DNA of 64,000 nucleotides from [Synechococcus] sp. NIES-970 (GTDB lineage Bacteria > Cyanobacteriota > Cyanobacteriia > Cyanobacteriales > MRBY01), in contig AP017959.1 of the NCBI GenBank assembly GCA_002356215.1, positions 186,001 to 250,000 of the forward strand. Direction: 5' to 3'. Below the pieces are notes generated by a model that worked only from the letters and a program-made list of their open reading frames with translations, made no database searches and was not told where the DNA came from. Every line of letters starts with the position of its first letter. Within the stretch, counting starts at the first letter, position 1. Below, in pieces: positions 1-64,000 of this stretch. The position numbers were made by a program, and so were the translations under genes.

Positions 1-1170
1 GTGATTCGTATCCGTGTCCAACCCCAGGGCGATCTCCTCTGTTTAGAAGGGGCCGTGAGTGATACGGGCATTGGCATGGCTGCTGAACAGTTGGAGCGCC
101 TCTTTCAACCATTCACCCAACTGGATATGGGGACGACCCGGCGCTACGGTGGTACAGGGCTCGGGCTGGCAATTACCCAGCGGCTCTGTGAACTTATGGG
201 TGGTACTATTGGGGCGACGAGCACCCCAGGGAAAGGGAGCTGCTTTACGTTTAGTGTTACCCTCCAGCCGGCCCTCGACGCAGCCGCGGCGATCGCCACG
301 GAGCAACTCCATGATCTTGAAGTGCTGTTGGTGATAGAACATCCCCAACAACGGAGTGTTCTTCAGGCACAGCTAGAAACTTGGGATGTCGTTGTCCGAC
401 CTGCAACGAGTCTCCAGGAGGCAGTGCTCCTCTGGGAAACCCAGCCCCCCACCCGGGACAACCTATTTTTGATCCTAGACTATGGCGTTGGCACTATCGA
501 AATGGGTACTCAGATTGAACAACTCCAAGCCAATGCTCCCCGACCCATTGCGCAAATTTTGCTGTTAACCTACCACCTCTATGAAGATCTACAGGGCCTC
601 GGGCTACCGAAAACAATCCCTGTGCGTTATCTCACGAAGCCGGTGTTACCGCATCAGCTCTGGGCCGCTTGCCGCCCAACAACCCCGGTCAGGGCGACGA
701 CTCCCAAGTCCCCCTCTGTTATCGTTGGTGAGCCTTTGCGAGATCAGCCTAAACCACGACTCCTGCTGGTGGAGGACAACAAAGTCAATCAAATCATTGC
801 CCGGGGCCTCTGCCAAAAATTGGGATTCGAGGTTGATACCACCGTAGATGGCCTGGAAGCACTCTATATTCTCCAAAAAGTAAGCCAAACTCAGCCCTAT
901 GATTTGATTTTGATGGATTGCCTCATGCCAAAAATGAATGGTTACCAAGCGACCCAATTTATTCGCCAAGGGGAAGGGGGCGATCGCCATCGCCAGATCC
1001 CGATTATTGCCCTAACTGCTAACGCGATGAAAGGCGATCGGGATAAATGTCTCGCAGCGGGAATGGATGACTATCTAAGTAAGCCCCTCAACCCCCAGAC
1101 TCTCAAAGAAGTATTGGATTATTGGTTAGAGCAATCCTCTGGGACCCAGGTGGGCGATCGCCCCCATTAA
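1..1170 (+). CDS. Hybrid sensor histidine kinase, C-terminal part (5' truncated by window)
   Basis: Two-component sensor, cytoplasmic end only. Residues 1-90 hold the G1/F/G2 part of a HATPase_c domain (DTGIGM near residue 21, GGTGLGLAI near 50). The H-box and N-box are absent, so the gene must begin upstream and the GTG at base 1 is not the true start. Residues about 104-228 form a degenerate receiver that keeps an Asp in LILDYG and the KP pair. Residues about 250-380 are a normal receiver ([30 protein letters not shown]). Two receivers in tandem after the kinase are typical of large cyanobacterial hybrid kinases. The input signal is unknown because the sensor part lies outside the window. 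Confidence 0.9.
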
Positions 1171-1269
1171 AGTTCGATGGCAGCATCCTTCTAAAATCAA
1201 GCTTGCAGGCGGAGAGCTTGCCTAAATTACGCCGTGTTAGCTTGAGCCAGAAGAATACTCATAGACCGC

Positions 1270-1293
1270 AAAAAAGGCATCCCAGAGGATGCC
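1270..1293 (-). terminator. Rho-independent terminator of groEL
   Basis: On the minus strand a perfect 7-bp stem GGCATCC / GGATGCC with a 4-nt loop is followed by TTTTTT. It lies about 60 nt downstream of the groEL stop and suits that gene. Confidence 0.85.
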
Positions 1294-1312
1294 CCATTAA
1301 CTTATTTAGATG

Positions 1313-1354
1313 ATTTAATCGCTGGATTTTTTACGGAAAGATCCAGCGATTAAA

Positions 1355-1355
<1 letters not shown>
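1313..1355 (-). repeat. 15-bp perfect inverted repeat at the groEL stop codon
   Basis: The 15-nt arms at 1313-1327 and 1341-1355 are exact reverse complements around a 13-nt loop. The right arm touches the groEL stop codon. No T-run follows, so it is more likely a 3'-end stabilising hairpin ahead of the terminator at 1270-1293 than a terminator itself. Confidence 0.7.
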
Positions 1356-3043
<1,688 letters not shown>

Positions 3044-3060
3044 TTACGTCACTAGCAAAT

Positions 3061-3087
3061 TTAGCACTCCTAGGGGGCGACTGCTAA
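3061..3087 (-). promoter_or_regulatory. CIRCE operator (HrcA site) upstream of groEL
   Basis: The arms TTAGCACTC (3061-3069) and GACTGCTAA (3079-3087) are separated by exactly 9 nt. The consensus is TTAGCACTC-N9-GAGTGCTAA, so there is one mismatch. The element lies 38-65 nt upstream of the groEL start, where HrcA normally represses chaperonin genes. Confidence 0.9.
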
Positions 3088-3234
3088 TGTTTTATAGCGA
3101 CTGTGGTCAAAATAGCCGAAAGTCTTGCCTGGAAAAGATTTGAGATGCATTTAGGGTTTAAGAAGCATTTTTTCTCCTAAAAATCAAGTGAGGGATTACA
3201 TACCTTTTCCCCCCATGAACCGAAACCAGTGCCC

Positions 3235-5019
3235 CTACTTTTGGGAACGATCCAAATTTTCTTTGGTGGCGGTGGCTGTTTTAAGCTGGGCGATCGCCTG
3301 TTTTGCCCGTTGGGGTTGCCCCCAGAGAATCGTTTCCTGCTTATAAATACACATGCCTGGTTTTGTGCCCTTGGGCTTATAGACATTTTTGGGTTTGGTA
3401 TAAACGATCGGCACCTGTTCGCTTTGGCTCGCCCGGCTGTAGTAGGCCGCAAAATCCGCCGCCCATTGCAATTCTGCCGCATCGGGGACTGTGCCGGGCT
3501 CGAGGCGCAATAAAACATGACTACCAGGAATTTCCTGGCTGTGGAACCAAAGGTCATAATCATTCGCAACCCGGAAGGTTAGGTGATCATTTTGCTGATT
3601 ATTGCGCCCGATCCAGAGTTCCGCCCCCCCTGGCGTGCTGTAAATGTGAGGCTTAGAAACTTCTTTTTTCGCGCTGGGTTCCCGGTTGGTTTTGAGGTAG
3701 CCCCCTTGAATGAGTTCCCCTTGAATTTCCTGCAAGGCTTCTAGATCGATCGCCTCCTGGTAGCTGGCAATTTGCCCAAGGCTTGCCTCAATCTGTTCGA
3801 GGTAATGGATCTCCCCCACCACTTCTGCAAGCAGGGGTTGCACAATCTGACTCGCTCGCTTGAGCTTTTGGTGTTGTTTATAGAAAGCTTGGGCATTTTG
3901 CACTGCGTTTTTATCGGGCTGGAGGGGGATTTTGACCAGAGCTCCCGAAACAAAATCTGTCAGGGCAATTTCCCTTAACCCCGGTTGCCATTCGTGGAGA
4001 TAGGTCATCATCAGGTCCCCCCACTGGCGATATTGCTCTGCTTCAGTGGATTCTGTCAGACGATTTTTAAAGAGTTTGGCTTTTTGCCCCAGTTTATCGA
4101 GTAGGCCAGTTACTTTTTGCTGGAGTTGGTGGTGGAGTTGTTGGAAGTTTTGCTGGTTGAGACGGCTTTGGTAGTAGGTATTGAGGCTTTGCTGTAAAGG
4201 TAAGCAGGGCGGCTCATTCGTCTCCCAAGGAATCACTTGATATTGATCCCCCTGGGCCGTAAAGCAAAATTGCCGCTGTTCTAAACAGGTGAGCCACCGT
4301 TGCCATTGTTGAAAAAGGCTTTGCCAATTGTTCGGGGTGAGGCCGTCGGTGGTTTGCTCCGGGTTGAGCTGGGCGGCTTGGATCATCCCCGCTAATAGCA
4401 TCGGACTGACGCCCCGATAATTTTCGAGGATTTGTTTTTTGAGCGGTTTTGGCAACAGGGCGATCCGTTCCTGCCAGCGCTCAGGGGATTCTGTCAGGCT
4501 GGGGGCTGTCTTGGTCAGCGCGGGGGGAAATTCGTAGGGTTGGCCTGTTTGTACTGGGCGGACAGCAGAGCGATCGCCACTGATTTGCTGGGCGGTGGTG
4601 ACAATCTGCTGGTCAGCGTTGGCGAGGATCACATTGCTGTGCTTCCCCATAATTTCAACGTACAAATGCCATTGGGGTGGTTCTCCGGGGCGATCGCCAA
4701 ACTGAAAATCCACCACCCGTTCCCAGGGTTGAATCAGGGCAATGCCCAATAGAGCTGACCCTTTGATTAAGTGGCGCAGTTGGTCGCTAAAGGTGAAGGT
4801 ATCGGGGTCCCTGGGGGGGCGATCGCCTAAATGGAGCCGGGCCGCCTGGGGGTGCCACGACAGCCAGAGCCATTCCCGTTTTTCTAGGGTGCGCAGGGCC
4901 AAACAGAGGGTTTGTTTGTCATATTGATAAACCTGCTCCAGCCGGGCCGGCACCCAGTCCTGCTGCAATTCTGTGACCACCGCCACCAGGGTTGTGTAGT
5001 CCACTGCCTGAATTTTCAT
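3235..5019 (-). CDS. RqcH/NFACT family protein (Rqc2 homologue)
   Basis: Bacterial RqcH binds obstructed 50S subunits carrying peptidyl-tRNA and adds C-terminal alanine tails. The 594 residues fit the family: NFACT-N domain (about 1-180, with LYVEIMGKHSNVIL), a Gln-rich helical middle (about 290-420), and NFACT-R (about 460-570, with NDYDLWFH and GSHVLLR). At the position of the functionally important Asp-Arg pair of B. subtilis RqcH this protein has Glu100-Arg101. Older annotations call the family fibronectin-binding protein A or DUF814. Start ATG at 5019. It is not in a tight operon with groEL. Confidence 0.9.
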   Translation of the reverse strand: MKIQAVDYTTLVAVVTELQQDWVPARLEQVYQYDKQTLCLALRTLEKREWLWLSWHPQAARLHLGDRPPRDPDTFTFSDQLRHLIKGSALLGIALIQPWERVVDFQFGDRPGEPPQWHLYVEIMGKHSNVILANADQQIVTTAQQISGDRSAVRPVQTGQPYEFPPALTKTAPSLTESPERWQERIALLPKPLKKQILENYRGVSPMLLAGMIQAAQLNPEQTTDGLTPNNWQSLFQQWQRWLTCLEQRQFCFTAQGDQYQVIPWETNEPPCLPLQQSLNTYYQSRLNQQNFQQLHHQLQQKVTGLLDKLGQKAKLFKNRLTESTEAEQYRQWGDLMMTYLHEWQPGLREIALTDFVSGALVKIPLQPDKNAVQNAQAFYKQHQKLKRASQIVQPLLAEVVGEIHYLEQIEASLGQIASYQEAIDLEALQEIQGELIQGGYLKTNREPSAKKEVSKPHIYSTPGGAELWIGRNNQQNDHLTFRVANDYDLWFHSQEIPGSHVLLRLEPGTVPDAAELQWAADFAAYYSRASQSEQVPIVYTKPKNVYKPKGTKPGMCIYKQETILWGQPQRAKQAIAQLKTATATKENLDRSQK

Positions 5020-5064
5020 CGCTGATTCGTTCTCCCCAATGCCATTAAGGCGCAGTCTTGGATC

Positions 5065-5640
5065 TTATGGGCTTTCGCTAAAACTATCTAGGTAAGCGCC
5101 GATATATTTTTTCATCCGCTCGATAAAGTAGCTTGAAAATAACTCGCCGTAATCCTGTTCTACGAGGGCTATCGCCCCATTCAATCTCTGCTGACCACAG
5201 GCGATAAATTGGGCGGTGGAAATGGCGTGGAACGCCAGTTCTGCCCCGGGGACATTATTTTTAAACGCATCAATGTACAGCCCCCGCACCCGCCGCACAT
5301 AGTCCTTTTCCCAATCGCTAAAGGCGATCGTGCCAATGCTCGGAAAAGTCAATTCCACATTTTTCATAAACCCCATCACCATGTTCATGCACTGGCGGGT
5401 TTGCTCAATGGACAGCGCTTGGTCTGCCCCCCGTCGATAGGCCCATTGGGTGATCCCGTTGGTCACTTCGAGGGCACGCAATTTTGCCAATTTTTCCAGA
5501 GTTGCCGGGGGAAACTGATCGAGGCCTTGCAATTGCTGGGTAATTTCTCCTTGAAAGCCCCTAAAGTCGGCCGCAAAAAATTCCTTGAGTTCGTGGATCT
5601 CTGCTAATTTTTGCCAATCGATCTGTCGCTGGATTGTCAT
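5065..5640 (-). CDS. Conserved hypothetical protein (191 aa)
   Basis: I do not recognise the family. It is a soluble, mostly helical protein without signal peptide or membrane segment, with an acidic/aromatic-rich middle (FSDWEKDYVRRVRGLYIDAF). I place the start at the ATG ending at 5640 because GAGG lies 9 nt upstream. The longer open frame to 5658 needs a TTG codon and has no better ribosome site. It starts 22 nt after the stop of the membrane GTPase on the same strand, so the two are probably cotranscribed. Confidence 0.75.
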   Translation of the reverse strand: MTIQRQIDWQKLAEIHELKEFFAADFRGFQGEITQQLQGLDQFPPATLEKLAKLRALEVTNGITQWAYRRGADQALSIEQTRQCMNMVMGFMKNVELTFPSIGTIAFSDWEKDYVRRVRGLYIDAFKNNVPGAELAFHAISTAQFIACGQQRLNGAIALVEQDYGELFSSYFIERMKKYIGAYLDSFSESP

Positions 5641-5661
5641 AAAAGTCTGCCTCAACAAAAC

Positions 5662-7269
5662 CTACCAATCGTCCTGCCGTCGCCGCTGGGGCGTAGTCCA
5701 TTCCAGCTCGGCTAATTCTGGATCTTCTTCTAGGTCGATCTGCCAAGCCTCTTTGAAAGGATTAACCACCTTTAGGATTGCATCGCCGACAAAATCTTTG
5801 ACAAATTCGTCCTTTTTACTGAGCTTAAATTGTTCTTGCACCACCTCGGTGATTCCGCCGTCCCCCCAATCCTGGTCATGGCGGAAGTATTCAATAAAGC
5901 TTTTGCCGGCAATGCGTGTGAGATAAGCGGCTGTCACCCCTTGAATGGCTTTACCAACGAGATAAGTGGCCACATTGGTCTGGAGAATTTTCGCGAGAAT
6001 TTCTACTGCTCCTTTTACCACCCCCAAACTGACGAGGGTCTTCCCCAGGGAAACGGCTAATTCTTTGCCGCGATCGCCATCGATTTCGCAGCCATAGACC
6101 CGGCCAATTTCCATCACCATCTGGGCATTGACCGCCGCCGTCGCCAGCATATCCACCACGGGCAAAGGGGTTACGGCGATCACCCCGGCCCCAATCCACT
6201 GGTAGCGCTCGATCACCTGTTCTGCTTGTTTTCGCCGTTGATATTCGATAATTTTGCGGGCTTCTTCCCCTAGGCGCTGGGATTGCAAGAGTAAATTATC
6301 CGCCAGCAGATCATCCCCTTCTGCCCGCAGGACGACGGCCAAGCGTTTTACGAGGGGCATCACGTCGGTTTCTGGGGTAAAAATTTCGCCATCTTCCAGT
6401 TCAAAGGGTTGAGGATTGGCGCAGACAAACACCACATCCTGAGGGTTAATCAGGTGGCTTACTTTGGCCTTGAGACGATCGCCAATCAGCGCTTGATCTT
6501 CGGCGGTGTACAAATCAATTTTGTTAAAGACGAGGAGCGATCGCTTGCCGATTTCTGCCAGATCACAGAGGGGATCATATTCCGATTGACGCAGGTCGTT
6601 ATCCACCACAAAAATCAGCAAATCTGCATTGGTGGCCAATTCCCGCGCCAGGCGATCGCGTTGGATCCCCCCTTCCCCCGCTTCCAGAATCCCTGGCGTA
6701 TCGGTGATTAAAATTTGGCGATCGACCCCTTTTAGCTTGAGGCGATAGGCTTGACCCGTCTGGGTCGTGCCCATGGTTGCCTCCACATTGCCCACCATCT
6801 GACCGATCAGCGCATTCACCAGGGATGTTTTTCCCGCTGACCCTGTACCAAACACCGCCACCTGCAATTCTTGTCGCTCAAAGCTCGCTTGGATCTCCTG
6901 GGAACGACTCAACAGCACTTTCTGGGCGACTTTATCCTGGATTTGGTTCACCTGCTGCTGAATCGTGCGCAGGTTAGCAGCAGCCACCTCTGTTTTTTCG
7001 GCAGGTAACTTGGGCTGATAGGTGCTAACTTTCCGGCCAGAACGGGGCGTTTTACGCCGATTGACATTGAATACATTGAAATAGCGCCAAAATGTCCAGA
7101 GAATCAATCCCATCAGCACAATCAACACCAAAATCAGCACATTGGCCAGGAAAGGCGCCGTAAAAGACACCTGGAGATAAAGGCGATAGAGAGAATTCAC
7201 CAACCACAACATCAGCCCGAGAATGATACTCAGGCCAATAAAAAATAAGGTGAGGCGAATCGGGTGCAT
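5662..7269 (-). CDS. Membrane-anchored GTPase with DUF697 domain
   Basis: A 535-residue protein. Two hydrophobic helices lie in the first 65 residues. An Era/TrmE-like G domain follows: P-loop GTGSAGKTS (about 141-149), G3 DTPG near 190, G4 NKIDL near 248. The C-terminal part has a DUF697-like region with hydrophobic helices (AGVIAVTPLPVVDML; AYLTRIAG). Proteins of this build are common in cyanobacteria and resemble the YcjX/DUF697 group; no specific substrate is known to me. The stop is 22 nt before the following small gene, suggesting an operon. Confidence 0.85.
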   Translation of the reverse strand: MHPIRLTLFFIGLSIILGLMLWLVNSLYRLYLQVSFTAPFLANVLILVLIVLMGLILWTFWRYFNVFNVNRRKTPRSGRKVSTYQPKLPAEKTEVAAANLRTIQQQVNQIQDKVAQKVLLSRSQEIQASFERQELQVAVFGTGSAGKTSLVNALIGQMVGNVEATMGTTQTGQAYRLKLKGVDRQILITDTPGILEAGEGGIQRDRLARELATNADLLIFVVDNDLRQSEYDPLCDLAEIGKRSLLVFNKIDLYTAEDQALIGDRLKAKVSHLINPQDVVFVCANPQPFELEDGEIFTPETDVMPLVKRLAVVLRAEGDDLLADNLLLQSQRLGEEARKIIEYQRRKQAEQVIERYQWIGAGVIAVTPLPVVDMLATAAVNAQMVMEIGRVYGCEIDGDRGKELAVSLGKTLVSLGVVKGAVEILAKILQTNVATYLVGKAIQGVTAAYLTRIAGKSFIEYFRHDQDWGDGGITEVVQEQFKLSKKDEFVKDFVGDAILKVVNPFKEAWQIDLEEDPELAELEWTTPQRRRQDDW

Positions 7270-7326
7270 GAACGCTCAGATCTGAAAAAGCTTGATGCTC
7301 ATCATAGCCTGTTGCTCTCGGTGGAT

Positions 7327-7590
7327 TTATTCTGCTTCTGGATCAATGCCCAGTTCCCGGAACTTGGCCTGGAGTTGCACTGTTTTATCTTCTGTCCCTA
7401 AGCATAACTGCTGCTCTTGCTGACGTTTCAGTTCTGCTTCTTGGCGCTGTTAATTAAGCTCTTGAACGGTGAAATAGGGCTGGATGATCGGGAGTGAAAA
7501 AAATTTAACGCCTGAATTAGTGTGTCCGAACCGAATGCTGAGGCGGGGACTGGACCAGCACTCAATTTCCTCAACCCAGAGAAAGTGTAG
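7327..7590 (-). pseudogene. Uma2/DUF820-like gene remnant with in-frame stop
   Basis: Reading the minus strand from about 7590 gives a continuous peptide with WVEEIECWSSPRL, then KFFSLPIIQPYFTVQELN, a TAA stop (7450-7452), then in the same frame QRQEAELKRQQEQQ and KFRELGIDPEAE before the true stop at 7327. The charged coiled coil ending in (K/R)xLGIDP is the usual C-terminus of Uma2-family (PD-(D/E)XK-like) cyanobacterial proteins. The catalytic N-terminal part is missing: a TAG precedes the fragment. I infer a decayed gene of a multicopy family. This remnant accounts for most of the 458-bp gene-free stretch 7270-7727. Confidence 0.7.
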
Positions 7591-7727
7591 AAACTATTGC
7601 AAAAACCTTTTTCCTAATCATCGCTAATTTAAAACTAGGCGGGCGATCGCCCTTCCTCTAGGACTGGGGAACAGAGCGACTACAATAGACAAAGACCTAA
7701 GATCTTTCAGCCTCGTCAAAATAGACC

Positions 7728-8330
7728 ATGAAACGCGATTCCTACGGCGCCTTGGCCGGAGCATCCATTCCCGCCGCAATCCTCAGAGCCTCGGCCACCC
7801 TCAAATTAGCGGGCAATATTGGCTTTTGGGTACAGATTATCCTCGGCGTTGTAGCGGCCCTCATTCTTCTGTTCGCCAGTGCCAGTTTAGTCGGCGGGGA
7901 TGGGCCCAACGCTTCCCAAGATCCCCGCTTTGTTCAAGGCAGTAGTTTTGGTCTATTTTGTGCCGCCGCTGGAATTGTCGGCTTGATCGTCAGCATCTTT
8001 TTCTTCTTCCGCTACAAAACCATTGCCCGGCTTATGCTGGCCGGGGATAACTCCCTGCGTCCGAAAAAGTCCTACACCATTCAAACTATTAAATTTGGCC
8101 TCCTGGCAAACCTGTTGGGGATGATGTTTGCAATCATCGGTGCCGAAGCATTTGTGGGCCTAGTCCTCGGAAAATCCTTAACCATTCCCCAGGGGGCGGT
8201 TTTTTCCAACACGTCCCAGCTGATCCAACCCAAAGATTTGTTTATTATTCTGGCCAATACCCATACGATCGCCTCCCACTTCACTGGCATTGTCATCGCC
8301 CTCTGGCTCCTCGATCGCCTCAATAAATAA
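7728..8330 (+). CDS. DUF3611 membrane protein, Tic21/PIC1 homologue
   Basis: A 200-residue integral membrane protein with four hydrophobic helices (about 28-52, 68-92, 122-146, 173-195). N-terminal RASATLKLAGNIGFWVQIILG and the overall layout match DUF3611. Its plant members are chloroplast inner-envelope Tic21/PIC1, proposed to act in protein import or iron transport. The cyanobacterial protein is expected in the plasma or thylakoid membrane; its role is unsettled. Ycf20 follows after 43 nt, then clpC, all on the same strand. Confidence 0.85.
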   Translation: MKRDSYGALAGASIPAAILRASATLKLAGNIGFWVQIILGVVAALILLFASASLVGGDGPNASQDPRFVQGSSFGLFCAAAGIVGLIVSIFFFFRYKTIARLMLAGDNSLRPKKSYTIQTIKFGLLANLLGMMFAIIGAEAFVGLVLGKSLTIPQGAVFSNTSQLIQPKDLFIILANTHTIASHFTGIVIALWLLDRLNK

Positions 8331-8373
8331 GTAGCACTTGAATCACTGATACCTGGGACCCGACAACTGACCC

Positions 8374-8724
8374 ATGCAGCGTACTCGACTCAATCTTTTA
8401 TTCGATGACCTTTGGCGCCGATTCACAGGTTTTTTTCAGAATCCGTGGCGTAGGCTAACCCTCATTGCGCTCGCTCTTCTTTCCGGCAACTTTATTGCAA
8501 CGGTCTTTCCCCCCGCCATTGGACAAACCACCACTTGGGATCCCGTGGTCGCGTTTTTTATCATGGTCATCACCGAAGCCATTAGCGTGATCTGCTACCG
8601 CCAAGGCGATCGCCAATCATCCCCCACACCAACAGATAGAAAAATTCTCTTTGACCTCATGAACGCCATGAAGATCGGCCTTCTTTATGGACTCACCGTC
8701 TCCGCGATCAACGTTGGTTCGTAG
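8374..8724 (+). CDS. ycf20: Ycf20-like protein (DUF565)
   Basis: A 116-residue protein with hydrophobic segments near 26-44, 55-75 and 95-113. The start TRLNLLFDDLWRRFTGFFQNPWRR and the end AMKIGLLYGL match the Ycf20/DUF565 family found in cyanobacteria and plastids. Plant and algal members have been linked to non-photochemical quenching, but the biochemical activity is unknown. It starts 43 nt after the Tic21-like gene and is probably cotranscribed with it. Confidence 0.85.
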   Translation: MQRTRLNLLFDDLWRRFTGFFQNPWRRLTLIALALLSGNFIATVFPPAIGQTTTWDPVVAFFIMVITEAISVICYRQGDRQSSPTPTDRKILFDLMNAMKIGLLYGLTVSAINVGS

Positions 8725-8803
8725 CGAATGTTACAGAGCTTGCCAAGGGAGAGAAACCGTATCAAAATCAGTTGTTTTCGGCTTAAACCAAAAATTTCCC
8801 CTG

Positions 8804-8812
8804 TGCTAGAAT
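8804..8812 (+). promoter_or_regulatory. Candidate extended -10 box of clpC
   Basis: TGCTAGAAT is a TGN extended -10 (TAGAAT) 41 nt before the clpC start. No good -35 is visible at the usual spacing. Suggestive only. Confidence 0.35.
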
Positions 8813-8852
8813 CAACTCTACATAGGGACTAGCAGCAGGTAAAAAACAGGTC

Positions 8853-11318
8853 ATGTTTGAACGCTTCACAGAAAAAGCTATTAAGGTGATTATGCTTGCC
8901 CAAGAGGAAGCGCGTCGCCTTGGTCACAACTTCGTGGGTACAGAGCAAATCCTCCTCGGTCTCATTGGTGAGGGAACAGGAGTTGCTGCTAAAGTACTCC
9001 GCTCTATGGGCGTCAATCTCAAGGATGCTCGCATTGAAGTTGAAAAAATTATTGGTCGGGGTTCCGGTTTCGTCGCCGTAGAGATTCCTTTTACGCCCAG
9101 AGCCAAGCGGGTTTTAGAGCTTTCCCTCGAAGAGGCGCGCCAGTTGGGTCACAACTACATTGGCACGGAGCATTTGTTACTTGGCTTGATTCGTGAAGGG
9201 GAAGGGGTTGCTGCCAGAGTCCTCGAAAATTTAGGGGTAGATTTATCTAAGGTCAGAACCCAAGTCATTCGGATGTTGGGTGAAACGGCGGAAGTGGCCG
9301 CTGGTGGGGGCTCTTCTCGCAGTAACAAAACACCAACCCTCGATGAATTTGGCTCTAATCTCACCCAGCTCGCTAAAGATGGCAAATTAGACCCTGTTGT
9401 TGGTCGCCAAAATGAAATCGAACGGGTAATCCAGATCCTTGGGCGGCGTACTAAGAATAATCCTGTCTTGATTGGGGAACCGGGGGTCGGGAAAACCGCG
9501 ATCGCCGAAGGTCTGGCCCAGAGAATTTCCACGGGTGACATCCCCGATATCCTCGAAGAAAAACGGGTGGTCACCCTCGATATCGGTCTCCTCGTCGCCG
9601 GGACAAAATATCGCGGTGAATTTGAAGAGCGTCTCAAAAAGATTATGGACGAAATTCGTCAAGCTGGAAACGTGATTCTGGTGATTGATGAAGTCCACAC
9701 TTTAATCGGTGCAGGAGCTGCGGAAGGGGCGATCGATGCTGCCAATATCCTCAAGCCTGCCCTTGCCCGGGGTGAACTGCAATGTATCGGGGCGACCACC
9801 CTTGATGAATACCGCAAGCACATTGAGCGCGATGCTGCCCTTGAACGTCGTTTCCAGCCCGTCATGGTGGGTGAGCCTTCTGTGGAAGAAACCATCGAAA
9901 TCCTCTTCGGTCTGCGGGAACGCTACGAACAGCACCACAAACTGAAAATTTTGGACGAAGCCCTCGATGCGGCGGCAAAGTTGGCAGACCGCTATATCAG
10001 CGATCGCTTCTTGCCCGATAAGGCGATCGACTTGATCGACGAAGCCGGTTCCCGGGTACGCTTGATCAATTCTCAACTGCCCCCCGAAGCGAAGGAACTC
10101 GATAAAGAACTGCGGGAAGTCCTCAAGGCCAAGGATGAAGCTGTTCGTTCCCAAGATTTCGATAAGGCAGGTGAACTGCGTGACCGCGAAATGGAGATCA
10201 AAACCGAAATTCGGGCGATCGCCGCAAGCCAGAAAGAGAAAAGCACCGATATCGATGCTGTGGTCGATGCTGAAGAGATCGCCCATATCGTCGCCTCTTG
10301 GACAGGGGTGCCCCTCAACAAGCTCACCGAGAGCGAGTCTACCAAGCTCCTCAACATGGAAGACACCCTACACCAGCGCCTAATTGGTCAGGAAGATGCG
10401 GTCAAGGCCGTATCCCGAGCCATCCGTCGCGCCCGGGTCGGTCTGAAAAATCCCAACCGTCCGATCGCTAGCTTTGTCTTCTCTGGGCCCACCGGGGTCG
10501 GTAAAACGGAGCTCACCAAAGCTCTCGCTGCCTACTTCTTCGGTTCTGAAGATGCGATGATTCGCCTCGACATGTCCGAATTTATGGAACGGCATACCGT
10601 TTCTAAGTTGATTGGTTCTCCTCCAGGCTATGTCGGCTACAACGAAGGCGGTCAACTCACCGAAGCTGTGCGCCGTCGTCCCTACACCGTCATTCTCTTT
10701 GACGAAATCGAGAAGGCCCACCCCGACATCTTCAACATGCTCCTGCAAATCCTTGAAGATGGCCGCCTCACCGATGCCAAAGGACGCACCGTCGACTTCA
10801 AAAACACCCTGATTATCTTGACTTCTAACATCGGTTCCAAGGTGATCGAAAAAGGTGGCGGTGGCCTTGGGTTCGAGTTTGGTGAAGATGCTGCCGAGTC
10901 CCAATACAACCGGATTCGCTCCTTGGTGAACGAAGAATTAAAACAATACTTCCGCCCCGAATTCCTCAACCGTCTCGACGAAATCATTGTCTTCCGTCAG
11001 CTCAATAAAGAGGAAGTTAAAGAAATTTCCGAAATTCTCCTCAAGGATGTCTTTAAGCGCCTAACAGAGCAGGAAATCACCCTACAAGTGACCGACAAAT
11101 TTAAGGAACGTCTTGTGGAAGAAGGCTATAACCCCTCCTATGGGGCGCGTCCCTTACGTCGGGCGATCATGCGCTTGTTAGAGGATGTTCTCGCTGAGGA
11201 AATCCTCTCGGGCCGTGTTGGTTCTGGTGATACGGCGATCGTCGATATCAACGAAGAAGGAAAAGTGGCCGTCAGTAAGGCAGAAAAAACCCTAGAGCTG
11301 GCTAAACAACCAGGCTAG
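8853..11318 (+). CDS. clpC: AAA+ chaperone ClpC (Hsp100)
   Basis: ATP-driven unfoldase that feeds the Clp protease. The 821 residues contain an N-domain with two Clp-N repeats (about 1-145), D1 AAA+ with Walker A GEPGVGKT (about 208) and Walker B VILVIDE, a UVR-type middle segment (about 420-460, [16 protein letters not shown]) that marks ClpC, and D2 AAA+ with [14 protein letters not shown] (about 545) and [13 protein letters not shown]. Length and motifs are complete. In plants the orthologue (Hsp93/ClpC) also associates with the chloroplast import apparatus. A strong terminator follows at 11383. Confidence 0.98.
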
Positions 11319-11382
11319 TTTTCCTAAGAAGACTGACCCTAAGACCTTTATGTCAGCCTTGAAATTTAAGTAATCTAACCCT

Positions 11383-11408
11383 GGGGAGCCTGAGAGCTCC
11401 CCTTTTTT
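11383..11408 (+). terminator. Rho-independent terminator of clpC
   Basis: GGGGAGC / GCTCCCC, a perfect 7-bp stem with a 6-nt loop, followed by six T. It lies 65 nt after the clpC stop. Confidence 0.9.
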
Positions 11409-11519
11409 ATCTGTCAAGGAGAGGTGATTCTTAAGTTTTCCTGATTTTTTTGGGGATTTTCTTGGTTCGATGTAACAATGACTACAGAAAGTATTTTGAG
11501 GCTCAGTGAGGAAATCTCT

Positions 11520-11927
11520 ATGAAATTAACCTATCGTGGTGTTTCCTATGATTATCGCCCTGCAACGTTAGAAGTAACGGAAGGGGATATCGTGGGTCGT
11601 TATCGTGGGCAGACAATCCGCCGCCACTGTGTAGCTGAAACTCTTGAGCGTCCTGAAGTGGAATCTGTATTACTCCACTATCGGGGGAATACTTACCAAA
11701 GTCTTCAAGCTGTGCCCGAGGTCTTACCACAACGCCAGGCAGCTGCTGCGGCTTGTCCTGTGCAAGTTTTGCCATTGACAAAGCTGATGGGTCAAGATGC
11801 TCGCCGGATTCATTTAGAAAATATGCGCCATAGTCTTGAGCGTCGCTTGCAAACAGCCCAAGCTCGGGGGGATGAGCACTTGATTAGCTTATTGCAACAG
11901 GAATCCAATGCTTTGCCTTCGATGTAA
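11520..11927 (+). CDS. DUF4278 domain protein
   Basis: Small soluble protein of 135 residues. The N-terminal third (MKLTYRGVSYDY, VGRYRGQTIRRH, LHYRGNTYQ) is a DUF4278 domain, a short YRG-rich module common in cyanobacteria and of unknown function. The C-terminal half is helical and basic (MRHSLERRLQTAQARGDEHLISLLQQE). I chose the ATG at 11520 because GAGGA lies 7 nt upstream; the open frame extends back to an ATG at 11478 without a comparable site and without family similarity. Confidence 0.8.
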   Translation: MKLTYRGVSYDYRPATLEVTEGDIVGRYRGQTIRRHCVAETLERPEVESVLLHYRGNTYQSLQAVPEVLPQRQAAAAACPVQVLPLTKLMGQDARRIHLENMRHSLERRLQTAQARGDEHLISLLQQESNALPSM

Positions 11928-11973
11928 ACGGGGCTTACACAGTTATCAATTAAGCACAATAGAAAAATATTTT

Positions 11974-12004
11974 GGAAGTGGTTTTGTAGCTGCTTCCTTT
12001 TTTA
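11974..12004 (+). terminator. Rho-independent terminator after DUF4278 gene
   Basis: GGAAGTGG pairs with CTGCTTCC (two G-T pairs) around an 8-nt loop, followed by TTTTTTT. It is 46 nt after the stop. Confidence 0.75.
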
Positions 12005-12086
12005 TTTGGGTTTAACAATTGGGGCGATCGCCCTGGGTGAGATTTCCTTCTTCGGGAATAATGGAGAGAATGGTGTTTGCTAAGTA

Positions 12087-12773
12087 ATGATGCGCATTTT
12101 ATTGGTAGATGATGAACGAGAGTTGCGGGGAGCCCTCAGCCAAATTTTGGGGCGCGAAGGGTACTTGGTTGATCTAGCAGAAACGGGTCAGCAGGGGTTA
12201 GAGTTAGCCTTTAACAAAGATTATGATCTCTTAATTTTGGACTGGATGTTACCCCAATGCTCGGGGGTGGAAATCTGTCGAAAAGTACGGGCCCAGGGGC
12301 GGACCACACCAATTTTGTTTCTCACGGCGAAAGATACTGTCGATGACCGGGTGTCAGGGTTGGATGCTGGGGCTGATGATTATTTGATGAAACCCTTTGA
12401 GCTGCGGGAATTGTTAGCACGGGTACGGGCTCTGCTCAGGCGATCGCCCGGGGGAGACCCCCCTAATCGTCTAAAAATAGCGGACTTAGAATTGGACATC
12501 CCTAACCAGATGGCCTACCGGGGGGGACGCATTATTCGCTTGTCAGTGCGGGAGTTACAACTGTTGAGCTACTTAATGGAACACCCCGAACAGATTCTTA
12601 CCCATGAGCAACTTTACCAACACCTCTGGCAAGATGAAGAGGAGTTACCCAGTAGTAATGTGCTGGCGGCCTTGGTGCGGTTGGTACGCCGAAAGGTGGA
12701 AGCAAAAGGCGATCGCCCTTTGATCCATACCGTTTATGGGAAAGGATATTATTTTGGTGAACAAAAAGCCTAA
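12087..12773 (+). CDS. OmpR-family response regulator (RppA/ManR-like)
   Basis: DNA-binding response regulator of 228 residues. The receiver domain (1-120) has LLVDDERE, the phospho-acceptor Asp in LLILDWMLP, FLTAKD and MKPFELRELLARV. The winged-helix domain (about 130-226) shows LSVRELQLLSYLMEHP and the HTVYGKGYYF wing. The LDWMLP/LTAKDTVDDRV signature is that of cyanobacterial RppA/ManR/NrsR-type regulators, which answer redox or metal signals. No cognate kinase is adjacent: the next gene is convergent, 4 nt away. Target genes cannot be read from the sequence. Confidence 0.9.
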   Translation: MMRILLVDDERELRGALSQILGREGYLVDLAETGQQGLELAFNKDYDLLILDWMLPQCSGVEICRKVRAQGRTTPILFLTAKDTVDDRVSGLDAGADDYLMKPFELRELLARVRALLRRSPGGDPPNRLKIADLELDIPNQMAYRGGRIIRLSVRELQLLSYLMEHPEQILTHEQLYQHLWQDEEELPSSNVLAALVRLVRRKVEAKGDRPLIHTVYGKGYYFGEQKA

Positions 12774-12777
12774 AAAT

Positions 12778-15153
12778 CTAGGGTGTTTCTTCCTGTCTTT
12801 GGGGCGCTGGCGGGGCCGGCACATCCACATTATTCGGTGCTGGGGCCCTAGACGGTCCCGGACTTGGATTATTGCGGGGTAAGGGGGTGAGAGGTGGTAC
12901 GGTATCTGCTGGATTATTAAAATCAAACGCGGGCGGTGCTGGCTGCGCCCTATTATCTACTGCATTACTATTGCCATTGTCTGTGTTATCTGTCGTTTCT
13001 TCCGAGGATGGATCGAGTGTCTGATCCGTCGTCGACTCAGCACTGCTCTCAGATGTTTCACTGGTTTCTGGGGCGATCGCCTGGACTTTTTTTGCACCTC
13101 CTTTAATCGGTTCTGCGGTGATCGAACCTACCCGACCATTTAAATTCGGCATCGCTGGAAATGACTCCACGGCCATAGTTCCGGCGATCTGACGCATCAA
13201 ATTGCCCCAGAGACGTGCCGCTGTACTGCTCGCCCCCCAGGTTGGCCGATTATCATCATTGCCGAGCCATACTCCCGTCACCATCTGGGGAATGTAGCCG
13301 ATAAACCAAAGGTCCCGCGCCTGGTCAGAAGTGCCTGTTTTGCCAGCGACCGGACGACCAATATTCGCCTGACTGCCAGTGCCGCTACTCACCACATTGG
13401 TCAGCATCGAGGTCATAATTGCGGCACTATTGGCGTCGATCGCCTGGACTGGCTTTCGATTTGCTTGGTAAATCACTTTGCCACTGTGATCTAAAATGCG
13501 ACTGATGCCATAAACTGGCTGGTACGTACCACGATTTGCGAGCGTACCGTAAGCTGCCGTCAACTCCAAAAGATTCACTTCCGAAGCACCCAGGGCGAGA
13601 GAATAGGTCGGCTTCAGTTCCGACTCGATGCCCATCTGCTGGGCTAACTTAATAATTGGGTCCCAGCCCACATCCAGCATCACACTCAGGGCGATCGTAT
13701 TGACCGATTGCGTTAGGGCAGCGGTGAGAGACATCGCTTGATTTGTGAAACTGCCAGAAGCATTTTTTGGCCGATAGCCATCCATGACAAACGCTTTATC
13801 CACATAGCTCGTGCTAGGGGACATGCCAGAGGCGATCGCCGCCGCATAGACAAATGTCTTAAACGTAGAGCCCGGTTGCCGTTGGGCCTGGGTGACTCGA
13901 TTGTACTGATTATTTTCAAAATCCAAGCCCCCCACCATTGTCTTGATCTGGCCATTGCGCGGATCAATGCTAACAATGGCCGCCTGTTCAAAGCGCTGAT
14001 AACGACCATAGTTGTTAATGCCATCTGCCAAGACCTCTTCCGCCCATACCTGCCACTGGGGATCAAGGGTCGTTTCCACCACAAAACTCCCCGTTTCTAG
14101 CTGCTCAGGCGTGAGATACTGCCCTAATTCTCCTTTTATATAATCCGCAAAGTAAGGATATTCACGCAGTAAGCGCTTTGGCGTCTGGCGATTTGTCTCT
14201 ATGGGAGTGGCGATCGCCGTCTGATAATCGGTCTCCGTAATAAACCCCTCTTCCCACATGCGGCGGAGCACCTGATCTCGACGCACCGTCGCCGCCTGGA
14301 GATTGACAAAGGGTGAATACAAACTGGGAGCGGGGGCTAAACCGGCAAGCATCGCTGTCTCTCCTAGGGTTAATTCTGTCAGAGACTTGCCGAAATAAAC
14401 CCAAGCCGCATCAGCGACCCCATAGGCTCCAGAGCCCAGATACACCAGATTTAGATAGCTTTCGAGGATTTGCTCTTTCGAAAACCGTTCCTCTAGTTTT
14501 GTCGCGAGGCGCATTTCCCGTGCTTTTCGTCCGAAGGTGATGTCCTGGTTCAAAAAGACAATGCGGGCTACTTGTTGGGTGATACTACTACCCCCTTCGA
14601 CAATTTTTCCAGCCCGAAAATTCACATAGACAGCCCGGGCTACCCCCTGTAGGTCTACACCGAAATGATCGTAAAAACGGCGGTCTTCACTGGCAATAAA
14701 GGCTTCTGTCAACGCCTCAGGGATTTCCCAAATTTTTACCTGCTCATGGGATACAGGCCCAATTTCTTCAATCACATCGCCATTGGCGGCTTGAATGGTT
14801 AAGGTGCCAGGGCGGGTATAAATTAAAATTTCTTCGACGTTGTTGGGGACGAGAGCTTCTAGTTCTTGCCAGCCGCGATAGAGAATAGCGCCACTGCTGC
14901 CAATCCCGAGGAGTCCCCCCGCCACCAGCCAAGGCCACCAACGCTTTTTGCGGTGTTTGTGTAACTTGGTAGGGGGCTGGCGATCGCCAGGAAATAGAGC
15001 CCTAAGGGCCTTGGGGATTTCTTTGGTGACGGCTTTTGGGTCAGAATCGGGGGAGCGATCGCCCACATCCGCAGGAGAGACTGAATTATGTTCAGACTCC
15101 TCGCTTTCTGAATGTAGGGTTTGGGGAAGTGACTTTCTGCCGAAATTAAACAC
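12778..15153 (-). CDS. Class A penicillin-binding protein (PBP1A type)
   Basis: Bifunctional peptidoglycan synthase of 791 residues. It has a cytoplasmic N-terminus and a signal anchor near residues 75-95 (WPWLVAGGLLGIGSSGAIL). The GT51 transglycosylase domain carries EDRRFYDHFGVD and GGSSITQQVAR. The transpeptidase domain carries STFK (catalytic Ser), SVN and KTGTSD. The last 90 residues are Ser/Thr/Pro-rich and low complexity. The start codon is GTG at 15151-15153. It is convergent with the response regulator, with a 4-nt gap and no room for a terminator. Confidence 0.95.
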   Translation of the reverse strand: MFNFGRKSLPQTLHSESEESEHNSVSPADVGDRSPDSDPKAVTKEIPKALRALFPGDRQPPTKLHKHRKKRWWPWLVAGGLLGIGSSGAILYRGWQELEALVPNNVEEILIYTRPGTLTIQAANGDVIEEIGPVSHEQVKIWEIPEALTEAFIASEDRRFYDHFGVDLQGVARAVYVNFRAGKIVEGGSSITQQVARIVFLNQDITFGRKAREMRLATKLEERFSKEQILESYLNLVYLGSGAYGVADAAWVYFGKSLTELTLGETAMLAGLAPAPSLYSPFVNLQAATVRRDQVLRRMWEEGFITETDYQTAIATPIETNRQTPKRLLREYPYFADYIKGELGQYLTPEQLETGSFVVETTLDPQWQVWAEEVLADGINNYGRYQRFEQAAIVSIDPRNGQIKTMVGGLDFENNQYNRVTQAQRQPGSTFKTFVYAAAIASGMSPSTSYVDKAFVMDGYRPKNASGSFTNQAMSLTAALTQSVNTIALSVMLDVGWDPIIKLAQQMGIESELKPTYSLALGASEVNLLELTAAYGTLANRGTYQPVYGISRILDHSGKVIYQANRKPVQAIDANSAAIMTSMLTNVVSSGTGSQANIGRPVAGKTGTSDQARDLWFIGYIPQMVTGVWLGNDDNRPTWGASSTAARLWGNLMRQIAGTMAVESFPAMPNLNGRVGSITAEPIKGGAKKVQAIAPETSETSESSAESTTDQTLDPSSEETTDNTDNGNSNAVDNRAQPAPPAFDFNNPADTVPPLTPLPRNNPSPGPSRAPAPNNVDVPAPPAPQRQEETP

Positions 15154-15325
15154 ACCAAAATCCTCTGAGTATGACGCTAACCCATTGATTTACAAGCCAT
15201 TCTTGTGTTCGATATCGGGCCAACATTGAGTCATGTTTTCAAACATGCCAGATAGTCTACAATAAATCCCATAGATTGCAAGGTAATCGCAGAACCGAAT
15301 TCTGCAAGGGACTGATTTTCTCTTA

Positions 15326-15397
15326 AGCGGGTAACGCGATTCGAACGCGCGACATTCACCTTGGCAAGGTGACGCTCTACCACTGAGCTATACCCGC
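15326..15397 (-). tRNA. tRNA-Gly (GCC)
   Basis: The minus strand folds as a cloverleaf: 7-bp acceptor GCGGGTA/TACCCGC, D arm GCTC/GAGC, anticodon stem TCACC/GGTGA with loop TTGCCAA (anticodon GCC), and T arm with TTCGAAT. Discriminator base U73. CCA is not encoded. A small open frame across it is spurious. Confidence 0.97.
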
Positions 15398-15497
15398 TTG
15401 CGTGCTGAGCACGTTTACTAATATGCCAAGAAAAAAAGCGGATGTCAAGAGTTAAGACAAAATTTCTCTGGCTTAATTTTTCCAATGGGGGAAAGGG

Positions 15498-15974
15498 CTA
15501 AATTTTACCCATCAAACTCGCCATTTCGAGGGCACTGAGACCATAGCCCCAGCCCAGGTTATTTTTAATCCCTGCCCGTTCGAGGGCCTGTTGCATGGTA
15601 TCGGTGGTGAGGACACCAAAGATAATCGGCACACCTGTTTGAAAGGAGGCTGCGGCTACCCCTTTAGAGACCTCTGCGGCCACATAGTCAAAGTGGGGAG
15701 TATCGCCACGGATCACGGCACCAAGGCAGATGATCGCGTCATATTTGCCGGCATCAGCTAGCTTTTTTGAGACCATCGCAATTTCAAAGCAACCGGGAAC
15801 CCAGATGTAATCTACCTGTTGACCATCGGCACTGGTGTCTACACCATGGCGACGGAGACAGTCTTGGCAGCCGGCCAGAAGTTTACTGGTGACGAGATCG
15901 TTAAAACGGCCAATCACGATCGCCAATTTGAGGGCTTGGGGATTGTCGTTATAGGTTCCTTCAAAGGTGGCCAT
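15498..15974 (-). CDS. ribH: 6,7-dimethyl-8-ribityllumazine synthase
   Basis: Penultimate enzyme of riboflavin synthesis. It condenses 5-amino-6-ribitylaminouracil with dihydroxybutanone phosphate. 158 residues, normal for the family. Visible motifs are IGRFND (aryl-binding loop), [21 protein letters not shown] with the catalytic His, and [12 protein letters not shown] start at MATFEG (15974); the frame is open to 16049, but the extra residues are Pro-rich and outside the family. No FMN riboswitch is seen upstream. Confidence 0.95.
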
Positions 15975-16105
15975 GGTTAAGTCGGGGGGTGAAAAGGACA
16001 AAAAATTAAGGTGCAATGGCGCTGGAGCTACCAACGGCGAGGATTGCACCTTGGGGAAAATTAGATTGGGGCGATCGCCAAATGTTAAGAACGAGCTTTA
16101 GATTT

Positions 16106-16294
16106 TTAGATCACGAAAAAATTCAAGACGCCAACGGCAATGACCAGGGCAGTCCAAGCGATGGAGCCCACAAAGATCAAAGATTTAGATTGCTCCCAGT
16201 TGGTGGGGGAAGCATAGGCCACAGGAACACCAATGACCATTAGGAACGAAAGAGCTACGAGGGCAGCAAGGGCCAGTTGAAATAAAATTGTCAT
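16106..16294 (-). CDS. psbZ: Photosystem II protein PsbZ (Ycf9)
   Basis: 62 residues with two transmembrane helices (about 4-26 and 40-60) joined by the loop [12 protein letters not shown]. That is the PsbZ signature. It sits at the PSII periphery near CP43 and stabilises the supercomplex. A ribosome site GGGAG precedes the ATG. It is monocistronic, 131 nt upstream of ribH on the same strand. Confidence 0.96.
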
Positions 16295-16452
16295 TTTTTA
16301 AAATTCTCCCAAGACAGCAAGCAAATGGGTTGATGGGCTTAGGACGCCAAATAAAATTTTTGAAGATCCTAAAGTTTTTATTGTTTATAGTAAGCTACCA
16401 GAAAATAGGTCTTCTCTGGTAGCTGGAATCCCAGGTGATTCTCAAAGAGGGC

Positions 16453-16467
16453 ATTCTCGGTGAGAAT
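16453..16467 (+). repeat. Small hairpin in the murJ leader
   Basis: ATTCTC-GGT-GAGAAT is a perfect 6-bp inverted repeat 36 nt before the murJ start. The function is unknown. Confidence 0.4.
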
Positions 16468-16502
16468 AAGAAGGTTTTGTATTGTTTTATTGCTAGAAAA
16501 TT

Positions 16503-18104
16503 GTGACTGATTCTCCTCGGAAGTCCCGTTCATTGGCTGGTATCGCCGGTGTTGTGGCGATCGCCACGCTGATCAGTAAAGTGTTTGGTCTAGTGCGCGA
16601 ACAGGCGATCGCCCGGGCCTTTGGGGTGGGACCAGTGGTCGATGCCTATGCCTATGCTTACATTATTCCGGGGTTTCTGCTGATCCTGCTGGGGGGGATT
16701 AACGGGCCATTCCACAGTGCCCTGGTCAGTGTCCTCTCTAAGCGCGAACAAAAAGACGCGGCCCCCCTCGTGGAAACTGTGTCCACAATGGTGACAGGGG
16801 GATTGTTCCTGATCACCATTGTGCTAGTGGTGTTTGCCGGATTTTTTATTGATCTCGTTGCCCCAGGTTTAGAAGGAACAGTCCGGGATTTAGCAATCTT
16901 GCAACTGCAGATCATGGCCCCCCTAGCGGTGTTTGCCGGATTGATTGGCATCGGCTTTGGGGTATTGAATGCTTCAGATCAATATTGGCTGCCGGGGATT
17001 AGCCCTCTTTTTTCCAGCTTGAGTGTGGTGATTGGTGTCGGTAGCTTGATCTGGATCTTGGGAGATAACGTCAATGCCCCAGAATATATGCAACTTGGCT
17101 GTATTGTGCTGGCTGGGACGACCCTATTGGGGGCTCTCTGGCAATGGTTGTTGCAAATTTTTGCCCAGTGGAAATCTGGTTTAGGCACGTTACGCCCCCG
17201 GCTGGATCTATCGATTCCAGGTGTGAAAGAGGTCTTGCGGGTGATGCTACCGGCGACCCTATCCTCAGGGATGCTCCACATAAACGTCTACACGGATATG
17301 TATTTTGCCTCGTCGATTGTGAGTGCGGCGGCGGCGATGCGCTATGCCAATTTCATCGTGCTAACGCCCTTGGGGATCATTTCCAACATGATTCTTGTGC
17401 CTCTATTGCCGGTATTTTCGCGCTTGGCAGCGCCCGACAGTTGGGATGACCTAAAGGTGAGGATTCGCCAAGGGTTGCTATTAACGGCCCTGTCGATGTT
17501 GCCCTTGACGGCAATTTTTGTGTCTCAATCTAAGACGATCATTCGGATTGTCTATGAATATGCGGCCTTTGATACCACGGCCACAGAGATCGTCGCGCCG
17601 GTTTTGATTGCCTATGGCCTCGGCATGTTTTTTTATTTGGGCCGGGATGTACTTGTACGGGTTTTTTATGCGTTGGAGGATGGCGTCACCCCGTCGCGGA
17701 TCAGTGTTTTAAATATTTTTTTAAATGCGATTTTTGATTATATTTTGGTGAAACAGTTTCAAACACCGGGTTTAATCTATGCCACGGTGGGGGTCAATGT
17801 TGTTTCTATGGTGATGATGATCGCGATTTTGAATCGCCGCCTAAAGGGTCTGCCGTTGCTGGAATGGGGGGTTAGCTTGCTGGGTCTAACGGGGGCGGCG
17901 ATCGCCTCAGGATTTGTCAGTTGGGGGATTTCCCTTGGGGTCGAATCCCTCAGTTTTGGCCAAAATCTCTATGTGCAAGGTCTGGAGCTGTTGGTGGCGA
18001 TCGCCCTAGCTTTAGTCGTCTTTTTTGGTCTGGCCAGTACCCTAAAACTCCCCGAGCTAGATATTTTTTGGCAGCGGGTCAAAGGCAAACTCAAGCGCAG
18101 TTAA
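16503..18104 (+). CDS. murJ: Lipid II flippase MurJ (MviN)
   Basis: 533 residues with about 14 hydrophobic helices of the MOP-exporter fold. It starts with the typical LAGIAGVVAIATLISKVFGLVREQAIARAFG. It moves lipid II across the plasma membrane for peptidoglycan synthesis. The start is GTG (16503); later ATG codons would cut into the conserved first helix. The ribosome site is weak. It is monocistronic and convergent with the sugar permease. Confidence 0.95.
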   Translation: MTDSPRKSRSLAGIAGVVAIATLISKVFGLVREQAIARAFGVGPVVDAYAYAYIIPGFLLILLGGINGPFHSALVSVLSKREQKDAAPLVETVSTMVTGGLFLITIVLVVFAGFFIDLVAPGLEGTVRDLAILQLQIMAPLAVFAGLIGIGFGVLNASDQYWLPGISPLFSSLSVVIGVGSLIWILGDNVNAPEYMQLGCIVLAGTTLLGALWQWLLQIFAQWKSGLGTLRPRLDLSIPGVKEVLRVMLPATLSSGMLHINVYTDMYFASSIVSAAAAMRYANFIVLTPLGIISNMILVPLLPVFSRLAAPDSWDDLKVRIRQGLLLTALSMLPLTAIFVSQSKTIIRIVYEYAAFDTTATEIVAPVLIAYGLGMFFYLGRDVLVRVFYALEDGVTPSRISVLNIFLNAIFDYILVKQFQTPGLIYATVGVNVVSMVMMIAILNRRLKGLPLLEWGVSLLGLTGAAIASGFVSWGISLGVESLSFGQNLYVQGLELLVAIALALVVFFGLASTLKLPELDIFWQRVKGKLKRS

Positions 18105-18121
18105 GTTGTTGATTTAATAGC

Positions 18122-19000
18122 CTAAAAACTTTGGTTGGTTTGACGGGACAAATAAAGATTGAAAATCGATAGCACGAAAATCACCAAGAACAAAACCAAG
18201 CCAATGGTGCAAGCATAGCTAATTTCCAAATTCTGAAACGCTTGCTCATAGAGGTAATACACCACTGTCTTTGAGGCATTCAATGGCCCGCCTTGGGTCA
18301 TCACATAAATTTCCTCAAAAACCTTTGTCGCAGAAATGGCCGAAATCACTGACACCAACAAAATATAGGGGCGCATCAAGGGCACTGTAATATCCAAGTG
18401 TTGCCGCCAACCGTCCGAACCATCGAGGGACGCGGCTTCATACAATTCGGGAGAAATCGCTTGGAGGCCAGCTAAGTAAATCACCATGTAATAGCCCAAC
18501 CCTTTCCAGATTGTCACCAGCATTACACTCCAGATCGCCAAACTCGGATCTGTCAGCCAAGGAATACCCTCCCCAAAACCAACTTGTCTTAGCAATTGAT
18601 TAAAAAAACCATTGGATGTGTAGAGCGCTCGCCAAGCAATCCCCGCGACCACTAAAGAAACAATTACTGGGGTGTAAAAAGCAGCTCGAAACCAAGAAAT
18701 CCCCCGCAGGGTTTGATTGACTAAAATTGCGAGACCCAGGGAAAAACTCACCAAAATGGGCACAACTCCCACCAAATAAAGCACAGTATTTCCTAGGGTT
18801 TTCCAAAACAGAGTGTCTTGCAGCAGCCGGACAAAGTTTTTTAAACCCACCCACTGGGGCGCCTGGGTTAAGTCATACTGATATTCTGTAAAGCTGAGGT
18901 AAAAGGCCTGGATCGCTGGCAGGGCCACAGCTAAACCCAAGATCATTAGGGCGGGCAACAAAAAAAGATAAGGGGTAATCGGGGTTAACTTGAGCTTCAT
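18122..19000 (-). CDS. Sugar ABC transporter permease (MalF/UgpA type)
   Basis: Membrane subunit of a CUT1-type importer, 292 residues. Six helices and the EAA loop (EAASLDGSDGWRQHLDITVPL, near residue 190) that docks the ATPase are visible. I start at MKLKLTPITPY (19000); the frame extends six codons further. No partner permease, binding protein or ATPase is adjacent, so it must assemble with subunits encoded elsewhere. Glucosylglycerol (Ggt) or maltose-type systems are possible; the sequence alone does not decide. Confidence 0.88.
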   Translation of the reverse strand: MKLKLTPITPYLFLLPALMILGLAVALPAIQAFYLSFTEYQYDLTQAPQWVGLKNFVRLLQDTLFWKTLGNTVLYLVGVVPILVSFSLGLAILVNQTLRGISWFRAAFYTPVIVSLVVAGIAWRALYTSNGFFNQLLRQVGFGEGIPWLTDPSLAIWSVMLVTIWKGLGYYMVIYLAGLQAISPELYEAASLDGSDGWRQHLDITVPLMRPYILLVSVISAISATKVFEEIYVMTQGGPLNASKTVVYYLYEQAFQNLEISYACTIGLVLFLVIFVLSIFNLYLSRQTNQSF

Positions 19001-19168
19001 GGGGAGATGTGAGCACACAGGAATTTAGATGTATCTTACGGCAAAAGTTCCTTGGGATCGGGCTCAAGCGGTTCCTGAATGGTCGGGGTGTCTTAACCAA
19101 GGAAAAGCGCTGATTTGTTAAGCTAAAGGTGAGGAACATCTCTATTTTTATTCCTTCTGGAAAGTTTT

Positions 19169-19456
19169 ATGGCCCGTTTAAATCGACGAACTGTTAAGCG
19201 TTTATATCGCAAGGAGCCGGTGTCTAGCTTTCTGATTGTGATGGGTTTGATTGAGGTGGTGATTGGTGGGGTGGATGAGCAATGGGGTTTGTTTGTGGTA
19301 GGCCTTGGGTTTGTGCTGGGGGCGATCGCCATCCGCTGGTCACGCATCCGCCGAGATCCCCAGGACTTCAAACAGGTTTTGTCCCGTCGTTATTTACCCT
19401 CTAGTGAGATGAATGTGCCTCTGCCTCACCTTGCCCGAGAAAAACAGCGCGGATGA
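19169..19456 (+). CDS. Small membrane protein, unknown
   Basis: 95 residues. A very basic N-terminus (ARLNRRTVKRLYRK) precedes two hydrophobic helices (about 20-36 and 40-57) and a basic tail. I do not recognise the family. Its stop overlaps the start of the MerR gene as ATGA (19453-19456), so the two are translationally coupled. It may be membrane-linked to the function of the downstream genes, but nothing in the sequence says how. Confidence 0.75.
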   Translation: MARLNRRTVKRLYRKEPVSSFLIVMGLIEVVIGGVDEQWGLFVVGLGFVLGAIAIRWSRIRRDPQDFKQVLSRRYLPSSEMNVPLPHLAREKQRG

Positions 19457-19875
19457 CCACGACCACACCTATCCATACCTGGAAAATTGGCACCGTCGCC
19501 CGCCAAAGCGGTTTGCCGGTCAAAACTATTCGCTACTACGCTGACCTCGGTCTACTGGGAGACACCATGGGGCGATCGCCAAAAGGATACCGGCTTTTTT
19601 CGGCGGCCGTGTTGAATCGTTTGGCTTTTATTAAACGGGCCCAAGCCCTCGGCTTAAGCCTCCAAGACATCCGCAATATTCTCGCAGTACATGATGCAGG
19701 GACCCTACCCTGTGGGGTGATCAGGGAGCTTCTAGAAGCGCAATTGCAAGAAATTAACCAGCAAATGGCGACCTTGAGGATCCTCAAGGGAGAATTACAG
19801 GGTATTCTGTCTGGTTGGCAAGATTTTTCAAATCAACCCCAACCCCCTTCGACGATTTGCCCTAATTTACGATGA
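19453..19875 (+). CDS. MerR-family transcriptional regulator
   Basis: 140 residues. The winged helix-turn-helix (about 10-75: KIGTVARQSGLPVKTIRYYADLGLL, KGYRLF) is followed by a dimerisation helix. There are only two cysteines, Cys87 and Cys136 (ICPNL end). They align with MerR Cys82 and Cys126, while the third mercury ligand position is Trp122. It could therefore be a metal or thiol sensor with an altered site. It overlaps both neighbours by ATGA and so probably regulates its own operon. Confidence 0.88.
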   Translation: MTTTTPIHTWKIGTVARQSGLPVKTIRYYADLGLLGDTMGRSPKGYRLFSAAVLNRLAFIKRAQALGLSLQDIRNILAVHDAGTLPCGVIRELLEAQLQEINQQMATLRILKGELQGILSGWQDFSNQPQPPSTICPNLR

Positions 19876-20513
19876 CGCCCCTCCAACAACGCTGGTTTGC
19901 ACAACTCCAACAACACCAGGCGATCGCCATCATTCGCACTGCGGATTGGCAACAGGGGGTCAAGATGGCGGCCATCGCCATTGCAGGGGGGTTACATCTC
20001 ATTGAAATCACTTGGAACAGTGACCAAGCCGGGCGAATTATTGAAACCCTACGGGAAAAATTTCCGAGCGCCCTAATCGGTGCAGGGACTATTCTGACAC
20101 CAGCAGACCTAAAAGAGGCGATCGCCAGTGGCGCCAGTTTTGCCTTCAGCCCCCATAGCGATCGCGATCTAGTTAAAGTTGCCCACCTGCGGGATGTGCC
20201 GATGGTGCTTGGCGCCCTTACCCCCAGCGAAATTTACCAAGCCTGGCGTTGGGGCAGTGATGGCGTGAAAGTATTTCCGATAAAAGCTGTGGGGGGCACA
20301 GCTTTTATCCATTGTCTCCGGCCGGCCCTCGCAGAAATCCCCTTGATTCCCACCGGAGGGGTTACCCTCAAGAATGCACCTGAGTTCATCCAAGCCGGGG
20401 CGATCGCCGTTGGTTTATCCAGCGATCTGTTTCCGGAAACCATGGTGCAACGGGCAGAGTGGCCCCAGCTCACCCAGCGCATCCGCCGACATCATCCCAG
20501 CCAATGGTCATAA
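19872..20513 (+). CDS. KDPG/KHG aldolase family enzyme
   Basis: Class I aldolase of the Eda family (2-keto-3-deoxy-6-phosphogluconate / 4-hydroxy-2-oxoglutarate), 213 residues. The Schiff-base lysine is Lys133 in GVKVFPIKAVGG. Glu45 (LIEITWNS), GAGTIL, TGGV and Arg22 are present. Position 49, Arg in E. coli Eda, is Asn here, and the Pro-Gly turn near residue 112 reads LG. The substrate may thus differ from phosphogluconate derivatives. If it is true KDPG aldolase it closes the Entner-Doudoroff route of cyanobacteria. The start overlaps the MerR stop (ATGA). Confidence 0.88.
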   Translation: MTPLQQRWFAQLQQHQAIAIIRTADWQQGVKMAAIAIAGGLHLIEITWNSDQAGRIIETLREKFPSALIGAGTILTPADLKEAIASGASFAFSPHSDRDLVKVAHLRDVPMVLGALTPSEIYQAWRWGSDGVKVFPIKAVGGTAFIHCLRPALAEIPLIPTGGVTLKNAPEFIQAGAIAVGLSSDLFPETMVQRAEWPQLTQRIRRHHPSQWS

Positions 20514-20515
20514 AT

Positions 20516-20543
20516 AAAAAAACGATCACCAAACTGGCGATCG
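20516..20543 (-). terminator. Terminator for the cyAbrB gene
   Basis: On the minus strand CGATCGCCA-GTT-TGGTGATCG (one mismatch) is followed by seven T. It is about 130 nt downstream of the abrB-type gene and also embeds a HIP1 site. Confidence 0.7.
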
Positions 20544-20672
20544 CACTGGTTAAATGAGGGTAATTTCACCTCAATTTGCCACAAATATATATCGCTTTTT
20601 CCGTAAACAGAATTCTCAGGAGATGCCAATGGTCAAATTTATTCACAGCCCTAGCATCAACCCCCAGAAAAA

Positions 20673-21059
20673 TTAAATGTCCTCATCCACTCCCAGTTGC
20701 TTGAGATGAATATGTTTACGGCCAAGGGAAATTTCAAATTCATCCCCTGCTTTGAGTCCCATTTTTTTTGTGTAGGCAGATCCAATTAAAAGATTGCCAT
20801 TAGATTGCACACTAATACGGTAGGTAGCAGCTCGACCACCACGACCCTGGGTGCTGGCATTACTATCAAGTTGTACCCCTTCTGCTTCAATCAAGGCATT
20901 GTAGAACTTCATCATATTGACACGCTCAACCCCATTTTTGGTGATCGTGTAATAGCCGCAAGCTCTCGCTTTTTCTTCTTTGCTGTGGTTCTCAAGTTCT
21001 TTGACCTTCGCCAACAAGGCATCACCGGTCAATATTTCAATCTTTTTCTTTGTAGCCAT
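20673..21059 (-). CDS. cyAbrB-family transcriptional regulator
   Basis: 128 residues. The C-terminal half holds the swapped-hairpin AbrB-like DNA-binding domain (TYRISVQSNGNLLIGSAYTKKMGLKAGDEFEISLG). The N-terminal half (LLAKVKELENHSKEEKARACGYYT) is the cyanobacteria-specific part. Such cyAbrB proteins balance carbon and nitrogen metabolism. I cannot separate the two usual paralogues with certainty; the close of the sequence (GRKHIHLKQ) is of the general cyAbrB type. A long AT-rich spacer (21060-21274) separates it from a divergent Rrf2 gene. Confidence 0.92.
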   Translation of the reverse strand: MATKKKIEILTGDALLAKVKELENHSKEEKARACGYYTITKNGVERVNMMKFYNALIEAEGVQLDSNASTQGRGGRAATYRISVQSNGNLLIGSAYTKKMGLKAGDEFEISLGRKHIHLKQLGVDEDI

Positions 21060-21274
21060 TTACTTATTACGAATGAATGACGATAAACGAGTGTTATGGG
21101 ATAAAGCCTGCGAATTCTTTTTATTTCGCTGCACCCCTTTAACTGTTTAATGAGCTGTTTCTTAGGTTTATATTACATTATTCTCACTTAAAATAAAGAT
21201 TAAGACAATTTTTCTTTTTGAAAAGAATTGATTTTCTTCTTTAAAATGTCAACTTTTTTTGTAAAAGGGTAGCC

Positions 21275-21718
21275 ATGAAGCTGACCACTAAAGGCCATTA
21301 CAGCGTCAAAGCTTTACTTGATATTAGTTTGCAACCTGGCTATGGCCCCACCTCTGTAAAGGCGATCGCCGAACGCCAGAACTTACCTGCTCCCTACCTT
21401 GAGAAACTCTTGATTGAAATGCGTCGCGCGGGCATTCTTCGTTCGGTGCGTGGCGCCCAAGGGGGCTATCAACTACTATCAAAACCCGAAGATATTTCCC
21501 TCGGTCAAATTCTTCAGGCGATCGGTGAAACCGTTGATCCTCTCCCACACCATGAGCCCCAGCCCAACCAAGCAGAAGATTGGGTAACTTTTAGCCTTTG
21601 GCAGCGGCTTCACCAAAAACTCCAAGAGGCACTTTATAACATTACCCTTGCCGATTTATACTATGATGCCCGGAGTTGGAAAGCGGCCCAGGGAGAAGCA
21701 ACAAGTTTTGTGATTTGA
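21275..21718 (+). CDS. Rrf2-family transcriptional regulator lacking cysteines
   Basis: 147 residues. The winged helix MKLTTKGHYSVKALLDIS, the recognition region LPAPYLEKLLIEMRRAGILRS and the wing VRGAQGGYQL are characteristic of Rrf2 proteins (IscR, NsrR, CymR). IscR and NsrR bind Fe-S through three cysteines around residues 92-106; this protein has no cysteine at all. It therefore cannot carry the classical cluster and more likely resembles the CymR type or binds through other residues. It is divergent from the cyAbrB gene. Confidence 0.9.
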   Translation: MKLTTKGHYSVKALLDISLQPGYGPTSVKAIAERQNLPAPYLEKLLIEMRRAGILRSVRGAQGGYQLLSKPEDISLGQILQAIGETVDPLPHHEPQPNQAEDWVTFSLWQRLHQKLQEALYNITLADLYYDARSWKAAQGEATSFVI

Positions 21719-21872
21719 GGTTGTCCTCTGGTTTATTTTTTTGATCTCGAATGAATTGGGAGGGCGATCGCCTTAGCCGCGATCATCTTTTTGGAGACGG
21801 AGAACTGGGAAGACAACATCACCCAAATCACTTAAAATCTGGGTTTCACGCTGTTAATTAAAAAATAAAATT

Positions 21873-22532
21873 GTGCTGTCGAGAAGATATCAACGCATTT
21901 GTCAGACCTTAGATTGCCGTCAACCAGATCTCACGGTGATCATGGAAGATGTCCATAAACCCCATAATATTTCGGCAATTATTCGCACCTGTGATGCGGT
22001 AGGCGTACTAGATGTCCATGCAATGAATCAGGTTGTCGATGGGGAAGAACTGACTACCTATGCTCAGGTAGCCCAGGGCAGTGAAAAATGGGTCAACCTC
22101 TACCGTCACCCGGATATCTCTACGGCAATTCAATCTGTGCAACAACAAAACTTCAAAGTTTATGCAGCCCACTTAAGCGATCGCGCAGTGGATTATCGTG
22201 AAATTGACTACACCCAACCCACAGCAATCTTAATGGGGGCCGAACGTTGGGGTGTCAGCAATACCGCTGCCGAGCTTGTGGATGGCCACATTATTATCCC
22301 GATGCTGGGCATGGTGCAATCGTTAAATGTATCTGTGGCGGCGGCTGTTATTTTGTTTGAAGCCCAGCGGCAACGACTCCAGGCAGGCTTGTATAATCAG
22401 CCCCGCCTCACCCCAGAGCTTTACCAACAGAAAGTTTTTGAGTGGGGTTACCCCGAACTGGTAGATCATTACCGCGATCGCCAACTGCCCTATCCTCCCC
22501 TCGATGCCGAGGGGCAGATCATCAAAGCCTAG
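21873..22532 (+). CDS. trmH: SpoU/TrmH-family tRNA (Gm18) 2'-O-methyltransferase
   Basis: SAM-dependent RNA ribose methylase of the SPOUT class, 219 residues. Motif 1 is NISAIIRTCDAVGV. Motif 2 is LMGAERWGVS. Motif 3 is IPMLGMVQSLNVSVAAAV, which forms the trefoil knot. The C-terminal extension, ending with basic/tyrosine residues, matches TrmH rather than TrmJ. The likely start is GTG at 21873. Confidence 0.92.
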   Translation: MLSRRYQRICQTLDCRQPDLTVIMEDVHKPHNISAIIRTCDAVGVLDVHAMNQVVDGEELTTYAQVAQGSEKWVNLYRHPDISTAIQSVQQQNFKVYAAHLSDRAVDYREIDYTQPTAILMGAERWGVSNTAAELVDGHIIIPMLGMVQSLNVSVAAAVILFEAQRQRLQAGLYNQPRLTPELYQQKVFEWGYPELVDHYRDRQLPYPPLDAEGQIIKA

Positions 22533-22552
22533 ATAGTCCCACAGACCAGGGT

Positions 22553-23914
22553 CTAAACCTTGGTCGCACGGTTGGGGCTACCCCGTTCCGCATCCCGGAC
22601 CCGTTTACCCCGCCAGACCAATTTAATGGGCGTGCCATGGAAACCGAGATCTTGGCGGAATTGTTTTTCGATGTAGCGACGATAGCTATCACTAAAACGC
22701 TTCGGATCATTTACAAACAGGGAAATTGTCGGGGGTTGGCTCCGCACCTGGGTGCCATAGTAAATGCGGCCTTGCTTCCCTTGACGACTGGTGGGGGGAG
22801 AATGCCAACTCACCGCCTCTTGAATCACTTCATTGATCACAGCTGTAGACACCCGGCGACGGTGAGATTCCGCCGCTTTATCCACTAAGTCGAGAATTTT
22901 ATTCACCCGCTGGCCTGTTTGGGCACTGATAAAGAGCATTTCGGCCCATTCCATGAAGAATAGGCGAGCTTGCAACTCTTTTCGATATTGGTTGATGGTG
23001 TAGGTGTCTTTTTCAATCGCATCCCACTTGTTGGCAATGATGATGACAGCACGGCCTTCATCGATGATCCGGCCAGCGAGTTTGAGATCCTGTTCGGTCA
23101 CGCCATCGATGACATCGATGACAAAAAGCACCACATCTGAACGGCGGATTGCTTTAAAGGCGCGGTTAATGCTAAAAAATTCGGCGCCATAATCGACATT
23201 TTTTTTACGGCGAATGCCAGCAGTATCGATCAGGCGATATTGTTGATCATTGCGCTTAATGATGGTGTCGATCGCATCGCGAGTTGTGCCCGAAATAGGA
23301 CTGACAATCGCCCGTTGTTCCCCAGTAAGAGCATTGAGTAGACTCGATTTACCAACATTGGGGCGGCCAATAATCGCCACGTTGATCGTGGTGTCTTCTT
23401 CGACATCGGTGATCACCGGGAGATATTCAATCACCTTATCGAGGAGGTCTCCAGTGCCACTACCGTGGATTGCTGAGATTGGGAAGGGCTCGCCCATACC
23501 GAGTTCCCAAAATTCGGCGGCTTGGGCATAGCCCTGGCCGAGGGATTCGCATTTGTTTACGGCAAGGACAATGGGCACGTTTTGTTGGCGCAACCATTCA
23601 ACGATTTCTTGATCAGCAGCGCTTAATCCCGCCTGACCATCGACCACAAAAATGCCAACTGCGGCTTCAGCCAAGGCGATCGCCGCCTGTTCACGAATCA
23701 GAGGAATAAATTCTTCGCGGTCATCGAAAACAATCCCGCCAGTATCGACAATCTGAAAAGTGCGGTCTTGCCAAAAGCCAGGGCGGTAGGTGCGATCGCG
23801 GGTAATACCGGGTTCGTCATGGACGATCGCCTGTTGATCGCCGGCAATCCGGTTGACGAGGGTCGATTTGCCCACGTTGGGACGGCCAATCACGGCAATA
23901 ATAGGGAGTTTCAT
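22553..23914 (-). CDS. der: Ribosome assembly GTPase Der (EngA)
   Basis: 453 residues with two consecutive G domains, unique to Der. The first has [10 protein letters not shown] (about 10) and VNKCE. The second has [10 protein letters not shown] (about 183), [14 protein letters not shown] and [11 protein letters not shown]-like C-terminal domain follows ([14 protein letters not shown]). It acts in 50S subunit maturation. It is convergent with trmH, with a 20-nt gap. Confidence 0.97.
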
Positions 23915-24118
23915 AGGGACTCTGCTCGGAACTATGGAAAAGACTGGATAATAATTGGGGTGACTCGCTAAGATTTCAGTACAAGCGGTCTGCTTTCTCT
24001 GGAAAAAACGGTACTTAACGCCAACATAAAAACTCAGAATAGTTAATCATACCAATTTTTGGGGCGATCGCCTTTTTCTGTTAGACCAAATTTGCTCTCC
24101 TTTTTTATTTCTTACCCT

Positions 24119-24691
24119 ATGACTGCCCCCCAAGAACTGCCCGAAGTAATTAAACCGATTCTGAAATATAGCGGTTCAAAATTTGACTATGAAGTGAACC
24201 GGCTACGCTTACCCAATGGAGCGGTGGGAGACTATGGCAGCATTTTGCATCCGGGAGGCGCTTTAGTAGTACCGGTGACCAATGCGGGCCAGCTGGTGCT
24301 GGTGCGGCAATATCGTTTTGCGCTCCAGGGAAGGATTTTAGAGTTTCCGGCCGGGACCATTGAAGCCGGGGAAGATCCCCTCACAACGGTGCAGCGGGAG
24401 TTACCAGAGGAAGCGGGCTACGGGGCAAAAACTTGGCGATCGCTCGGTAAATTCCCCATTTGTCCAGGCTATTCTGACGAGTGGATTTATAGTTTTTTGG
24501 CGACAGATTTAGAAAAGCTGGCTGTGCCCCCCGACCAAGATGACGATGAAGATATTGAAGTGATCCTCCTCAGCCCAGGGGAACTAGAAGAAAAGATTCA
24601 CCATCCCGAGGAAGGCGATCGCCTCGACGCCAAAACCATTTCCAGTTATTACTTAGCCAAACCCTTTTTAGATAAATTTTGCCCCAACTAA
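24119..24691 (+). CDS. NUDIX hydrolase (ADP-ribose pyrophosphatase type)
   Basis: 190 residues from the ATG at 24119. A complete Nudix box, G-x5-E-x7-RELPEEAGY, lies near residues 80-103. ALVVPVTNAGQLVLVRQYRF, GRILEFPAGTIE and the preceding Arg-Gln-Tyr-Arg are typical of ADP-sugar pyrophosphatases (NudF-like). A Pro instead of a hydrophobic residue follows REL in the box. The frame is open upstream to 24059, but that part lacks family similarity. Confidence 0.9.
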   Translation: MTAPQELPEVIKPILKYSGSKFDYEVNRLRLPNGAVGDYGSILHPGGALVVPVTNAGQLVLVRQYRFALQGRILEFPAGTIEAGEDPLTTVQRELPEEAGYGAKTWRSLGKFPICPGYSDEWIYSFLATDLEKLAVPPDQDDDEDIEVILLSPGELEEKIHHPEEGDRLDAKTISSYYLAKPFLDKFCPN

Positions 24692-24795
24692 AGCGCCCTA
24701 AATTCAACTAAAAAATTGAGCTAAACTGCTACTGAGATGACAAAACTTCCCTGAGCACAGACTAAAATCGGGAAAATCCCAGGATTTGGAGGCAA

Positions 24796-26295
24796 ATGAT
24801 GCAGTTAGGCGCACTTTTAAAACAGATATCGGCCATTGAATCCCTGCCGGATCACCCTGCTTTGCAGCAAACCATTAAAGGTCTTTCGAGTAATTCCCAA
24901 GCGATCGCCCCCGGTGATCTCTTCATCGGTTTACCGGGTACCCGCGTCGATGGGGGAGAGTTTTGGCCAGGGGCGATCGAAGCTGGGGCGATCGCCGCGG
25001 TGGTCAGTGCAGCCGCCCTTGAAAAATTCCCGGCGACCCATGGGGAATGCGTCATCACCGTCACCGATCCGGTTCTGGCCTGCGCCGAAATTGCCAATCT
25101 TTTCTACGAAAAACCCACGACGGCGTTAAAACTCGTGGGGGTCACCGGTACCAATGGCAAAACGACCACCAGCCACCTAATTGAATATTTCCTCCAGCAG
25201 GCCCAGCAGCCCACGGCGCTGATTGGAACCCTCTACACCCGTTGGCCCGGCTACGAAAAAATTGCCACTCACACTACCCCTTTTGCGATCGATTTACAAA
25301 AGAATTTTGCCACTGCCCTAAAAGCGGGCAATACCCACGCCGTCATGGAAGTGAGTTCCCACGCACTGCACCAAAATCGGGTGAAGGGCTGTCAATTTGA
25401 TGTGGCGGTGTTTACGAATCTGACCCAAGATCACCTGGATTACCACCCGACCATGGAGGATTATTTTCAAGCGAAAGCACTCCTCTTTAACGATGAATAT
25501 TGCCATGGCCGCGCGGTGGTCAATCTGGATAATGACTATGGTGATCGCCTCGCCCACAAACTCGGTGCAAAAGCCTGGGGTTACAGTTTGCGAGATGCCG
25601 CAGCCGACATTTATATGGATCGACTGGTTTACACAGCGACTGGGGTCCAGGGCCGCTTAAAAACGCCTATGGGGACCGTCGATTTCAGTTCGCCCCTTGT
25701 CGGTCAGTTCAACCTAGAAAACGTGATGGCTGCCATTGGTGCGGGTTTGGCCCTCGGTTTAGAGTTAGACCCAATGATTGCCTGCCTGCCGCAGTTTCAA
25801 GGGGTTCCCGGACGGATGGAGCGGGTCATTATCGATGGGGACCAAGACATTAGCGTGATCGTCGATTATGCGCACACCCCCGACAGTTTAGAAAATCTGC
25901 TGAAAGCGTCCCGGCCCTTTATTGCGAAACGGATGATCTGTGTCTTTGGTTGCGGGGGCGATCGCGATCGCACCAAGCGACCCTTGATGGGGAACATTGC
26001 GGCGACACAATCGGACTGGGCCGTGGTTACTTCTGATAATCCCCGCACCGAAGATCCGAAACGAATTTTGGCGGATGTGGTGGAAGGGATTCCTGAAAAT
26101 GTACAGTTTCTCGTGGTGCCAGACCGGGCCGCAGCGATCCACCAGGCGATCCTCGAAGCGCAACCAGGGGATGGGGTTTTGATCGCGGGCAAGGGCCACG
26201 AGGACTACCAAATTCTCGGCACCGAAAAAATTCATTTCGATGACCGGGAAGAAGCCCGCAAAGCCCTAGGCGATCGCCTCCAGCAAACGGCCTAG
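24796..26295 (+). CDS. murE: UDP-MurNAc-tripeptide synthetase MurE
   Basis: Mur ligase, 499 residues. The ATP loop is GVTGTNGKTTTSHL (near 115), followed by SSHALHQNRV and the central HTPDSLENLL. TSDNPRTEDP contains the DNPR motif that selects meso-diaminopimelate. It adds the third residue of the peptidoglycan stem peptide in the cytoplasm. An oligopeptide ABC ATPase gene follows after 51 nt. Confidence 0.97.
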   Translation: MMQLGALLKQISAIESLPDHPALQQTIKGLSSNSQAIAPGDLFIGLPGTRVDGGEFWPGAIEAGAIAAVVSAAALEKFPATHGECVITVTDPVLACAEIANLFYEKPTTALKLVGVTGTNGKTTTSHLIEYFLQQAQQPTALIGTLYTRWPGYEKIATHTTPFAIDLQKNFATALKAGNTHAVMEVSSHALHQNRVKGCQFDVAVFTNLTQDHLDYHPTMEDYFQAKALLFNDEYCHGRAVVNLDNDYGDRLAHKLGAKAWGYSLRDAAADIYMDRLVYTATGVQGRLKTPMGTVDFSSPLVGQFNLENVMAAIGAGLALGLELDPMIACLPQFQGVPGRMERVIIDGDQDISVIVDYAHTPDSLENLLKASRPFIAKRMICVFGCGGDRDRTKRPLMGNIAATQSDWAVVTSDNPRTEDPKRILADVVEGIPENVQFLVVPDRAAAIHQAILEAQPGDGVLIAGKGHEDYQILGTEKIHFDDREEARKALGDRLQQTA

Positions 26296-26346
26296 CGCTA
26301 CAATCAACATAAATTCCTGCCTGAGTTTAGTAAAAAAACTGCCCCC

Positions 26347-28101
26347 ATGAGTGATCTGGTTCTCGATGTCCGTCAATTGCAGGTGGCTTTCACCAGCGAA
26401 AATCAAGTTAATCTCGCGGTTGATCGCATTAGCTTCCAGATCGAACGGGGCAAAACCCTCGGGATTGTCGGTGAGTCGGGCTCTGGGAAATCGGTCACTT
26501 CCCTAGCATTAATGGGGCTGATCCAAACGCCGGGCCGTGTCACTGGGGGCGAAATTTTCTACAGGGCGACCCCAGAAACAGACCCCATCGACCTCCAGAG
26601 TCTGCCGGAATGGGAACGGCGCACCTATCGCGGTGGCGAGATTGCGATGATTTTCCAGGAGCCGATGAGCTCCCTTAATCCGGTTTATAACGTCGAGTTT
26701 CAGCTCACCGAAGCGATTTTATTGCACCAAAATATTACCCCCGCCCAAGCAAGGCAACAGGCGATCGCCCGGCTCCAGGAAGTGCAACTGCCTGCCGAGG
26801 TGATGCAGCGCTATCCCCATGAACTGTCTGGGGGCCAACTGCAACGGGTAATGATCGCCATGGCGATCGCCTCCAATCCGACCTTACTCATTGCCGATGA
26901 ACCGACCACGGCCCTGGATGTGACCGTGCAGGCAAAAATTCTGCAACTGTTGCGGGATCTGTGCCAGGCGCGGCAAATGTCCCTAATTTTTATCACCCAT
27001 GATCTGGGGGTGATTGCAGAACTCGTCGATGAAGTGGCGGTGATGTACCAGGGCAAAATCGTCGAACAAGGTTCCATTACCCAAATTTTCCAGGATCCCC
27101 AACATCCCTACACCAAAGGCTTGCTGGCCTGCCGCCCCCGCCTTGACCAAAAATTGGTGTTGCTGCCCACCGTTGCTGATTACATGACTGTGACCACAGA
27201 TCCAGAAACCCAAGCTGTGATTATTCAAGAACGGCAGCCCGAGGATCATTTACTGGCAGAGATTTCCCTTGAAGCAGACAAACAGCGCCTCGAAGCCTTG
27301 ATTCAACAAAAGCCACTCCTATCGGTACAAAACCTCCAGGTGGGTTATCGGAGCCGTAATTTCCTCCTGACGGGGCAGCGCTATTTCATGGCGGTCAATA
27401 ATGTTTCCTTTGACCTCTATCCAGGGGAAACCCTCGGTTTGGTGGGGGAATCGGGCTGCGGTAAATCCACTCTCGCCCGGGCAATTTTGCGCTTAGTGCA
27501 ACCGCTCGCTGGAGATATCTGGTTCCGGGGGGAAAACATCGCTCAACTACCGGCCCGGAGTAAGCGACTGCGGCAACTGCGCCGGGAGATGCAAATCGTT
27601 TTCCAAAATCCCTATAATTCCCTCAATCCGCGCTTGACCATTGGTCAGGCGATCGCCGAGCCGTTGATTATTCACAATCTCAAGCGGGACAAGAAAAAAC
27701 GCCTCGAACGAGTGCAGTACCTGTTGGAGCGAGTCGGCTTAAATCCCACATGGGTGAATCGCTATCCCCACGAACTGTCTGGGGGCCAACGGCAGCGGGT
27801 TTGTATTGCCCGGGCCTTGGCGATCGAACCGCAATTTATTATCTGTGATGAATCTGTCTCTGCCCTCGATGTGTCCGTCCAGGCCCAAGTGTTGAACTTG
27901 TTGAAGGAACTCCAGACGGAATTTCAACTGACCTATATTTTTATTTCCCACGATCTCAGCGTCGTGAAATTTATGGGCGATCGCATTATTGTGATGAATC
28001 AGGGCAAAATCGAAGAAATCGGCCCGGCCGAACAGATTTACCGCGCCCCCCAACAGGACTACACCAAACAACTGATCGCTGCTATCCCCCAAGGCCTCTA
28101 A
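26347..28101 (+). CDS. Oligopeptide/dipeptide ABC transporter ATPase, DppD-DppF fusion
   Basis: 584 residues with two complete ABC domains. Domain 1 (about 5-265) has GESGSGKS, the signature LSGGQLQRV and LLIADEPTTALDVT. Domain 2 (about 325-580) has GESGCGKSTL, LSGGQRQRV and FIICDESVSALDVS. Each is followed by an oligo_HPY-like tail (DPQHPYTKGLL; QQDYTKQLI). It powers peptide or nickel uptake, or a related OppDF-type importer. No permease or binding protein is adjacent. It lies 51 nt after murE on the same strand. Confidence 0.92.
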   Translation: MSDLVLDVRQLQVAFTSENQVNLAVDRISFQIERGKTLGIVGESGSGKSVTSLALMGLIQTPGRVTGGEIFYRATPETDPIDLQSLPEWERRTYRGGEIAMIFQEPMSSLNPVYNVEFQLTEAILLHQNITPAQARQQAIARLQEVQLPAEVMQRYPHELSGGQLQRVMIAMAIASNPTLLIADEPTTALDVTVQAKILQLLRDLCQARQMSLIFITHDLGVIAELVDEVAVMYQGKIVEQGSITQIFQDPQHPYTKGLLACRPRLDQKLVLLPTVADYMTVTTDPETQAVIIQERQPEDHLLAEISLEADKQRLEALIQQKPLLSVQNLQVGYRSRNFLLTGQRYFMAVNNVSFDLYPGETLGLVGESGCGKSTLARAILRLVQPLAGDIWFRGENIAQLPARSKRLRQLRREMQIVFQNPYNSLNPRLTIGQAIAEPLIIHNLKRDKKKRLERVQYLLERVGLNPTWVNRYPHELSGGQRQRVCIARALAIEPQFIICDESVSALDVSVQAQVLNLLKELQTEFQLTYIFISHDLSVVKFMGDRIIVMNQGKIEEIGPAEQIYRAPQQDYTKQLIAAIPQGL

Positions 28102-28188
28102 CTCAAAACTTTTCCCTAAAAAAGATAGAGGAAGAGCCTTGGGGAACAGGGAAAGGGTGCTTTATGGTACATCGACTCGTAAACAACT

Positions 28189-28204
28189 CTCCCCTAAGGG
28201 GGAG
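28189..28204 (-). terminator. Possible weak terminator after ssb
   Basis: CTCCCC-CTTA-GGGGAG is a perfect 6-bp hairpin on the minus strand just past the ssb stop. The tail AGTTGTTT is only moderately T-rich. Confidence 0.5.
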
Positions 28205-28215
28205 TCAGAGGGGGG

Positions 28216-28575
28216 TTAACCATAGTTGTTATAGCCTTCCACTGCGCCAGGATCTACATCCCGCTTAGAGCCCAGTAGGTCTAAGCGATTGACACGGATC
28301 ACGGGTTTTGAAGATTCATGGCCATTGCGGTTGGTAAAAGTTTCAATCTTGAGGGAGCCTTGAATGCCGATTAAGCTTCCTTTTTTTACATAGTTAGCGG
28401 CTACTTCCGCTGTTTTGCCCCAAATTTCTAAATTAAACCAATCCGGCTGATCACTCCGGCTGGTGGGACGATTGACAGCCAAGGTCAAATTACACAATAC
28501 GCTACCCGATTCAAAATAACGCACCTCCGGATCGCCCCCGGCTCGGCCCACAAGATTTACAAGGTTAATGCTCAT
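28216..28575 (-). CDS. ssb: Single-stranded DNA-binding protein
   Basis: 119 residues with an OB-fold: SINLVNLVGRAGGDPEVRYFESG, NLTLAVNRP, WFNLEIWGKTAEVAANYVKKGSLIGIQGSLK. The acidic C-terminal tip that recruits partner proteins in E. coli SSB is not obvious: the end is EGYNNYG. Small cyanobacterial SSBs of this length are usual. It acts in replication and repair. Confidence 0.93.
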   Translation of the reverse strand: MSINLVNLVGRAGGDPEVRYFESGSVLCNLTLAVNRPTSRSDQPDWFNLEIWGKTAEVAANYVKKGSLIGIQGSLKIETFTNRNGHESSKPVIRVNRLDLLGSKRDVDPGAVEGYNNYG

Positions 28576-28692
28576 CGTTTAGCTGTCCATACAACTGTTC
28601 TGCTTTATTGTGCCATAAGTTTCCATGGCAATTTGCTGTGAAGTTTTGTAAGGTGTGAGAAGATCAACTACCTATCACCAAGGCAAAGCCCT

Positions 28693-29493
28693 ATGTTGGA
28701 GCTATACCAATTTGAACTGTCTCAGTTTTCTGAAAAAGTCCGCTTTATTCTCGATTACAAGGGCTTAGAGTACAAAAAAATTGAAGTGACCCCCGGCATT
28801 GGTCAACTAGATGTCTATAAGATCTCGGGTCAGCGTCAGGTTCCCGTCCTCAAAGATGGCGACACGGTGATTAGTGACTCTACAGAAATCGCTTTCTACC
28901 TCGACCGCAAATACCCAGAAAAGCCGCTGATTCCCACCGCGCCAATCCAGCGGGCTCAATGTTTGATCATGGAAGAATGGGCCGATGAATCCATTGGCCT
29001 CAAGGGACGCAAAGCTTTCGTGGGCGCGTTGAACCAAAATCCCAATTTCCGCACGTCCATTTTGCCGCAGCAGGTGCCGGATCTGTTTAAAAATTTGTTG
29101 GGTGCTGTACCTGGGGATGTGTTGGATTTCCTTGGGACTGGCGTTGGTCTTGGGGGCGATGCAGTCAAGGAAGCTCAACGGGGTCTAAGGCAGGATCTAG
29201 AAGCGCTGACGCTCTTAGTCCAACAGCAACCTTATCTGATTGGCGATCAGCCGACTCTGGCGGATTTCACCGTGGCGGCGTTGAGTATTTTGTTGAAATT
29301 TCCTGAGGGGAACTACTTTGATATCCCTGATTATCTCAAGGGCAAGGGGATTCCGGGTCTCGGCGATAATGCCGAATATGCACCGTTCTTTGAGTGGCGC
29401 GATCGCCTTTACGCAGATTTCCGCCAAGCTTCGGGGAGCAGCAATAAAACAAAAACCGATGATAGTTCGCCGATGACTATCGAAATTGACTAA
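28693..29493 (+). CDS. Glutathione S-transferase family protein
   Basis: 266 residues. The thioredoxin-like N-terminal domain (1-80) has LYQFELSQFSEKVRFILDYKGL with a candidate catalytic Ser, GQRQVPVLKDG (cis-Pro) and the glutathione-binding DSTEIAFYLD. An all-helical C-terminal domain (about 90-245) with DQPTLADFTVAAL follows. A 20-residue polar tail is unusual. It could act in detoxification or glutathione-dependent reduction; the substrate is unknown. A terminator follows. Confidence 0.9.
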   Translation: MLELYQFELSQFSEKVRFILDYKGLEYKKIEVTPGIGQLDVYKISGQRQVPVLKDGDTVISDSTEIAFYLDRKYPEKPLIPTAPIQRAQCLIMEEWADESIGLKGRKAFVGALNQNPNFRTSILPQQVPDLFKNLLGAVPGDVLDFLGTGVGLGGDAVKEAQRGLRQDLEALTLLVQQQPYLIGDQPTLADFTVAALSILLKFPEGNYFDIPDYLKGKGIPGLGDNAEYAPFFEWRDRLYADFRQASGSSNKTKTDDSSPMTIEID

Positions 29494-29511
29494 CTTTTTC
29501 AAAAGTCATTG

Positions 29512-29550
29512 AAATCCCCCAAGCTCGCTAAAGCCTGGGGGATTTTTTAG
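29512..29550 (+). terminator. Terminator after the GST gene
   Basis: AAATCCCCCA and TGGGGGATTT flank a loop and are followed by a T-rich run. It lies between the GST gene and the convergent glutathione peroxidase gene and may serve both, though the T-run favours the plus strand. Confidence 0.8.
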
Positions 29551-29562
29551 ACATCAAGAAAA

Positions 29563-30057
29563 TTAGAGGAGACCTTGGATATCTTTGGCGATTGCCTCTG
29601 GAGTTGCTGTAGGAGGATAACGCTTCACGACTTTGCCATTGCGATCAACGAGGAACTTCGTAAAATTCCATTTCACGTTTTTGGTGCCAAAAATCCCAGG
29701 GGCCGTTTCAGTCAGATACTGGTACAGCGGGTGGGCATTGCCGCCATTCACCTCGATTTTTTCAAACAGCGGAAAAGATACCCCAAAAGTCGTCTCACAA
29801 AAAGTTTGGATCTGATCTGCGTTGCCTGGTTCTTGCTGACCAAATTGATTACAAGGAAAACCAAGCACCGCTAAACCTTTATCGGCGTACTGTTCGTGGA
29901 GTCCCTGCAATCCCTTGTATTGCGGCGTAAATCCGCATTGGCTCGCTGTATTAACAATCAATAAAACCTTTCCTTTATAGGTCTCAAGGGAAACAGATTT
30001 TCCATCAATCGTTGTCGCCGAAAAATTATAAATAGGCGCGGAGGCTTGCGTTGTCAT
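29563..30057 (-). CDS. Glutathione peroxidase-like (thioredoxin-fold) peroxidase
   Basis: Reduces lipid hydroperoxides. 164 residues. The peroxidatic residue is Cys41 (NTASQCGFTPQY), not selenocysteine. Gln75 (FGQQEPG), Trp130 and Asn131 (WNFTKF) complete the tetrad. Cys87 (QTFCETTF) is in the place of the resolving cysteine of plant-type enzymes, so a thioredoxin- or NADPH-linked reductant is more likely than glutathione. No signal peptide. It is convergent with the GST gene. Confidence 0.94.
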   Translation of the reverse strand: MTTQASAPIYNFSATTIDGKSVSLETYKGKVLLIVNTASQCGFTPQYKGLQGLHEQYADKGLAVLGFPCNQFGQQEPGNADQIQTFCETTFGVSFPLFEKIEVNGGNAHPLYQYLTETAPGIFGTKNVKWNFTKFLVDRNGKVVKRYPPTATPEAIAKDIQGLL

Positions 30058-30209
30058 AACAGTAAAAAATTGTAGAAAGATTCCTTCATGATCTTACTAT
30101 GGGTTTTTCGGAGCGACAGAACAAAAAGGCGATCGCCTTTTTGTGTGATTATTTAAAACTCACCGGAATTCATGTGGGTGGATTGGTATTGTCTTGGGTG
30201 GCTTTTTTT

Positions 30210-30545
30210 TCAGCATTTAGAATCTTGAGGTCGATAATTTATACCAGGCCAAATATTATTGATTTCTGTCGCTTGATCGGCAGCACTAAATCTTTCCCAA
30301 ATCAAACCATTAACATCAGTTTCTTGGGAAAATTCTGAAGCAGTCGGATCTTCCCAACCCACATGTCTCACGGTGCCAGTAGGGCAATTTGAATCATGGC
30401 GGATCGAAATATTGAGCGTTTCTGTACGCCATAGCGCATATTCATTTTCAATCACAATACAAGGGTCAGCTCCCAAGCGTTGGGAATAATCTTGAATGGT
30501 TGCGGTTAAATTATTGGTGGCGATCGCCAAATGAAATTTTTTCAT
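30210..30545 (-). CDS. Glyoxalase/VOC-superfamily protein
   Basis: 111 residues. The start MKKFHLAIATNNLTATIQDYSQRLGADP resembles the first beta-alpha unit of VOC proteins (glyoxalase, dioxygenase, bleomycin resistance), with His5 as a possible metal ligand. The rest (LNISIRHDSNCPTGTVRHVGWED) is compatible with one VOC module. No function can be assigned. Confidence 0.65.
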   Translation of the reverse strand: MKKFHLAIATNNLTATIQDYSQRLGADPCIVIENEYALWRTETLNISIRHDSNCPTGTVRHVGWEDPTASEFSQETDVNGLIWERFSAADQATEINNIWPGINYRPQDSKC

Positions 30546-30590
30546 GTTCTATGACTCAATCGACCTTTTACTCAGAAGAAAAATGCCACG

Positions 30591-30622
30591 AAAAGAGCCC
30601 CCACCATTAATGGCAGGGGCTC
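30591..30622 (-). terminator. Terminator of psbA
   Basis: On the minus strand GAGCCCC pairs with GGGGCTC, with an inner CCATTAATGG palindrome, followed by TTTT. It is about 80 nt past the psbA stop. Confidence 0.85.
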
Positions 30623-30699
30623 TCGCTAACAATTACTTATTCAGTTTTTCTGTCAAAGCAATCATTGTTTTCAACTAAACCCTAAAACTCAAGCGGTTC

Positions 30700-31782
30700 T
30701 TAACCGTTGATTGCAGGAGCTTGCAGAGCTACAGGAGCTTGCTCGCCAGCTGCTAAGTCTAAGGGGAAGTTGTGAGCATTACGCTCGTGCATTACTTCAA
30801 AACCGAGGTTCGCACGGTTCAGAATGTCCGCCCAGGTGTTGATTACACGACCTTGGCTGTCCAAGATGGACTGGTTGAAGTTGAAACCGTTCAGGTTGAA
30901 TGCCATGGTAGATACACCAAGAGCAGTGAACCAGATACCGACTACAGGCCATGCACCAAGCAAGAAGTGCAAGGAACGGCTGTTGTTGAAAGATGCATAT
31001 TGGAAGATCAAACGACCGAAGTAGCCGTGGGCTGCAACGATGTTGTAAGTTTCTTCTTCTTGACCGAACTTGTAACCGTAGTTCTGAGATTCGGTTTCAG
31101 TGGTCTCACGTACCAAAGAAGAGGTTACGAGAGAACCGTGCATTGCAGAGAACAAAGAACCGCCGAATACACCAGCCACACCGAGCATGTGGAAGGGGTG
31201 CATCAGGATGTTGTGCTCAGCCTGGAATACGATCATGAAGTTGAACGTACCAGAGATACCCAAAGGCATACCATCAGAGAAGGAACCTTGACCGATGGGG
31301 TAGATGAGGAATACTGCAGTTGCTGCGGCTACGGGAGCAGAGAAAGCAACACAGATCCAGGGACGCATACCAAGGCGGTAAGAAAGTTCCCACTCACGAC
31401 CCATGTAGCAGAATACGCCGATGAGGAAGTGGAAAATTACCAACTGGTAAGGGCCACCATTGTACAACCACTCATCGAGGGAAGCAGCTTCCCAGATGGG
31501 GTAGAAGTGGAGACCAATTGCGTTAGAAGAAGGAACAACAGCACCAGAGATGATGTTGTTACCGTAGAGAAGAGAACCTGCGACGGGCTCACGGATACCA
31601 TCGATGTCCACGGGGGGAGCAGCGATGAAAGCGATGATGAAGCAGGTGGTGGCGGTGAGAAGAGTAGGAATCATCAGGACGCCGAACCAACCGACATAGA
31701 TGCGGTTCTCGGTGCTGGTGATCCACTGACAGAACTTCTCCCACAAGGAAGCGCTCTCGCGCTGCTGTAGTGTAGTAGTCAT
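30700..31782 (-). CDS. psbA: Photosystem II D1 protein
   Basis: Reaction-centre subunit of PSII, 360 residues, five transmembrane helices. Residue 130 is Glu ([11 protein letters not shown]), as in the D1:2 or high-light form; low-light D1:1 forms have Gln there. Ligands for the manganese cluster and quinone are present (His in [15 protein letters not shown]-terminal [13 protein letters not shown]). Processing after Ala344 removes the 16-residue tail. One of several psbA genes expected in such genomes. A sigma-70 promoter precedes it. Confidence 0.99.
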
Positions 31783-31856
31783 GTGTTTATGATTGCTATG
31801 AAATTATCAAGGTGCGTTCCGAATTGCTTCAGAACTTGTTTTTTTATGATGTGTCT

Positions 31857-31885
31857 ATACTAGCAATAAAATAAAGTTTTGTAAA
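31857..31885 (-). promoter_or_regulatory. psbA promoter (-35/-10)
   Basis: On the minus strand TTTACA (31880-31885) and TAGTAT (31857-31862) are 17 nt apart. They lie about 75-100 nt before the ATG, leaving a leader of roughly 60-70 nt. Confidence 0.7.
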
Positions 31886-31951
31886 GTATTTCTGGATTTT
31901 TTTAACATTCGCCGTGATTTAAGCGGCGAAAAATCCTCGAAATCCTTCCCC

Positions 31952-34105
31952 TTAGAGGGCTGCCAGTTTATTACGCAGCTTAGGATTGTAGATGCGTTCA
32001 TAATTCCAGTAGTTGGCGAAGACAGATTCGACATAGCCCCGTGTTTCGTTGAAGGGGATCTGCTCAACAAAGACATCAGGGTCATTCAAGCCATAGCGTT
32101 CTAACCATTGGGCCACATTGCCGGGGCCAGCATTGTAACTGGCGATCGCCAACATTGCATTGTCGTTATATTCCTGGTGGGTGTAGCGCAGATACCAGGT
32201 ACCGAGCTTGATATTGTCTTCGGGATCATCGAGGGCGTAGGTATTGCCGGTGGTCTGCTGGGCAATCCATTCACCGGTGCTGGGCATCACCTGCATCAGC
32301 CCTTTCGCCCCAACAGGGGATTCGATATTTCTTTCAAAGCGAGACTCCTGGCGCATGAGGGAAACGACGAGGAGTGGATTTAGATCATGTTCGGCGCTCC
32401 AGCGCTGGATCGCTTCGGCATAGGGGAAGGGAAATAATGCGTGCCAATACCCATCGCTTTCCCGGAGTTGTAACCATGCTTGGCGATCGCCTGGTTCATC
32501 CCGCTGGCTGAGATTCCAAATGCCATTAATGGCCTGGAGATAGCGGCCTTGGGCAAGTTTTAAAAGACCCTGGGTAAAAGCTTCGGGGACTGTTAAATTT
32601 TCTGTGCTAGCCAATTCTAGTTGGAGGGTGTTCCAGGCATCAAAATCCTGACCCAAACGATAGAGTTCCTGGAAGGTCTCTGAGCCTGCGGGAGGAACGG
32701 GGCGGGTGTCAGGAAGATTAAGTTGTGGCTGGAGAGTGCGCACAGTATCAAAATCCCCCACATCCCAGCCGAGCTGCACCGCCGATCGCCAGGCGTAATA
32801 AGATTCGGGATAATTTTTCAGGGCTTTTTCAAATGTTTGCTTGGCAGCGCGAGCTTGATTGAGCTGTTGTTGCCATTTTGCAGTCCAGAAAACCGATTTA
32901 GCAGCCTCGGGATGATCTGGGGTTAAGGTAGCGATCGCCTCGGCCCACTCAATTGCCTGGCGATAATTTCCTGCTGCGGCCTGGCGTTCAGCCTGTTGCC
33001 AGCGATAGTCACTGGTTGCCTGATGGTCACGGTGATTTTGCAGAGCCAGCTCACGGGTTTGGTTCGCAGCGGTGCCGTTGCCTGCTTTTTCTAAAAGATC
33101 AGCCTTTGCAAAGAGGGCATTGGGGGCTTCTTCGGGGAATCTTTCGATCACTTGATCTAAATAGGCGATCGCCTCACTGTCGGGCACTAAACTAGCGAGG
33201 CGGCGTAGGCCCAAACCCGTTTCCGGGGCGTCGGGAAACGCTTGGATCAGGGCTTGATAGGCGGGTCGAGCCTGGTTGGGTTGGTCGCTCACCTGGAAGC
33301 TGCGGGCAAGACGATATAGATTTTGGGGCGTTCGGGGCGCGTTTTGATAGGCTTGGGCCGCATCAGTGTATTGCCACTGGTTCCAAAAACTATCGGCGAT
33401 CGCCTGCCAAGTTTCGGGGGATAGCTGATCGCCAAAATTATCTATTAAATTGCGGCGCACTTGGGCAATGTCGGGGGCATCGGCATCGTATTTTAACCGT
33501 AGTTCTAGGAGATTTTGTTGGCGCGGATTTTCAGTCAGGCGCTCCTGAATCAAGGTTTGGCTCCGGGGATGAGCCGGATATTCGGCGATCGCTTGGTCTG
33601 CATATTTCGGGTCATAGGCACTGAGACGAAACAGAGCCTCAGCAGCGGCCGCATCTTCCGGATAGTTTTGCACCACATCAAACCAAATCACCTGGGCCTG
33701 TTCAGGATTGTTCATTAACTCATAGGCCCGGCCCCGCTTAATCAAAATATGGGGTGTGAGTGCGGGATAATCCCGTTCTAGATTTTCAAAGGCGGCCAAG
33801 GCAGCGGCTCCATCTTCGGCCACCAGATGATCCATCCCTAACAAGTAACGGGCGCGACTCTGGTCAAGGGGATTACGTTGATCGGCGGCGATCGCCTCCA
33901 GTCTGTCCCGCCGTTCTGCCGGAGAAAGTTCTACCAGGGCGAGTACCTCTGAATCAATGTCCGCTGGACTTTCAATTTGGCCACTGGTTTGCGAAAGCGG
34001 GAGGAGTTGATTCCGGTGGGCGATCGCCCCGAGGCCCAATAACCCCGTGAGACAAAGCCCAATCACAAATGTTGGTGAACTGTAGTTAACCCGGACCCGT
34101 TTCAT
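31952..34105 (-). CDS. Soluble lytic murein transglycosylase with TPR-like repeats
   Basis: 717 residues. The N-terminal membrane or signal helix (about 8-26, FVIGLCLTGLLGLGAI) directs it to the periplasm. A long superhelical TPR-like region (about 60-500) follows. The C-terminal GH23 domain (about 560-690) has the catalytic Glu in MRQESRF, plus GAKGLMQVMPSTGEW and ASYNAGPGNV. It cleaves peptidoglycan glycan strands to 1,6-anhydro products, as E. coli Slt70 does. Confidence 0.94.
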   Translation of the reverse strand: MKRVRVNYSSPTFVIGLCLTGLLGLGAIAHRNQLLPLSQTSGQIESPADIDSEVLALVELSPAERRDRLEAIAADQRNPLDQSRARYLLGMDHLVAEDGAAALAAFENLERDYPALTPHILIKRGRAYELMNNPEQAQVIWFDVVQNYPEDAAAAEALFRLSAYDPKYADQAIAEYPAHPRSQTLIQERLTENPRQQNLLELRLKYDADAPDIAQVRRNLIDNFGDQLSPETWQAIADSFWNQWQYTDAAQAYQNAPRTPQNLYRLARSFQVSDQPNQARPAYQALIQAFPDAPETGLGLRRLASLVPDSEAIAYLDQVIERFPEEAPNALFAKADLLEKAGNGTAANQTRELALQNHRDHQATSDYRWQQAERQAAAGNYRQAIEWAEAIATLTPDHPEAAKSVFWTAKWQQQLNQARAAKQTFEKALKNYPESYYAWRSAVQLGWDVGDFDTVRTLQPQLNLPDTRPVPPAGSETFQELYRLGQDFDAWNTLQLELASTENLTVPEAFTQGLLKLAQGRYLQAINGIWNLSQRDEPGDRQAWLQLRESDGYWHALFPFPYAEAIQRWSAEHDLNPLLVVSLMRQESRFERNIESPVGAKGLMQVMPSTGEWIAQQTTGNTYALDDPEDNIKLGTWYLRYTHQEYNDNAMLAIASYNAGPGNVAQWLERYGLNDPDVFVEQIPFNETRGYVESVFANYWNYERIYNPKLRNKLAAL

Positions 34106-34186
34106 GGTGCTGCCAGAATAAATTCAACGGTTTCGATCATAGGCGATCTCCTTTCAAGCTGCTGAAGCCCTCTCAAACCACCAAAG

Positions 34187-34216
34187 AAAAACCCCAATTT
34201 CCTTAAGAAATTAGGG
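34187..34216 (-). terminator. Terminator of desB
   Basis: On the minus strand CCCTAATTTC and GAAATTGGGG form a 10-bp stem (one G-T pair) with a 5-nt loop, followed by TTTTT. It is 36 nt past the desB stop. Confidence 0.88.
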
Positions 34217-34251
34217 CTAGGGATAATTGAATTAAAGTGAGCGTAGTAAAC

Positions 34252-35307
34252 CTATTTTTTCTCGGGCTGATAGTACAAGTGTGACCCTTGGTCAGCAATG
34301 TAGTGACAGGCCTTCTGGGACTTGAAGAAACTGCGCCAAATGGGAGCATGGCTAACCCGATAGTAGTCCCCCAACAAAGGTTTGATCGCTTCGGTGGCAT
34401 CCTTGAGGTAATAGTGGGGGATAGTATGGAAAATGTGGTGGGCCACATGGGTGCCGATATTATGGTGAATTTCGTTAAAAATGCCGTAATCCCGGTCAAT
34501 GGTGGAAAGAGCGCCCTTGAGGTAGTACCAATCGTCGCCCCGGTACCAGGGAATATCATCTTCAGTGTGGTGCAGATAGGTGACCAGGTCTAACCAAATC
34601 ACAAAAATCACATAGGGTACAAAGTAGAATTTCACGAAGGCTAAAAATCCAAATTGCACCGCAAACCAGCCCAAGAAAGCGACCATGGCTAAAATTGCCC
34701 CGGTGCTGACAATAATGTCATTGCGCTCATTGGATCTGAACAAAGGGCTCTTAGGGGAGAAGTGGGAACCCGGGCCCCGGCCGGGCGATCGCTTAAACAG
34801 ATAGATCGGATAGGCGATCAGGGGCGCATAGAAGCGGACGAATTTTTCCGCAAAGCCCATCTGGTCATATTTCGACTCAGGAATGGGATACCAACTTTCA
34901 TCGGTGTCGACATTGCCCGTGTTGGCATGGTGGGTGCGGTGGGAGATGCGCCAACCATGGAACGGCACCAAGATCGGGGTGTGGCTCAGGTGGCCGATGA
35001 GATTATTTAAAAATTTTGATTTCGAAAAAGAGCCGTGGCCGCAATCATGGCCGACCACAAATAATGCCCAAAACATTGTGCCCTGGGCAAACCAGAAAAT
35101 GGGGTAGAAAAACCAAGAATCTAAATAGGCGGCGATCGCATAGAGACCCGCGATAATGCCAATGTCTAAGAAAAAGTAAGCGAGGGAACGGAAGACCGAA
35201 GGTTGAAAACAGTATTCTGGGATGGCTGCTTTGACGTCCTTAAGGGTGAAGGGAAGATCTTGCCGTGAAAACTCGCTGCTCCCGGGGGAGCGGACTGTAG
35301 TTTGCAT
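34252..35307 (-). CDS. desB: Acyl-lipid omega-3 desaturase DesB
   Basis: Membrane di-iron desaturase, 351 residues. The three His boxes are HDCGH (87-91), HRTHH (123-127) and HVAHH (near 290). HDCGHGSF and HRTHH with WRISHRTHHANTGN are the pattern of the omega-3 enzymes (DesB, plant FAD7/8). Delta-12 DesA has HDCGHRSF and a different second box. It makes trienoic membrane lipids, typically on cooling. It lies in the thylakoid or plasma membrane and draws electrons from ferredoxin. Confidence 0.92.
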   Translation of the reverse strand: MQTTVRSPGSSEFSRQDLPFTLKDVKAAIPEYCFQPSVFRSLAYFFLDIGIIAGLYAIAAYLDSWFFYPIFWFAQGTMFWALFVVGHDCGHGSFSKSKFLNNLIGHLSHTPILVPFHGWRISHRTHHANTGNVDTDESWYPIPESKYDQMGFAEKFVRFYAPLIAYPIYLFKRSPGRGPGSHFSPKSPLFRSNERNDIIVSTGAILAMVAFLGWFAVQFGFLAFVKFYFVPYVIFVIWLDLVTYLHHTEDDIPWYRGDDWYYLKGALSTIDRDYGIFNEIHHNIGTHVAHHIFHTIPHYYLKDATEAIKPLLGDYYRVSHAPIWRSFFKSQKACHYIADQGSHLYYQPEKK

Positions 35308-35482
35308 TCAGTTTCAAAAAAGGATTAACAAATGTTCACAATTCTACTGCTTTTTGTCAGAATGCAGGGAAAATCAGCAGAAATACCCTAAGTCAGGCAT
35401 TTTTTTTACGACGATTTTCCGCGCCGGCAGGAATCGAGAACTTCTCTGTAAAATAAGAATTAGTCCATTGCGCAAGAGATTT

Positions 35483-35950
35483 ATGTCCACTACCACCGAA
35501 CCTACAGACCGCCTCTTTGGGGCTTTACCATACTTGCTACCCCTCGTTTATGCCCTGCCTTTAGGGGTTCCATTTTTAATGCGGTTTCCGATTTTGTCCA
35601 TTATCTATGTGCCCCTACAGCCGCTGATTCGCCTTTATTCTTTTCCTTTTGCGGGACTGATTATTTTTTTTGTGCTCTATAGCGCGGTGGTGCGAAACAG
35701 CCGGATCAGCCATTTCATTCGCTTCAACACTCTACAGGCGATTCTTATTGATATTGCGCTGATTCTGTTGAGCATTGTGATTCAGTTATTTGGTTTTGGG
35801 GGGGGAGGCATCCTCGTAGAAACGATTTCTAATGTTGCGTTTTTGGGGACCCTAGTGGCCTGTGGTTACGCAATGGTTCAGTCGGTGCTGGGCCGATATG
35901 CTGATCTGCCGACGATTTCTGATGCAGCCCGGGCACAACTGCCCTATTAG
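35483..35950 (+). CDS. Tic20-family membrane protein (Ycf60-like)
   Basis: 155 residues with four hydrophobic helices. The start DRLFGALPYLLPLVYALPLG, HFIRFNTLQAILIDIAL and the ending match the Tic20/Ycf60 family. Plant Tic20 forms the inner-envelope import channel; in cyanobacteria the role is unknown. I start at MSTTTEPT (35483), after GAGAT; the open frame to 35222 overlaps the divergent desB and is not supported. Confidence 0.85.
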   Translation: MSTTTEPTDRLFGALPYLLPLVYALPLGVPFLMRFPILSIIYVPLQPLIRLYSFPFAGLIIFFVLYSAVVRNSRISHFIRFNTLQAILIDIALILLSIVIQLFGFGGGGILVETISNVAFLGTLVACGYAMVQSVLGRYADLPTISDAARAQLPY

Positions 35951-36022
35951 AGCGTTTTGAGCAAAAAATAAAACGTTTTTGGAAACTTTCAGCGGCTTTT
36001 TTGAGACGAAAGAAACGCTCTA
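35948..36022. repeat. Long-range inverted repeat between Tic20-like and COP23 genes
   Basis: TAGAGCGTTT (35948-35957, including the stop codon) and AAACGCTCTA (36013-36022) are exact reverse complements 55 nt apart. The enclosed sequence is A/T-rich with an inner T-run. It could be a 3'-end structure or a binding site. Confidence 0.5.
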
Positions 36023-36034
36023 ATCGGGAAATAG

Positions 36035-36598
36035 ATGGAAATGCCAAAGTTGATGATGGTAGAGCCTTACCAATTGCTGTTGGGGGGGATGGTGGCGATC
36101 GCCTTTTTGACCGTTGGGTTGACGGTGGGAATGAGCCATGCGGTTGGACGCAATATCTTGCGATCGCGTCAATTTACCTGCCAGACAGTGGTGGATCCCC
36201 AGGCGGGGGAAATAGTTTGGACGGTGTTCCACCAAAATGAAGCGCAATCCCAACCTTGGCTACGGATAGTACCAGGTATGGAGGGGGATGTTTCTCCCCA
36301 AAGTCGCTGTGAGCAGGTCGCCCAGCGCTTAGATCGTCTCATCCCCCAGGGGCTCCAAGCATTGACTTATCAGCCAAATGTGGCCACTCCAGAGCGCCAT
36401 GCGGTCTGTGCGATCACCCAAGAACAAGGCGATCGCTGTAGTACCCTCGTCATCCTGCGGCCTGACACTGACCCAACGGCATTTTTTGGAGAGTTGACAG
36501 CGCCTCTCCGTCATTGGGGAGAAGCGCTGAACTTAGAAACGAGCAATCAAGCGCCCCTCGACCTCCAGCCTTTTCTCCTTAGGCCATCGACCCAGTAA
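36035..36598 (+). CDS. COP23-domain protein
   Basis: 187 residues. An N-terminal membrane helix or uncleaved signal (about 12-32) is followed by a COP23-like domain (FTCQTVVDPQAGEIVWTVFHQNEAQSQPWLRIV; SPQSRCEQVAQRLD; HAVCAITQEQGDRCSTLVILRP). Four cysteines there could form disulfides in the periplasm. COP23 was described as a circadian-oscillating membrane protein of Cyanothece; its function is unknown. The 3' end overlaps the convergent pfkA by 20 bp. Confidence 0.8.
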   Translation: MEMPKLMMVEPYQLLLGGMVAIAFLTVGLTVGMSHAVGRNILRSRQFTCQTVVDPQAGEIVWTVFHQNEAQSQPWLRIVPGMEGDVSPQSRCEQVAQRLDRLIPQGLQALTYQPNVATPERHAVCAITQEQGDRCSTLVILRPDTDPTAFFGELTAPLRHWGEALNLETSNQAPLDLQPFLLRPSTQ

Positions 36599-37694
36599 CC
36601 TCTGCCGTTGGGCGATCGCCTAGACAAATGCCTAACCCCCGGGCCGTTTGGACTAAGGTCCCATGGGGATCTACCGCCCGATTGATACAGATCGCTTCAC
36701 TGATCGGTACGCTAGAAACCCGACCATTTTGCCAGGTGACCATCCGGTCAAATTGGCCCTGGGCAATTAGATCTACGGCGGCGACCCCGAAGGCCGAAGC
36801 CAAAAGGCGATCGAGGGGTGAGGCGATGCCACCCCGCTGAATGTGACCCAGCACTGTGACCCGGGTTTCAGCACCGGTTTTTTTGGCCACCTCATCGGCC
36901 ATATATTGCCCAATTCCCCCAAGGCGACATTCTCCAAATTGCAACTCATGCTTGAGGGTTTCGCCAGCTGTGGTACAAACGGCCTCAGACACCACAACGA
37001 GGGTGTGGTCATTGCCAGAATTTTGGCGATCGCAGATAAATTCACACACCTGCTTCATGTCATAGGGAATCTCTGGGATGAGGACCACATGGGCGCCTCC
37101 CGCAATCCCAGCGTTGAGGGCGATGTGCCCCGCATCTCGGCCCATTACTTCCAGGATCATCACCCGATTGTGGCTTGCAGCGGTAAAGTGCAGGCGGTCG
37201 AGGGCTTCCGTGGCAATATTCACGGCGGTTTCGAAGCCAATGGAGCGCTCGGTGATCCCCACATCGTTATCAATGGTTTTCGGGATGCCCACCAAATTCA
37301 TCCCGCCAATCTGCGCTAACTTTTGTAAAATCGCCAGGCTGCCATCGCCGCCAATGCCCACCAGAGCATCTAAACCAAGGCGATGGTAGGCAGCCCCAAT
37401 TTCCTCGGAACGATCCTTAAGGGAACCATCTTCCATGGGGAAAGCAAAGGGATTTCCTTTATTGGTTGTGCCGAGCATGGTGCCTCCCATGGTGAGCCAA
37501 CTATCAACGCGGCCTTCAGTTAACTCGATGGTTTCGGGGGGATCTTGCAGGAGGCCCAGGGTGGCGCGACAAATTCCGATCACTTCCCAGCCGTAGCGAT
37601 TGCGGGCACAGCGGGTGACGGCGCGAATGGCGGCGTTAAGGCCGGAACAGTCACCGCCACTGGTGAGCACGCCAATTTTTTTGATTTGTCCCAT
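36579..37694 (-). CDS. pfkA: 6-phosphofructokinase
   Basis: Phosphorylates fructose 6-phosphate in glycolysis. 371 residues from the ATG at 37694; the frame runs to 37748, but the extra residues lie outside the family. Motifs are GVLTSGGDCSGLNAAIR, GIGGDGS (113-119), PKTIDND (138-144) and MGRDAGHIAL. Gly rather than Asp after GGD predicts ATP use, while Lys in PKTIDND is the residue of PPi-dependent or group III enzymes. The combination is that of group III ATP-PFKs. Confidence 0.94.
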   Translation of the reverse strand: MGQIKKIGVLTSGGDCSGLNAAIRAVTRCARNRYGWEVIGICRATLGLLQDPPETIELTEGRVDSWLTMGGTMLGTTNKGNPFAFPMEDGSLKDRSEEIGAAYHRLGLDALVGIGGDGSLAILQKLAQIGGMNLVGIPKTIDNDVGITERSIGFETAVNIATEALDRLHFTAASHNRVMILEVMGRDAGHIALNAGIAGGAHVVLIPEIPYDMKQVCEFICDRQNSGNDHTLVVVSEAVCTTAGETLKHELQFGECRLGGIGQYMADEVAKKTGAETRVTVLGHIQRGGIASPLDRLLASAFGVAAVDLIAQGQFDRMVTWQNGRVSSVPISEAICINRAVDPHGTLVQTARGLGICLGDRPTAEVTGSMA

Positions 37695-37961
37695 AGTTGC
37701 TTGTTTTGTGCGTGTAATTCTGGCAGGCGATCGGCATGCGATTACCAATAAGCCTATTTTGGGTCAGCATAGATCATCTCCTGGGGGCCTGGATGTCTTT
37801 GTGTGATTTTTTTGACAGTTGATCATGTTTTTCTGCTGACAAAAGGCGATCGCCGACAATTCTTCCCAACCTGTAGAGGCACTGGGAAGGATCTCGGGTG
37901 GCCCAGTAAGATAGGGGAAGTAAAATCAACTGTTTATATATCTGGGAGTTAACAAGTATTC

Positions 37962-38489
37962 ATGCGAGAAATTTGGTTTAGCTTTGGACTCATCGTCATC
38001 TGTGGGGTCATGTTAATCTTGTCTGCGGTCTTTAATGTGGGTGATCAAACGGCGATCGCCGCTGAACTGACCCCGACCAATGCCCCAGCGGTACAAATTG
38101 CCGCTAACCCCACCGAGGAACTCAAAAATATGGATCTTGATTTATCAAAAGCAGTGACCACCGAATCTGGCCTCCAGTACATCGACGAAGTAGTCGGTGA
38201 AGGGGAATTTCCGATGGCCGGCGAAATGGTCACTGTCCACTACACTGGCAAGCTCACCGACGGTAAGGTTTTCGACAGCTCCGTTAAACGAAATGAACCT
38301 TTTTCCTTCGTGATTGGTGTCGGCCAAGTGATTAAGGGCTGGGATGAAGGGGTGATCACCATGAAACCCGGTGGTAAGCGCACCCTGATTATTCCCGCAG
38401 AATTGGGCTACGGCGCTCGCGGTGCTGGCGGTGTGATCCCCCCCAACGCCACCTTGATCTTTGATGTGGAACTCCTCGGCATTCGCTAG
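37962..38489 (+). CDS. FKBP-type peptidyl-prolyl cis-trans isomerase
   Basis: 175 residues. The N-terminal hydrophobic segment (about 5-22) is a membrane anchor or signal, followed by an Ala/Pro linker and one FKBP domain (about 70-175): [54 protein letters not shown]. The core residues for proline isomerisation are present. It is likely periplasmic or lumenal, assisting protein folding. A strong terminator follows. Confidence 0.93.
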
Positions 38490-38541
38490 AACTTTAGTAT
38501 CTACAGGATTAGCAGCGGTTAACTAGAGTTAACCTGATAAT

Positions 38542-38581
38542 AAAAATCCCCTACTGTCCACAGGAGAGCGGGGGATTTTTT
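38542..38581. terminator. Bidirectional terminator
   Basis: AAAAATCCCC and GGGGGATTTTTT form a stem with A/T runs on both sides. It lies between the convergent FKBP and desaturase genes and can end both transcripts. Confidence 0.88.
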
Positions 38582-38622
38582 GTACATCAATGGCTCCCAG
38601 AAACAAACTTGTCGTCGCTGGG

Positions 38623-39465
38623 TTAATCGGAGGCGGTGGCCGGGGGCAAAATCACCTTGGTAGCGAGGCCCAGCCGTTGCAACAGCCAAATCACCCACCA
38701 GGTGACATCTACTTCCCACCAGCGCCAACCGGCCTTCGCCACATTAGGATAGGCGTGGTGGTTGTTGTGCCAGCCTTCGCCATAGGTGAGGATCGCCGCC
38801 CACCAGAGATTGCGGGAGTTATCATCGCTGGCGTGGCTGCGGTAACCCCACACATGGGTCACGGAGTTGATAAACCAGGTGCTGTGCCAGAGCAGCACCG
38901 CTCGCAGGAGCATCCCATAAACCACCCAAGACCAGCCACCGAGGAGATAGAGGGCGATCGCCAAAGGAATTTGGAGCAGCAGGAAATTGCGATTCAGCCA
39001 GCGATAGAAGGGCTGTTTGGCCAAATCCCGGGCGTAGCGGCTGTATTGGTCGGCGTCGAAAAATTGTTTGTCCGGGTAAAAAATCCAGAGCATATGGCTC
39101 CACCAAAAACCCCGCTTCGCCGAGTAGGGATCTTTGGTCTCATCTTCGGTGTGGGCATGGTGTAGACGATGGCCAGCGACCCAGAAGATCGGGCCTCCTT
39201 GGAGTGCTAGAGCGCCGATGAGGGCGATCGCATATTCGAGCCATTGCGGTACCTTGAGGCTGCGGTGACTCAGGAGGCGATGGTATCCGAGGCAAATGCC
39301 GATGCTGCCAAAGAGCCAGTGGAGAAATAGACAGACGCCGATCGCCGACCAGGAAAAAAAGAAGGGGGCCAAACCAAGGGCCAAAAGATGAACAGTACCA
39401 AAGAAAAATACGGCCACCCAGTCCAGGGTCGGCTGCGGGGCGGATTGTTGCACAGATTGGGTCAT
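38623..39465 (-). CDS. Delta-9-type acyl-lipid desaturase (DesC/DesF-like)
   Basis: 280 residues. His boxes are HRLLSH (62-67), HRLHH (99-103) and HNNHH (near 238), the pattern of the stearoyl/acyl delta-9 desaturases; four membrane helices. It is the last gene of the acsF2-ho2-hemN run, 77 nt after hemN, same strand, and ends at a terminator. Micro-oxic control by the ChlR-like regulator is thus likely. I recall an extra desaturase (called DesF) described in this position in Synechococcus 7002; whether this is that gene or the housekeeping DesC needs a comparison. Confidence 0.85.
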   Translation of the reverse strand: MTQSVQQSAPQPTLDWVAVFFFGTVHLLALGLAPFFFSWSAIGVCLFLHWLFGSIGICLGYHRLLSHRSLKVPQWLEYAIALIGALALQGGPIFWVAGHRLHHAHTEDETKDPYSAKRGFWWSHMLWIFYPDKQFFDADQYSRYARDLAKQPFYRWLNRNFLLLQIPLAIALYLLGGWSWVVYGMLLRAVLLWHSTWFINSVTHVWGYRSHASDDNSRNLWWAAILTYGEGWHNNHHAYPNVAKAGWRWWEVDVTWWVIWLLQRLGLATKVILPPATASD

Positions 39466-39542
39466 GAACTCTCAAAAAAATAGAACAAGGCGAATGGGGT
39501 AAGTCGGGTTAGGGATTCACCCCAGGAACAGGAGGGCGATCG

Positions 39543-40940
39543 CTAAATCGCTTTTGAGAAAGTTTGCTCAGTTTTGTGTTGCAGATAGGTGTCAAACACC
39601 GCCGCAATATTGCGGATGAGTAGGCGGCCACTAGCAGTCACCTGGAAGCCATCCCCGGAGCGGTGAATCAGACCATCGACTTCTAGGTCGTTTAAGGCGT
39701 GGAGTTCCCCTTGAAAGTAGTCGTTAAAATCCAGGTCAAAGCCCAGATGATATTTCTGCTCCAGCTCCGGGGCCGACAGACGGAACTGACACATCAATTC
39801 CATAATCACGGTGCGACGAATTAGGTCACCCTGGCTGAGTTGGACACCCTTTTCGATCGGTAAAATCTGTGCATCGATCGCCCCGTAAAAATCCTTGAGC
39901 CGTTTGTGGTTTTGGGCATAGACATTTTGCAACATACTGATCGAGGTCACGCCAAAGCCCAGGAGATCTGATTCGGGCTTGGTGGTGTAGCCCTGGAAAT
40001 TTCGGTGGAGCTGACCCGCCCGTTGGGCGATCGCCAATTCATCATTGGGCTTAGCGAAGTGGTCCATGCCGATAAAGGTATAACCGCGATAGGTGAGATT
40101 GGCGATCGTCATTTTGAGGATTTCCAACTTTTCAGCAGTGGGGGGTAGTGCCGCCTCGGGCATCCGTTTTTGGAGGGGCTTGAGCCAAGGCACATAGGCA
40201 AAGCTAAAAACAGCGATGCAGTCGGGATTCAGTTGGATTGTTTTTTCCACTGTTTCCGTAAACGTCGCCAAGGTTTGGTAGGGCAGACCATAGATGAGAT
40301 CCACATTGACGCTCTCAAAGCCCGCTTGTCGGATCCAGGCCATTACCTCAAATAGTTTGTCTTCCGGTTGAATGCGGTTAATAGCCGCCTGCACCTGGGG
40401 ATTAAAGTCTTGGATGCCAAAGCTAAGGCGGTTAAACCCCAACTGGCGCAGGGCAAAAATATAGTCGCGGTCCACATCGCAGGGGTTAATTTCAATGGAA
40501 ATTTCGGCATCGGGGGCAAATTGAAAATTGTCCTGGAGAGTCTGCCAGAGAAGTGTTACTTGATCGAGGTTGAGATAATTGGGTGTGCCGCCGCCCCAGT
40601 GGAGCTGTTGGACTAGGCGATCGCCCGATACTAGAGGCGCAACCTGCTGGATATGGCGCATGAGATAATCCAAGTAGGTTGCGGCGGCAGGTTTGTACTG
40701 GGTGATGATCGTATTGCAGCCGCAGAAATAACAGGGCTTTTCGCAAAAGGGAATGTGACAGTAGAGGGAAAGGGGCGTTTTTTTATAATTCCCCAGGGCG
40801 ATCGCCTGACGGAACAGATCAGGGCTAAATTCAGCAGTTAATTCTGTGGCGGGTGGGTAGCTCGTGTAGCGGGGGACCGCTTGATTATATTTCTGGAGGA
40901 GTTGTCCATCGAAGCGGACATTTTGCGCGGCTAAATTCAT
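39543..40940 (-). CDS. hemN: Oxygen-independent coproporphyrinogen III oxidase
   Basis: Radical-SAM enzyme that decarboxylates two propionates of coproporphyrinogen III without oxygen. 465 residues from the ATG at 40940 (the frame is open to 41024). The cluster motif C-x3-C-x2-C plus one more Cys is in CHIPFCEKPCYFCGCN. WGGGTPN and FGIQDFNPQVQAAINR are standard HemN. It replaces the oxygen-dependent HemF when oxygen is low, in keeping with its operon partners ho2 and acsF2. Confidence 0.95.
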   Translation of the reverse strand: MNLAAQNVRFDGQLLQKYNQAVPRYTSYPPATELTAEFSPDLFRQAIALGNYKKTPLSLYCHIPFCEKPCYFCGCNTIITQYKPAAATYLDYLMRHIQQVAPLVSGDRLVQQLHWGGGTPNYLNLDQVTLLWQTLQDNFQFAPDAEISIEINPCDVDRDYIFALRQLGFNRLSFGIQDFNPQVQAAINRIQPEDKLFEVMAWIRQAGFESVNVDLIYGLPYQTLATFTETVEKTIQLNPDCIAVFSFAYVPWLKPLQKRMPEAALPPTAEKLEILKMTIANLTYRGYTFIGMDHFAKPNDELAIAQRAGQLHRNFQGYTTKPESDLLGFGVTSISMLQNVYAQNHKRLKDFYGAIDAQILPIEKGVQLSQGDLIRRTVIMELMCQFRLSAPELEQKYHLGFDLDFNDYFQGELHALNDLEVDGLIHRSGDGFQVTASGRLLIRNIAAVFDTYLQHKTEQTFSKAI

Positions 40941-41096
40941 GGAAAAACGTGGTTTGTTTCTGGGTTGATAAAAAAGCGATAAAAAGGCGTTTTTGAAAAG
41001 TTTTTGAAAAAAATTCCCCAGCACCTCCGGGTTAGGAAGCAGTTGATCTGACAGAGGCGCTGAAAGAACGCTATGGAATCGAGGTTAAAACTTGTT

Positions 41097-41870
41097 TTAG
41101 ACGGGAGCAGTGGCGATCGCCTGGTCTTCGGGATGGCGACGATGGTGGTTTTCGGTACTGCCGGGGCGGTCTTGGCGGGTAAGCAGGTCGAAAGTATGTT
41201 CCCCGATCGCTGCTTTGACGTCCGGCTCCAGCTCATGCATCACATCCCGATTCAAGGCAAAAGCATAATTTGCTTCGTTGATGATCGCCTGGGTTGTCAA
41301 TTCATCGAGGGCCAAAGCATCGAGGGCCAAAGCATCGAGGGCATCGCGGTATCGCAGTTTGAAATCGCGGCGATCGCCTGGGGTCGGCCACTGGTCAAAC
41401 TCATAAAATCTCGTGCCCTGGGTATCGGGTAAATCCAGCGCCGAACGGATAATATTTTTCAGGCTTTGGCCCCCAGACAGATCCCCTAGGTAACGCACAT
41501 AGGCATGGGCGATCAGCAATGTTGGATGATTGGTTGCTAATTCCTGGAGGTGGCTTTGGTAAAGTTTGCCAGCTGGAAGGAGTTCCAATTTTTCTGGCCA
41601 ATTTTTACCGTAATAGAAAGCTAAATCTTCTTCCAGATGGGCCACTCGGTTGAGGGCAGGAAAATAAACTTGCCCTAAAATGTCATGGTCTTTGTGCTGT
41701 TCGAAGGCGGTTTCTAGGGTTTGATAAACCCCATACAAATTAGCGAGTAATTTCCGCAAAGGGGCTTTCTCCACGATGCCTTTGGTAAAACACTTCATAA
41801 AGGCGGTGTTTTCCGAGAGGGTGTGGGACGTTTGGGTCCCGAACCGGAGACGTTGGGATAGGGTTGTCAT
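41097..41870 (-). CDS. ho2: Heme oxygenase, second (micro-oxic) type
   Basis: Opens heme to biliverdin, the precursor of phycobilins. 257 residues from the ATG at 41870, with GGAG 5 nt upstream. The start MTTLSQRLRFGTQTSHTLSENTAFM contains the proximal His. YVRYLGDLSGGQSLKNI is the distal helix, and NRDVMHELEPDVKAAIGEHTFDLL is conserved. A short Leu/Ala/Asp stretch (DALDALALDALALDE) is lengthened by a 15-bp tandem repeat. The name ho2 rests on the operon context with acsF2 and hemN. Confidence 0.93.
   Translation of the reverse strand: MTTLSQRLRFGTQTSHTLSENTAFMKCFTKGIVEKAPLRKLLANLYGVYQTLETAFEQHKDHDILGQVYFPALNRVAHLEEDLAFYYGKNWPEKLELLPAGKLYQSHLQELATNHPTLLIAHAYVRYLGDLSGGQSLKNIIRSALDLPDTQGTRFYEFDQWPTPGDRRDFKLRYRDALDALALDALALDELTTQAIINEANYAFALNRDVMHELEPDVKAAIGEHTFDLLTRQDRPGSTENHHRRHPEDQAIATAPV
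41303..41346 (-). repeat. 15-bp in-frame tandem repeat inside ho2
   Basis: On the plus strand CATCGAGGGCCAAAG occurs at 41303-41317 and 41318-41332, followed by a partial third copy from 41333. Each unit adds five residues (of the LALDA kind) to a surface loop of heme oxygenase and keeps the frame. Confidence 0.9.
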
Positions 41871-41938
41871 AGCTACTCCATAGGAAATGGGTGTCGGACT
41901 GTTTTGGGAGAAATTCTGGAGAAAAATCAACGAAAGCT

Positions 41939-43015
41939 TTAGTGAACTTCGCAGCGCAGAGCCTCGGCATCAATGGGTTTAGCGAAGAAAATCAGGGCCA
42001 TATTCCAGAGGATGCTCGCGATCCAGGGGAGTTTTTGGCAAAACTGAATCATCTTGGGTTTGCCATTGCCGGCGATCGCCTTGAGTTGTTCATTGGCCGT
42101 GGCGCAGGCTTCCAAGCGGGAGAAAAACTGGGGATGATCTGTGTCCAGCGCCTCTGGAAAAGCCCGTAAGGAGGTTTCATTGGTGTTGCGAATCACATCC
42201 CGGTTGTACTGGTGGGCATCGAGGCCGATCATTTCGTAGAAATCAGACCGCTCTAAGGTTGTCAGGGAATGGGTCACAAACACCGTCAACAGGAAAAAGC
42301 GCGACCAGAGACGGGACTGCCAGGTTTGCCAGAGGGATTTTTTCGATCGCAACAGCGCTTTAAAAAAGTCCCCATGGCGGTTTTCATCCTGGCACCAGCT
42401 CTCGAAATATTTAAACAGCGGATAAATATTGTGTTCCGGGTATTTTTCCAGGTGGCGATAAACGAGGATGTAGCGCCAATAGCCGATTTTTTCCGATAGA
42501 TAAACCGTGTAGATCACCCATTCCGGCGGGAAAAAAGTATAGGTGCGTTTTTGGGTGAGATATTTCAGATCTAAACAGAGGCCAAAATCTACCATGGACT
42601 TATTGATAAATCCCGCGTGGCGCGCCTCATCTCTGGCCAACAGGTGAAAAGCTTCGGCAAGGATTGGACTGCGATCGCGCAGGCGGCGGGACAGTTCTTT
42701 AAACAGCAGAAAGCCAGAAAATTCAGAAGTGCAAGAGCGTTCTAGAAAGTCCACAAAAATGCTACGGGTTTTTTCGTCGAAATGGTCCCAAGACTGTTCA
42801 AAACTCTCATCCCGGACAAAATGATATTTGTTATAGTCGGCCCGCAATTCATCTAGAGCCGCGAGAATTTCTTCCTCCTGGGAAGACAGGACCATATTGG
42901 CGATTTTGTCAAAATCTGTGGTGTAAAAGCGAGGCGTCAGCAGGGTTTCTTTAACAGGCTTTTTGACCCCTGGTCTAAGGAGTTCCGGGTTTGGCTGGGC
43001 AGGGAGCGTAACCAT
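41939..43015 (-). CDS. acsF2: Mg-protoporphyrin IX monomethyl ester oxidative cyclase, second form
   Basis: Di-iron enzyme forming ring E of chlorophyll from Mg-protoporphyrin monomethyl ester. 358 residues. Carboxylate/His ligands are seen in SEFSGFLLFKEL, DEARHAGF and DENRHGDF, typical of AcsF/ChlA. PGVKKPVKETLLTPRFYTTDFD is the family start. It is first in the operon with ho2 (68 nt on) and hemN, divergent from the ChlR-like regulator. This is the arrangement of the low-oxygen chlAII operon known from Synechocystis and Synechococcus 7002. Confidence 0.94.
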   Translation of the reverse strand: MVTLPAQPNPELLRPGVKKPVKETLLTPRFYTTDFDKIANMVLSSQEEEILAALDELRADYNKYHFVRDESFEQSWDHFDEKTRSIFVDFLERSCTSEFSGFLLFKELSRRLRDRSPILAEAFHLLARDEARHAGFINKSMVDFGLCLDLKYLTQKRTYTFFPPEWVIYTVYLSEKIGYWRYILVYRHLEKYPEHNIYPLFKYFESWCQDENRHGDFFKALLRSKKSLWQTWQSRLWSRFFLLTVFVTHSLTTLERSDFYEMIGLDAHQYNRDVIRNTNETSLRAFPEALDTDHPQFFSRLEACATANEQLKAIAGNGKPKMIQFCQKLPWIASILWNMALIFFAKPIDAEALRCEVH

Positions 43016-43110
43016 AGGCTGTTTAAAGGGGACTTTTTAAAACTTTGTTGGTGCCCATCTTTTCGGAGTTTACCAGAAGTTTCAAGACAGTTTCTTGGGG
43101 TATCCTATAG

Positions 43111-43123
43111 TTACCTGTGGTAA
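43111..43123. promoter_or_regulatory. Candidate ChlR operator between acsF2 and its regulator
   Basis: TTACC-TGT-GGTAA is a perfect inverted repeat in the 185-bp divergent spacer. On the acsF2 side it is directly followed by TATAGGAT, a -10-like box, a position suited to an activator. Confidence 0.6.
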
Positions 43124-43200
43124 AAAAATGTTGCCCCCACTGACATCGCTGCAACATTGAAGAAATATTAAAGTTTTCAGGATAAAGACTTATTTAACCG

Positions 43201-43587
43201 ATGCCCGACACCAGTCCTTGCAATGATGTAACGTTTCAATGTCCGATCCAATTTGTGGTGGATTTGCTGGGGAATAAGTGGTCAATCTTAGTTTTGCGGG
43301 AGCTGTTTGGGGGCGATCGCCGCACCAATGAACTGCTCAAAGCGCTCCCAGGAATCAGTACAAAAACCCTGATGGTGCGCCTACGGGAATTAGAAACCCA
43401 CGGTCTGGTAGAACGGCGCATTTATGCGGAGATCCCGCCCCGGGTGGAGTACAGTTTGACCGCAAAGGGCCGCGAGCTTCAACCGGTGATGGTCGCGTTG
43501 CACCAAGTGGGCTCCCAGTGGCTCGATCAGGATACCTGTGTTTGTCCGCTGCAAGGGGTACCAGAACCCAGCGCCCAGAGCGTTTAA
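43201..43587 (+). CDS. chlR: ChlR-like HxlR/MarR-type regulator with four cysteines
   Basis: 128 residues. The winged helix of the HxlR group is clear (FVVDLLGNKWSILVLRELFGGDRRTNELLKALPGISTKTLMVRLREL). Cys7 and Cys14 at the N-terminus and Cys113 and Cys115 at the C-terminus make a plausible [4Fe-4S] site. ChlR, the oxygen-sensitive activator of the acsF2-ho2-hemN operon, is encoded divergently from that operon, exactly as here. It is convergent with livF, with a 16-nt gap. Confidence 0.9.
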   Translation: MPDTSPCNDVTFQCPIQFVVDLLGNKWSILVLRELFGGDRRTNELLKALPGISTKTLMVRLRELETHGLVERRIYAEIPPRVEYSLTAKGRELQPVMVALHQVGSQWLDQDTCVCPLQGVPEPSAQSV

Positions 43588-43603
43588 ACCAATGTCATTG
43601 GTA

Positions 43604-44305
43604 TTAGCCCAAATATGCGGCCTTTACTCGTTCGTCGGCGAGGAGGTCCCGGGTCCGGCCGCTAATTTTTAGATAACCTGCTTCTAGTACATAGGCGCGA
43701 TCGCTACATTCGAGGGCGAGGCTCGCATTTTGTTCAACCAAAAGGATAGTGGTTCCCTCGGCGTGCAGTTGGCGGATCACTTGAAAAATTTCCTTCACAA
43801 TTTGCGGCGCCAAACCCAAGCTCGGTTCATCGAGGAGCAGCAGTTTGGGCCGACTCATCACCGCCCGGGCGATCGCCAACATTTGCTGTTCCCCACCGCT
43901 GAGGGTGCCCGCAATCTGATTTTTTCGTTCTGCGAGGCGCGGAAAGATCGCAAACTGTTTTTCCAGGTCCGCTTTAATCCCTAGCTGATCTTGACGGGTA
44001 TAAGCGCCTAACTCTAGATTCGTTAACACGGTTTGGCGGGCGAGGATCCGGCGACCTTCGGGGCTCTGGGCAATGCCAAGACAGACCACTTCATGGGGCG
44101 CTTTTTTGGTGATATCGATGCCGTTGTACAGGATCTTCCCTTGGCGCAGGGGCAATAGGCGGGAGATCGCCCGGAGAGTCGTGGTTTTCCCGGCGCCGTT
44201 GGCCCCGATAAGCGTGACGATTTCTCCTTGCTGCACCGTCAAGTGAATATCTTTGAGGGCTTCAATGCCGCCATAGTTCACCGATACATTAATCAATTCC
44301 AGCAT
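43604..44305 (-). CDS. livF: Branched-chain/neutral amino acid ABC ATPase (LivF type)
   Basis: 233 residues. Walker A GANGAGKTT, signature LSGGEQQMLAIARA and Walker B LLLLDEPSLGLAPQ are present. The LivF hallmark QSPEGRRILARQTVLTNLELGAY is clear. It energises an import system of the HAAT family (NatE equivalent in cyanobacteria). It starts directly at the livG stop with no gap. Permeases and binding protein are not in the window. Confidence 0.93.
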   Translation of the reverse strand: MLELINVSVNYGGIEALKDIHLTVQQGEIVTLIGANGAGKTTTLRAISRLLPLRQGKILYNGIDITKKAPHEVVCLGIAQSPEGRRILARQTVLTNLELGAYTRQDQLGIKADLEKQFAIFPRLAERKNQIAGTLSGGEQQMLAIARAVMSRPKLLLLDEPSLGLAPQIVKEIFQVIRQLHAEGTTILLVEQNASLALECSDRAYVLEAGYLKISGRTRDLLADERVKAAYLG

Positions 44306-45109
44306 TTATTCCTCCCCCAGATAGGCTTCAATCACCGCTGGATCTGCTTTTACTTCTTCGGGTAACCCCAGGGCAATCAGCTCGCCAAAATCCAACACCG
44401 CCAGGCGATCGCATAAACCCATCACCAAGGGAATGTGGTGCTCAATCAAGACCACCGTGAGGTTAAATTGGTCGCGAATCTGGCGAATCAAGTCACTCAA
44501 GGCCCCTTTTTCATTGGGGTTCATCCCGGCGGCGGGCTCATCTAATAACAATAGTTTGGGTTCTAAGGCCAAGGCCCGGGCAATTTCTAAACGGCGCTGA
44601 TCTCCATAGGCTAAATTCTTGGCCTGTTGCCGATACTTCCCCGTCAAACCAACCAAATCCAATAATTCTTGCGCGCGGTCGTAGGTCTCCTGTTCCGCTT
44701 TTTGGGCCTTAGGCAAACCGAGAATGCTCTCAAAAATATTGCTGCTTTGGTGTAAGTGGCGGGCGATCGCCACATTTTCGAGGGCCGATACATTCCCAAA
44801 CAGCCGGAGATTTTGAAATGTCCGCGCAATGCCTTTCGCAGCAATCCGGTGGGGGGCGAGACCCTGGATACCCTGACCTTGATAGAGAATTTGCCCCGTC
44901 GAAGGGGGAATTATCCCAGTGAGTAGATTAAAAAAAGTGGTTTTCCCAGCCCCGTTCGGCCCAATCAGCCCAAAAATTTCCCCAGGGGCCACCGGAAATG
45001 ACACATCATGCACAGCCACCAAACCCCCAAAACGCCGGGTGAGATGTTGCACTTCAAGGATAGGTTTGCCAGATTTTTCCATAGGCTCGACCGATTGAAA
45101 CAAGCTCAT
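44306..45109 (-). CDS. livG: Branched-chain/neutral amino acid ABC ATPase (LivG type)
   Basis: 267 residues. Walker A GPNGAGKTTFFNLLTG, RTFQNLRLFGNVSALENV, signature YGDQRRLEIARAL (a variant of LSGGQ usual in LivG) and LLLLDEPAAGMNP are visible. It pairs with LivF in one dimeric motor (NatA equivalent). The ATG at 45109 is used; MEKSGK at 45082 is an alternative, both with weak ribosome sites. It is divergent from the carbonic anhydrase gene. Confidence 0.93.
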   Translation of the reverse strand: MSLFQSVEPMEKSGKPILEVQHLTRRFGGLVAVHDVSFPVAPGEIFGLIGPNGAGKTTFFNLLTGIIPPSTGQILYQGQGIQGLAPHRIAAKGIARTFQNLRLFGNVSALENVAIARHLHQSSNIFESILGLPKAQKAEQETYDRAQELLDLVGLTGKYRQQAKNLAYGDQRRLEIARALALEPKLLLLDEPAAGMNPNEKGALSDLIRQIRDQFNLTVVLIEHHIPLVMGLCDRLAVLDFGELIALGLPEEVKADPAVIEAYLGEE

Positions 45110-45276
45110 TTTAGCGGTATCTTGGTAGGCGATCGCCAGATATTGTTATTCCCCAAAACAGGAATAATTGGCTGCACTTATGATCCCAATGCAGAATTCT
45201 CATGGCGATCAGGGGATTGTTTTGGTTTACTATGATTTCTCAGCAGTGATCCCATTTCGACCTGGATGATCGAACA

Positions 45277-46026
45277 GTGAAAAAACTTATTCGCGGTCTG
45301 GACAAATTTAAGCAAAATTACGTGGCGAGTCACCATGACCTCCTCGAGCAGCTTTCCCACGGCCAGAAGCCCCGCGTCCTCTTCATCTGCTGTTCTGACT
45401 CCCGCGTCGATCCGGCCCTAATCACCCAAACCGACATTGGGGAACTGTTCGTCATTCGCAACGCAGGTAACATCATTCCCCCCTATGGTGCAGCCAATGG
45501 CGGTGAAGGGGGAACCCTCGAATATGCCCTCCAAGGTTTAGATATTCGTCAAATTATTGTCTGTGGTCACTCCCACTGTGGCGCGATGAAAGGCTTGCTG
45601 AAACTCGATAAACTGCAAGCGGATATGCCCTTGGTTTGTGATTGGCTCAAGCATGCTGAAGCGACCCGTCGTCTCGTACGCGATACCTATCCCCACTGTG
45701 AAGGGGAAGAGCTCGTAGAAACCCTCGTGGCAGAAAATGTCCTCGTCCAAATTGACAATCTCAAGACTTACCCCATTGTGCGATCGCGCCTGCACCAGGG
45801 TAAATTAAAAATTTATGGCTGGATTTACAACATCGAAAACGGTGAAGTGCTTGCCTATGACGAAGCCCGTCATGCCTATGTCAAGCCTGACTACAGCCTC
45901 ATTGATGAAAAACCACTCCAGGAGCATGAACCCCCTGAAGGCTGCCCGATTCCCTATGTAATACCTGCTACTTCTAGCCTTTCAGCATGGTATGGCGAGG
46001 GTGATACCTTCTCTGTCAGTGGCTGA
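45277..46026 (+). CDS. ccaA: Beta-class carbonic anhydrase
   Basis: Interconverts CO2 and bicarbonate. 249 residues, GTG start. Zinc ligands Cys39, His98 and Cys101 and the Asp41/Arg43 pair (CCSDSR; CGHSHCGAMKG) are present. YGAANGGEG and DWLKHAEATRRLV are very close to the cyanobacterial CcaA/IcfA type that works in carboxysomes. The C-terminal extension, which in Synechocystis CcaA runs to about 274 residues, is shorter here, so carboxysomal targeting is uncertain. Confidence 0.92.
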   Translation: MKKLIRGLDKFKQNYVASHHDLLEQLSHGQKPRVLFICCSDSRVDPALITQTDIGELFVIRNAGNIIPPYGAANGGEGGTLEYALQGLDIRQIIVCGHSHCGAMKGLLKLDKLQADMPLVCDWLKHAEATRRLVRDTYPHCEGEELVETLVAENVLVQIDNLKTYPIVRSRLHQGKLKIYGWIYNIENGEVLAYDEARHAYVKPDYSLIDEKPLQEHEPPEGCPIPYVIPATSSLSAWYGEGDTFSVSG

Positions 46027-46772
46027 GGGCCATATTTCTTAAGCCTCAAAACCAATGACTATTGAATTTTAACTGGTGGGGGATTCGAGCCCCTGGAAAT
46101 CGCATATCTCTCTTTTGCTATGGTTGACCCCAACTTCGGATGAGCGTTGGGAGGATGTAACGGGGAAGTAAAGCTTGGGCATCCTGCGGGACGGTGGTAT
46201 GTCTTGCAAAAAATTTTCCAAAAATACCGAAAACGAAGACTCGGCCATTGGTGAGCTCCCGACCCCTAAATCCGGCAAATTAAAGAACATTCTCTTCGGA
46301 TTTGGCCGCGTTCTCTCTTTTTCCGAAGTCTCCAAGCGAAGCCACTTTTTGGTGCTGAAAAATAATCTTACTGTTTGAGATAGTACAAACATTCTGCATT
46401 AATGAGCATAATGCCAAATTTTTACTCTTGTTTAGGGAAGCGATCGCCTATATCGTCAAATTTTTGAGGGATGAAGAACATCACTCACCAGGAACATTTT
46501 GGGGTTAGTGCTGTCTTGATTGTTTCTCTTAGGAAAAAACCGGAGTCTGGGTTTTCTTTGGGGTGTTTTTGAAAGGCTTAACCTACAAAAACTTTTTCTT
46601 AATATTTTCTGGCAACTTTTTACCTAAAGAAATCGTCCTAAAGCCTACTCAAATCTAGCAATAGTTATTGAACTTAAGTATTTTTTAAGTAAGAAAGAAT
46701 AGCATTGGTGCTAGGGTGAAGATAATTCGAAAAATACAGATGTATTTATGTAAACTAGAGGAGAAAAATAAA
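46027..46772. other. Gene-free stretch of about 745 bp
   Basis: No convincing gene. Open frames of 67 and 107 codons overlap on opposite strands (46175-46378 and 46069-46392) and lack ribosome sites and recognisable motifs. A tRNA T-arm-like sequence on the minus strand (GGGGCTCGAATCCCC, near 46083-46098) has no matching acceptor or D arm. ACTTAA / TTAAGT (46672-46690) is a small inverted repeat upstream of the SLH gene. The last 300 bases are AT-rich and may carry a promoter. Confidence 0.6.
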
Positions 46773-48029
46773 ATGTCCAACCCAAGAAAGTTTCGTCAAT
46801 CCACAGCCCTTCTATTAGCCTTAAGCCTTGGATTCGGCACAACTATTCCTTTCCAAGGTTCTTTATTACAGCCCGCTGCGGTCGTCGCCCAAACCAATCA
46901 ATTCCCTGATGTTTCCAGTAACTATTGGGCCGCAGGGTTTATCAATGAACTGGTAAATCGGGGCGTCATTGCGGGGTTTCCCGATGGCTCTTTTCGTCCT
47001 GATGCACCAGTAACACGGGCTCAATTTGCAGCCATGGTTCAAAAAGCTTTGCCAAAAAGCACAAACCGAAATGCGATCGCCTTTGGCGATGTACCGAGTA
47101 GTTATTGGGCCTTTACGGCGATTAACAACGCCTACGAAATGGGATTTCTTTCGGGTTATCCAGGGCAAGTATTTCGACCTGAACAAAACATTCCCCGGGA
47201 ACAGGTCTTGGTCGCCCTAGCAAATGGTTTAAACTACACGCCTCGCAATGATACGAACACGACGTTAGGCTATTACCGTGACAGCGGCAGTATCGCAGAT
47301 TTTGCCCGGAGCCCGATCGCCGCAGCGACAGAACGCCGGATGGTTGTGAACTACTCAGATCTTCAGCAACTCAACCCCAAACGTAATGCAACACGGGCAG
47401 AGGTTGCCGCTTTTATCTACCAGGCGCTCCTTTCCCAAAATCAGGTACAGGCGATTAATTCCCCTTACATCGTTGCCCAGGATGTGGTGGCAGTAGATTA
47501 TCGCATTAATGCTGGAACGATCATTCCCATCAGTTATAAGGCTGACAAAATTTTATTGATGCGGGACGAGACCGCACCGGTCACCTTGACAGTTGATGCC
47601 AATATTGTGAATAACCAAGGGGTTGTTTTGATTCCCCAGGGGAGTGAAATTCGAGGGGAGTTCCGGCCGTCGGGCAATGGCACTCGCTTTGTGGCCCAAC
47701 AGTTAAATCTGCCTAATGGCCAAACCTACTCAGTCAATGCAACGTCTCAGGTGATTACTGAAACTGAAAGTGTGACCCGGGGCATGGAGCTGGACGGTTT
47801 GTTAAGAAATGCAGTTCTAGGGACAGGGGCAGCGGCGGCGATCTCTGCTGTTACCGGAGACCGGGCGATCGCCACAGAAGAACTACTCATCGGTGCTGGG
47901 GCCGGAATCTTAGCGACCCTAATCCCGCAGTTCTTGGGCCTCAATCGGGTTGATCTGTTAGTCGTAGAAACGAATACGGATCTTGACCTCACCCTAAACA
48001 ATGATCTTGTGCTCCGAGTTAATCCCTAA
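46773..48029 (+). CDS. Secreted SLH-domain protein with VirB10/TrbI-like C-terminal region
   Basis: 418 residues from the ATG at 46773, preceded by a strong AGAGGAG; the frame is open 57 nt further. A signal peptide (1-39, cleavage after VVA) is followed by SLH repeats at about 44-93 (FPDVSSNYWAAGFINEL), 104-153 (FGDVPSSYWAFTAINNA) and a degenerate third at 168-220. The rest is not a porin: NAGTIIPISY, VVLIPQGSEIRGEF, RFVAQQLNLPNGQTY and a Gly/Ala hydrophobic helix (about 345-385) look like the C-terminal domain of VirB10/TrbI proteins. It is likely anchored to peptidoglycan and reaches the outer membrane. Confidence 0.85.
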   Translation: MSNPRKFRQSTALLLALSLGFGTTIPFQGSLLQPAAVVAQTNQFPDVSSNYWAAGFINELVNRGVIAGFPDGSFRPDAPVTRAQFAAMVQKALPKSTNRNAIAFGDVPSSYWAFTAINNAYEMGFLSGYPGQVFRPEQNIPREQVLVALANGLNYTPRNDTNTTLGYYRDSGSIADFARSPIAAATERRMVVNYSDLQQLNPKRNATRAEVAAFIYQALLSQNQVQAINSPYIVAQDVVAVDYRINAGTIIPISYKADKILLMRDETAPVTLTVDANIVNNQGVVLIPQGSEIRGEFRPSGNGTRFVAQQLNLPNGQTYSVNATSQVITETESVTRGMELDGLLRNAVLGTGAAAAISAVTGDRAIATEELLIGAGAGILATLIPQFLGLNRVDLLVVETNTDLDLTLNNDLVLRVNP

Positions 48030-48203
48030 TATCGGGCGAGCTTGATTGAATTGACAGTGGGCGTGGGAGGCAGTAAATCCCGCGCCCTTTGAATTTGGGA
48101 AGCGCTTGATGTTGCCCTGCTTTGAGCTCACAAAGAAAAGGATTGTTTTTCTCGGTCAAAGGGGCATAATGGGGCTGATTGATTAGGATTTTAAAAAAAC
48201 ACG

Positions 48204-49031
48204 ATGCTCCCGTTGCTGCAACAGTCCGGCTTAATGGCGATCGCCTTTTGCTTTCTCTTCATTTGGGGTGCTTGTTTCGGTAGCTTTCTCAACGTAGTGG
48301 TCTACCGTGTCCCAGCGGGGCTGTCCCTATGGCATCCTCCGTCTCGCTGTCCCCACTGCGGTCATCAACTGGGCGCGCGGGAAAATATTCCAGTATTAGG
48401 CTGGCTGACTTTGGGGGGGAAATGCCGCTGGTGCAAAGGGCCCATTTCACCACGCTACCCCCTTGTGGAGGTTCTAATGGGCTTACTATGCGTGATCACG
48501 GTGGCCCAGTTTGGTCTGACCCTAGAGGCGATCGCGGGGTTTACTTTGCTCTTTTGGCTCGTGGCCCTCGCTCTGATCGATCTCGACACCTTGACGTTAC
48601 CCAATGCTTTGACCCAATCGGGTCTGGGGTTGGGTTTACTGTTTCAAGTCGCCCTCGGCTGGCGCGAGAATGGCCTCAACGGAGCGATTCATTTGGCGAT
48701 CGCCGGGATAGGGGCGGCGGTCTTGGGAATCTGGCTCTTAGACGTTATCGGAGTCGTGGGCTCTGCTCTCTTGGGTCAGGAAGCTATGGGGGGAGGGGAT
48801 CCAAAATTATTGGCGATGATTGGCGCTTGGCTCGGCTGGCAAAATGTTTTACTGACGGTCGTGCTCGCCTGTGGTTTTGGGACGGTGATCATTGGTAGCG
48901 CCCTAGGTTTAGGAAAGCACCAACGCCAGCAGCCATTGCCCTTTGGCCCCTTTCTCGCTTTAGGGGCGGTGATGGGTTTATTTTGGGGCGATCGCCTCAT
49001 TGCCCTCTATTTAAATACGTTTGCGGGATGA
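48204..49031 (+). CDS. pilD: Type IV prepilin peptidase / N-methyltransferase
   Basis: Membrane aspartyl protease that cleaves and methylates type IV pilins. 275 residues. The N-terminal zinc domain has two CxxC pairs (CPHCGHQLG; CRWCKGPIS). The second catalytic Asp is in MGGGDPKLLAMIGAWLG, the first in LIDLDTLTLP. Seven or eight membrane helices. It serves pilus assembly and fits the Pil-type chemosensory operon a few kilobases on. Confidence 0.96.
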   Translation: MLPLLQQSGLMAIAFCFLFIWGACFGSFLNVVVYRVPAGLSLWHPPSRCPHCGHQLGARENIPVLGWLTLGGKCRWCKGPISPRYPLVEVLMGLLCVITVAQFGLTLEAIAGFTLLFWLVALALIDLDTLTLPNALTQSGLGLGLLFQVALGWRENGLNGAIHLAIAGIGAAVLGIWLLDVIGVVGSALLGQEAMGGGDPKLLAMIGAWLGWQNVLLTVVLACGFGTVIIGSALGLGKHQRQQPLPFGPFLALGAVMGLFWGDRLIALYLNTFAG

Positions 49032-49080
49032 GGCTTTTCTGTATGATGGGTGATGGTCGAAATTTAGGGCAACCCAAACC

Positions 49081-50748
49081 GTGAAACCTCCCCGCTGGCA
49101 ACGGAAAAAACTCAGTCTCAGGCAACGGCAATTCGAAATATTTACCGTGGCTGCTCGGTTCATCCTCCGACTGGGAAAAGACAAGCTCCCCGGTGGCGAC
49201 CCCGCTCGCAAGCGGCATCGTCAGGCCCGCTGGCTCGTGAATCACCTCCTCGACCTTGGTCCCACCTTTATTAAAATTGGGCAGGCGATGTCTACCCGGC
49301 CCGACCTTTTTCCGGTCGAATACATCACAGAACTCAGTCAACTCCAAGACCGAGTTCCCCCCTTCAAGGGCCAAGAGGCGATCGCCGTAATTGAACAAGA
49401 ATTCAGCAAGTCTGTTTATGCCCTTTTCAAGGACTTTGAGTTAGAGCCCCTGGCCTCCGCCAGTCTGGGCCAAGTACACCGGGCCACCCTCTATACCGGA
49501 GAAGCCGTGGCTGTCAAAGTGCAGCGTCCAGGCCTTCATCGTCTTTTTCAGGTAGACCAGCAGGTACTTGAAAGACTCCTCAATTGGCTAGATCTGCTGT
49601 TCAAAGATTTAAAAAAATATAAACTCCGGCAAATTTACCGCGAATTTTTTGAGCTCCTTTACCAAGAAATTGATTATGTTCATGAAGGCAAAAACGGTGA
49701 TCACTTCCGGGCAAACTTCGCTGAAGATCCGCAAATCCTCGTCCCAAAAGTCTATTGGCAACATACCACCCATAAAGTGCTGACGATGGAATACTTACCG
49801 GGGATAAAGATTGATGACCGGGCCGCCCTTGAAGCGAGCGACATCAACCCGGACCATGTTATTAGTCTAGGTATTTCTTCTTATCTAAAACAACTCCTCC
49901 AGGATGGCTTTTTCCAATCAGATCCCCACCCAGGCAATATGGCTGTTGATGCTAGTGGTAAGCTGATTTTCTATGACTTCGGGACGATGACCGAGGTCAA
50001 GTCCATGGAAAAAAACCAGATGATGCGCACCTTTTTTGCCGTCTTGCGGAAGGATACGGATGAGGTGCTAGAAACATTAGTGTATATGGGTCTGGTTGAA
50101 CCCATGGCAGACATGACCCCAGTGAAACGGATGATTGCGTTTTTGCTGGATCGGTTCCGCGATCGCCCCATTGATTTACAAGAATTCGAAGCCATTAGCA
50201 GTGAACTGTATTTAATGTTCGAGCAGCAACCCTTTCGTTTGCCGCCCCAAATGACCTTCATTATCAAAGCCCTCACGACCCTCGATGGCATTGCCCGGGC
50301 TCTCGATCCCCAGTACAATCTCTTAGCCGCTGCCCAGCCATTTATTCGCAGCGTGGCGACCGGAAACCAACCGGGAGAAAATCGCTTCACTGCCCTGGCC
50401 CAGCAAACAAAGGAATTTGTTCTTTATCAATTTCAGAAACCTACGCGGGCAGAAATGGCGATCAAACGCCTTGAATCTCGCATTGAATTGGGGGAATTGC
50501 AATTTCGGATTAAATCTGTCGAAGGCGATCGCCAATTGCGGCGCATGTATCTCGCACTCAAAACAATGATGTACGGCATGATCTGGGGCTTTAGCACCAT
50601 TGCTAGTATTTTGCTATGGCATCAATCGCCCCCCATTTTTCTCACTGGGGCGATCGTCTTAGGAGCTCTATTTTTTGGCATCCAAACCTTCAGAGCCTTA
50701 CTACAACTGCTTATCCAAGAACGCCTCGACCAATTTATTCGGAAATAG
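49081..50748 (+). CDS. ABC1/UbiB-family atypical kinase
   Basis: 555 residues. The KxGQ motif is in FIKIGQAMSTRPDLFP (near 62), the Ala-rich loop in LASASLGQVHRA, catalytic residues in SDPHPGNM, and YDFGTM is the DFG equivalent. Two hydrophobic helices close the protein (about 500-545). Family members support quinone and prenyl-lipid metabolism in thylakoids and plastoglobules. The start is GTG at 49081. Confidence 0.92.
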   Translation: MKPPRWQRKKLSLRQRQFEIFTVAARFILRLGKDKLPGGDPARKRHRQARWLVNHLLDLGPTFIKIGQAMSTRPDLFPVEYITELSQLQDRVPPFKGQEAIAVIEQEFSKSVYALFKDFELEPLASASLGQVHRATLYTGEAVAVKVQRPGLHRLFQVDQQVLERLLNWLDLLFKDLKKYKLRQIYREFFELLYQEIDYVHEGKNGDHFRANFAEDPQILVPKVYWQHTTHKVLTMEYLPGIKIDDRAALEASDINPDHVISLGISSYLKQLLQDGFFQSDPHPGNMAVDASGKLIFYDFGTMTEVKSMEKNQMMRTFFAVLRKDTDEVLETLVYMGLVEPMADMTPVKRMIAFLLDRFRDRPIDLQEFEAISSELYLMFEQQPFRLPPQMTFIIKALTTLDGIARALDPQYNLLAAAQPFIRSVATGNQPGENRFTALAQQTKEFVLYQFQKPTRAEMAIKRLESRIELGELQFRIKSVEGDRQLRRMYLALKTMMYGMIWGFSTIASILLWHQSPPIFLTGAIVLGALFFGIQTFRALLQLLIQERLDQFIRK

Positions 50749-51087
50749 AGTGGCTGAACAGTTTTGACTTCTTGAAAAATCAGAAATAAAAATATTTTGT
50801 AATTGCATTTCTATTGCAGCCTATTGATGGCCAGAGTTTACCGTTTAAACTAGTTGATGTTTTATCATCTATAAATTGTTATATTGTAATTTTTTTAGAC
50901 AATACAATAGTATCGATCAATAAGTTTTTGAAGTCATCAGAAGCGTCGATTAGAATCTAGTAAATCTAGTCTTAATGCTTTACTAATTCGACATTAACCT
51001 TGGGTTTATACAATCCTCTTATTCTAAATTTGGGAAAGCACTACCAACTAAATCCCTGTTGTTTCTGTGGAAAATTTTTAAAAATTT
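50749..51087. other. AT-rich regulatory spacer before pstS
   Basis: 338 bp with no open frame of note. It holds the candidate Pho box at 50971-51011 and a GTTTAAAC palindrome near 50843. I see no RNA gene. Confidence 0.6.
50971..51011 (+). promoter_or_regulatory. Candidate Pho box (SphR/PhoB) upstream of pstS
   Basis: Octamers CTTAATGC, ACTAATTC, ATTAACCT and GTTTATAC are spaced every 11 nt (8 + 3). ATTAACCT and CTTAATGC fit the cyanobacterial consensus based on CTTAACCT repeats. The box ends 76 nt before the pstS start. Confidence 0.55.
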
Positions 51088-52143
51088 ATGCCTCTTAAAT
51101 TAAGCCTGAACCAAAGTCTTTTCTTTACCATGGCACTCACTGGACTTTGTAGTGGCTTATCTAGCTGTGGTGGCCTCCTGGCTTCAAAAGAACCAATGGG
51201 AATTGAAGGAGCTGGAGCAAGTTTTCCTGCTCCTCTCTATCAGCGATGGATTACTGAATTTGATAAACAAGCAAAAGTTTCCGTCAAATATGACTCAGTT
51301 GGTAGTGGTGAAGGCGTCAGAAAATACCTCAGTCAAGAAGTCGATTTTGGTGCGACAGACGCTCCACTAAACACCGAAGAAATAGAGCAATTCCCTGATG
51401 CTAGGGGGCCGATAATCCAGGTGCCTCTTACAGGGGGATTACTCGTTTTTGCCTATAATCTTGGTAATTTTGAAGGGACTGAGAATATTCGGCTCTCCCG
51501 TGAAAGTTATTGCGGCATTGTGACGGGACAAATTCGTAACTGGAATGATCCGAAAATTGTGGCAGATAACCCCAATGTCCGAATGCCAAATCTGCCGATT
51601 ATTTTTGTACACCGTTCAGATGGAAGCGGCACAACCTTTATTTTCTCTAGCCATATCACAGCGGCTTGCCCTGAGTGGACAGGAGGCGCTGCCAAGGAAG
51701 TAGATTGGCCAGAAAATTTCCTCGGCGCACCAGGCAATGAAGGGGTAACAGCTCAAATTCAACAGAGTCAGGGAGGGATCGGTTACATCGAGTATTCCTA
51801 CGCTCGTAGCAATAGACTGCCGATGGCAATCATCCAGAACAAAACAGGTGCGTTTATCAACCCCACTTCAGAAAATGCAGCCAAAGCGTTCAGCGGGATT
51901 AATGTTCCAAGTGACTTTGCCCTCTCAATTCCTGACCCTAGTCAGCCCGAAGCTTATCCCATCGTGGGTTTGACTTGGTTACTCATCTATGGCCAATATG
52001 ACGACGCTAACACCATCAAAGGCCTCAAGGAGTTTGTCACCTGGACGCTCACCAAGGGGGATAGCTATGCAGAAGAGCTTGGCTACATCCCGATTCCAAA
52101 CGATTTAGAGCAGCGGGTTTTGGAGGTGATGAAAAACTTATAA
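51088..52143 (+). CDS. pstS: Phosphate-binding protein PstS (lipoprotein)
   Basis: Periplasmic phosphate receptor, 351 residues. The signal peptide has a lipobox-like LSSC (Cys27), so lipid anchoring is likely. GIEGAGASFPAPLYQRWI, YDSVGSGEGVRKYLSQEVDFGATDAPL and VHRSDGSGTTFIFSSHI are the phosphate-binding segments. No pstC, pstA or pstB is adjacent, so it is an orphan receptor or works with a remote transporter. Induction by phosphate limitation is suggested by the upstream repeats. Confidence 0.94.
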   Translation: MPLKLSLNQSLFFTMALTGLCSGLSSCGGLLASKEPMGIEGAGASFPAPLYQRWITEFDKQAKVSVKYDSVGSGEGVRKYLSQEVDFGATDAPLNTEEIEQFPDARGPIIQVPLTGGLLVFAYNLGNFEGTENIRLSRESYCGIVTGQIRNWNDPKIVADNPNVRMPNLPIIFVHRSDGSGTTFIFSSHITAACPEWTGGAAKEVDWPENFLGAPGNEGVTAQIQQSQGGIGYIEYSYARSNRLPMAIIQNKTGAFINPTSENAAKAFSGINVPSDFALSIPDPSQPEAYPIVGLTWLLIYGQYDDANTIKGLKEFVTWTLTKGDSYAEELGYIPIPNDLEQRVLEVMKNL

Positions 52144-52502
52144 GTAATTTTTGTTCAGTCAAGCTGAGCTGGGAACCAAGGGGGATTGGCGATCGCCAGA
52201 CTATGAACGGGCCATGATTAAGCAATCTAAGCTTGCTTATATCGACCAAGTTTGGTTACTTGAACCAAATTTTCCCTTTCGACACGTGCTTTTTGGAAAA
52301 CATCCTGTCCCAATTGCTGCTGAGTTAATAACAATTGTTATCTTTTGATTATTTTGTGTGTCCGTCGCACCAATGTCGCACTAGTTTTGTTAGTGATGGG
52401 CAATTTAACCAGACACAATATGGGAATTTAGGATGTGGAACTGTTTTTTGCTGAACCAAAATCTCCTAAATAACTGTCAACCGAAAGAATAAGTGTGATT
52501 TT
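52144..52502. other. Spacer between pstS and the Pil operon
   Basis: 359 bp. A 65-codon open frame (52151-52348) starts with TTG and has no recognisable content; I reject it. A promoter for the following operon is expected here but I cannot point to a clear -35/-10 pair. Confidence 0.5.
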
Positions 52503-53627
52503 ATGGAAGTGCAGGATATTGCGACAAAAACCGTTGTGATTCCGGGGAAAGCCCTACAGACCCTGATTGAGCGCCGGGTATCTGGCACTGTAAGCGTTTA
52601 TGATCCCGTTGATGACTCTGTCTTTTGGCAACTGTACTTAGGAGGTGGCAAGCTCCATTTCGCCACCAGCGGCATGGGGAAACCGGAACGGCTTGACTAT
52701 CTTTTGGGGCAGCTTTTTCCGAGTACTCAGTTTCCGATATCTGATACCCTCAGCCGTGATTATGACTACATTTGTCAGATTTGGAAGATGGGGAAGTTTT
52801 CTCTGCAACAGGTACGCCAAGTACTATTTTTTATTACCCAAGAAGCTGTGAGTCAGTTTCTGGCATTACCAAGGGCGGCGGTCAAGTTTGAGCGGACCTT
52901 AGGTCTAGATCCCCTGCTGCTCTCCCTCTCACTGCGGCAGATTGTTCGCCCTCTCCAAGACACAATTCGAAGCTGGGTACAACTGCGTTCTGATATTAGT
53001 TCTCCCTTTCAACGACTTTATCTGGGGGATTTTGACCAAATCACCAGTCAATCATGGCTCCATATGCAAAATTATGAGTTGGTGGCCAACATGCTAGAAA
53101 GCCTCAACCAAAAGATGACACTCTATGAGTTGAGTCGCTCGATGGGAAAAACCACGACGGAACTGGGGGGAATTTTACAGCCTTTTATTCAAGCAGGTGG
53201 GATTCAAGTTTTACCCTATGAGGCGATCGCCTCCCCGCCAAAACCGCTCATTGCCTGCATCGATGACAGCAAGGCAACCCAACGCATTGTCAAAATGACC
53301 CTCGAAGCCAGTGGATTAGAAGTCATCGGCGTCACAGATCCAGCCCAAGCCCTCAGTACCTTCGTTCACAAACGCCCCGAGCTGATTTTGATGGATATTA
53401 ATATGCCAGAAATTGACGGCTATGAGCTTTGCCGGATGTTTAGCCAATCTAACCTCCTGAAAAATATCCCTGTAATTATGCTCACCGGGCGCGATGGGCT
53501 ATTGGACCGGATCCGGGCCAGAATGATTGGTGCCTCTGATTACATCGCCAAGCCTTTCGACCCCCAAGATCTGATTCAATTAGTGCAATCCTACATCCAG
53601 AATGCCACTCCACAATCCAAGCTTTAA
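52503..53627 (+). CDS. pilG: PatA-like response regulator (PilG) of the Pil chemosensory operon
   Basis: 374 residues. The N-terminal PATAN/DUF4388-like region (about 12-240, GTVSVYDPVDDSVFWQLYLGGGKLHFATSG) is followed by a receiver domain (about 248-368: IACIDDSKATQ, LILMDINMPEIDGYEL, MLTGRDG, AKPFDP). PatA-type regulators of this build head the chemotaxis-like operons of cyanobacteria (Slr1041 in Synechocystis). It has no DNA-binding domain, so output is through protein contacts, probably with the pilus motor. Confidence 0.88.
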   Translation: MEVQDIATKTVVIPGKALQTLIERRVSGTVSVYDPVDDSVFWQLYLGGGKLHFATSGMGKPERLDYLLGQLFPSTQFPISDTLSRDYDYICQIWKMGKFSLQQVRQVLFFITQEAVSQFLALPRAAVKFERTLGLDPLLLSLSLRQIVRPLQDTIRSWVQLRSDISSPFQRLYLGDFDQITSQSWLHMQNYELVANMLESLNQKMTLYELSRSMGKTTTELGGILQPFIQAGGIQVLPYEAIASPPKPLIACIDDSKATQRIVKMTLEASGLEVIGVTDPAQALSTFVHKRPELILMDINMPEIDGYELCRMFSQSNLLKNIPVIMLTGRDGLLDRIRARMIGASDYIAKPFDPQDLIQLVQSYIQNATPQSKL

Positions 53628-53684
53628 GGGCGGTTGATGATGATGGATATAATCTTTTTTCCCTAAGTCGATATTTGTAAAGTG

Positions 53685-54050
53685 ATGAAAACAGTTTTAG
53701 TCGTTGATGATTCCAAATCAGAGCAAATGCTCGCCCGGGCACTGCTGGAAAAAATGAATGTTGCCGTAAGTTTGGTTGATAGCGGCTCCGATGCCCTGAG
53801 TTGGCTCAAAGAACATGAGCAACCTGCTTTGATCTTTTTGGATATTGTGATGCCTGATATGAACGGCTTAGATCTTTGCCGCGAAATTCGCGAAAACCTC
53901 GGTTATAAAAATGTGCCCATCATTTTTTGTTCCAACAAAAGCCAAGATTTTGATCGGTTTTGGGCGTTGCGCCAAGGGGGAAATGCTTACATCACAAAAC
54001 CCTACAGTCCGATGGATTTTATGAACACAGTCAAGGATTATCTCAGTTAG
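53685..54050 (+). CDS. pilH: CheY-like response regulator (PilH)
   Basis: 121 residues, a single receiver domain: VDDSKSEQM, the phospho-Asp in LIFLDIVMPDMNG, FCSNKS with Ser/Asn in the switch position, and TKPYSPMDF. I take the ATG at 53685; a GTG directly before it is less likely. It is second in the Pil-type operon, 57 nt after pilG. Confidence 0.92.
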   Translation: MKTVLVVDDSKSEQMLARALLEKMNVAVSLVDSGSDALSWLKEHEQPALIFLDIVMPDMNGLDLCREIRENLGYKNVPIIFCSNKSQDFDRFWALRQGGNAYITKPYSPMDFMNTVKDYLS

Positions 54051-54101
54051 AGGCGATCGCCCCCAGTTTTGTTGAGTTCCACAAAGATTAACCATCTCAC
54101 C

Positions 54102-54590
54102 ATGCCAATAGTCACAACCGAAGTGGATTATTTCCGCGCCCAATTGTACCCCCCGAGAGAACATCAACCCTTGGCGAAAACAAAGTTGCTGGTGCCGCTA
54201 CAAGATATTGCTGAGGTGGTGACGATTCAACGACAGGATATTTGTCCAATCCCTGGGGTTGCACCGGGGATTTTAGGGGTAGCGAATCAGCGAGGACAGT
54301 TGATTTGGATCATGGATCTCTGTGAAATTAGGGGCGATGAGGCGGCCTCAAAACGGTTGAATCCCCAAGAAAAGTTAACGATTATGTTGCTCCAACAGGC
54401 CCAGGGACAAGTCGGCTGTGTGGTGGCGCAGTTGCAGGGGATTGTGTCGCTCGACTTGCAACAGGGGCAGAAAATCGAAGCACAGTGGCAAACGTTTTAT
54501 CCATTCTGCGATCGCCAACTGTCTGAGGGGGAGGATTGGGCTTTTTTATTAGACATCATGCAACTGTTCGAGTATTTACAAATGGGCTGA
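54102..54590 (+). CDS. pilI: CheW-like coupling protein (PilI)
   Basis: Links the methyl-accepting protein to the kinase. 162 residues from the ATG at 54102; a TTG start at 54069 is possible but unneeded. CheW fold: VPLQDIAEVVTIQRQDICPIPGVAPGILGVANQRGQLIWIMDL is the conserved core. It lies 51 nt after pilH. Confidence 0.92.
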   Translation: MPIVTTEVDYFRAQLYPPREHQPLAKTKLLVPLQDIAEVVTIQRQDICPIPGVAPGILGVANQRGQLIWIMDLCEIRGDEAASKRLNPQEKLTIMLLQQAQGQVGCVVAQLQGIVSLDLQQGQKIEAQWQTFYPFCDRQLSEGEDWAFLLDIMQLFEYLQMG

Positions 54591-54705
54591 TCGAAACAGC
54601 CTAGATTTGGCGCTTGGTCGTTCCATTGCTCTGATTTTGTCGGACTCTTCAATTTTGACTTTTCGCAAAAACAACTTTTATTCAAACGTGGCGTAGGCTT
54701 CCCCA

Positions 54706-57648
54706 ATGACAACTTTCAACATTACCGATAAGCAAGCAGCTTTCTCTCCAGAAATTCAGAAACTCCAGGTGGCGATCGCGATGGATCCAATGGATATCAT
54801 GGCAAAAATTAGTCTCGCCAGTCAGTTTGAACAGGAAGGGTTCCTGAAGGAAGCAGCAACGGTTTATGAAGACATTATCGCGACGGACACCGACGGCGTT
54901 TTTGCCGCGAGTGCGCAACAGGCTTTACGCTCCCTGACCACAGACTATGACAACTCAAGTGACGAGCCAAATCAAAGCAATGGCAATGGAGTAGGGACAG
55001 CGACTGCGGCACCTGCAACCTTTGAACCAGAAGAGAACGTTGAACCAATTGCCTATTCAGCCGAAATTCTGGCGCTAAAAGAGGCGATCGCCAACGATCC
55101 AACGGACATAATGGCGCAAATTAGCTTAGCCATTGCCCTCGAAAATGAAGGTTTTATCCAAGAAGCTGCCGATACCTATCGCTACATCCTTGATCACCCT
55201 GAACAGGATCCAGACGGAGTCTTCACTGGTAGTGCCGCCAAAGCCTTAGAAGAATTACAGCCGGCCCTCGCTGCCCTCGACCCAACCTATAGCCTAGCCC
55301 AGGAGAGCGTTCAGACTTCTGGGCGATCGCTCCAAGCCCTTGATCCCCAGCAAGTAGATTACAGCGACGTAGATACGACTTCGCCACGGATTAGGTGGCT
55401 CAGAAATTTACCAATTGCCCGTAAACAATTTATCGGCATGTTTGCCTCGAGTTTCATCGCCTTAACAGGGGTTGTGGGAGCCAGTATTGGGGTGACAGTG
55501 ATTTCCGGGCGGGCTCAGCTTCAGAACCAGGTGATCGCCGAGTTAGCCGTCACAAGAATCAATTACCTTGCCAAAAATAATGAACTCGGTGGCGCTTTAC
55601 GGGGGCAGGGTGATAACACTGCGGTCATTGCTGCCGCTCGAGAATATCAAGCATCGGGTGTGCTAGATAGTGGCTTACAACAACTGGTTACGCGAATTTT
55701 GCAGAACGAAACCAGTGCCAGACAAATTGAGTATGCAACCCTCATCGGTTTAGACGGCAGGATTATCGCCAATGCTAACCAAAACCGGGTTGGCGAAAAC
55801 TTCGACCCCAATGGACTGGTGAGCGAAGTGCTCCAATCTCCCCGTCGTCTCCAAACCAACGCCATCATTGATTGGGCAGAAATTGCCAGGGAACAACCCC
55901 CTCTCCCGCCAGATCTCACCGAACAACCTGTGTTGATGAACTTTACCTTTGTGCCGGTTTTTGACCCGGATACCCAGGAGGCGATCGCCATTTTAATGGG
56001 GGGTGAAGTTATCGATGGGAAGATCTCTGTCATTCGAGAAACCCTAGAAGCTGTTGGCGGTGGTTATAGTGCGATTTATCACTGGCAAGGCGATGCAGAA
56101 ACAGGGAGCTTCGAACTTGCGAGTTCGATTCTCAAAACCCCCACCATGGAAGCAACGGAGTACGAAACTAATATTCCACTTCCCGACTTAGAACTGCTTC
56201 AACTCGCAAGACAAGGGGTAGGTGGCAACTTGGTAGACCGGTTGATGATTGAGGATAGAACTTACACAGTGGCAGTGCAAGCCTTAGCGAACTCGCAAGG
56301 TGCACCGATTGCCTTCCTTGTGCGCGGTACCCCAGAAGATTCTTTAAATGCCCTCCTGCGCGATAGTCTCTTAATCCAAGCCGCCGTCGGCTTAGGGGGG
56401 ATCTTTGTGGCCGCAGGCTTGGCCTGGCTCCTTGGACGGGCCATTACCAAGCCGATCTCCAAGCTTCAAGAAACTGCCGAAGAATTTGGGGCTGGTAATC
56501 TGAAAACCCGCGCTGAAGTCATGTCCCAAGATGAAGTGGGACGCCTGGCCCAGACCTTTAACCTGATGGCAGAGCAGATTGCGATCACGACAGAGGCAGT
56601 AGAAGAACAATCTTCCCTGAAGCAAAAAGAAGCAGAATTTCAGCGGCAAGAACGGGAACGACTCCAGGAAGGGGTCATTCGTCTCCTATTGCAGATTGAA
56701 GAGGTGCGCCAGGGGAACCTCACCGTGCAAGCGATGGTGGATGAGGGGGAAGTCGGATCAATCGCTGACGCCTTCAATGCCACGCTCCGGAGCCTCCGGG
56801 ATTTGGTTTTCCAGGTTACTTCCTCCGCCGATCAGGTCTATGATTTGGCGATCGTCAACAATGATCTCATCATGCACCTTTCCGGGGAAGCCACGGTTCA
56901 GGAACGGGCCATCCAATCGGCCGAGCATTCTGTGCAAGGAATGGCCCAATCGATTCAAGCGGTGGCCAAATCTGCCCAAGGAGCAGCCCAAATTGCCCGA
57001 AAATCTCGTTTGGCAGCCCAAGAAGGGCAAACAACAATGGATGAAACAGTGATGAGCATTGATCTCATCCGGCGCTCGGTGGCAGATACCTCTAAGAAAG
57101 CGAAACGCTTGGCGGAATCGTCCCAGGAAATTTCTAAGATCGTCAACATCATCGCGGATATTTCGGAAAAGACAAACCTCCTGGCTTTTAATGCTTCCAT
57201 TGAGGCTACCCGAGCCGGAGAAAATGGCCAGGGTTTCCGGGTTGTTGCCGATGAGGTGCGGCGACTGGCGGAACAGGTCACGACGGCAGCCCAGGATGTG
57301 GAGCAGTTGATCAGTGGTGTCCAGGAAGAAACGGCGCAGATGATGCAGATGATGGAAGAAAGTACCTCTCAGGTGGTCACAGGCACAGAACTGGTGAAGA
57401 AAACAAAAACCACCCTCCAAAGGATGGGCCGCATTAGTGAGGAAATCGATAAGGTGTTGGCACGCATTTCTAAGGCAATGGTTTCCCAACAAAATGTATC
57501 GGGGAAAGTCACCAAAATTATGCAGTCGGCGGCGGAGGTCGCCCAAAAGACAGCGGCGGAATCTAAAACCATGTCTGGTCAGTTAGAGGCCCTCACTCAG
57601 GTGGCGATCGCCCTCCAAGAGTCCTCTTCCCGCTTCAAGATCGATTAA
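54706..57648 (+). CDS. pilJ: Methyl-accepting chemotaxis protein (PilJ) with N-terminal repeats
   Basis: 980 residues. Two similar TPR-like units of about 65 residues (about 15-77 and 119-184, each with DIMA(K/Q)ISLA and GF-(L/I)-(K/Q)EAA) lie before the first membrane helix (about 246-270), so they are cytoplasmic. A periplasmic sensor region (about 270-545), a second helix (about 550-572), HAMP domains and the signalling hairpin ([19 protein letters not shown]) follow. It probably senses light or surface cues for twitching motility, as Synechocystis TaxD/PilJ proteins do. Confidence 0.93.
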
Positions 57649-57696
57649 ATTCTCAGTTCCTAATCATCAATTCTTCACCAGTAACGAACTTCCCCT

Positions 57697-60480
57697 ATGT
57701 TGGATGCAGACAGTTTAAGAGCGATCGCCCTCGAAGCCCGTCAATGTTTTTTATTAGAAGACGCACCGGACTTTATTGGCCTGTTTAACCAAAGTGTCAA
57801 AGCCCTCCAACAGGAGTTAGACCAACCCAGCGGCGGCGATCGCCAGAACCTTTATAAAGATCTTGTGCGCTCTGCCCACTCGATCAAAGGGGGGGCGGGC
57901 TTAGCAGAAATGCAAGGGCTCTACCAACTGGCACACCACATGGAAGATCTCCTGGAAGCCGTTGCAGAGGGGCAAATCGAAGATCAATCAATGGCCCTAG
58001 AATTGGTTGTCCTGGCGATGGAAGAAGTGCAACATTGCGTTGACCTTGCGGCCCGGGATGACAATCATCCCGGTGATAGCCCCGGGGTTGAAAAAATGAC
58101 GATCACTCTGAAGGAATTTGTCGCAACAGCCCAACCTGTCGCCCCCCAGCAGCTGTCCTCCCCCGCTGGGAACGTCCCCAGTAAATTTGTTGCCACGGCC
58201 CTCCAGGTTGATCTAGAAGCATGTGTACAACGCCTCGAAAAGTTTCTCACCACGGCTCCTCCTCCCCGGGTCGCCGCCCTTCAGCTCAAAACCCTCGAAG
58301 AAGAATGCCGCCTCTTGGGAGAAGCCCTGATGGTTCCCTGGCTTAAGGAACTAGCCAGCTTACTCCGGACAGATTTAATCACGGCGGGCCTTGATCCCGT
58401 TGCCCTCGGTCAAAGGGCGATCGCCGAAATTCGCCGCCTCATTGAGATCTATCTTGCCGACCCCGACCAAGCTCACATTAGCCCGGAGTTTCACGCCCTC
58501 TTTCAGACCACTCCCCCCCCATCAGCCTCCCCCGCCATCGCTGAAGTTGCCACGCCCCCGGAAGATGGCATCGCCCCAGCCGCCCCGCGCACTGACACTT
58601 CTGATCCCCTGAAACAGACCTCCAGTTTGCAGATCCGGATGCCGATCCAGCAGCTCAATCGCATGGGCAATGCCGTAGGAGAGCTTTTTATTGGCTATGA
58701 AAAGCTCAACCGTCACCAAGAGCAGCTCCTCCGGGTTAGTCGCAATCTCAAAAAAAGAACTCAACAACTCAGCCCCATTCGCGATGAGGTTACCGCCCTC
58801 TATGACCAATTAGCCGTTGCGCCCACAGGGTCTACCCAAAATAATGGCCTGGGAGGACTCCGGGAAGCGGCTACCACCACCCACAACGAATTTGACACTC
58901 TCCACTTTGACCAATACACCCAGGCCCATACCCAGCTCCAGCAGTTTCAAGAATTGATGGTCCAGGTGCAAGAGATTCAAGAAGATCTCGAACTGATGCG
59001 CTGGGAATTTCAAGATTCCCTAGATGGCTTACGGCAACAGTTAGAATCTCTTAGCCAAGATTTGATCCAGTCGCGCCTAATGCCTTTCGGGAATTTAGCC
59101 CGTCGTTTTCGCCAATCTTTAGAAACCTTGAGTAAGCGACATCCGCAAACTGCGCACCTTGCCATTGAGGGAGAACAGGTACTTGTAGACCAAGGGATCC
59201 TTGAGCAGCTGCGGACCCCCCTGACCCACTTGATTCGGAATGCCTTTGACCATGGGATTGAACCACCAGAGACACGCCGTCAGAGTCAAAAAGCAGCGGC
59301 GGGAACCATTCATCTGGGGGCGCAAATCCGGGGGAATATCGTCGAAATTTTGGTACAGGATGATGGCCGGGGTGTGGATTTAGATCGGGTCTGGCAAAAG
59401 GCGATCGCCAAAGGACTATGTGCCCCAGGGCGACGTCCCCCAGATTCAGAGATCCTGGAATATCTCTTTGCCCCCGGATTTTCAACGCGGGACAATGTCA
59501 GCGACCTGTCGGGGCGGGGTTTGGGTCTTGATATCGTCCGCCTGGAGTTGGCGCAACTGAAGGGAACTATCAGCGTCAGGAGTAAACCCCAACGGGGGAC
59601 TCGTTTCACCATTCGCATTCCTTTGAATTTTAATATTTTGCCCCTGCTCCTCTGTCGCTGCCAAAAACAGGCGATCGCCTTCCCTTCGGTGACAGTGCAG
59701 GCGGTGGTTTCCCTGGTCAACAACGATCAACCCCATTACCCAGAATTTCTCGATTGGCAAGGGACATCCCTCAAGCTTTACGCCCTAGATCAGCTTTTGC
59801 CTTATCCCCAGAAAAATTTACTATTGCCCCCTGAACAGCGCCCTGCGCCAACCATTGGCGTCATTGTGCGCCAAGGAAAAAAATCCCTGGCGATCGCCGT
59901 AGATGAAATTTTGGGAGAACGGGAATTGGTGCTCAAATCCCTCGATGAAACCGTTGCCTATCCCCCCTATGTGGCGGGCTGTACTGTTCTTGGGTCTGGG
60001 GAAGTGATTCCCGTGCTATTGCCCGATGCCTTTGGGCCGCTCCTCACCGGGCCAAATCAAGATGGTGGGGCCGTTGCCGCAAGTCCGGCTGCAATACCAG
60101 CCCAGGGACAGCGGACGATTTTGGTGATTGATGATTCTGTAGCGGTGCGACGGACCTTGAATAAACTGTTGAGTCAGATGGGCTACCAGGTGCAACAATG
60201 CCGCGATGGGAAAGAGGCCTGGAATCTTCTGAACCGTGCCCAACAGAATTTTGACCTGGCGATTTGCGACTTGGAAATGCCCGGATACGATGGCTTTACA
60301 CTGTTGCAAATGGTGCGGGGTCAGCAGAAATGGAACAATTTGCCCTTCGTGATGCTCACTTCCCGAGACAATGATCTCCACCGTCAGAAGGCAAAAAATC
60401 TCGGAGCCAATGATTATTTTACTAAGCCATTCCACCCGGTACGGTTTCTTCAGGCGATCGCCCGATATGTTGAAGGCTAA
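57697..60480 (+). CDS. pilL: Hybrid CheA-type histidine kinase (PilL)
   Basis: 927 residues: Hpt domain with phospho-acceptor His61 (RSAHSIKGGAGL), a linker with a second helical-bundle-like part (about 165-250), dimerisation segment (about 310-460), HATPase (LIRNAFDHGIEPPE; DLSGRGLGLDIVR), CheW-like domain (about 640-790) and a C-terminal receiver (about 805-925: ILVIDDSVAVRR, LAICDLEMPGYDG, TKPFHP). It is the last gene of the operon, 48 nt after pilJ. The fused receiver may act as a phosphate sink. Confidence 0.95.
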   Translation: MLDADSLRAIALEARQCFLLEDAPDFIGLFNQSVKALQQELDQPSGGDRQNLYKDLVRSAHSIKGGAGLAEMQGLYQLAHHMEDLLEAVAEGQIEDQSMALELVVLAMEEVQHCVDLAARDDNHPGDSPGVEKMTITLKEFVATAQPVAPQQLSSPAGNVPSKFVATALQVDLEACVQRLEKFLTTAPPPRVAALQLKTLEEECRLLGEALMVPWLKELASLLRTDLITAGLDPVALGQRAIAEIRRLIEIYLADPDQAHISPEFHALFQTTPPPSASPAIAEVATPPEDGIAPAAPRTDTSDPLKQTSSLQIRMPIQQLNRMGNAVGELFIGYEKLNRHQEQLLRVSRNLKKRTQQLSPIRDEVTALYDQLAVAPTGSTQNNGLGGLREAATTTHNEFDTLHFDQYTQAHTQLQQFQELMVQVQEIQEDLELMRWEFQDSLDGLRQQLESLSQDLIQSRLMPFGNLARRFRQSLETLSKRHPQTAHLAIEGEQVLVDQGILEQLRTPLTHLIRNAFDHGIEPPETRRQSQKAAAGTIHLGAQIRGNIVEILVQDDGRGVDLDRVWQKAIAKGLCAPGRRPPDSEILEYLFAPGFSTRDNVSDLSGRGLGLDIVRLELAQLKGTISVRSKPQRGTRFTIRIPLNFNILPLLLCRCQKQAIAFPSVTVQAVVSLVNNDQPHYPEFLDWQGTSLKLYALDQLLPYPQKNLLLPPEQRPAPTIGVIVRQGKKSLAIAVDEILGERELVLKSLDETVAYPPYVAGCTVLGSGEVIPVLLPDAFGPLLTGPNQDGGAVAASPAAIPAQGQRTILVIDDSVAVRRTLNKLLSQMGYQVQQCRDGKEAWNLLNRAQQNFDLAICDLEMPGYDGFTLLQMVRGQQKWNNLPFVMLTSRDNDLHRQKAKNLGANDYFTKPFHPVRFLQAIARYVEG

Positions 60481-60484
60481 AGCA

Positions 60485-61039
60485 TCAAATTGCGGGAATC
60501 AAAATCGTTTCTAACAGTCCCTCGACCCGTTGTCGCAGCTTCCGGTTATGGGGGTCAGCTAATAATGCCTTGCGTAAATAGGTGCGGGCCTTGTGGTGCT
60601 GTTGTTGTTGTAGCAGATGGGTTCCCCAACTGAGATAAGTAATGCCCTGCCACTGACGTACCTCTGCATCATGGGGCAGCCGATAGGCGAGCCCTTCCAT
60701 CAAGGCGATCGCCCGGGCGTAGCGCCGCTGTTGTAAACAAACTTGGAGCTGTTCATAGCTCTGCCATTTGAGCTGTTGGTCAAGATCAGAAGGCGCCGGC
60801 GGTGTTGGGGTCTGGGGTTGGGGCGATCGCCAGACATTTGTTGCCCCCGTAAGGCGCTGATTTTCGGCAAGGGCTTTGTAGGCGCGGGTAATACGAATAA
60901 ATTTACTTTCGGCTTGGCGATCGCCCCGGTTCACATCTGGATGACATTGGCGAGCAAGACGGCGATAGGCCGCTTTCACGGCATCGAATTCTGCGTCAAG
61001 CCGTAACCCTAAAATTTCATAACATTCAAGGAGATTCAT
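60485..61039 (-). CDS. J-domain protein with TPR-like C-terminus
   Basis: 184 residues. The N-terminal J domain (3-62) carries the HPD tripeptide (CHPDVNRGD) that stimulates DnaK ATPase. A Pro-rich linker follows, then two or three TPR-like helical pairs (about 90-178: QQRRYARAIALMEGLAYRLPHDAEV; HHKARTYLRKALLADPHNRK). It is a class C co-chaperone, probably cytoplasmic. It is convergent with pilL, with a 4-nt gap and no terminator between. Confidence 0.9.
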   Translation of the reverse strand: MNLLECYEILGLRLDAEFDAVKAAYRRLARQCHPDVNRGDRQAESKFIRITRAYKALAENQRLTGATNVWRSPQPQTPTPPAPSDLDQQLKWQSYEQLQVCLQQRRYARAIALMEGLAYRLPHDAEVRQWQGITYLSWGTHLLQQQQHHKARTYLRKALLADPHNRKLRQRVEGLLETILIPAI

Positions 61040-61201
61040 CGGGTCACTGCCGGGAAAGGAGGCCTAATGTAATGGCCCAATTTTACCTAAGAATACCGCA
61101 AAAATCTTGGTGGAGAAGATTGCTTTGGTGAATCCAGGCGATCGCCGCTATGATCCGGAGAACAAACCCTGTACACTTTGTTTTTTCTTAGAAAAATTTT
61201 G

Positions 61202-61459
61202 ATGGCCGCCCCAATCCAAATCACCCTCAAACTGTTCGCCATTTATCAAGAAACCTACGGTACGGAGATGTTATCTTGGCAAGTCCCTGGGGGGAGTACT
61301 GTCAAAGATATTTTGAACCGGATTGTTGAAACACATCCCAGTTTGGCAGAATGGCAGTCTGTGACTCGCTTTGGGGTAAATTTAGAATTTGTCCCCCCAG
61401 AAACAGTGCTCCAGGACGGCGATGAAGTGGTTTTAATTCCCCCGGTGAGTGGTGGTTAG
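61202..61459 (+). CDS. moaD: MoaD/ThiS-family sulfur carrier protein
   Basis: 85 residues with a beta-grasp fold ending in the Gly-Gly that is adenylated and thiocarboxylated (VLIPPVSGG). LKLFAIYQETYGTEMLSWQVPGG and DGDEVVLIPPVSGG fit MoaD, the small subunit of molybdopterin synthase. I start at MAAPIQ (61202). No moaE or other cofactor gene is adjacent. Confidence 0.9.
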   Translation: MAAPIQITLKLFAIYQETYGTEMLSWQVPGGSTVKDILNRIVETHPSLAEWQSVTRFGVNLEFVPPETVLQDGDEVVLIPPVSGG

Positions 61460-61560
61460 TTTTTGGGAACTCCCCGGCCCCGAAAAATTCCATTACAATA
61501 CGAGACGACTTTTATTTTGCCCATCACTCTCCCATTACTATTTTTTCCGTAGGGCCGCCG

Positions 61561-62208
61561 ATGATGATGCACGTTGCCAATCTCCGCCAAAATTACACCA
61601 AAGCGGGTCTCCATGAAGACGATGTAAGCGATGATCCCATGGCGCAATTTGCTACCTGGTTCCAGCAAGCAACGGAAACGGCGGAAATTCGCGAGCCCAA
61701 TGCGATGGTCGTGAGCACGGTGAACGCTGAGGGTAAACCGAGCGCCCGGGTGGTCTTACTGAAGGATTTTAGTGAAGCCGGATTTACCTTTTTTACCAAC
61801 TACACTAGCCAAAAAGGGACGGAATTGATGGCGACGCAGTACGGGGCGATCGTGTTTTGGTGGGAACCTTTGGAGCGGCAAGTTCGCATTGAGGGCACTG
61901 TTGAAAAGCTCACCCCGGAGCAATCTGATGCCTATTTTGCCAGCCGCCCCCGAAAATCTCAAATTGGGGCCTGGGCCTCGCCCCAAAGTCAGGCGATCGC
62001 CAACCGAGAATTTCTTGAACAACGCTTTAAAGACCTCGAAGCTGAGTATGCCGACAAGGACATTCCCCGGCCAGACCATTGGGGGGGCTTTCTCGTACGG
62101 CCCGAAAAAATCGAATTTTGGCAGGGACGCCCCAGCCGACTCCATGATCGTCTTGTGTTTACGTTACAGGGCGATCGCACTTGGCAACGGCAACGCTTAG
62201 CACCGTAG
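61561..62208 (+). CDS. pdxH: Pyridoxine/pyridoxamine 5'-phosphate oxidase
   Basis: FMN enzyme giving pyridoxal 5'-phosphate. 215 residues. RVVLLKDFSEAGFTFFTNYTSQKG, VFWWEPLERQVRIEG, SRPRKSQIGAWAS, HWGGFLVRPEKIEFWQG and RLHDRLVFT are the FMN- and substrate-binding segments. Three Met codons open the frame; the exact start is uncertain by two residues. Confidence 0.96.
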   Translation: MMMHVANLRQNYTKAGLHEDDVSDDPMAQFATWFQQATETAEIREPNAMVVSTVNAEGKPSARVVLLKDFSEAGFTFFTNYTSQKGTELMATQYGAIVFWWEPLERQVRIEGTVEKLTPEQSDAYFASRPRKSQIGAWASPQSQAIANREFLEQRFKDLEAEYADKDIPRPDHWGGFLVRPEKIEFWQGRPSRLHDRLVFTLQGDRTWQRQRLAP

Positions 62209-62285
62209 TGTAACCCCGTAAATTTCGCTCTTGTCACCCGAAGCGACTTAAGATTTGTACTGAGTAATTTAGGGGAACCCAGTAC

Positions 62286-64000
62286 ATGAACAGCCTTTGG
62301 AATGATCAAGAAGCCGCCGCCTACCAAGGGGATTTGGCCCTGCGGGTCTACACTTCTCGTCTATTGGGGCGGGATCCCTCCCTGGTGCTCCATGGGGGCG
62401 GCAATACTTCCGTGAAAGTGACGGAAACAAATCTGGTCGGAGAAACCGAAGAAATTCTTTACGTGAAAGGGAGCGGCTGGGATTTAGCGACCATCGAGGC
62501 GGCGGGTTTTGCGCCGGTGCGGATGAACCATCTGCTGAAATTAGCCAAACTGCCCAGTTTGAGCGATCCCCAGATGGTCAACGAGCTCAAAACCCAAATG
62601 ACCGTTGCCACCGCACCCACCCCTTCGGTGGAAACCATTTTGCACGCCATCTTGCCCTACAAGTATGTCGATCACACCCATGCCGACGCGATTGTGACGA
62701 TTACCAACACACCGGAGGGACTGGATCGAATCAAGGAAATTTATGGCGATCGCCTGGTGATCATTCCCTACATCATGCCGGGGTTTGACCTAGCCCGCCT
62801 CTGTGCCGAAAAATTCGCCGCCGAAGCCCATGAAAAAACAGAGGGGATGATTCTGTTGAACCACGGAATTTTTTCCTTTGGGGGCACTGCCAAGGAGTCC
62901 TACGAGCGGATGATTGCCCTCGTCCAAGAAGCCGAGGCCTATCTCCAGCGGCAAGGGGCTTGGGATATTCCCCAACGGGTCAAACAAACCAGTGACGCCC
63001 CCATGGCGAAAGCCTTGGCCCAACTCCGTTATGACGTTTCCCAGGTGGCCGGTTTCCCGGTAATTCTCAGAGGCGATCGCCGCCCAGAAACTCTCAGCTT
63101 TAGCCAACGGGACGATTTAGAGCGCATTTCCCAACAGAATCCCGCCACCCCCGACCATGTGATCCGTACCAAACCTGTGCCTCTAATTGGCCGCGATGTG
63201 CAAGGATTCGCTACCGCTTACCAAGCCTATTTCGCCAGTCAAGCGCCCCAGGCAAAGGAACCGAAGACGATCCTGGATCCGGCCCCAAGGGTAATCCTCG
63301 ATCCAGAATTAGGGCTCGTGACCGTTGGCCAAACCGCCAAAGCAGCGAATATTGTCGCCGATATCTATCGCCACACCATCGAAATTATTTCCCGCGCTGA
63401 ACAGCTCAGTCGCTACCAAGCCCTTTCCCAAAAAGATATTTTCGACATGGAATATTGGGATCTAGAGCAGGCGAAATTGAAAAAAGGTGGCACAGCGCCA
63501 GAATTTACCGGGGAGATTGCCCTTGTGACAGGGGCGGCCTCTGGCATTGGCAAAGCCTGCGTCGAATCCCTTTTGAAACGGGGGGCAGCGGTGGTGGCCC
63601 TGGACATTAACCCCGCCATCGAAACCCAATGCGATCGCCCCGATTTTTTGGGCCTGACCTGCGATCTCACCGACGAAACCCAAATCAGAAATGCCCTAGA
63701 ACAAGCGGTGCAGTATTTTGGCGGTTTAGATATGGTGATTCTCAACGCCGGTATTTTTCCCCCCAGTCAGGCGATCGCCCATTTATCCACCGACCATTGG
63801 CGTCAGGTGTTAGGCATTAACCTCGACAGTAATCTCATCCTGCTGCGGGAGTGCCATCCTTTCCTCAAACTCGCCCCAAAAGGGGGAAGGGTCACAATCA
63901 TTGGGTCTAAAAATGTTGCTGCCCCAGGCCAAGGAGTTGCCGCCTATTCCGTTTCCAAAGCCGCTCTCAACCAATTGGCGCGGGTGGCGTCACTGGAATG
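62286..64000 (+). CDS. Bifunctional class II aldolase / short-chain dehydrogenase (3' truncated by window)
   Basis: Open from the ATG at 62286 to the window end (571 codons), so the C-terminus is missing. Residues 1-330: class II aldolase domain with GGGNTSVK, metal-binding HTHADA and a further His in LNHGIFSFGG. Residues from about 415: Rossmann SDR domain with TGAASGIGKA, LNAG, a Ser in IIGSK and the catalytic YSVSK. This is the layout of rhamnulose-1-phosphate aldolase/lactaldehyde dehydrogenase (RhaD-RhaE or YuxG type), which splits a sugar phosphate and processes the aldehyde. The true substrate is unknown. Confidence 0.9.
   Translation, partial: MNSLWNDQEAAAYQGDLALRVYTSRLLGRDPSLVLHGGGNTSVKVTETNLVGETEEILYVKGSGWDLATIEAAGFAPVRMNHLLKLAKLPSLSDPQMVNELKTQMTVATAPTPSVETILHAILPYKYVDHTHADAIVTITNTPEGLDRIKEIYGDRLVIIPYIMPGFDLARLCAEKFAAEAHEKTEGMILLNHGIFSFGGTAKESYERMIALVQEAEAYLQRQGAWDIPQRVKQTSDAPMAKALAQLRYDVSQVAGFPVILRGDRRPETLSFSQRDDLERISQQNPATPDHVIRTKPVPLIGRDVQGFATAYQAYFASQAPQAKEPKTILDPAPRVILDPELGLVTVGQTAKAANIVADIYRHTIEIISRAEQLSRYQALSQKDIFDMEYWDLEQAKLKKGGTAPEFTGEIALVTGAASGIGKACVESLLKRGAAVVALDINPAIETQCDRPDFLGLTCDLTDETQIRNALEQAVQYFGGLDMVILNAGIFPPSQAIAHLSTDHWRQVLGINLDSNLILLRECHPFLKLAPKGGRVTIIGSKNVAAPGQGVAAYSVSKAALNQLARVASLE

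What the first reader, a model, noticed from the sequence alone, without database searches (positions are those of the whole stretch)
46773..48029. SLH protein whose C-terminal half resembles VirB10/TrbI
Cyanobacterial SLH proteins usually continue into an outer-membrane porin barrel. Here a beta-rich region with GTIIP, LIPQGS-IRGEF and LPNG motifs plus a Gly/Ala hydrophobic helix resembles the VirB10 outer-membrane domain. It could be a solitary envelope-spanning channel or tether.
Basis: inference. Interest (0 to 1): 0.55.

Follow-up and report, generated by a model that had tools for sequence, protein, structure and literature searches.

The report
Cell-wall-anchored VirB10-like envelope protein
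This cyanobacterial protein joins a cell-wall-binding half to a half predicted to be shaped like VirB10, the part of type IV secretion machines that crosses the outer membrane; it stands without such a machine, recurs across cyanobacteria, and probably ties the outer membrane to the cell wall.

Summary
The gene at 46773-48029 (+) encodes 418 aa: a signal peptide, three S-layer homology (SLH) domains and a C-terminal domain (about residues 239-418). Two AlphaFold2 models give that domain the VirB10 outer-membrane fold: all 13 Foldseek PDB hits with E<=0.001 are chains from type IV secretion core-complex or ComB10 entries; VIA-align Z is 7.3-11.1 against 3.3 for the next, unrelated chain. Sequence support is weak but agrees (TrbI and VirB10 hits below cutoff; GTIIP, LIPQGS, LPNG in order). 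A Gly/Ala hydrophobic hairpin sits where VirB10 has its membrane-crossing antenna. Family searches found no VirB4, VirB9 or TrbI/VirB10 in the genome. The SLH fusion recurs across Cyanobacteriia and, diverged, in a sister class, often behind a tandem paralogue without SLH. Best reading: an outer-membrane-to-peptidoglycan tether with a VirB10-type ring in place of the usual porin barrel. Very probably it is the orthologue of Anabaena All3983, published as a predicted S-layer protein, found in the outer membrane and needed for normal growth at low calcium; I could not read that sequence. My searches did not find its VirB10 nature in print. Membrane insertion, ring and pore are untested.

The parts
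46757..46763 (+). Shine-Dalgarno-like AGAGGAG before the ATG
   Evidence: read in the sequence
46773..48029 (+). gene of the SLH + VirB10-like protein, 418 aa and stop
46773..46892 (+). signal peptide (about residues 1-40; hydrophobic core 11-27, AVVA-QT)
   Evidence: hydropathy; pLDDT under 50 at 8-39; cleavage site read by eye
46902..47423 (+). three SLH domains (about residues 44-217, outer limits by eye); R82, R142, R208, W52 and W112 kept in 60 of 60 SLH rows
   Evidence: Pfam SLH 4.7e-32; VIA-align Z 19.7 to the Sap SLH structure 3pyw; conservation
47487..48026 (+). VirB10-like C-terminal domain (residues 239-418)
   Evidence: AF2 models; Foldseek and VIA-align; weak Pfam TrbI and NCBIfam VirB10 hits
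47805..47939 (+). Gly/Ala-rich hydrophobic hairpin (residues 345-389), at the position of the VirB10 antenna
   Evidence: helices 351-361 and 377-387 in the model; hydropathy and conservation; weak glycine-zipper hits

Best explanation
A secreted outer-membrane-to-cell-wall connector. The three SLH domains bind the pyruvylated polysaccharide attached to peptidoglycan. The C-terminal domain has the VirB10 outer-membrane fold and pushes its two-helix hairpin into the outer membrane, most likely as a ring of many copies, possibly mixed with the paralogue that lacks SLH. The result ties the outer membrane to the wall and is needed when the membrane is weakened, for example at low calcium. Shown here: the domains, the predicted fold, the conserved SLH residues, the absence of T4SS marker matches, and the recurrence. 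Shown in print for Anabaena All3983 (orthology inferred): outer-membrane location and the low-calcium growth defect. Inferred: wall binding by this protein, membrane insertion of the hairpin, ring formation, tethering.
For: Fold: AF2 of the whole protein (pLDDT 85.3) and of the domain alone (83.6). Foldseek: 13 of 13 PDB hits at E<=0.001 are chains of T4SS core-complex or ComB10 entries (Xanthomonas core 7.1e-7, TrwE O-layer 1.2e-6, ComB10 3.1e-6, CagY, F-plasmid and Dot/Icm complexes), next hit 0.034. VIA-align Z 11.1 to 7.3, next 3.3. Sequence: hhalign of R751 TrbI against the family profile, E 5.4e-5, probability 67%, over 84 columns. SLH: Z 19.7 to a solved SLH; SLH arginines and tryptophans kept in 60 of 60 rows, the residue types that PMC10628300 (passages) gives as binding pyruvate and sugar; a pyruvyl-transferase gene (PF04230, E 7.4e-35) in the genome. 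No T4SS markers. Biology: Anabaena All3983 (abstract and passages of PMC12548389) has three SLH domains within residues 21-210, was found in purified outer membrane, and its mutant grows more slowly at low Ca with only slightly reduced Ca uptake. By number its gene neighbour is all3984, a 231-aa protein (PMC2823733) listed as TrbI in PMC8147232, as expected from the tandem pair seen in 31 of 80 loci.
Against: No direct test of membrane insertion, oligomer or wall binding. TM-scores normalised by the query are modest (0.33-0.49), and several VIA-align rmsd values are 5-6 A. The TrbI score is under Pfam's cutoff; hhalign against R388 TrwE gives 0.034 at 1.5% probability, and against cyanobacterial T4SS VirB10s it covers 57 columns only (63%). 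Of 10 relatives scanned, four (L002, the short paralogue in the window's own genome, and the diverged SLH forms L147, L149, L150) give no TrbI hit at E<=1. The second half of the hairpin region has block pLDDT 51-71 (residues 361-390), and the modelled helices are 11 residues, short for a membrane. The window genome does not keep the pair in tandem.
Confidence: 0.66

Rival explanations
1. An outer-membrane channel: the VirB10-like domains form an open pore that moves solutes or polymers, with SLH only as anchor.
For: In T4SS, 14 VirB10 antennae form the cap with a central opening in the outer membrane (passages of PMC4182333). Some relatives carry what looks like a doubled hairpin (L147-L149, read by eye).
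Against: No recurrent neighbour gene points to a substrate; no VirB4-type ATPase match (pilus genes were not searched). All3983 loss only slightly lowers Ca uptake.
Confidence: 0.2
2. A periplasmic or surface structural protein (an S-layer-like subunit), not inserted in the outer membrane; the hairpin serves oligomer contacts.
For: All3983 is called a predicted S-layer protein; low pLDDT in part of the hairpin; the presumed SLH-less neighbour All3984 was listed in an exoproteome (PMC4390845, passage).
Against: The authors found All3983 in purified outer membrane, though co-purification of a peripheral protein is not excluded; both hairpin segments have positive mean hydropathy in all 82 rows, with glycines 350, 362 and 374 invariant.
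Confidence: 0.12
3. An ordinary SLH porin (OmpM/SomA type) whose barrel was misjudged.
For: NCBIfam iron uptake porin matches, best stretch in the SLH end (residues 39-93; 36.8 bits, cutoff 100).
Against: No porin domain hit in Pfam; the model is a VirB10 fold.
Confidence: 0.02

Closest known systems
VirB10/TrbI C-terminal domain of type IV secretion systems (TrwE, XcVirB10, CagY, ComB10, TraF, TraB, DotG; some chain names are my reading of entry titles)
   Same: Predicted fold over the whole domain, motif order, hydrophobic two-helix hairpin before the last strands.
   Different: No inner-membrane helix or proline-rich linker; SLH domains instead; no VirB9 or VirB4 match in the genome; Gly/Ala-zipper-like hairpin; under the TrbI cutoff.
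OmpM / SomA-type SLH porins
   Same: Signal peptide, N-terminal SLH that binds the wall, outer-membrane part at the C-terminus; presumed tether role.
   Different: Three SLH stretches (the porins' single SLH domain is recalled); VirB10 fold in place of the beta-barrel.
Anabaena sp. PCC 7120 All3983 and All3984
   Same: Very probably the orthologues of this protein and of its SLH-less paralogue (neighbouring gene numbers, N-terminal SLH triplet, 231 aa, TrbI label).
   Different: All3983 was published as an S-layer protein; 'TrbI', 'VirB10', 'type IV secretion' and 'all3984' occur nowhere in that paper's main text.
'TrbI-like' proteins of the cyanobacterial common ancestor (PMC3141437)
   Same: Four TrbI-like proteins were already listed in the ancestral cyanobacterial set (passages).
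   Different: 'VirB10' and 'SLH' do not occur in the main text; the passages seen give no structure or role.

Membership tests
VirB10/TrbI | C-terminal domain fold | tested here: met
   predicted models only
VirB10/TrbI | Pfam TrbI score over the gathering cutoff | tested here: not met
   16.5 bits against 35 for the C-terminal part; TrbI not reported for the full protein
VirB10/TrbI | two-helix antenna that crosses the outer membrane | tested here: inconclusive
   hydrophobic hairpin at the right place; insertion not tested
VirB10/TrbI | cytoplasmic N-terminus and inner-membrane helix | tested here: not met
   only a signal-peptide-like segment at 11-27 before SLH; cleavage was not tested
VirB10/TrbI | works within a T4SS with VirB9 and VirB4 | tested here: not met
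   PF03524, PF03743 and PF03135 have no match in the genome at E<=10, while each rang over the cutoff in at least one control genome. VirB8 gave only a 9.8-bit match under its cutoff, and no control genome passed that cutoff, so VirB8 is uninformative. PF03743 also missed this protein itself, so a very divergent set could escape.
VirB10/TrbI | ring of 14-17 copies | not testable with these tools
   no multimer prediction was possible
SLH cell-wall proteins | SLH domains with the pyruvate-binding arginine | tested here: met
   binding itself not tested
OmpM/SomA porins | C-terminal outer-membrane beta-barrel | tested here: not met
S-layer proteins | forms a two-dimensional lattice on the surface | not testable with these tools

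The most novel reading that the evidence does not exclude
Cyanobacteria keep a free-standing, wall-anchored outer-membrane ring made of VirB10-type domains from two paralogues, one with SLH and one without. It is a core envelope part as old as the split between Cyanobacteriia and their non-photosynthetic sister class. It may show the state from which the VirB10 cap of type IV secretion was recruited, rather than a leftover of such a machine.
Probability: 0.2. Interest if true: 0.85.

Novelty: new variant of a known kind. Interest (0 to 1): 0.62.

Why it matters
It suggests that the outer-membrane part of a secretion machine lives on its own as a chromosomal envelope protein. It offers a mechanism for a published but unexplained phenotype (All3983 and low calcium) and a testable label in place of 'S-layer protein'. 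It also adds a second design of SLH tether beside the SLH porins, in a phylum that PMC10628300 (passages) and PMC8707739 (passages) describe as lacking classical tethers such as Pal and Braun's lipoprotein.

Tried and rejected
Ordinary SLH porin: rejected (no porin domain, VirB10 fold). Leftover of a conjugation system: not favoured, since there is no VirB4 or VirB9 match in the genome, the domain has no match at E<=0.1 in 72,556 plasmid records, and the family is spread over the phylum. Profile search of solved sequences with a 12-row profile: only two chance hits, so sequence alone would not have settled it. hhalign of the f31 forms (alignment A5) against cyanobacterial T4SS VirB10s gave 1% probability. 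Promoter and terminator scan: no more hits than in shuffles. Conserved partner genes: the families that recur most beside 80 relatives (44, 42, 36, 32 and 26 loci; the first a histidine kinase by eye) all lie downstream, three of them almost always on the other strand and two (42, 26) on the same strand; the window's nearest scanned neighbours are a carbonic anhydrase and a prepilin peptidase, so no functional link was drawn. All3983 as one of the other triple-SLH proteins of that group: not favoured, because the three that I read carry SLH at the C-terminus, whereas All3983 has it within 21-210.

For the structure alignment A2, 59 of the 80 loci gave an SLH row; 21 were left out by hand without a fixed rule (cut, unusually long, or near-duplicate frames); 22 of 31 SLH-less frames were used. 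The domain alignment A3 has 58 of the 80 loci and the same 22. One search used the 150 rows printed (97 of 104 genomes with a match), so its counts are lower bounds. The tree used a hand-chosen 55 rows.

Full report
What is there. The ORF at 46773-48029 on the + strand encodes 418 aa behind a good ribosome-binding site. It begins with a signal peptide, continues with three SLH stretches (Pfam 4.7e-32) and ends in a domain for which Pfam and NCBIfam give only weak hits. For the window's C-terminal part these are TrbI at E 0.0077 and VirB10 at 0.047; in a 12-member family sample TrbI hits 4 of 12 (best 5.3e-4) and NCBIfam VirB10 6 of 12 (best 0.0016), while the glycine-zipper model YiaD hits 11 of 12 (best 4e-4). 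Flanking genes are a carbonic anhydrase (45277-46026) and a prepilin peptidase (48204-49031), both + strand.

Fold. AlphaFold2 on an alignment of 82 rows gave pLDDT 85.3, and 83.6 for the domain alone on 81 rows. For the whole model, VIA-align lists SLH structures first, then chains of T4SS core complexes and ComB10 at Z 11.2 to 7.6 (TrwE, Xanthomonas, CagY, pKM101 3jqo, F-plasmid, Dot/Icm), with one SLH cytochrome (Z 9.1) among them; the first chain that is neither SLH nor T4SS has Z 3.5. For the domain alone the values are 11.1 to 7.3, then 3.3. Foldseek puts 13 of 13 hits at E<=0.001 in this set and the next at 0.034. That each chain is the VirB10-type subunit is named in some entries (CagY, ComB10, TrwE) and is my reading of residue numbers and titles in others. 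TM-scores by query length are 0.33-0.49, so the fold is shared but parts are placed differently.

Sequence link. The order GT-IP, VLIP-GS-I-GE, LPNG, hydrophobic hairpin, and a last strand TDLDL follows R751 TrbI as read (GFVVPA, LLIPQGSRLVGSY, FPDG, KDMTF). hhalign of that single sequence against the family profile gave E 5.4e-5, probability 67%, over 84 columns of the first half; cyanobacterial T4SS VirB10s gave 7e-5, 63%, over 57 columns; R388 TrwE gave nothing. Homology is likely, but not shown by sequence alone.

Spread. In a sample of 292 genomes of the phylum, 104 have the domain at E<=0.001. Among the 150 rows printed (97 genomes), 55 genomes have a long frame (350 aa or more, the length of the SLH form), 85 a short one, 43 both, and 22 have the two within 6 kb. 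In 80 named loci, 31 carry a short paralogue upstream on the same strand; some loci are cut by contig ends. The window's genome has both kinds but far apart, the short one 40% identical over 245-412 (read). In a tree of 55 hand-chosen rows the 24 main SLH forms are one side of a branch (94/96, just short of starred) and 15 of the 16 short forms are one side (98/91, starred; all 16 only 70/55, the sixteenth being a long branch). This fits an old duplication. Four diverged SLH forms (L147-L150) lie outside both groups, unresolved, and at least four changes of SLH state are needed on the tree.

Sister class. Pfam finds SLH plus weak TrbI in the four scanned (L142-L145), two of which lack the hairpin by eye; the fifth (L146) shows no SLH by eye and was not scanned. 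One short f31 protein passes the TrbI cutoff (L126, 37.4 against 35). The f31 forms of alignment A5 match the cyanobacterial domain by hhalign at 97.7%, E 1.8e-12. In the tree the f31 rows stand apart on long branches, with a long-branch warning, so one or several fusions cannot be told.

Solitary state. The genome (99.99% complete) has no match at E<=10 to TrbI/VirB10, VirB9 or VirB4; each of these searches rang over its cutoff in at least one control genome. VirB8 gives one 9.8-bit match under its cutoff, but no control passed that cutoff, so it says little. The TrbI model did not find the window's protein or its paralogue either, so a very divergent T4SS is not excluded. The domain has no match in the plasmid collection. 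T4SS-type VirB10s do occur in other cyanobacteria, many on plasmids, and the 12 that I aligned all match TrbI (12 of 12, best 6.6e-18; they were found with that model).

How it may work. PMC4182333 (passages) describes the VirB10 cap as 14 two-helix antennae inserted in the outer membrane. Here residues 345-389 form a hydrophobic hairpin at that place, with G350, T361, G362 and G374 invariant in 82 of 82. The SLH arginines (82, 142, 208) and tryptophans (52, 112) are kept in 60 of 60 SLH rows; these are the residue types that PMC10628300 (passages) names as binding the pyruvylated wall polymer, and the genome has a pyruvyl-transferase gene. The simplest reading is a tether from peptidoglycan to outer membrane.

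Link to published data. PMC12548389 (abstract and passages) reports Anabaena All3983, 'a predicted S-layer protein' with SLH domains at 21-84, 85-144 and 146-210. It was found in purified outer membrane, and its promoter rose when calcium was lacking in an alr2269 mutant; its own mutant grew more slowly at low calcium though uptake was only slightly lower. [quoted passage not shown] PMC4390870 (passages) lists all3983 among 14 genes lowered in a sigG mutant. all3984 is 231 aa (PMC2823733, passage) and is listed as 'Conjugal transfer protein TrbI' in PMC8147232, but as 'Predicted ATP-dependent protease' in PMC4365693. In the related group g6, 12 of 13 genomes have the full-length SLH form at 86% identity or more, and in 9 of these 12 loci a short paralogue lies within 1.5 kb upstream, one of them 231 aa long (one of the other three loci is cut by a contig end). 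In one such genome the SLH repeats begin at 39, 99 and 162 and the last motif ends at 215: like spacing, up to 18 residues off the published limits. I take All3983 as the orthologue (about 0.95), but I did not see its sequence.

What is in print. Searches for VirB10 + SLH domain + cyanobacteria found 0 papers; TrbI + S-layer homology + cyanobacter found 1, PMC3141437, which lists TrbI-like proteins as ancestral and does not contain 'VirB10' or 'SLH'. In the listings no further title concerns this protein apart from PMC8147232, and (all3983, all3984) gave the papers cited above. PMC12548389 does not contain 'TrbI' or 'VirB10'. Most subscription papers and all preprints are not covered.

Verdict. 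Fold close to certain as a prediction (about 0.95); tether 0.66; pore 0.2. A new variant: an SLH tether with a VirB10-type outer-membrane part.

Noticed in passing
L147 977-2332 (-), L148 491-1885, L149 504-1880: Relatives in two other genome families (f23, f24) seem by eye to have a doubled Gly/Ala hairpin in the VirB10-like domain.
   Followed up: partly
L168 436-2121, L169 1501-3138 (-), L170 1495-3147 (-): The same kind of SLH triplet, with a similar tail after it, sits at the C-terminus of proteins that look like beta-helices (by eye), so the triplet behaves as a movable module.
   Followed up: no
L142 850-2016 (-), L144 512-1693: Sister-class SLH + weak-TrbI proteins that by eye lack the hydrophobic hairpin.
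   Followed up: no
G091 contig C3: Four TrbI/VirB10 matches over the Pfam cutoff on one chromosome-sized contig, hinting at repeated integrated conjugative elements.
   Followed up: no
L069 286-765: A 61%-identical domain in a record named Candidatus Gracilibacteria; probably a cyanobacterial contig placed in the wrong bin.
   Followed up: no
L164 470-1162 and 1480-2742: The two tandem paralogues look alike in their N-terminal signal region (by eye; BLAST of another short paralogue against SLH forms gives 36-46% over about 40 residues), as if the SLH triplet was gained or lost between signal peptide and VirB10-like domain.
   Followed up: partly
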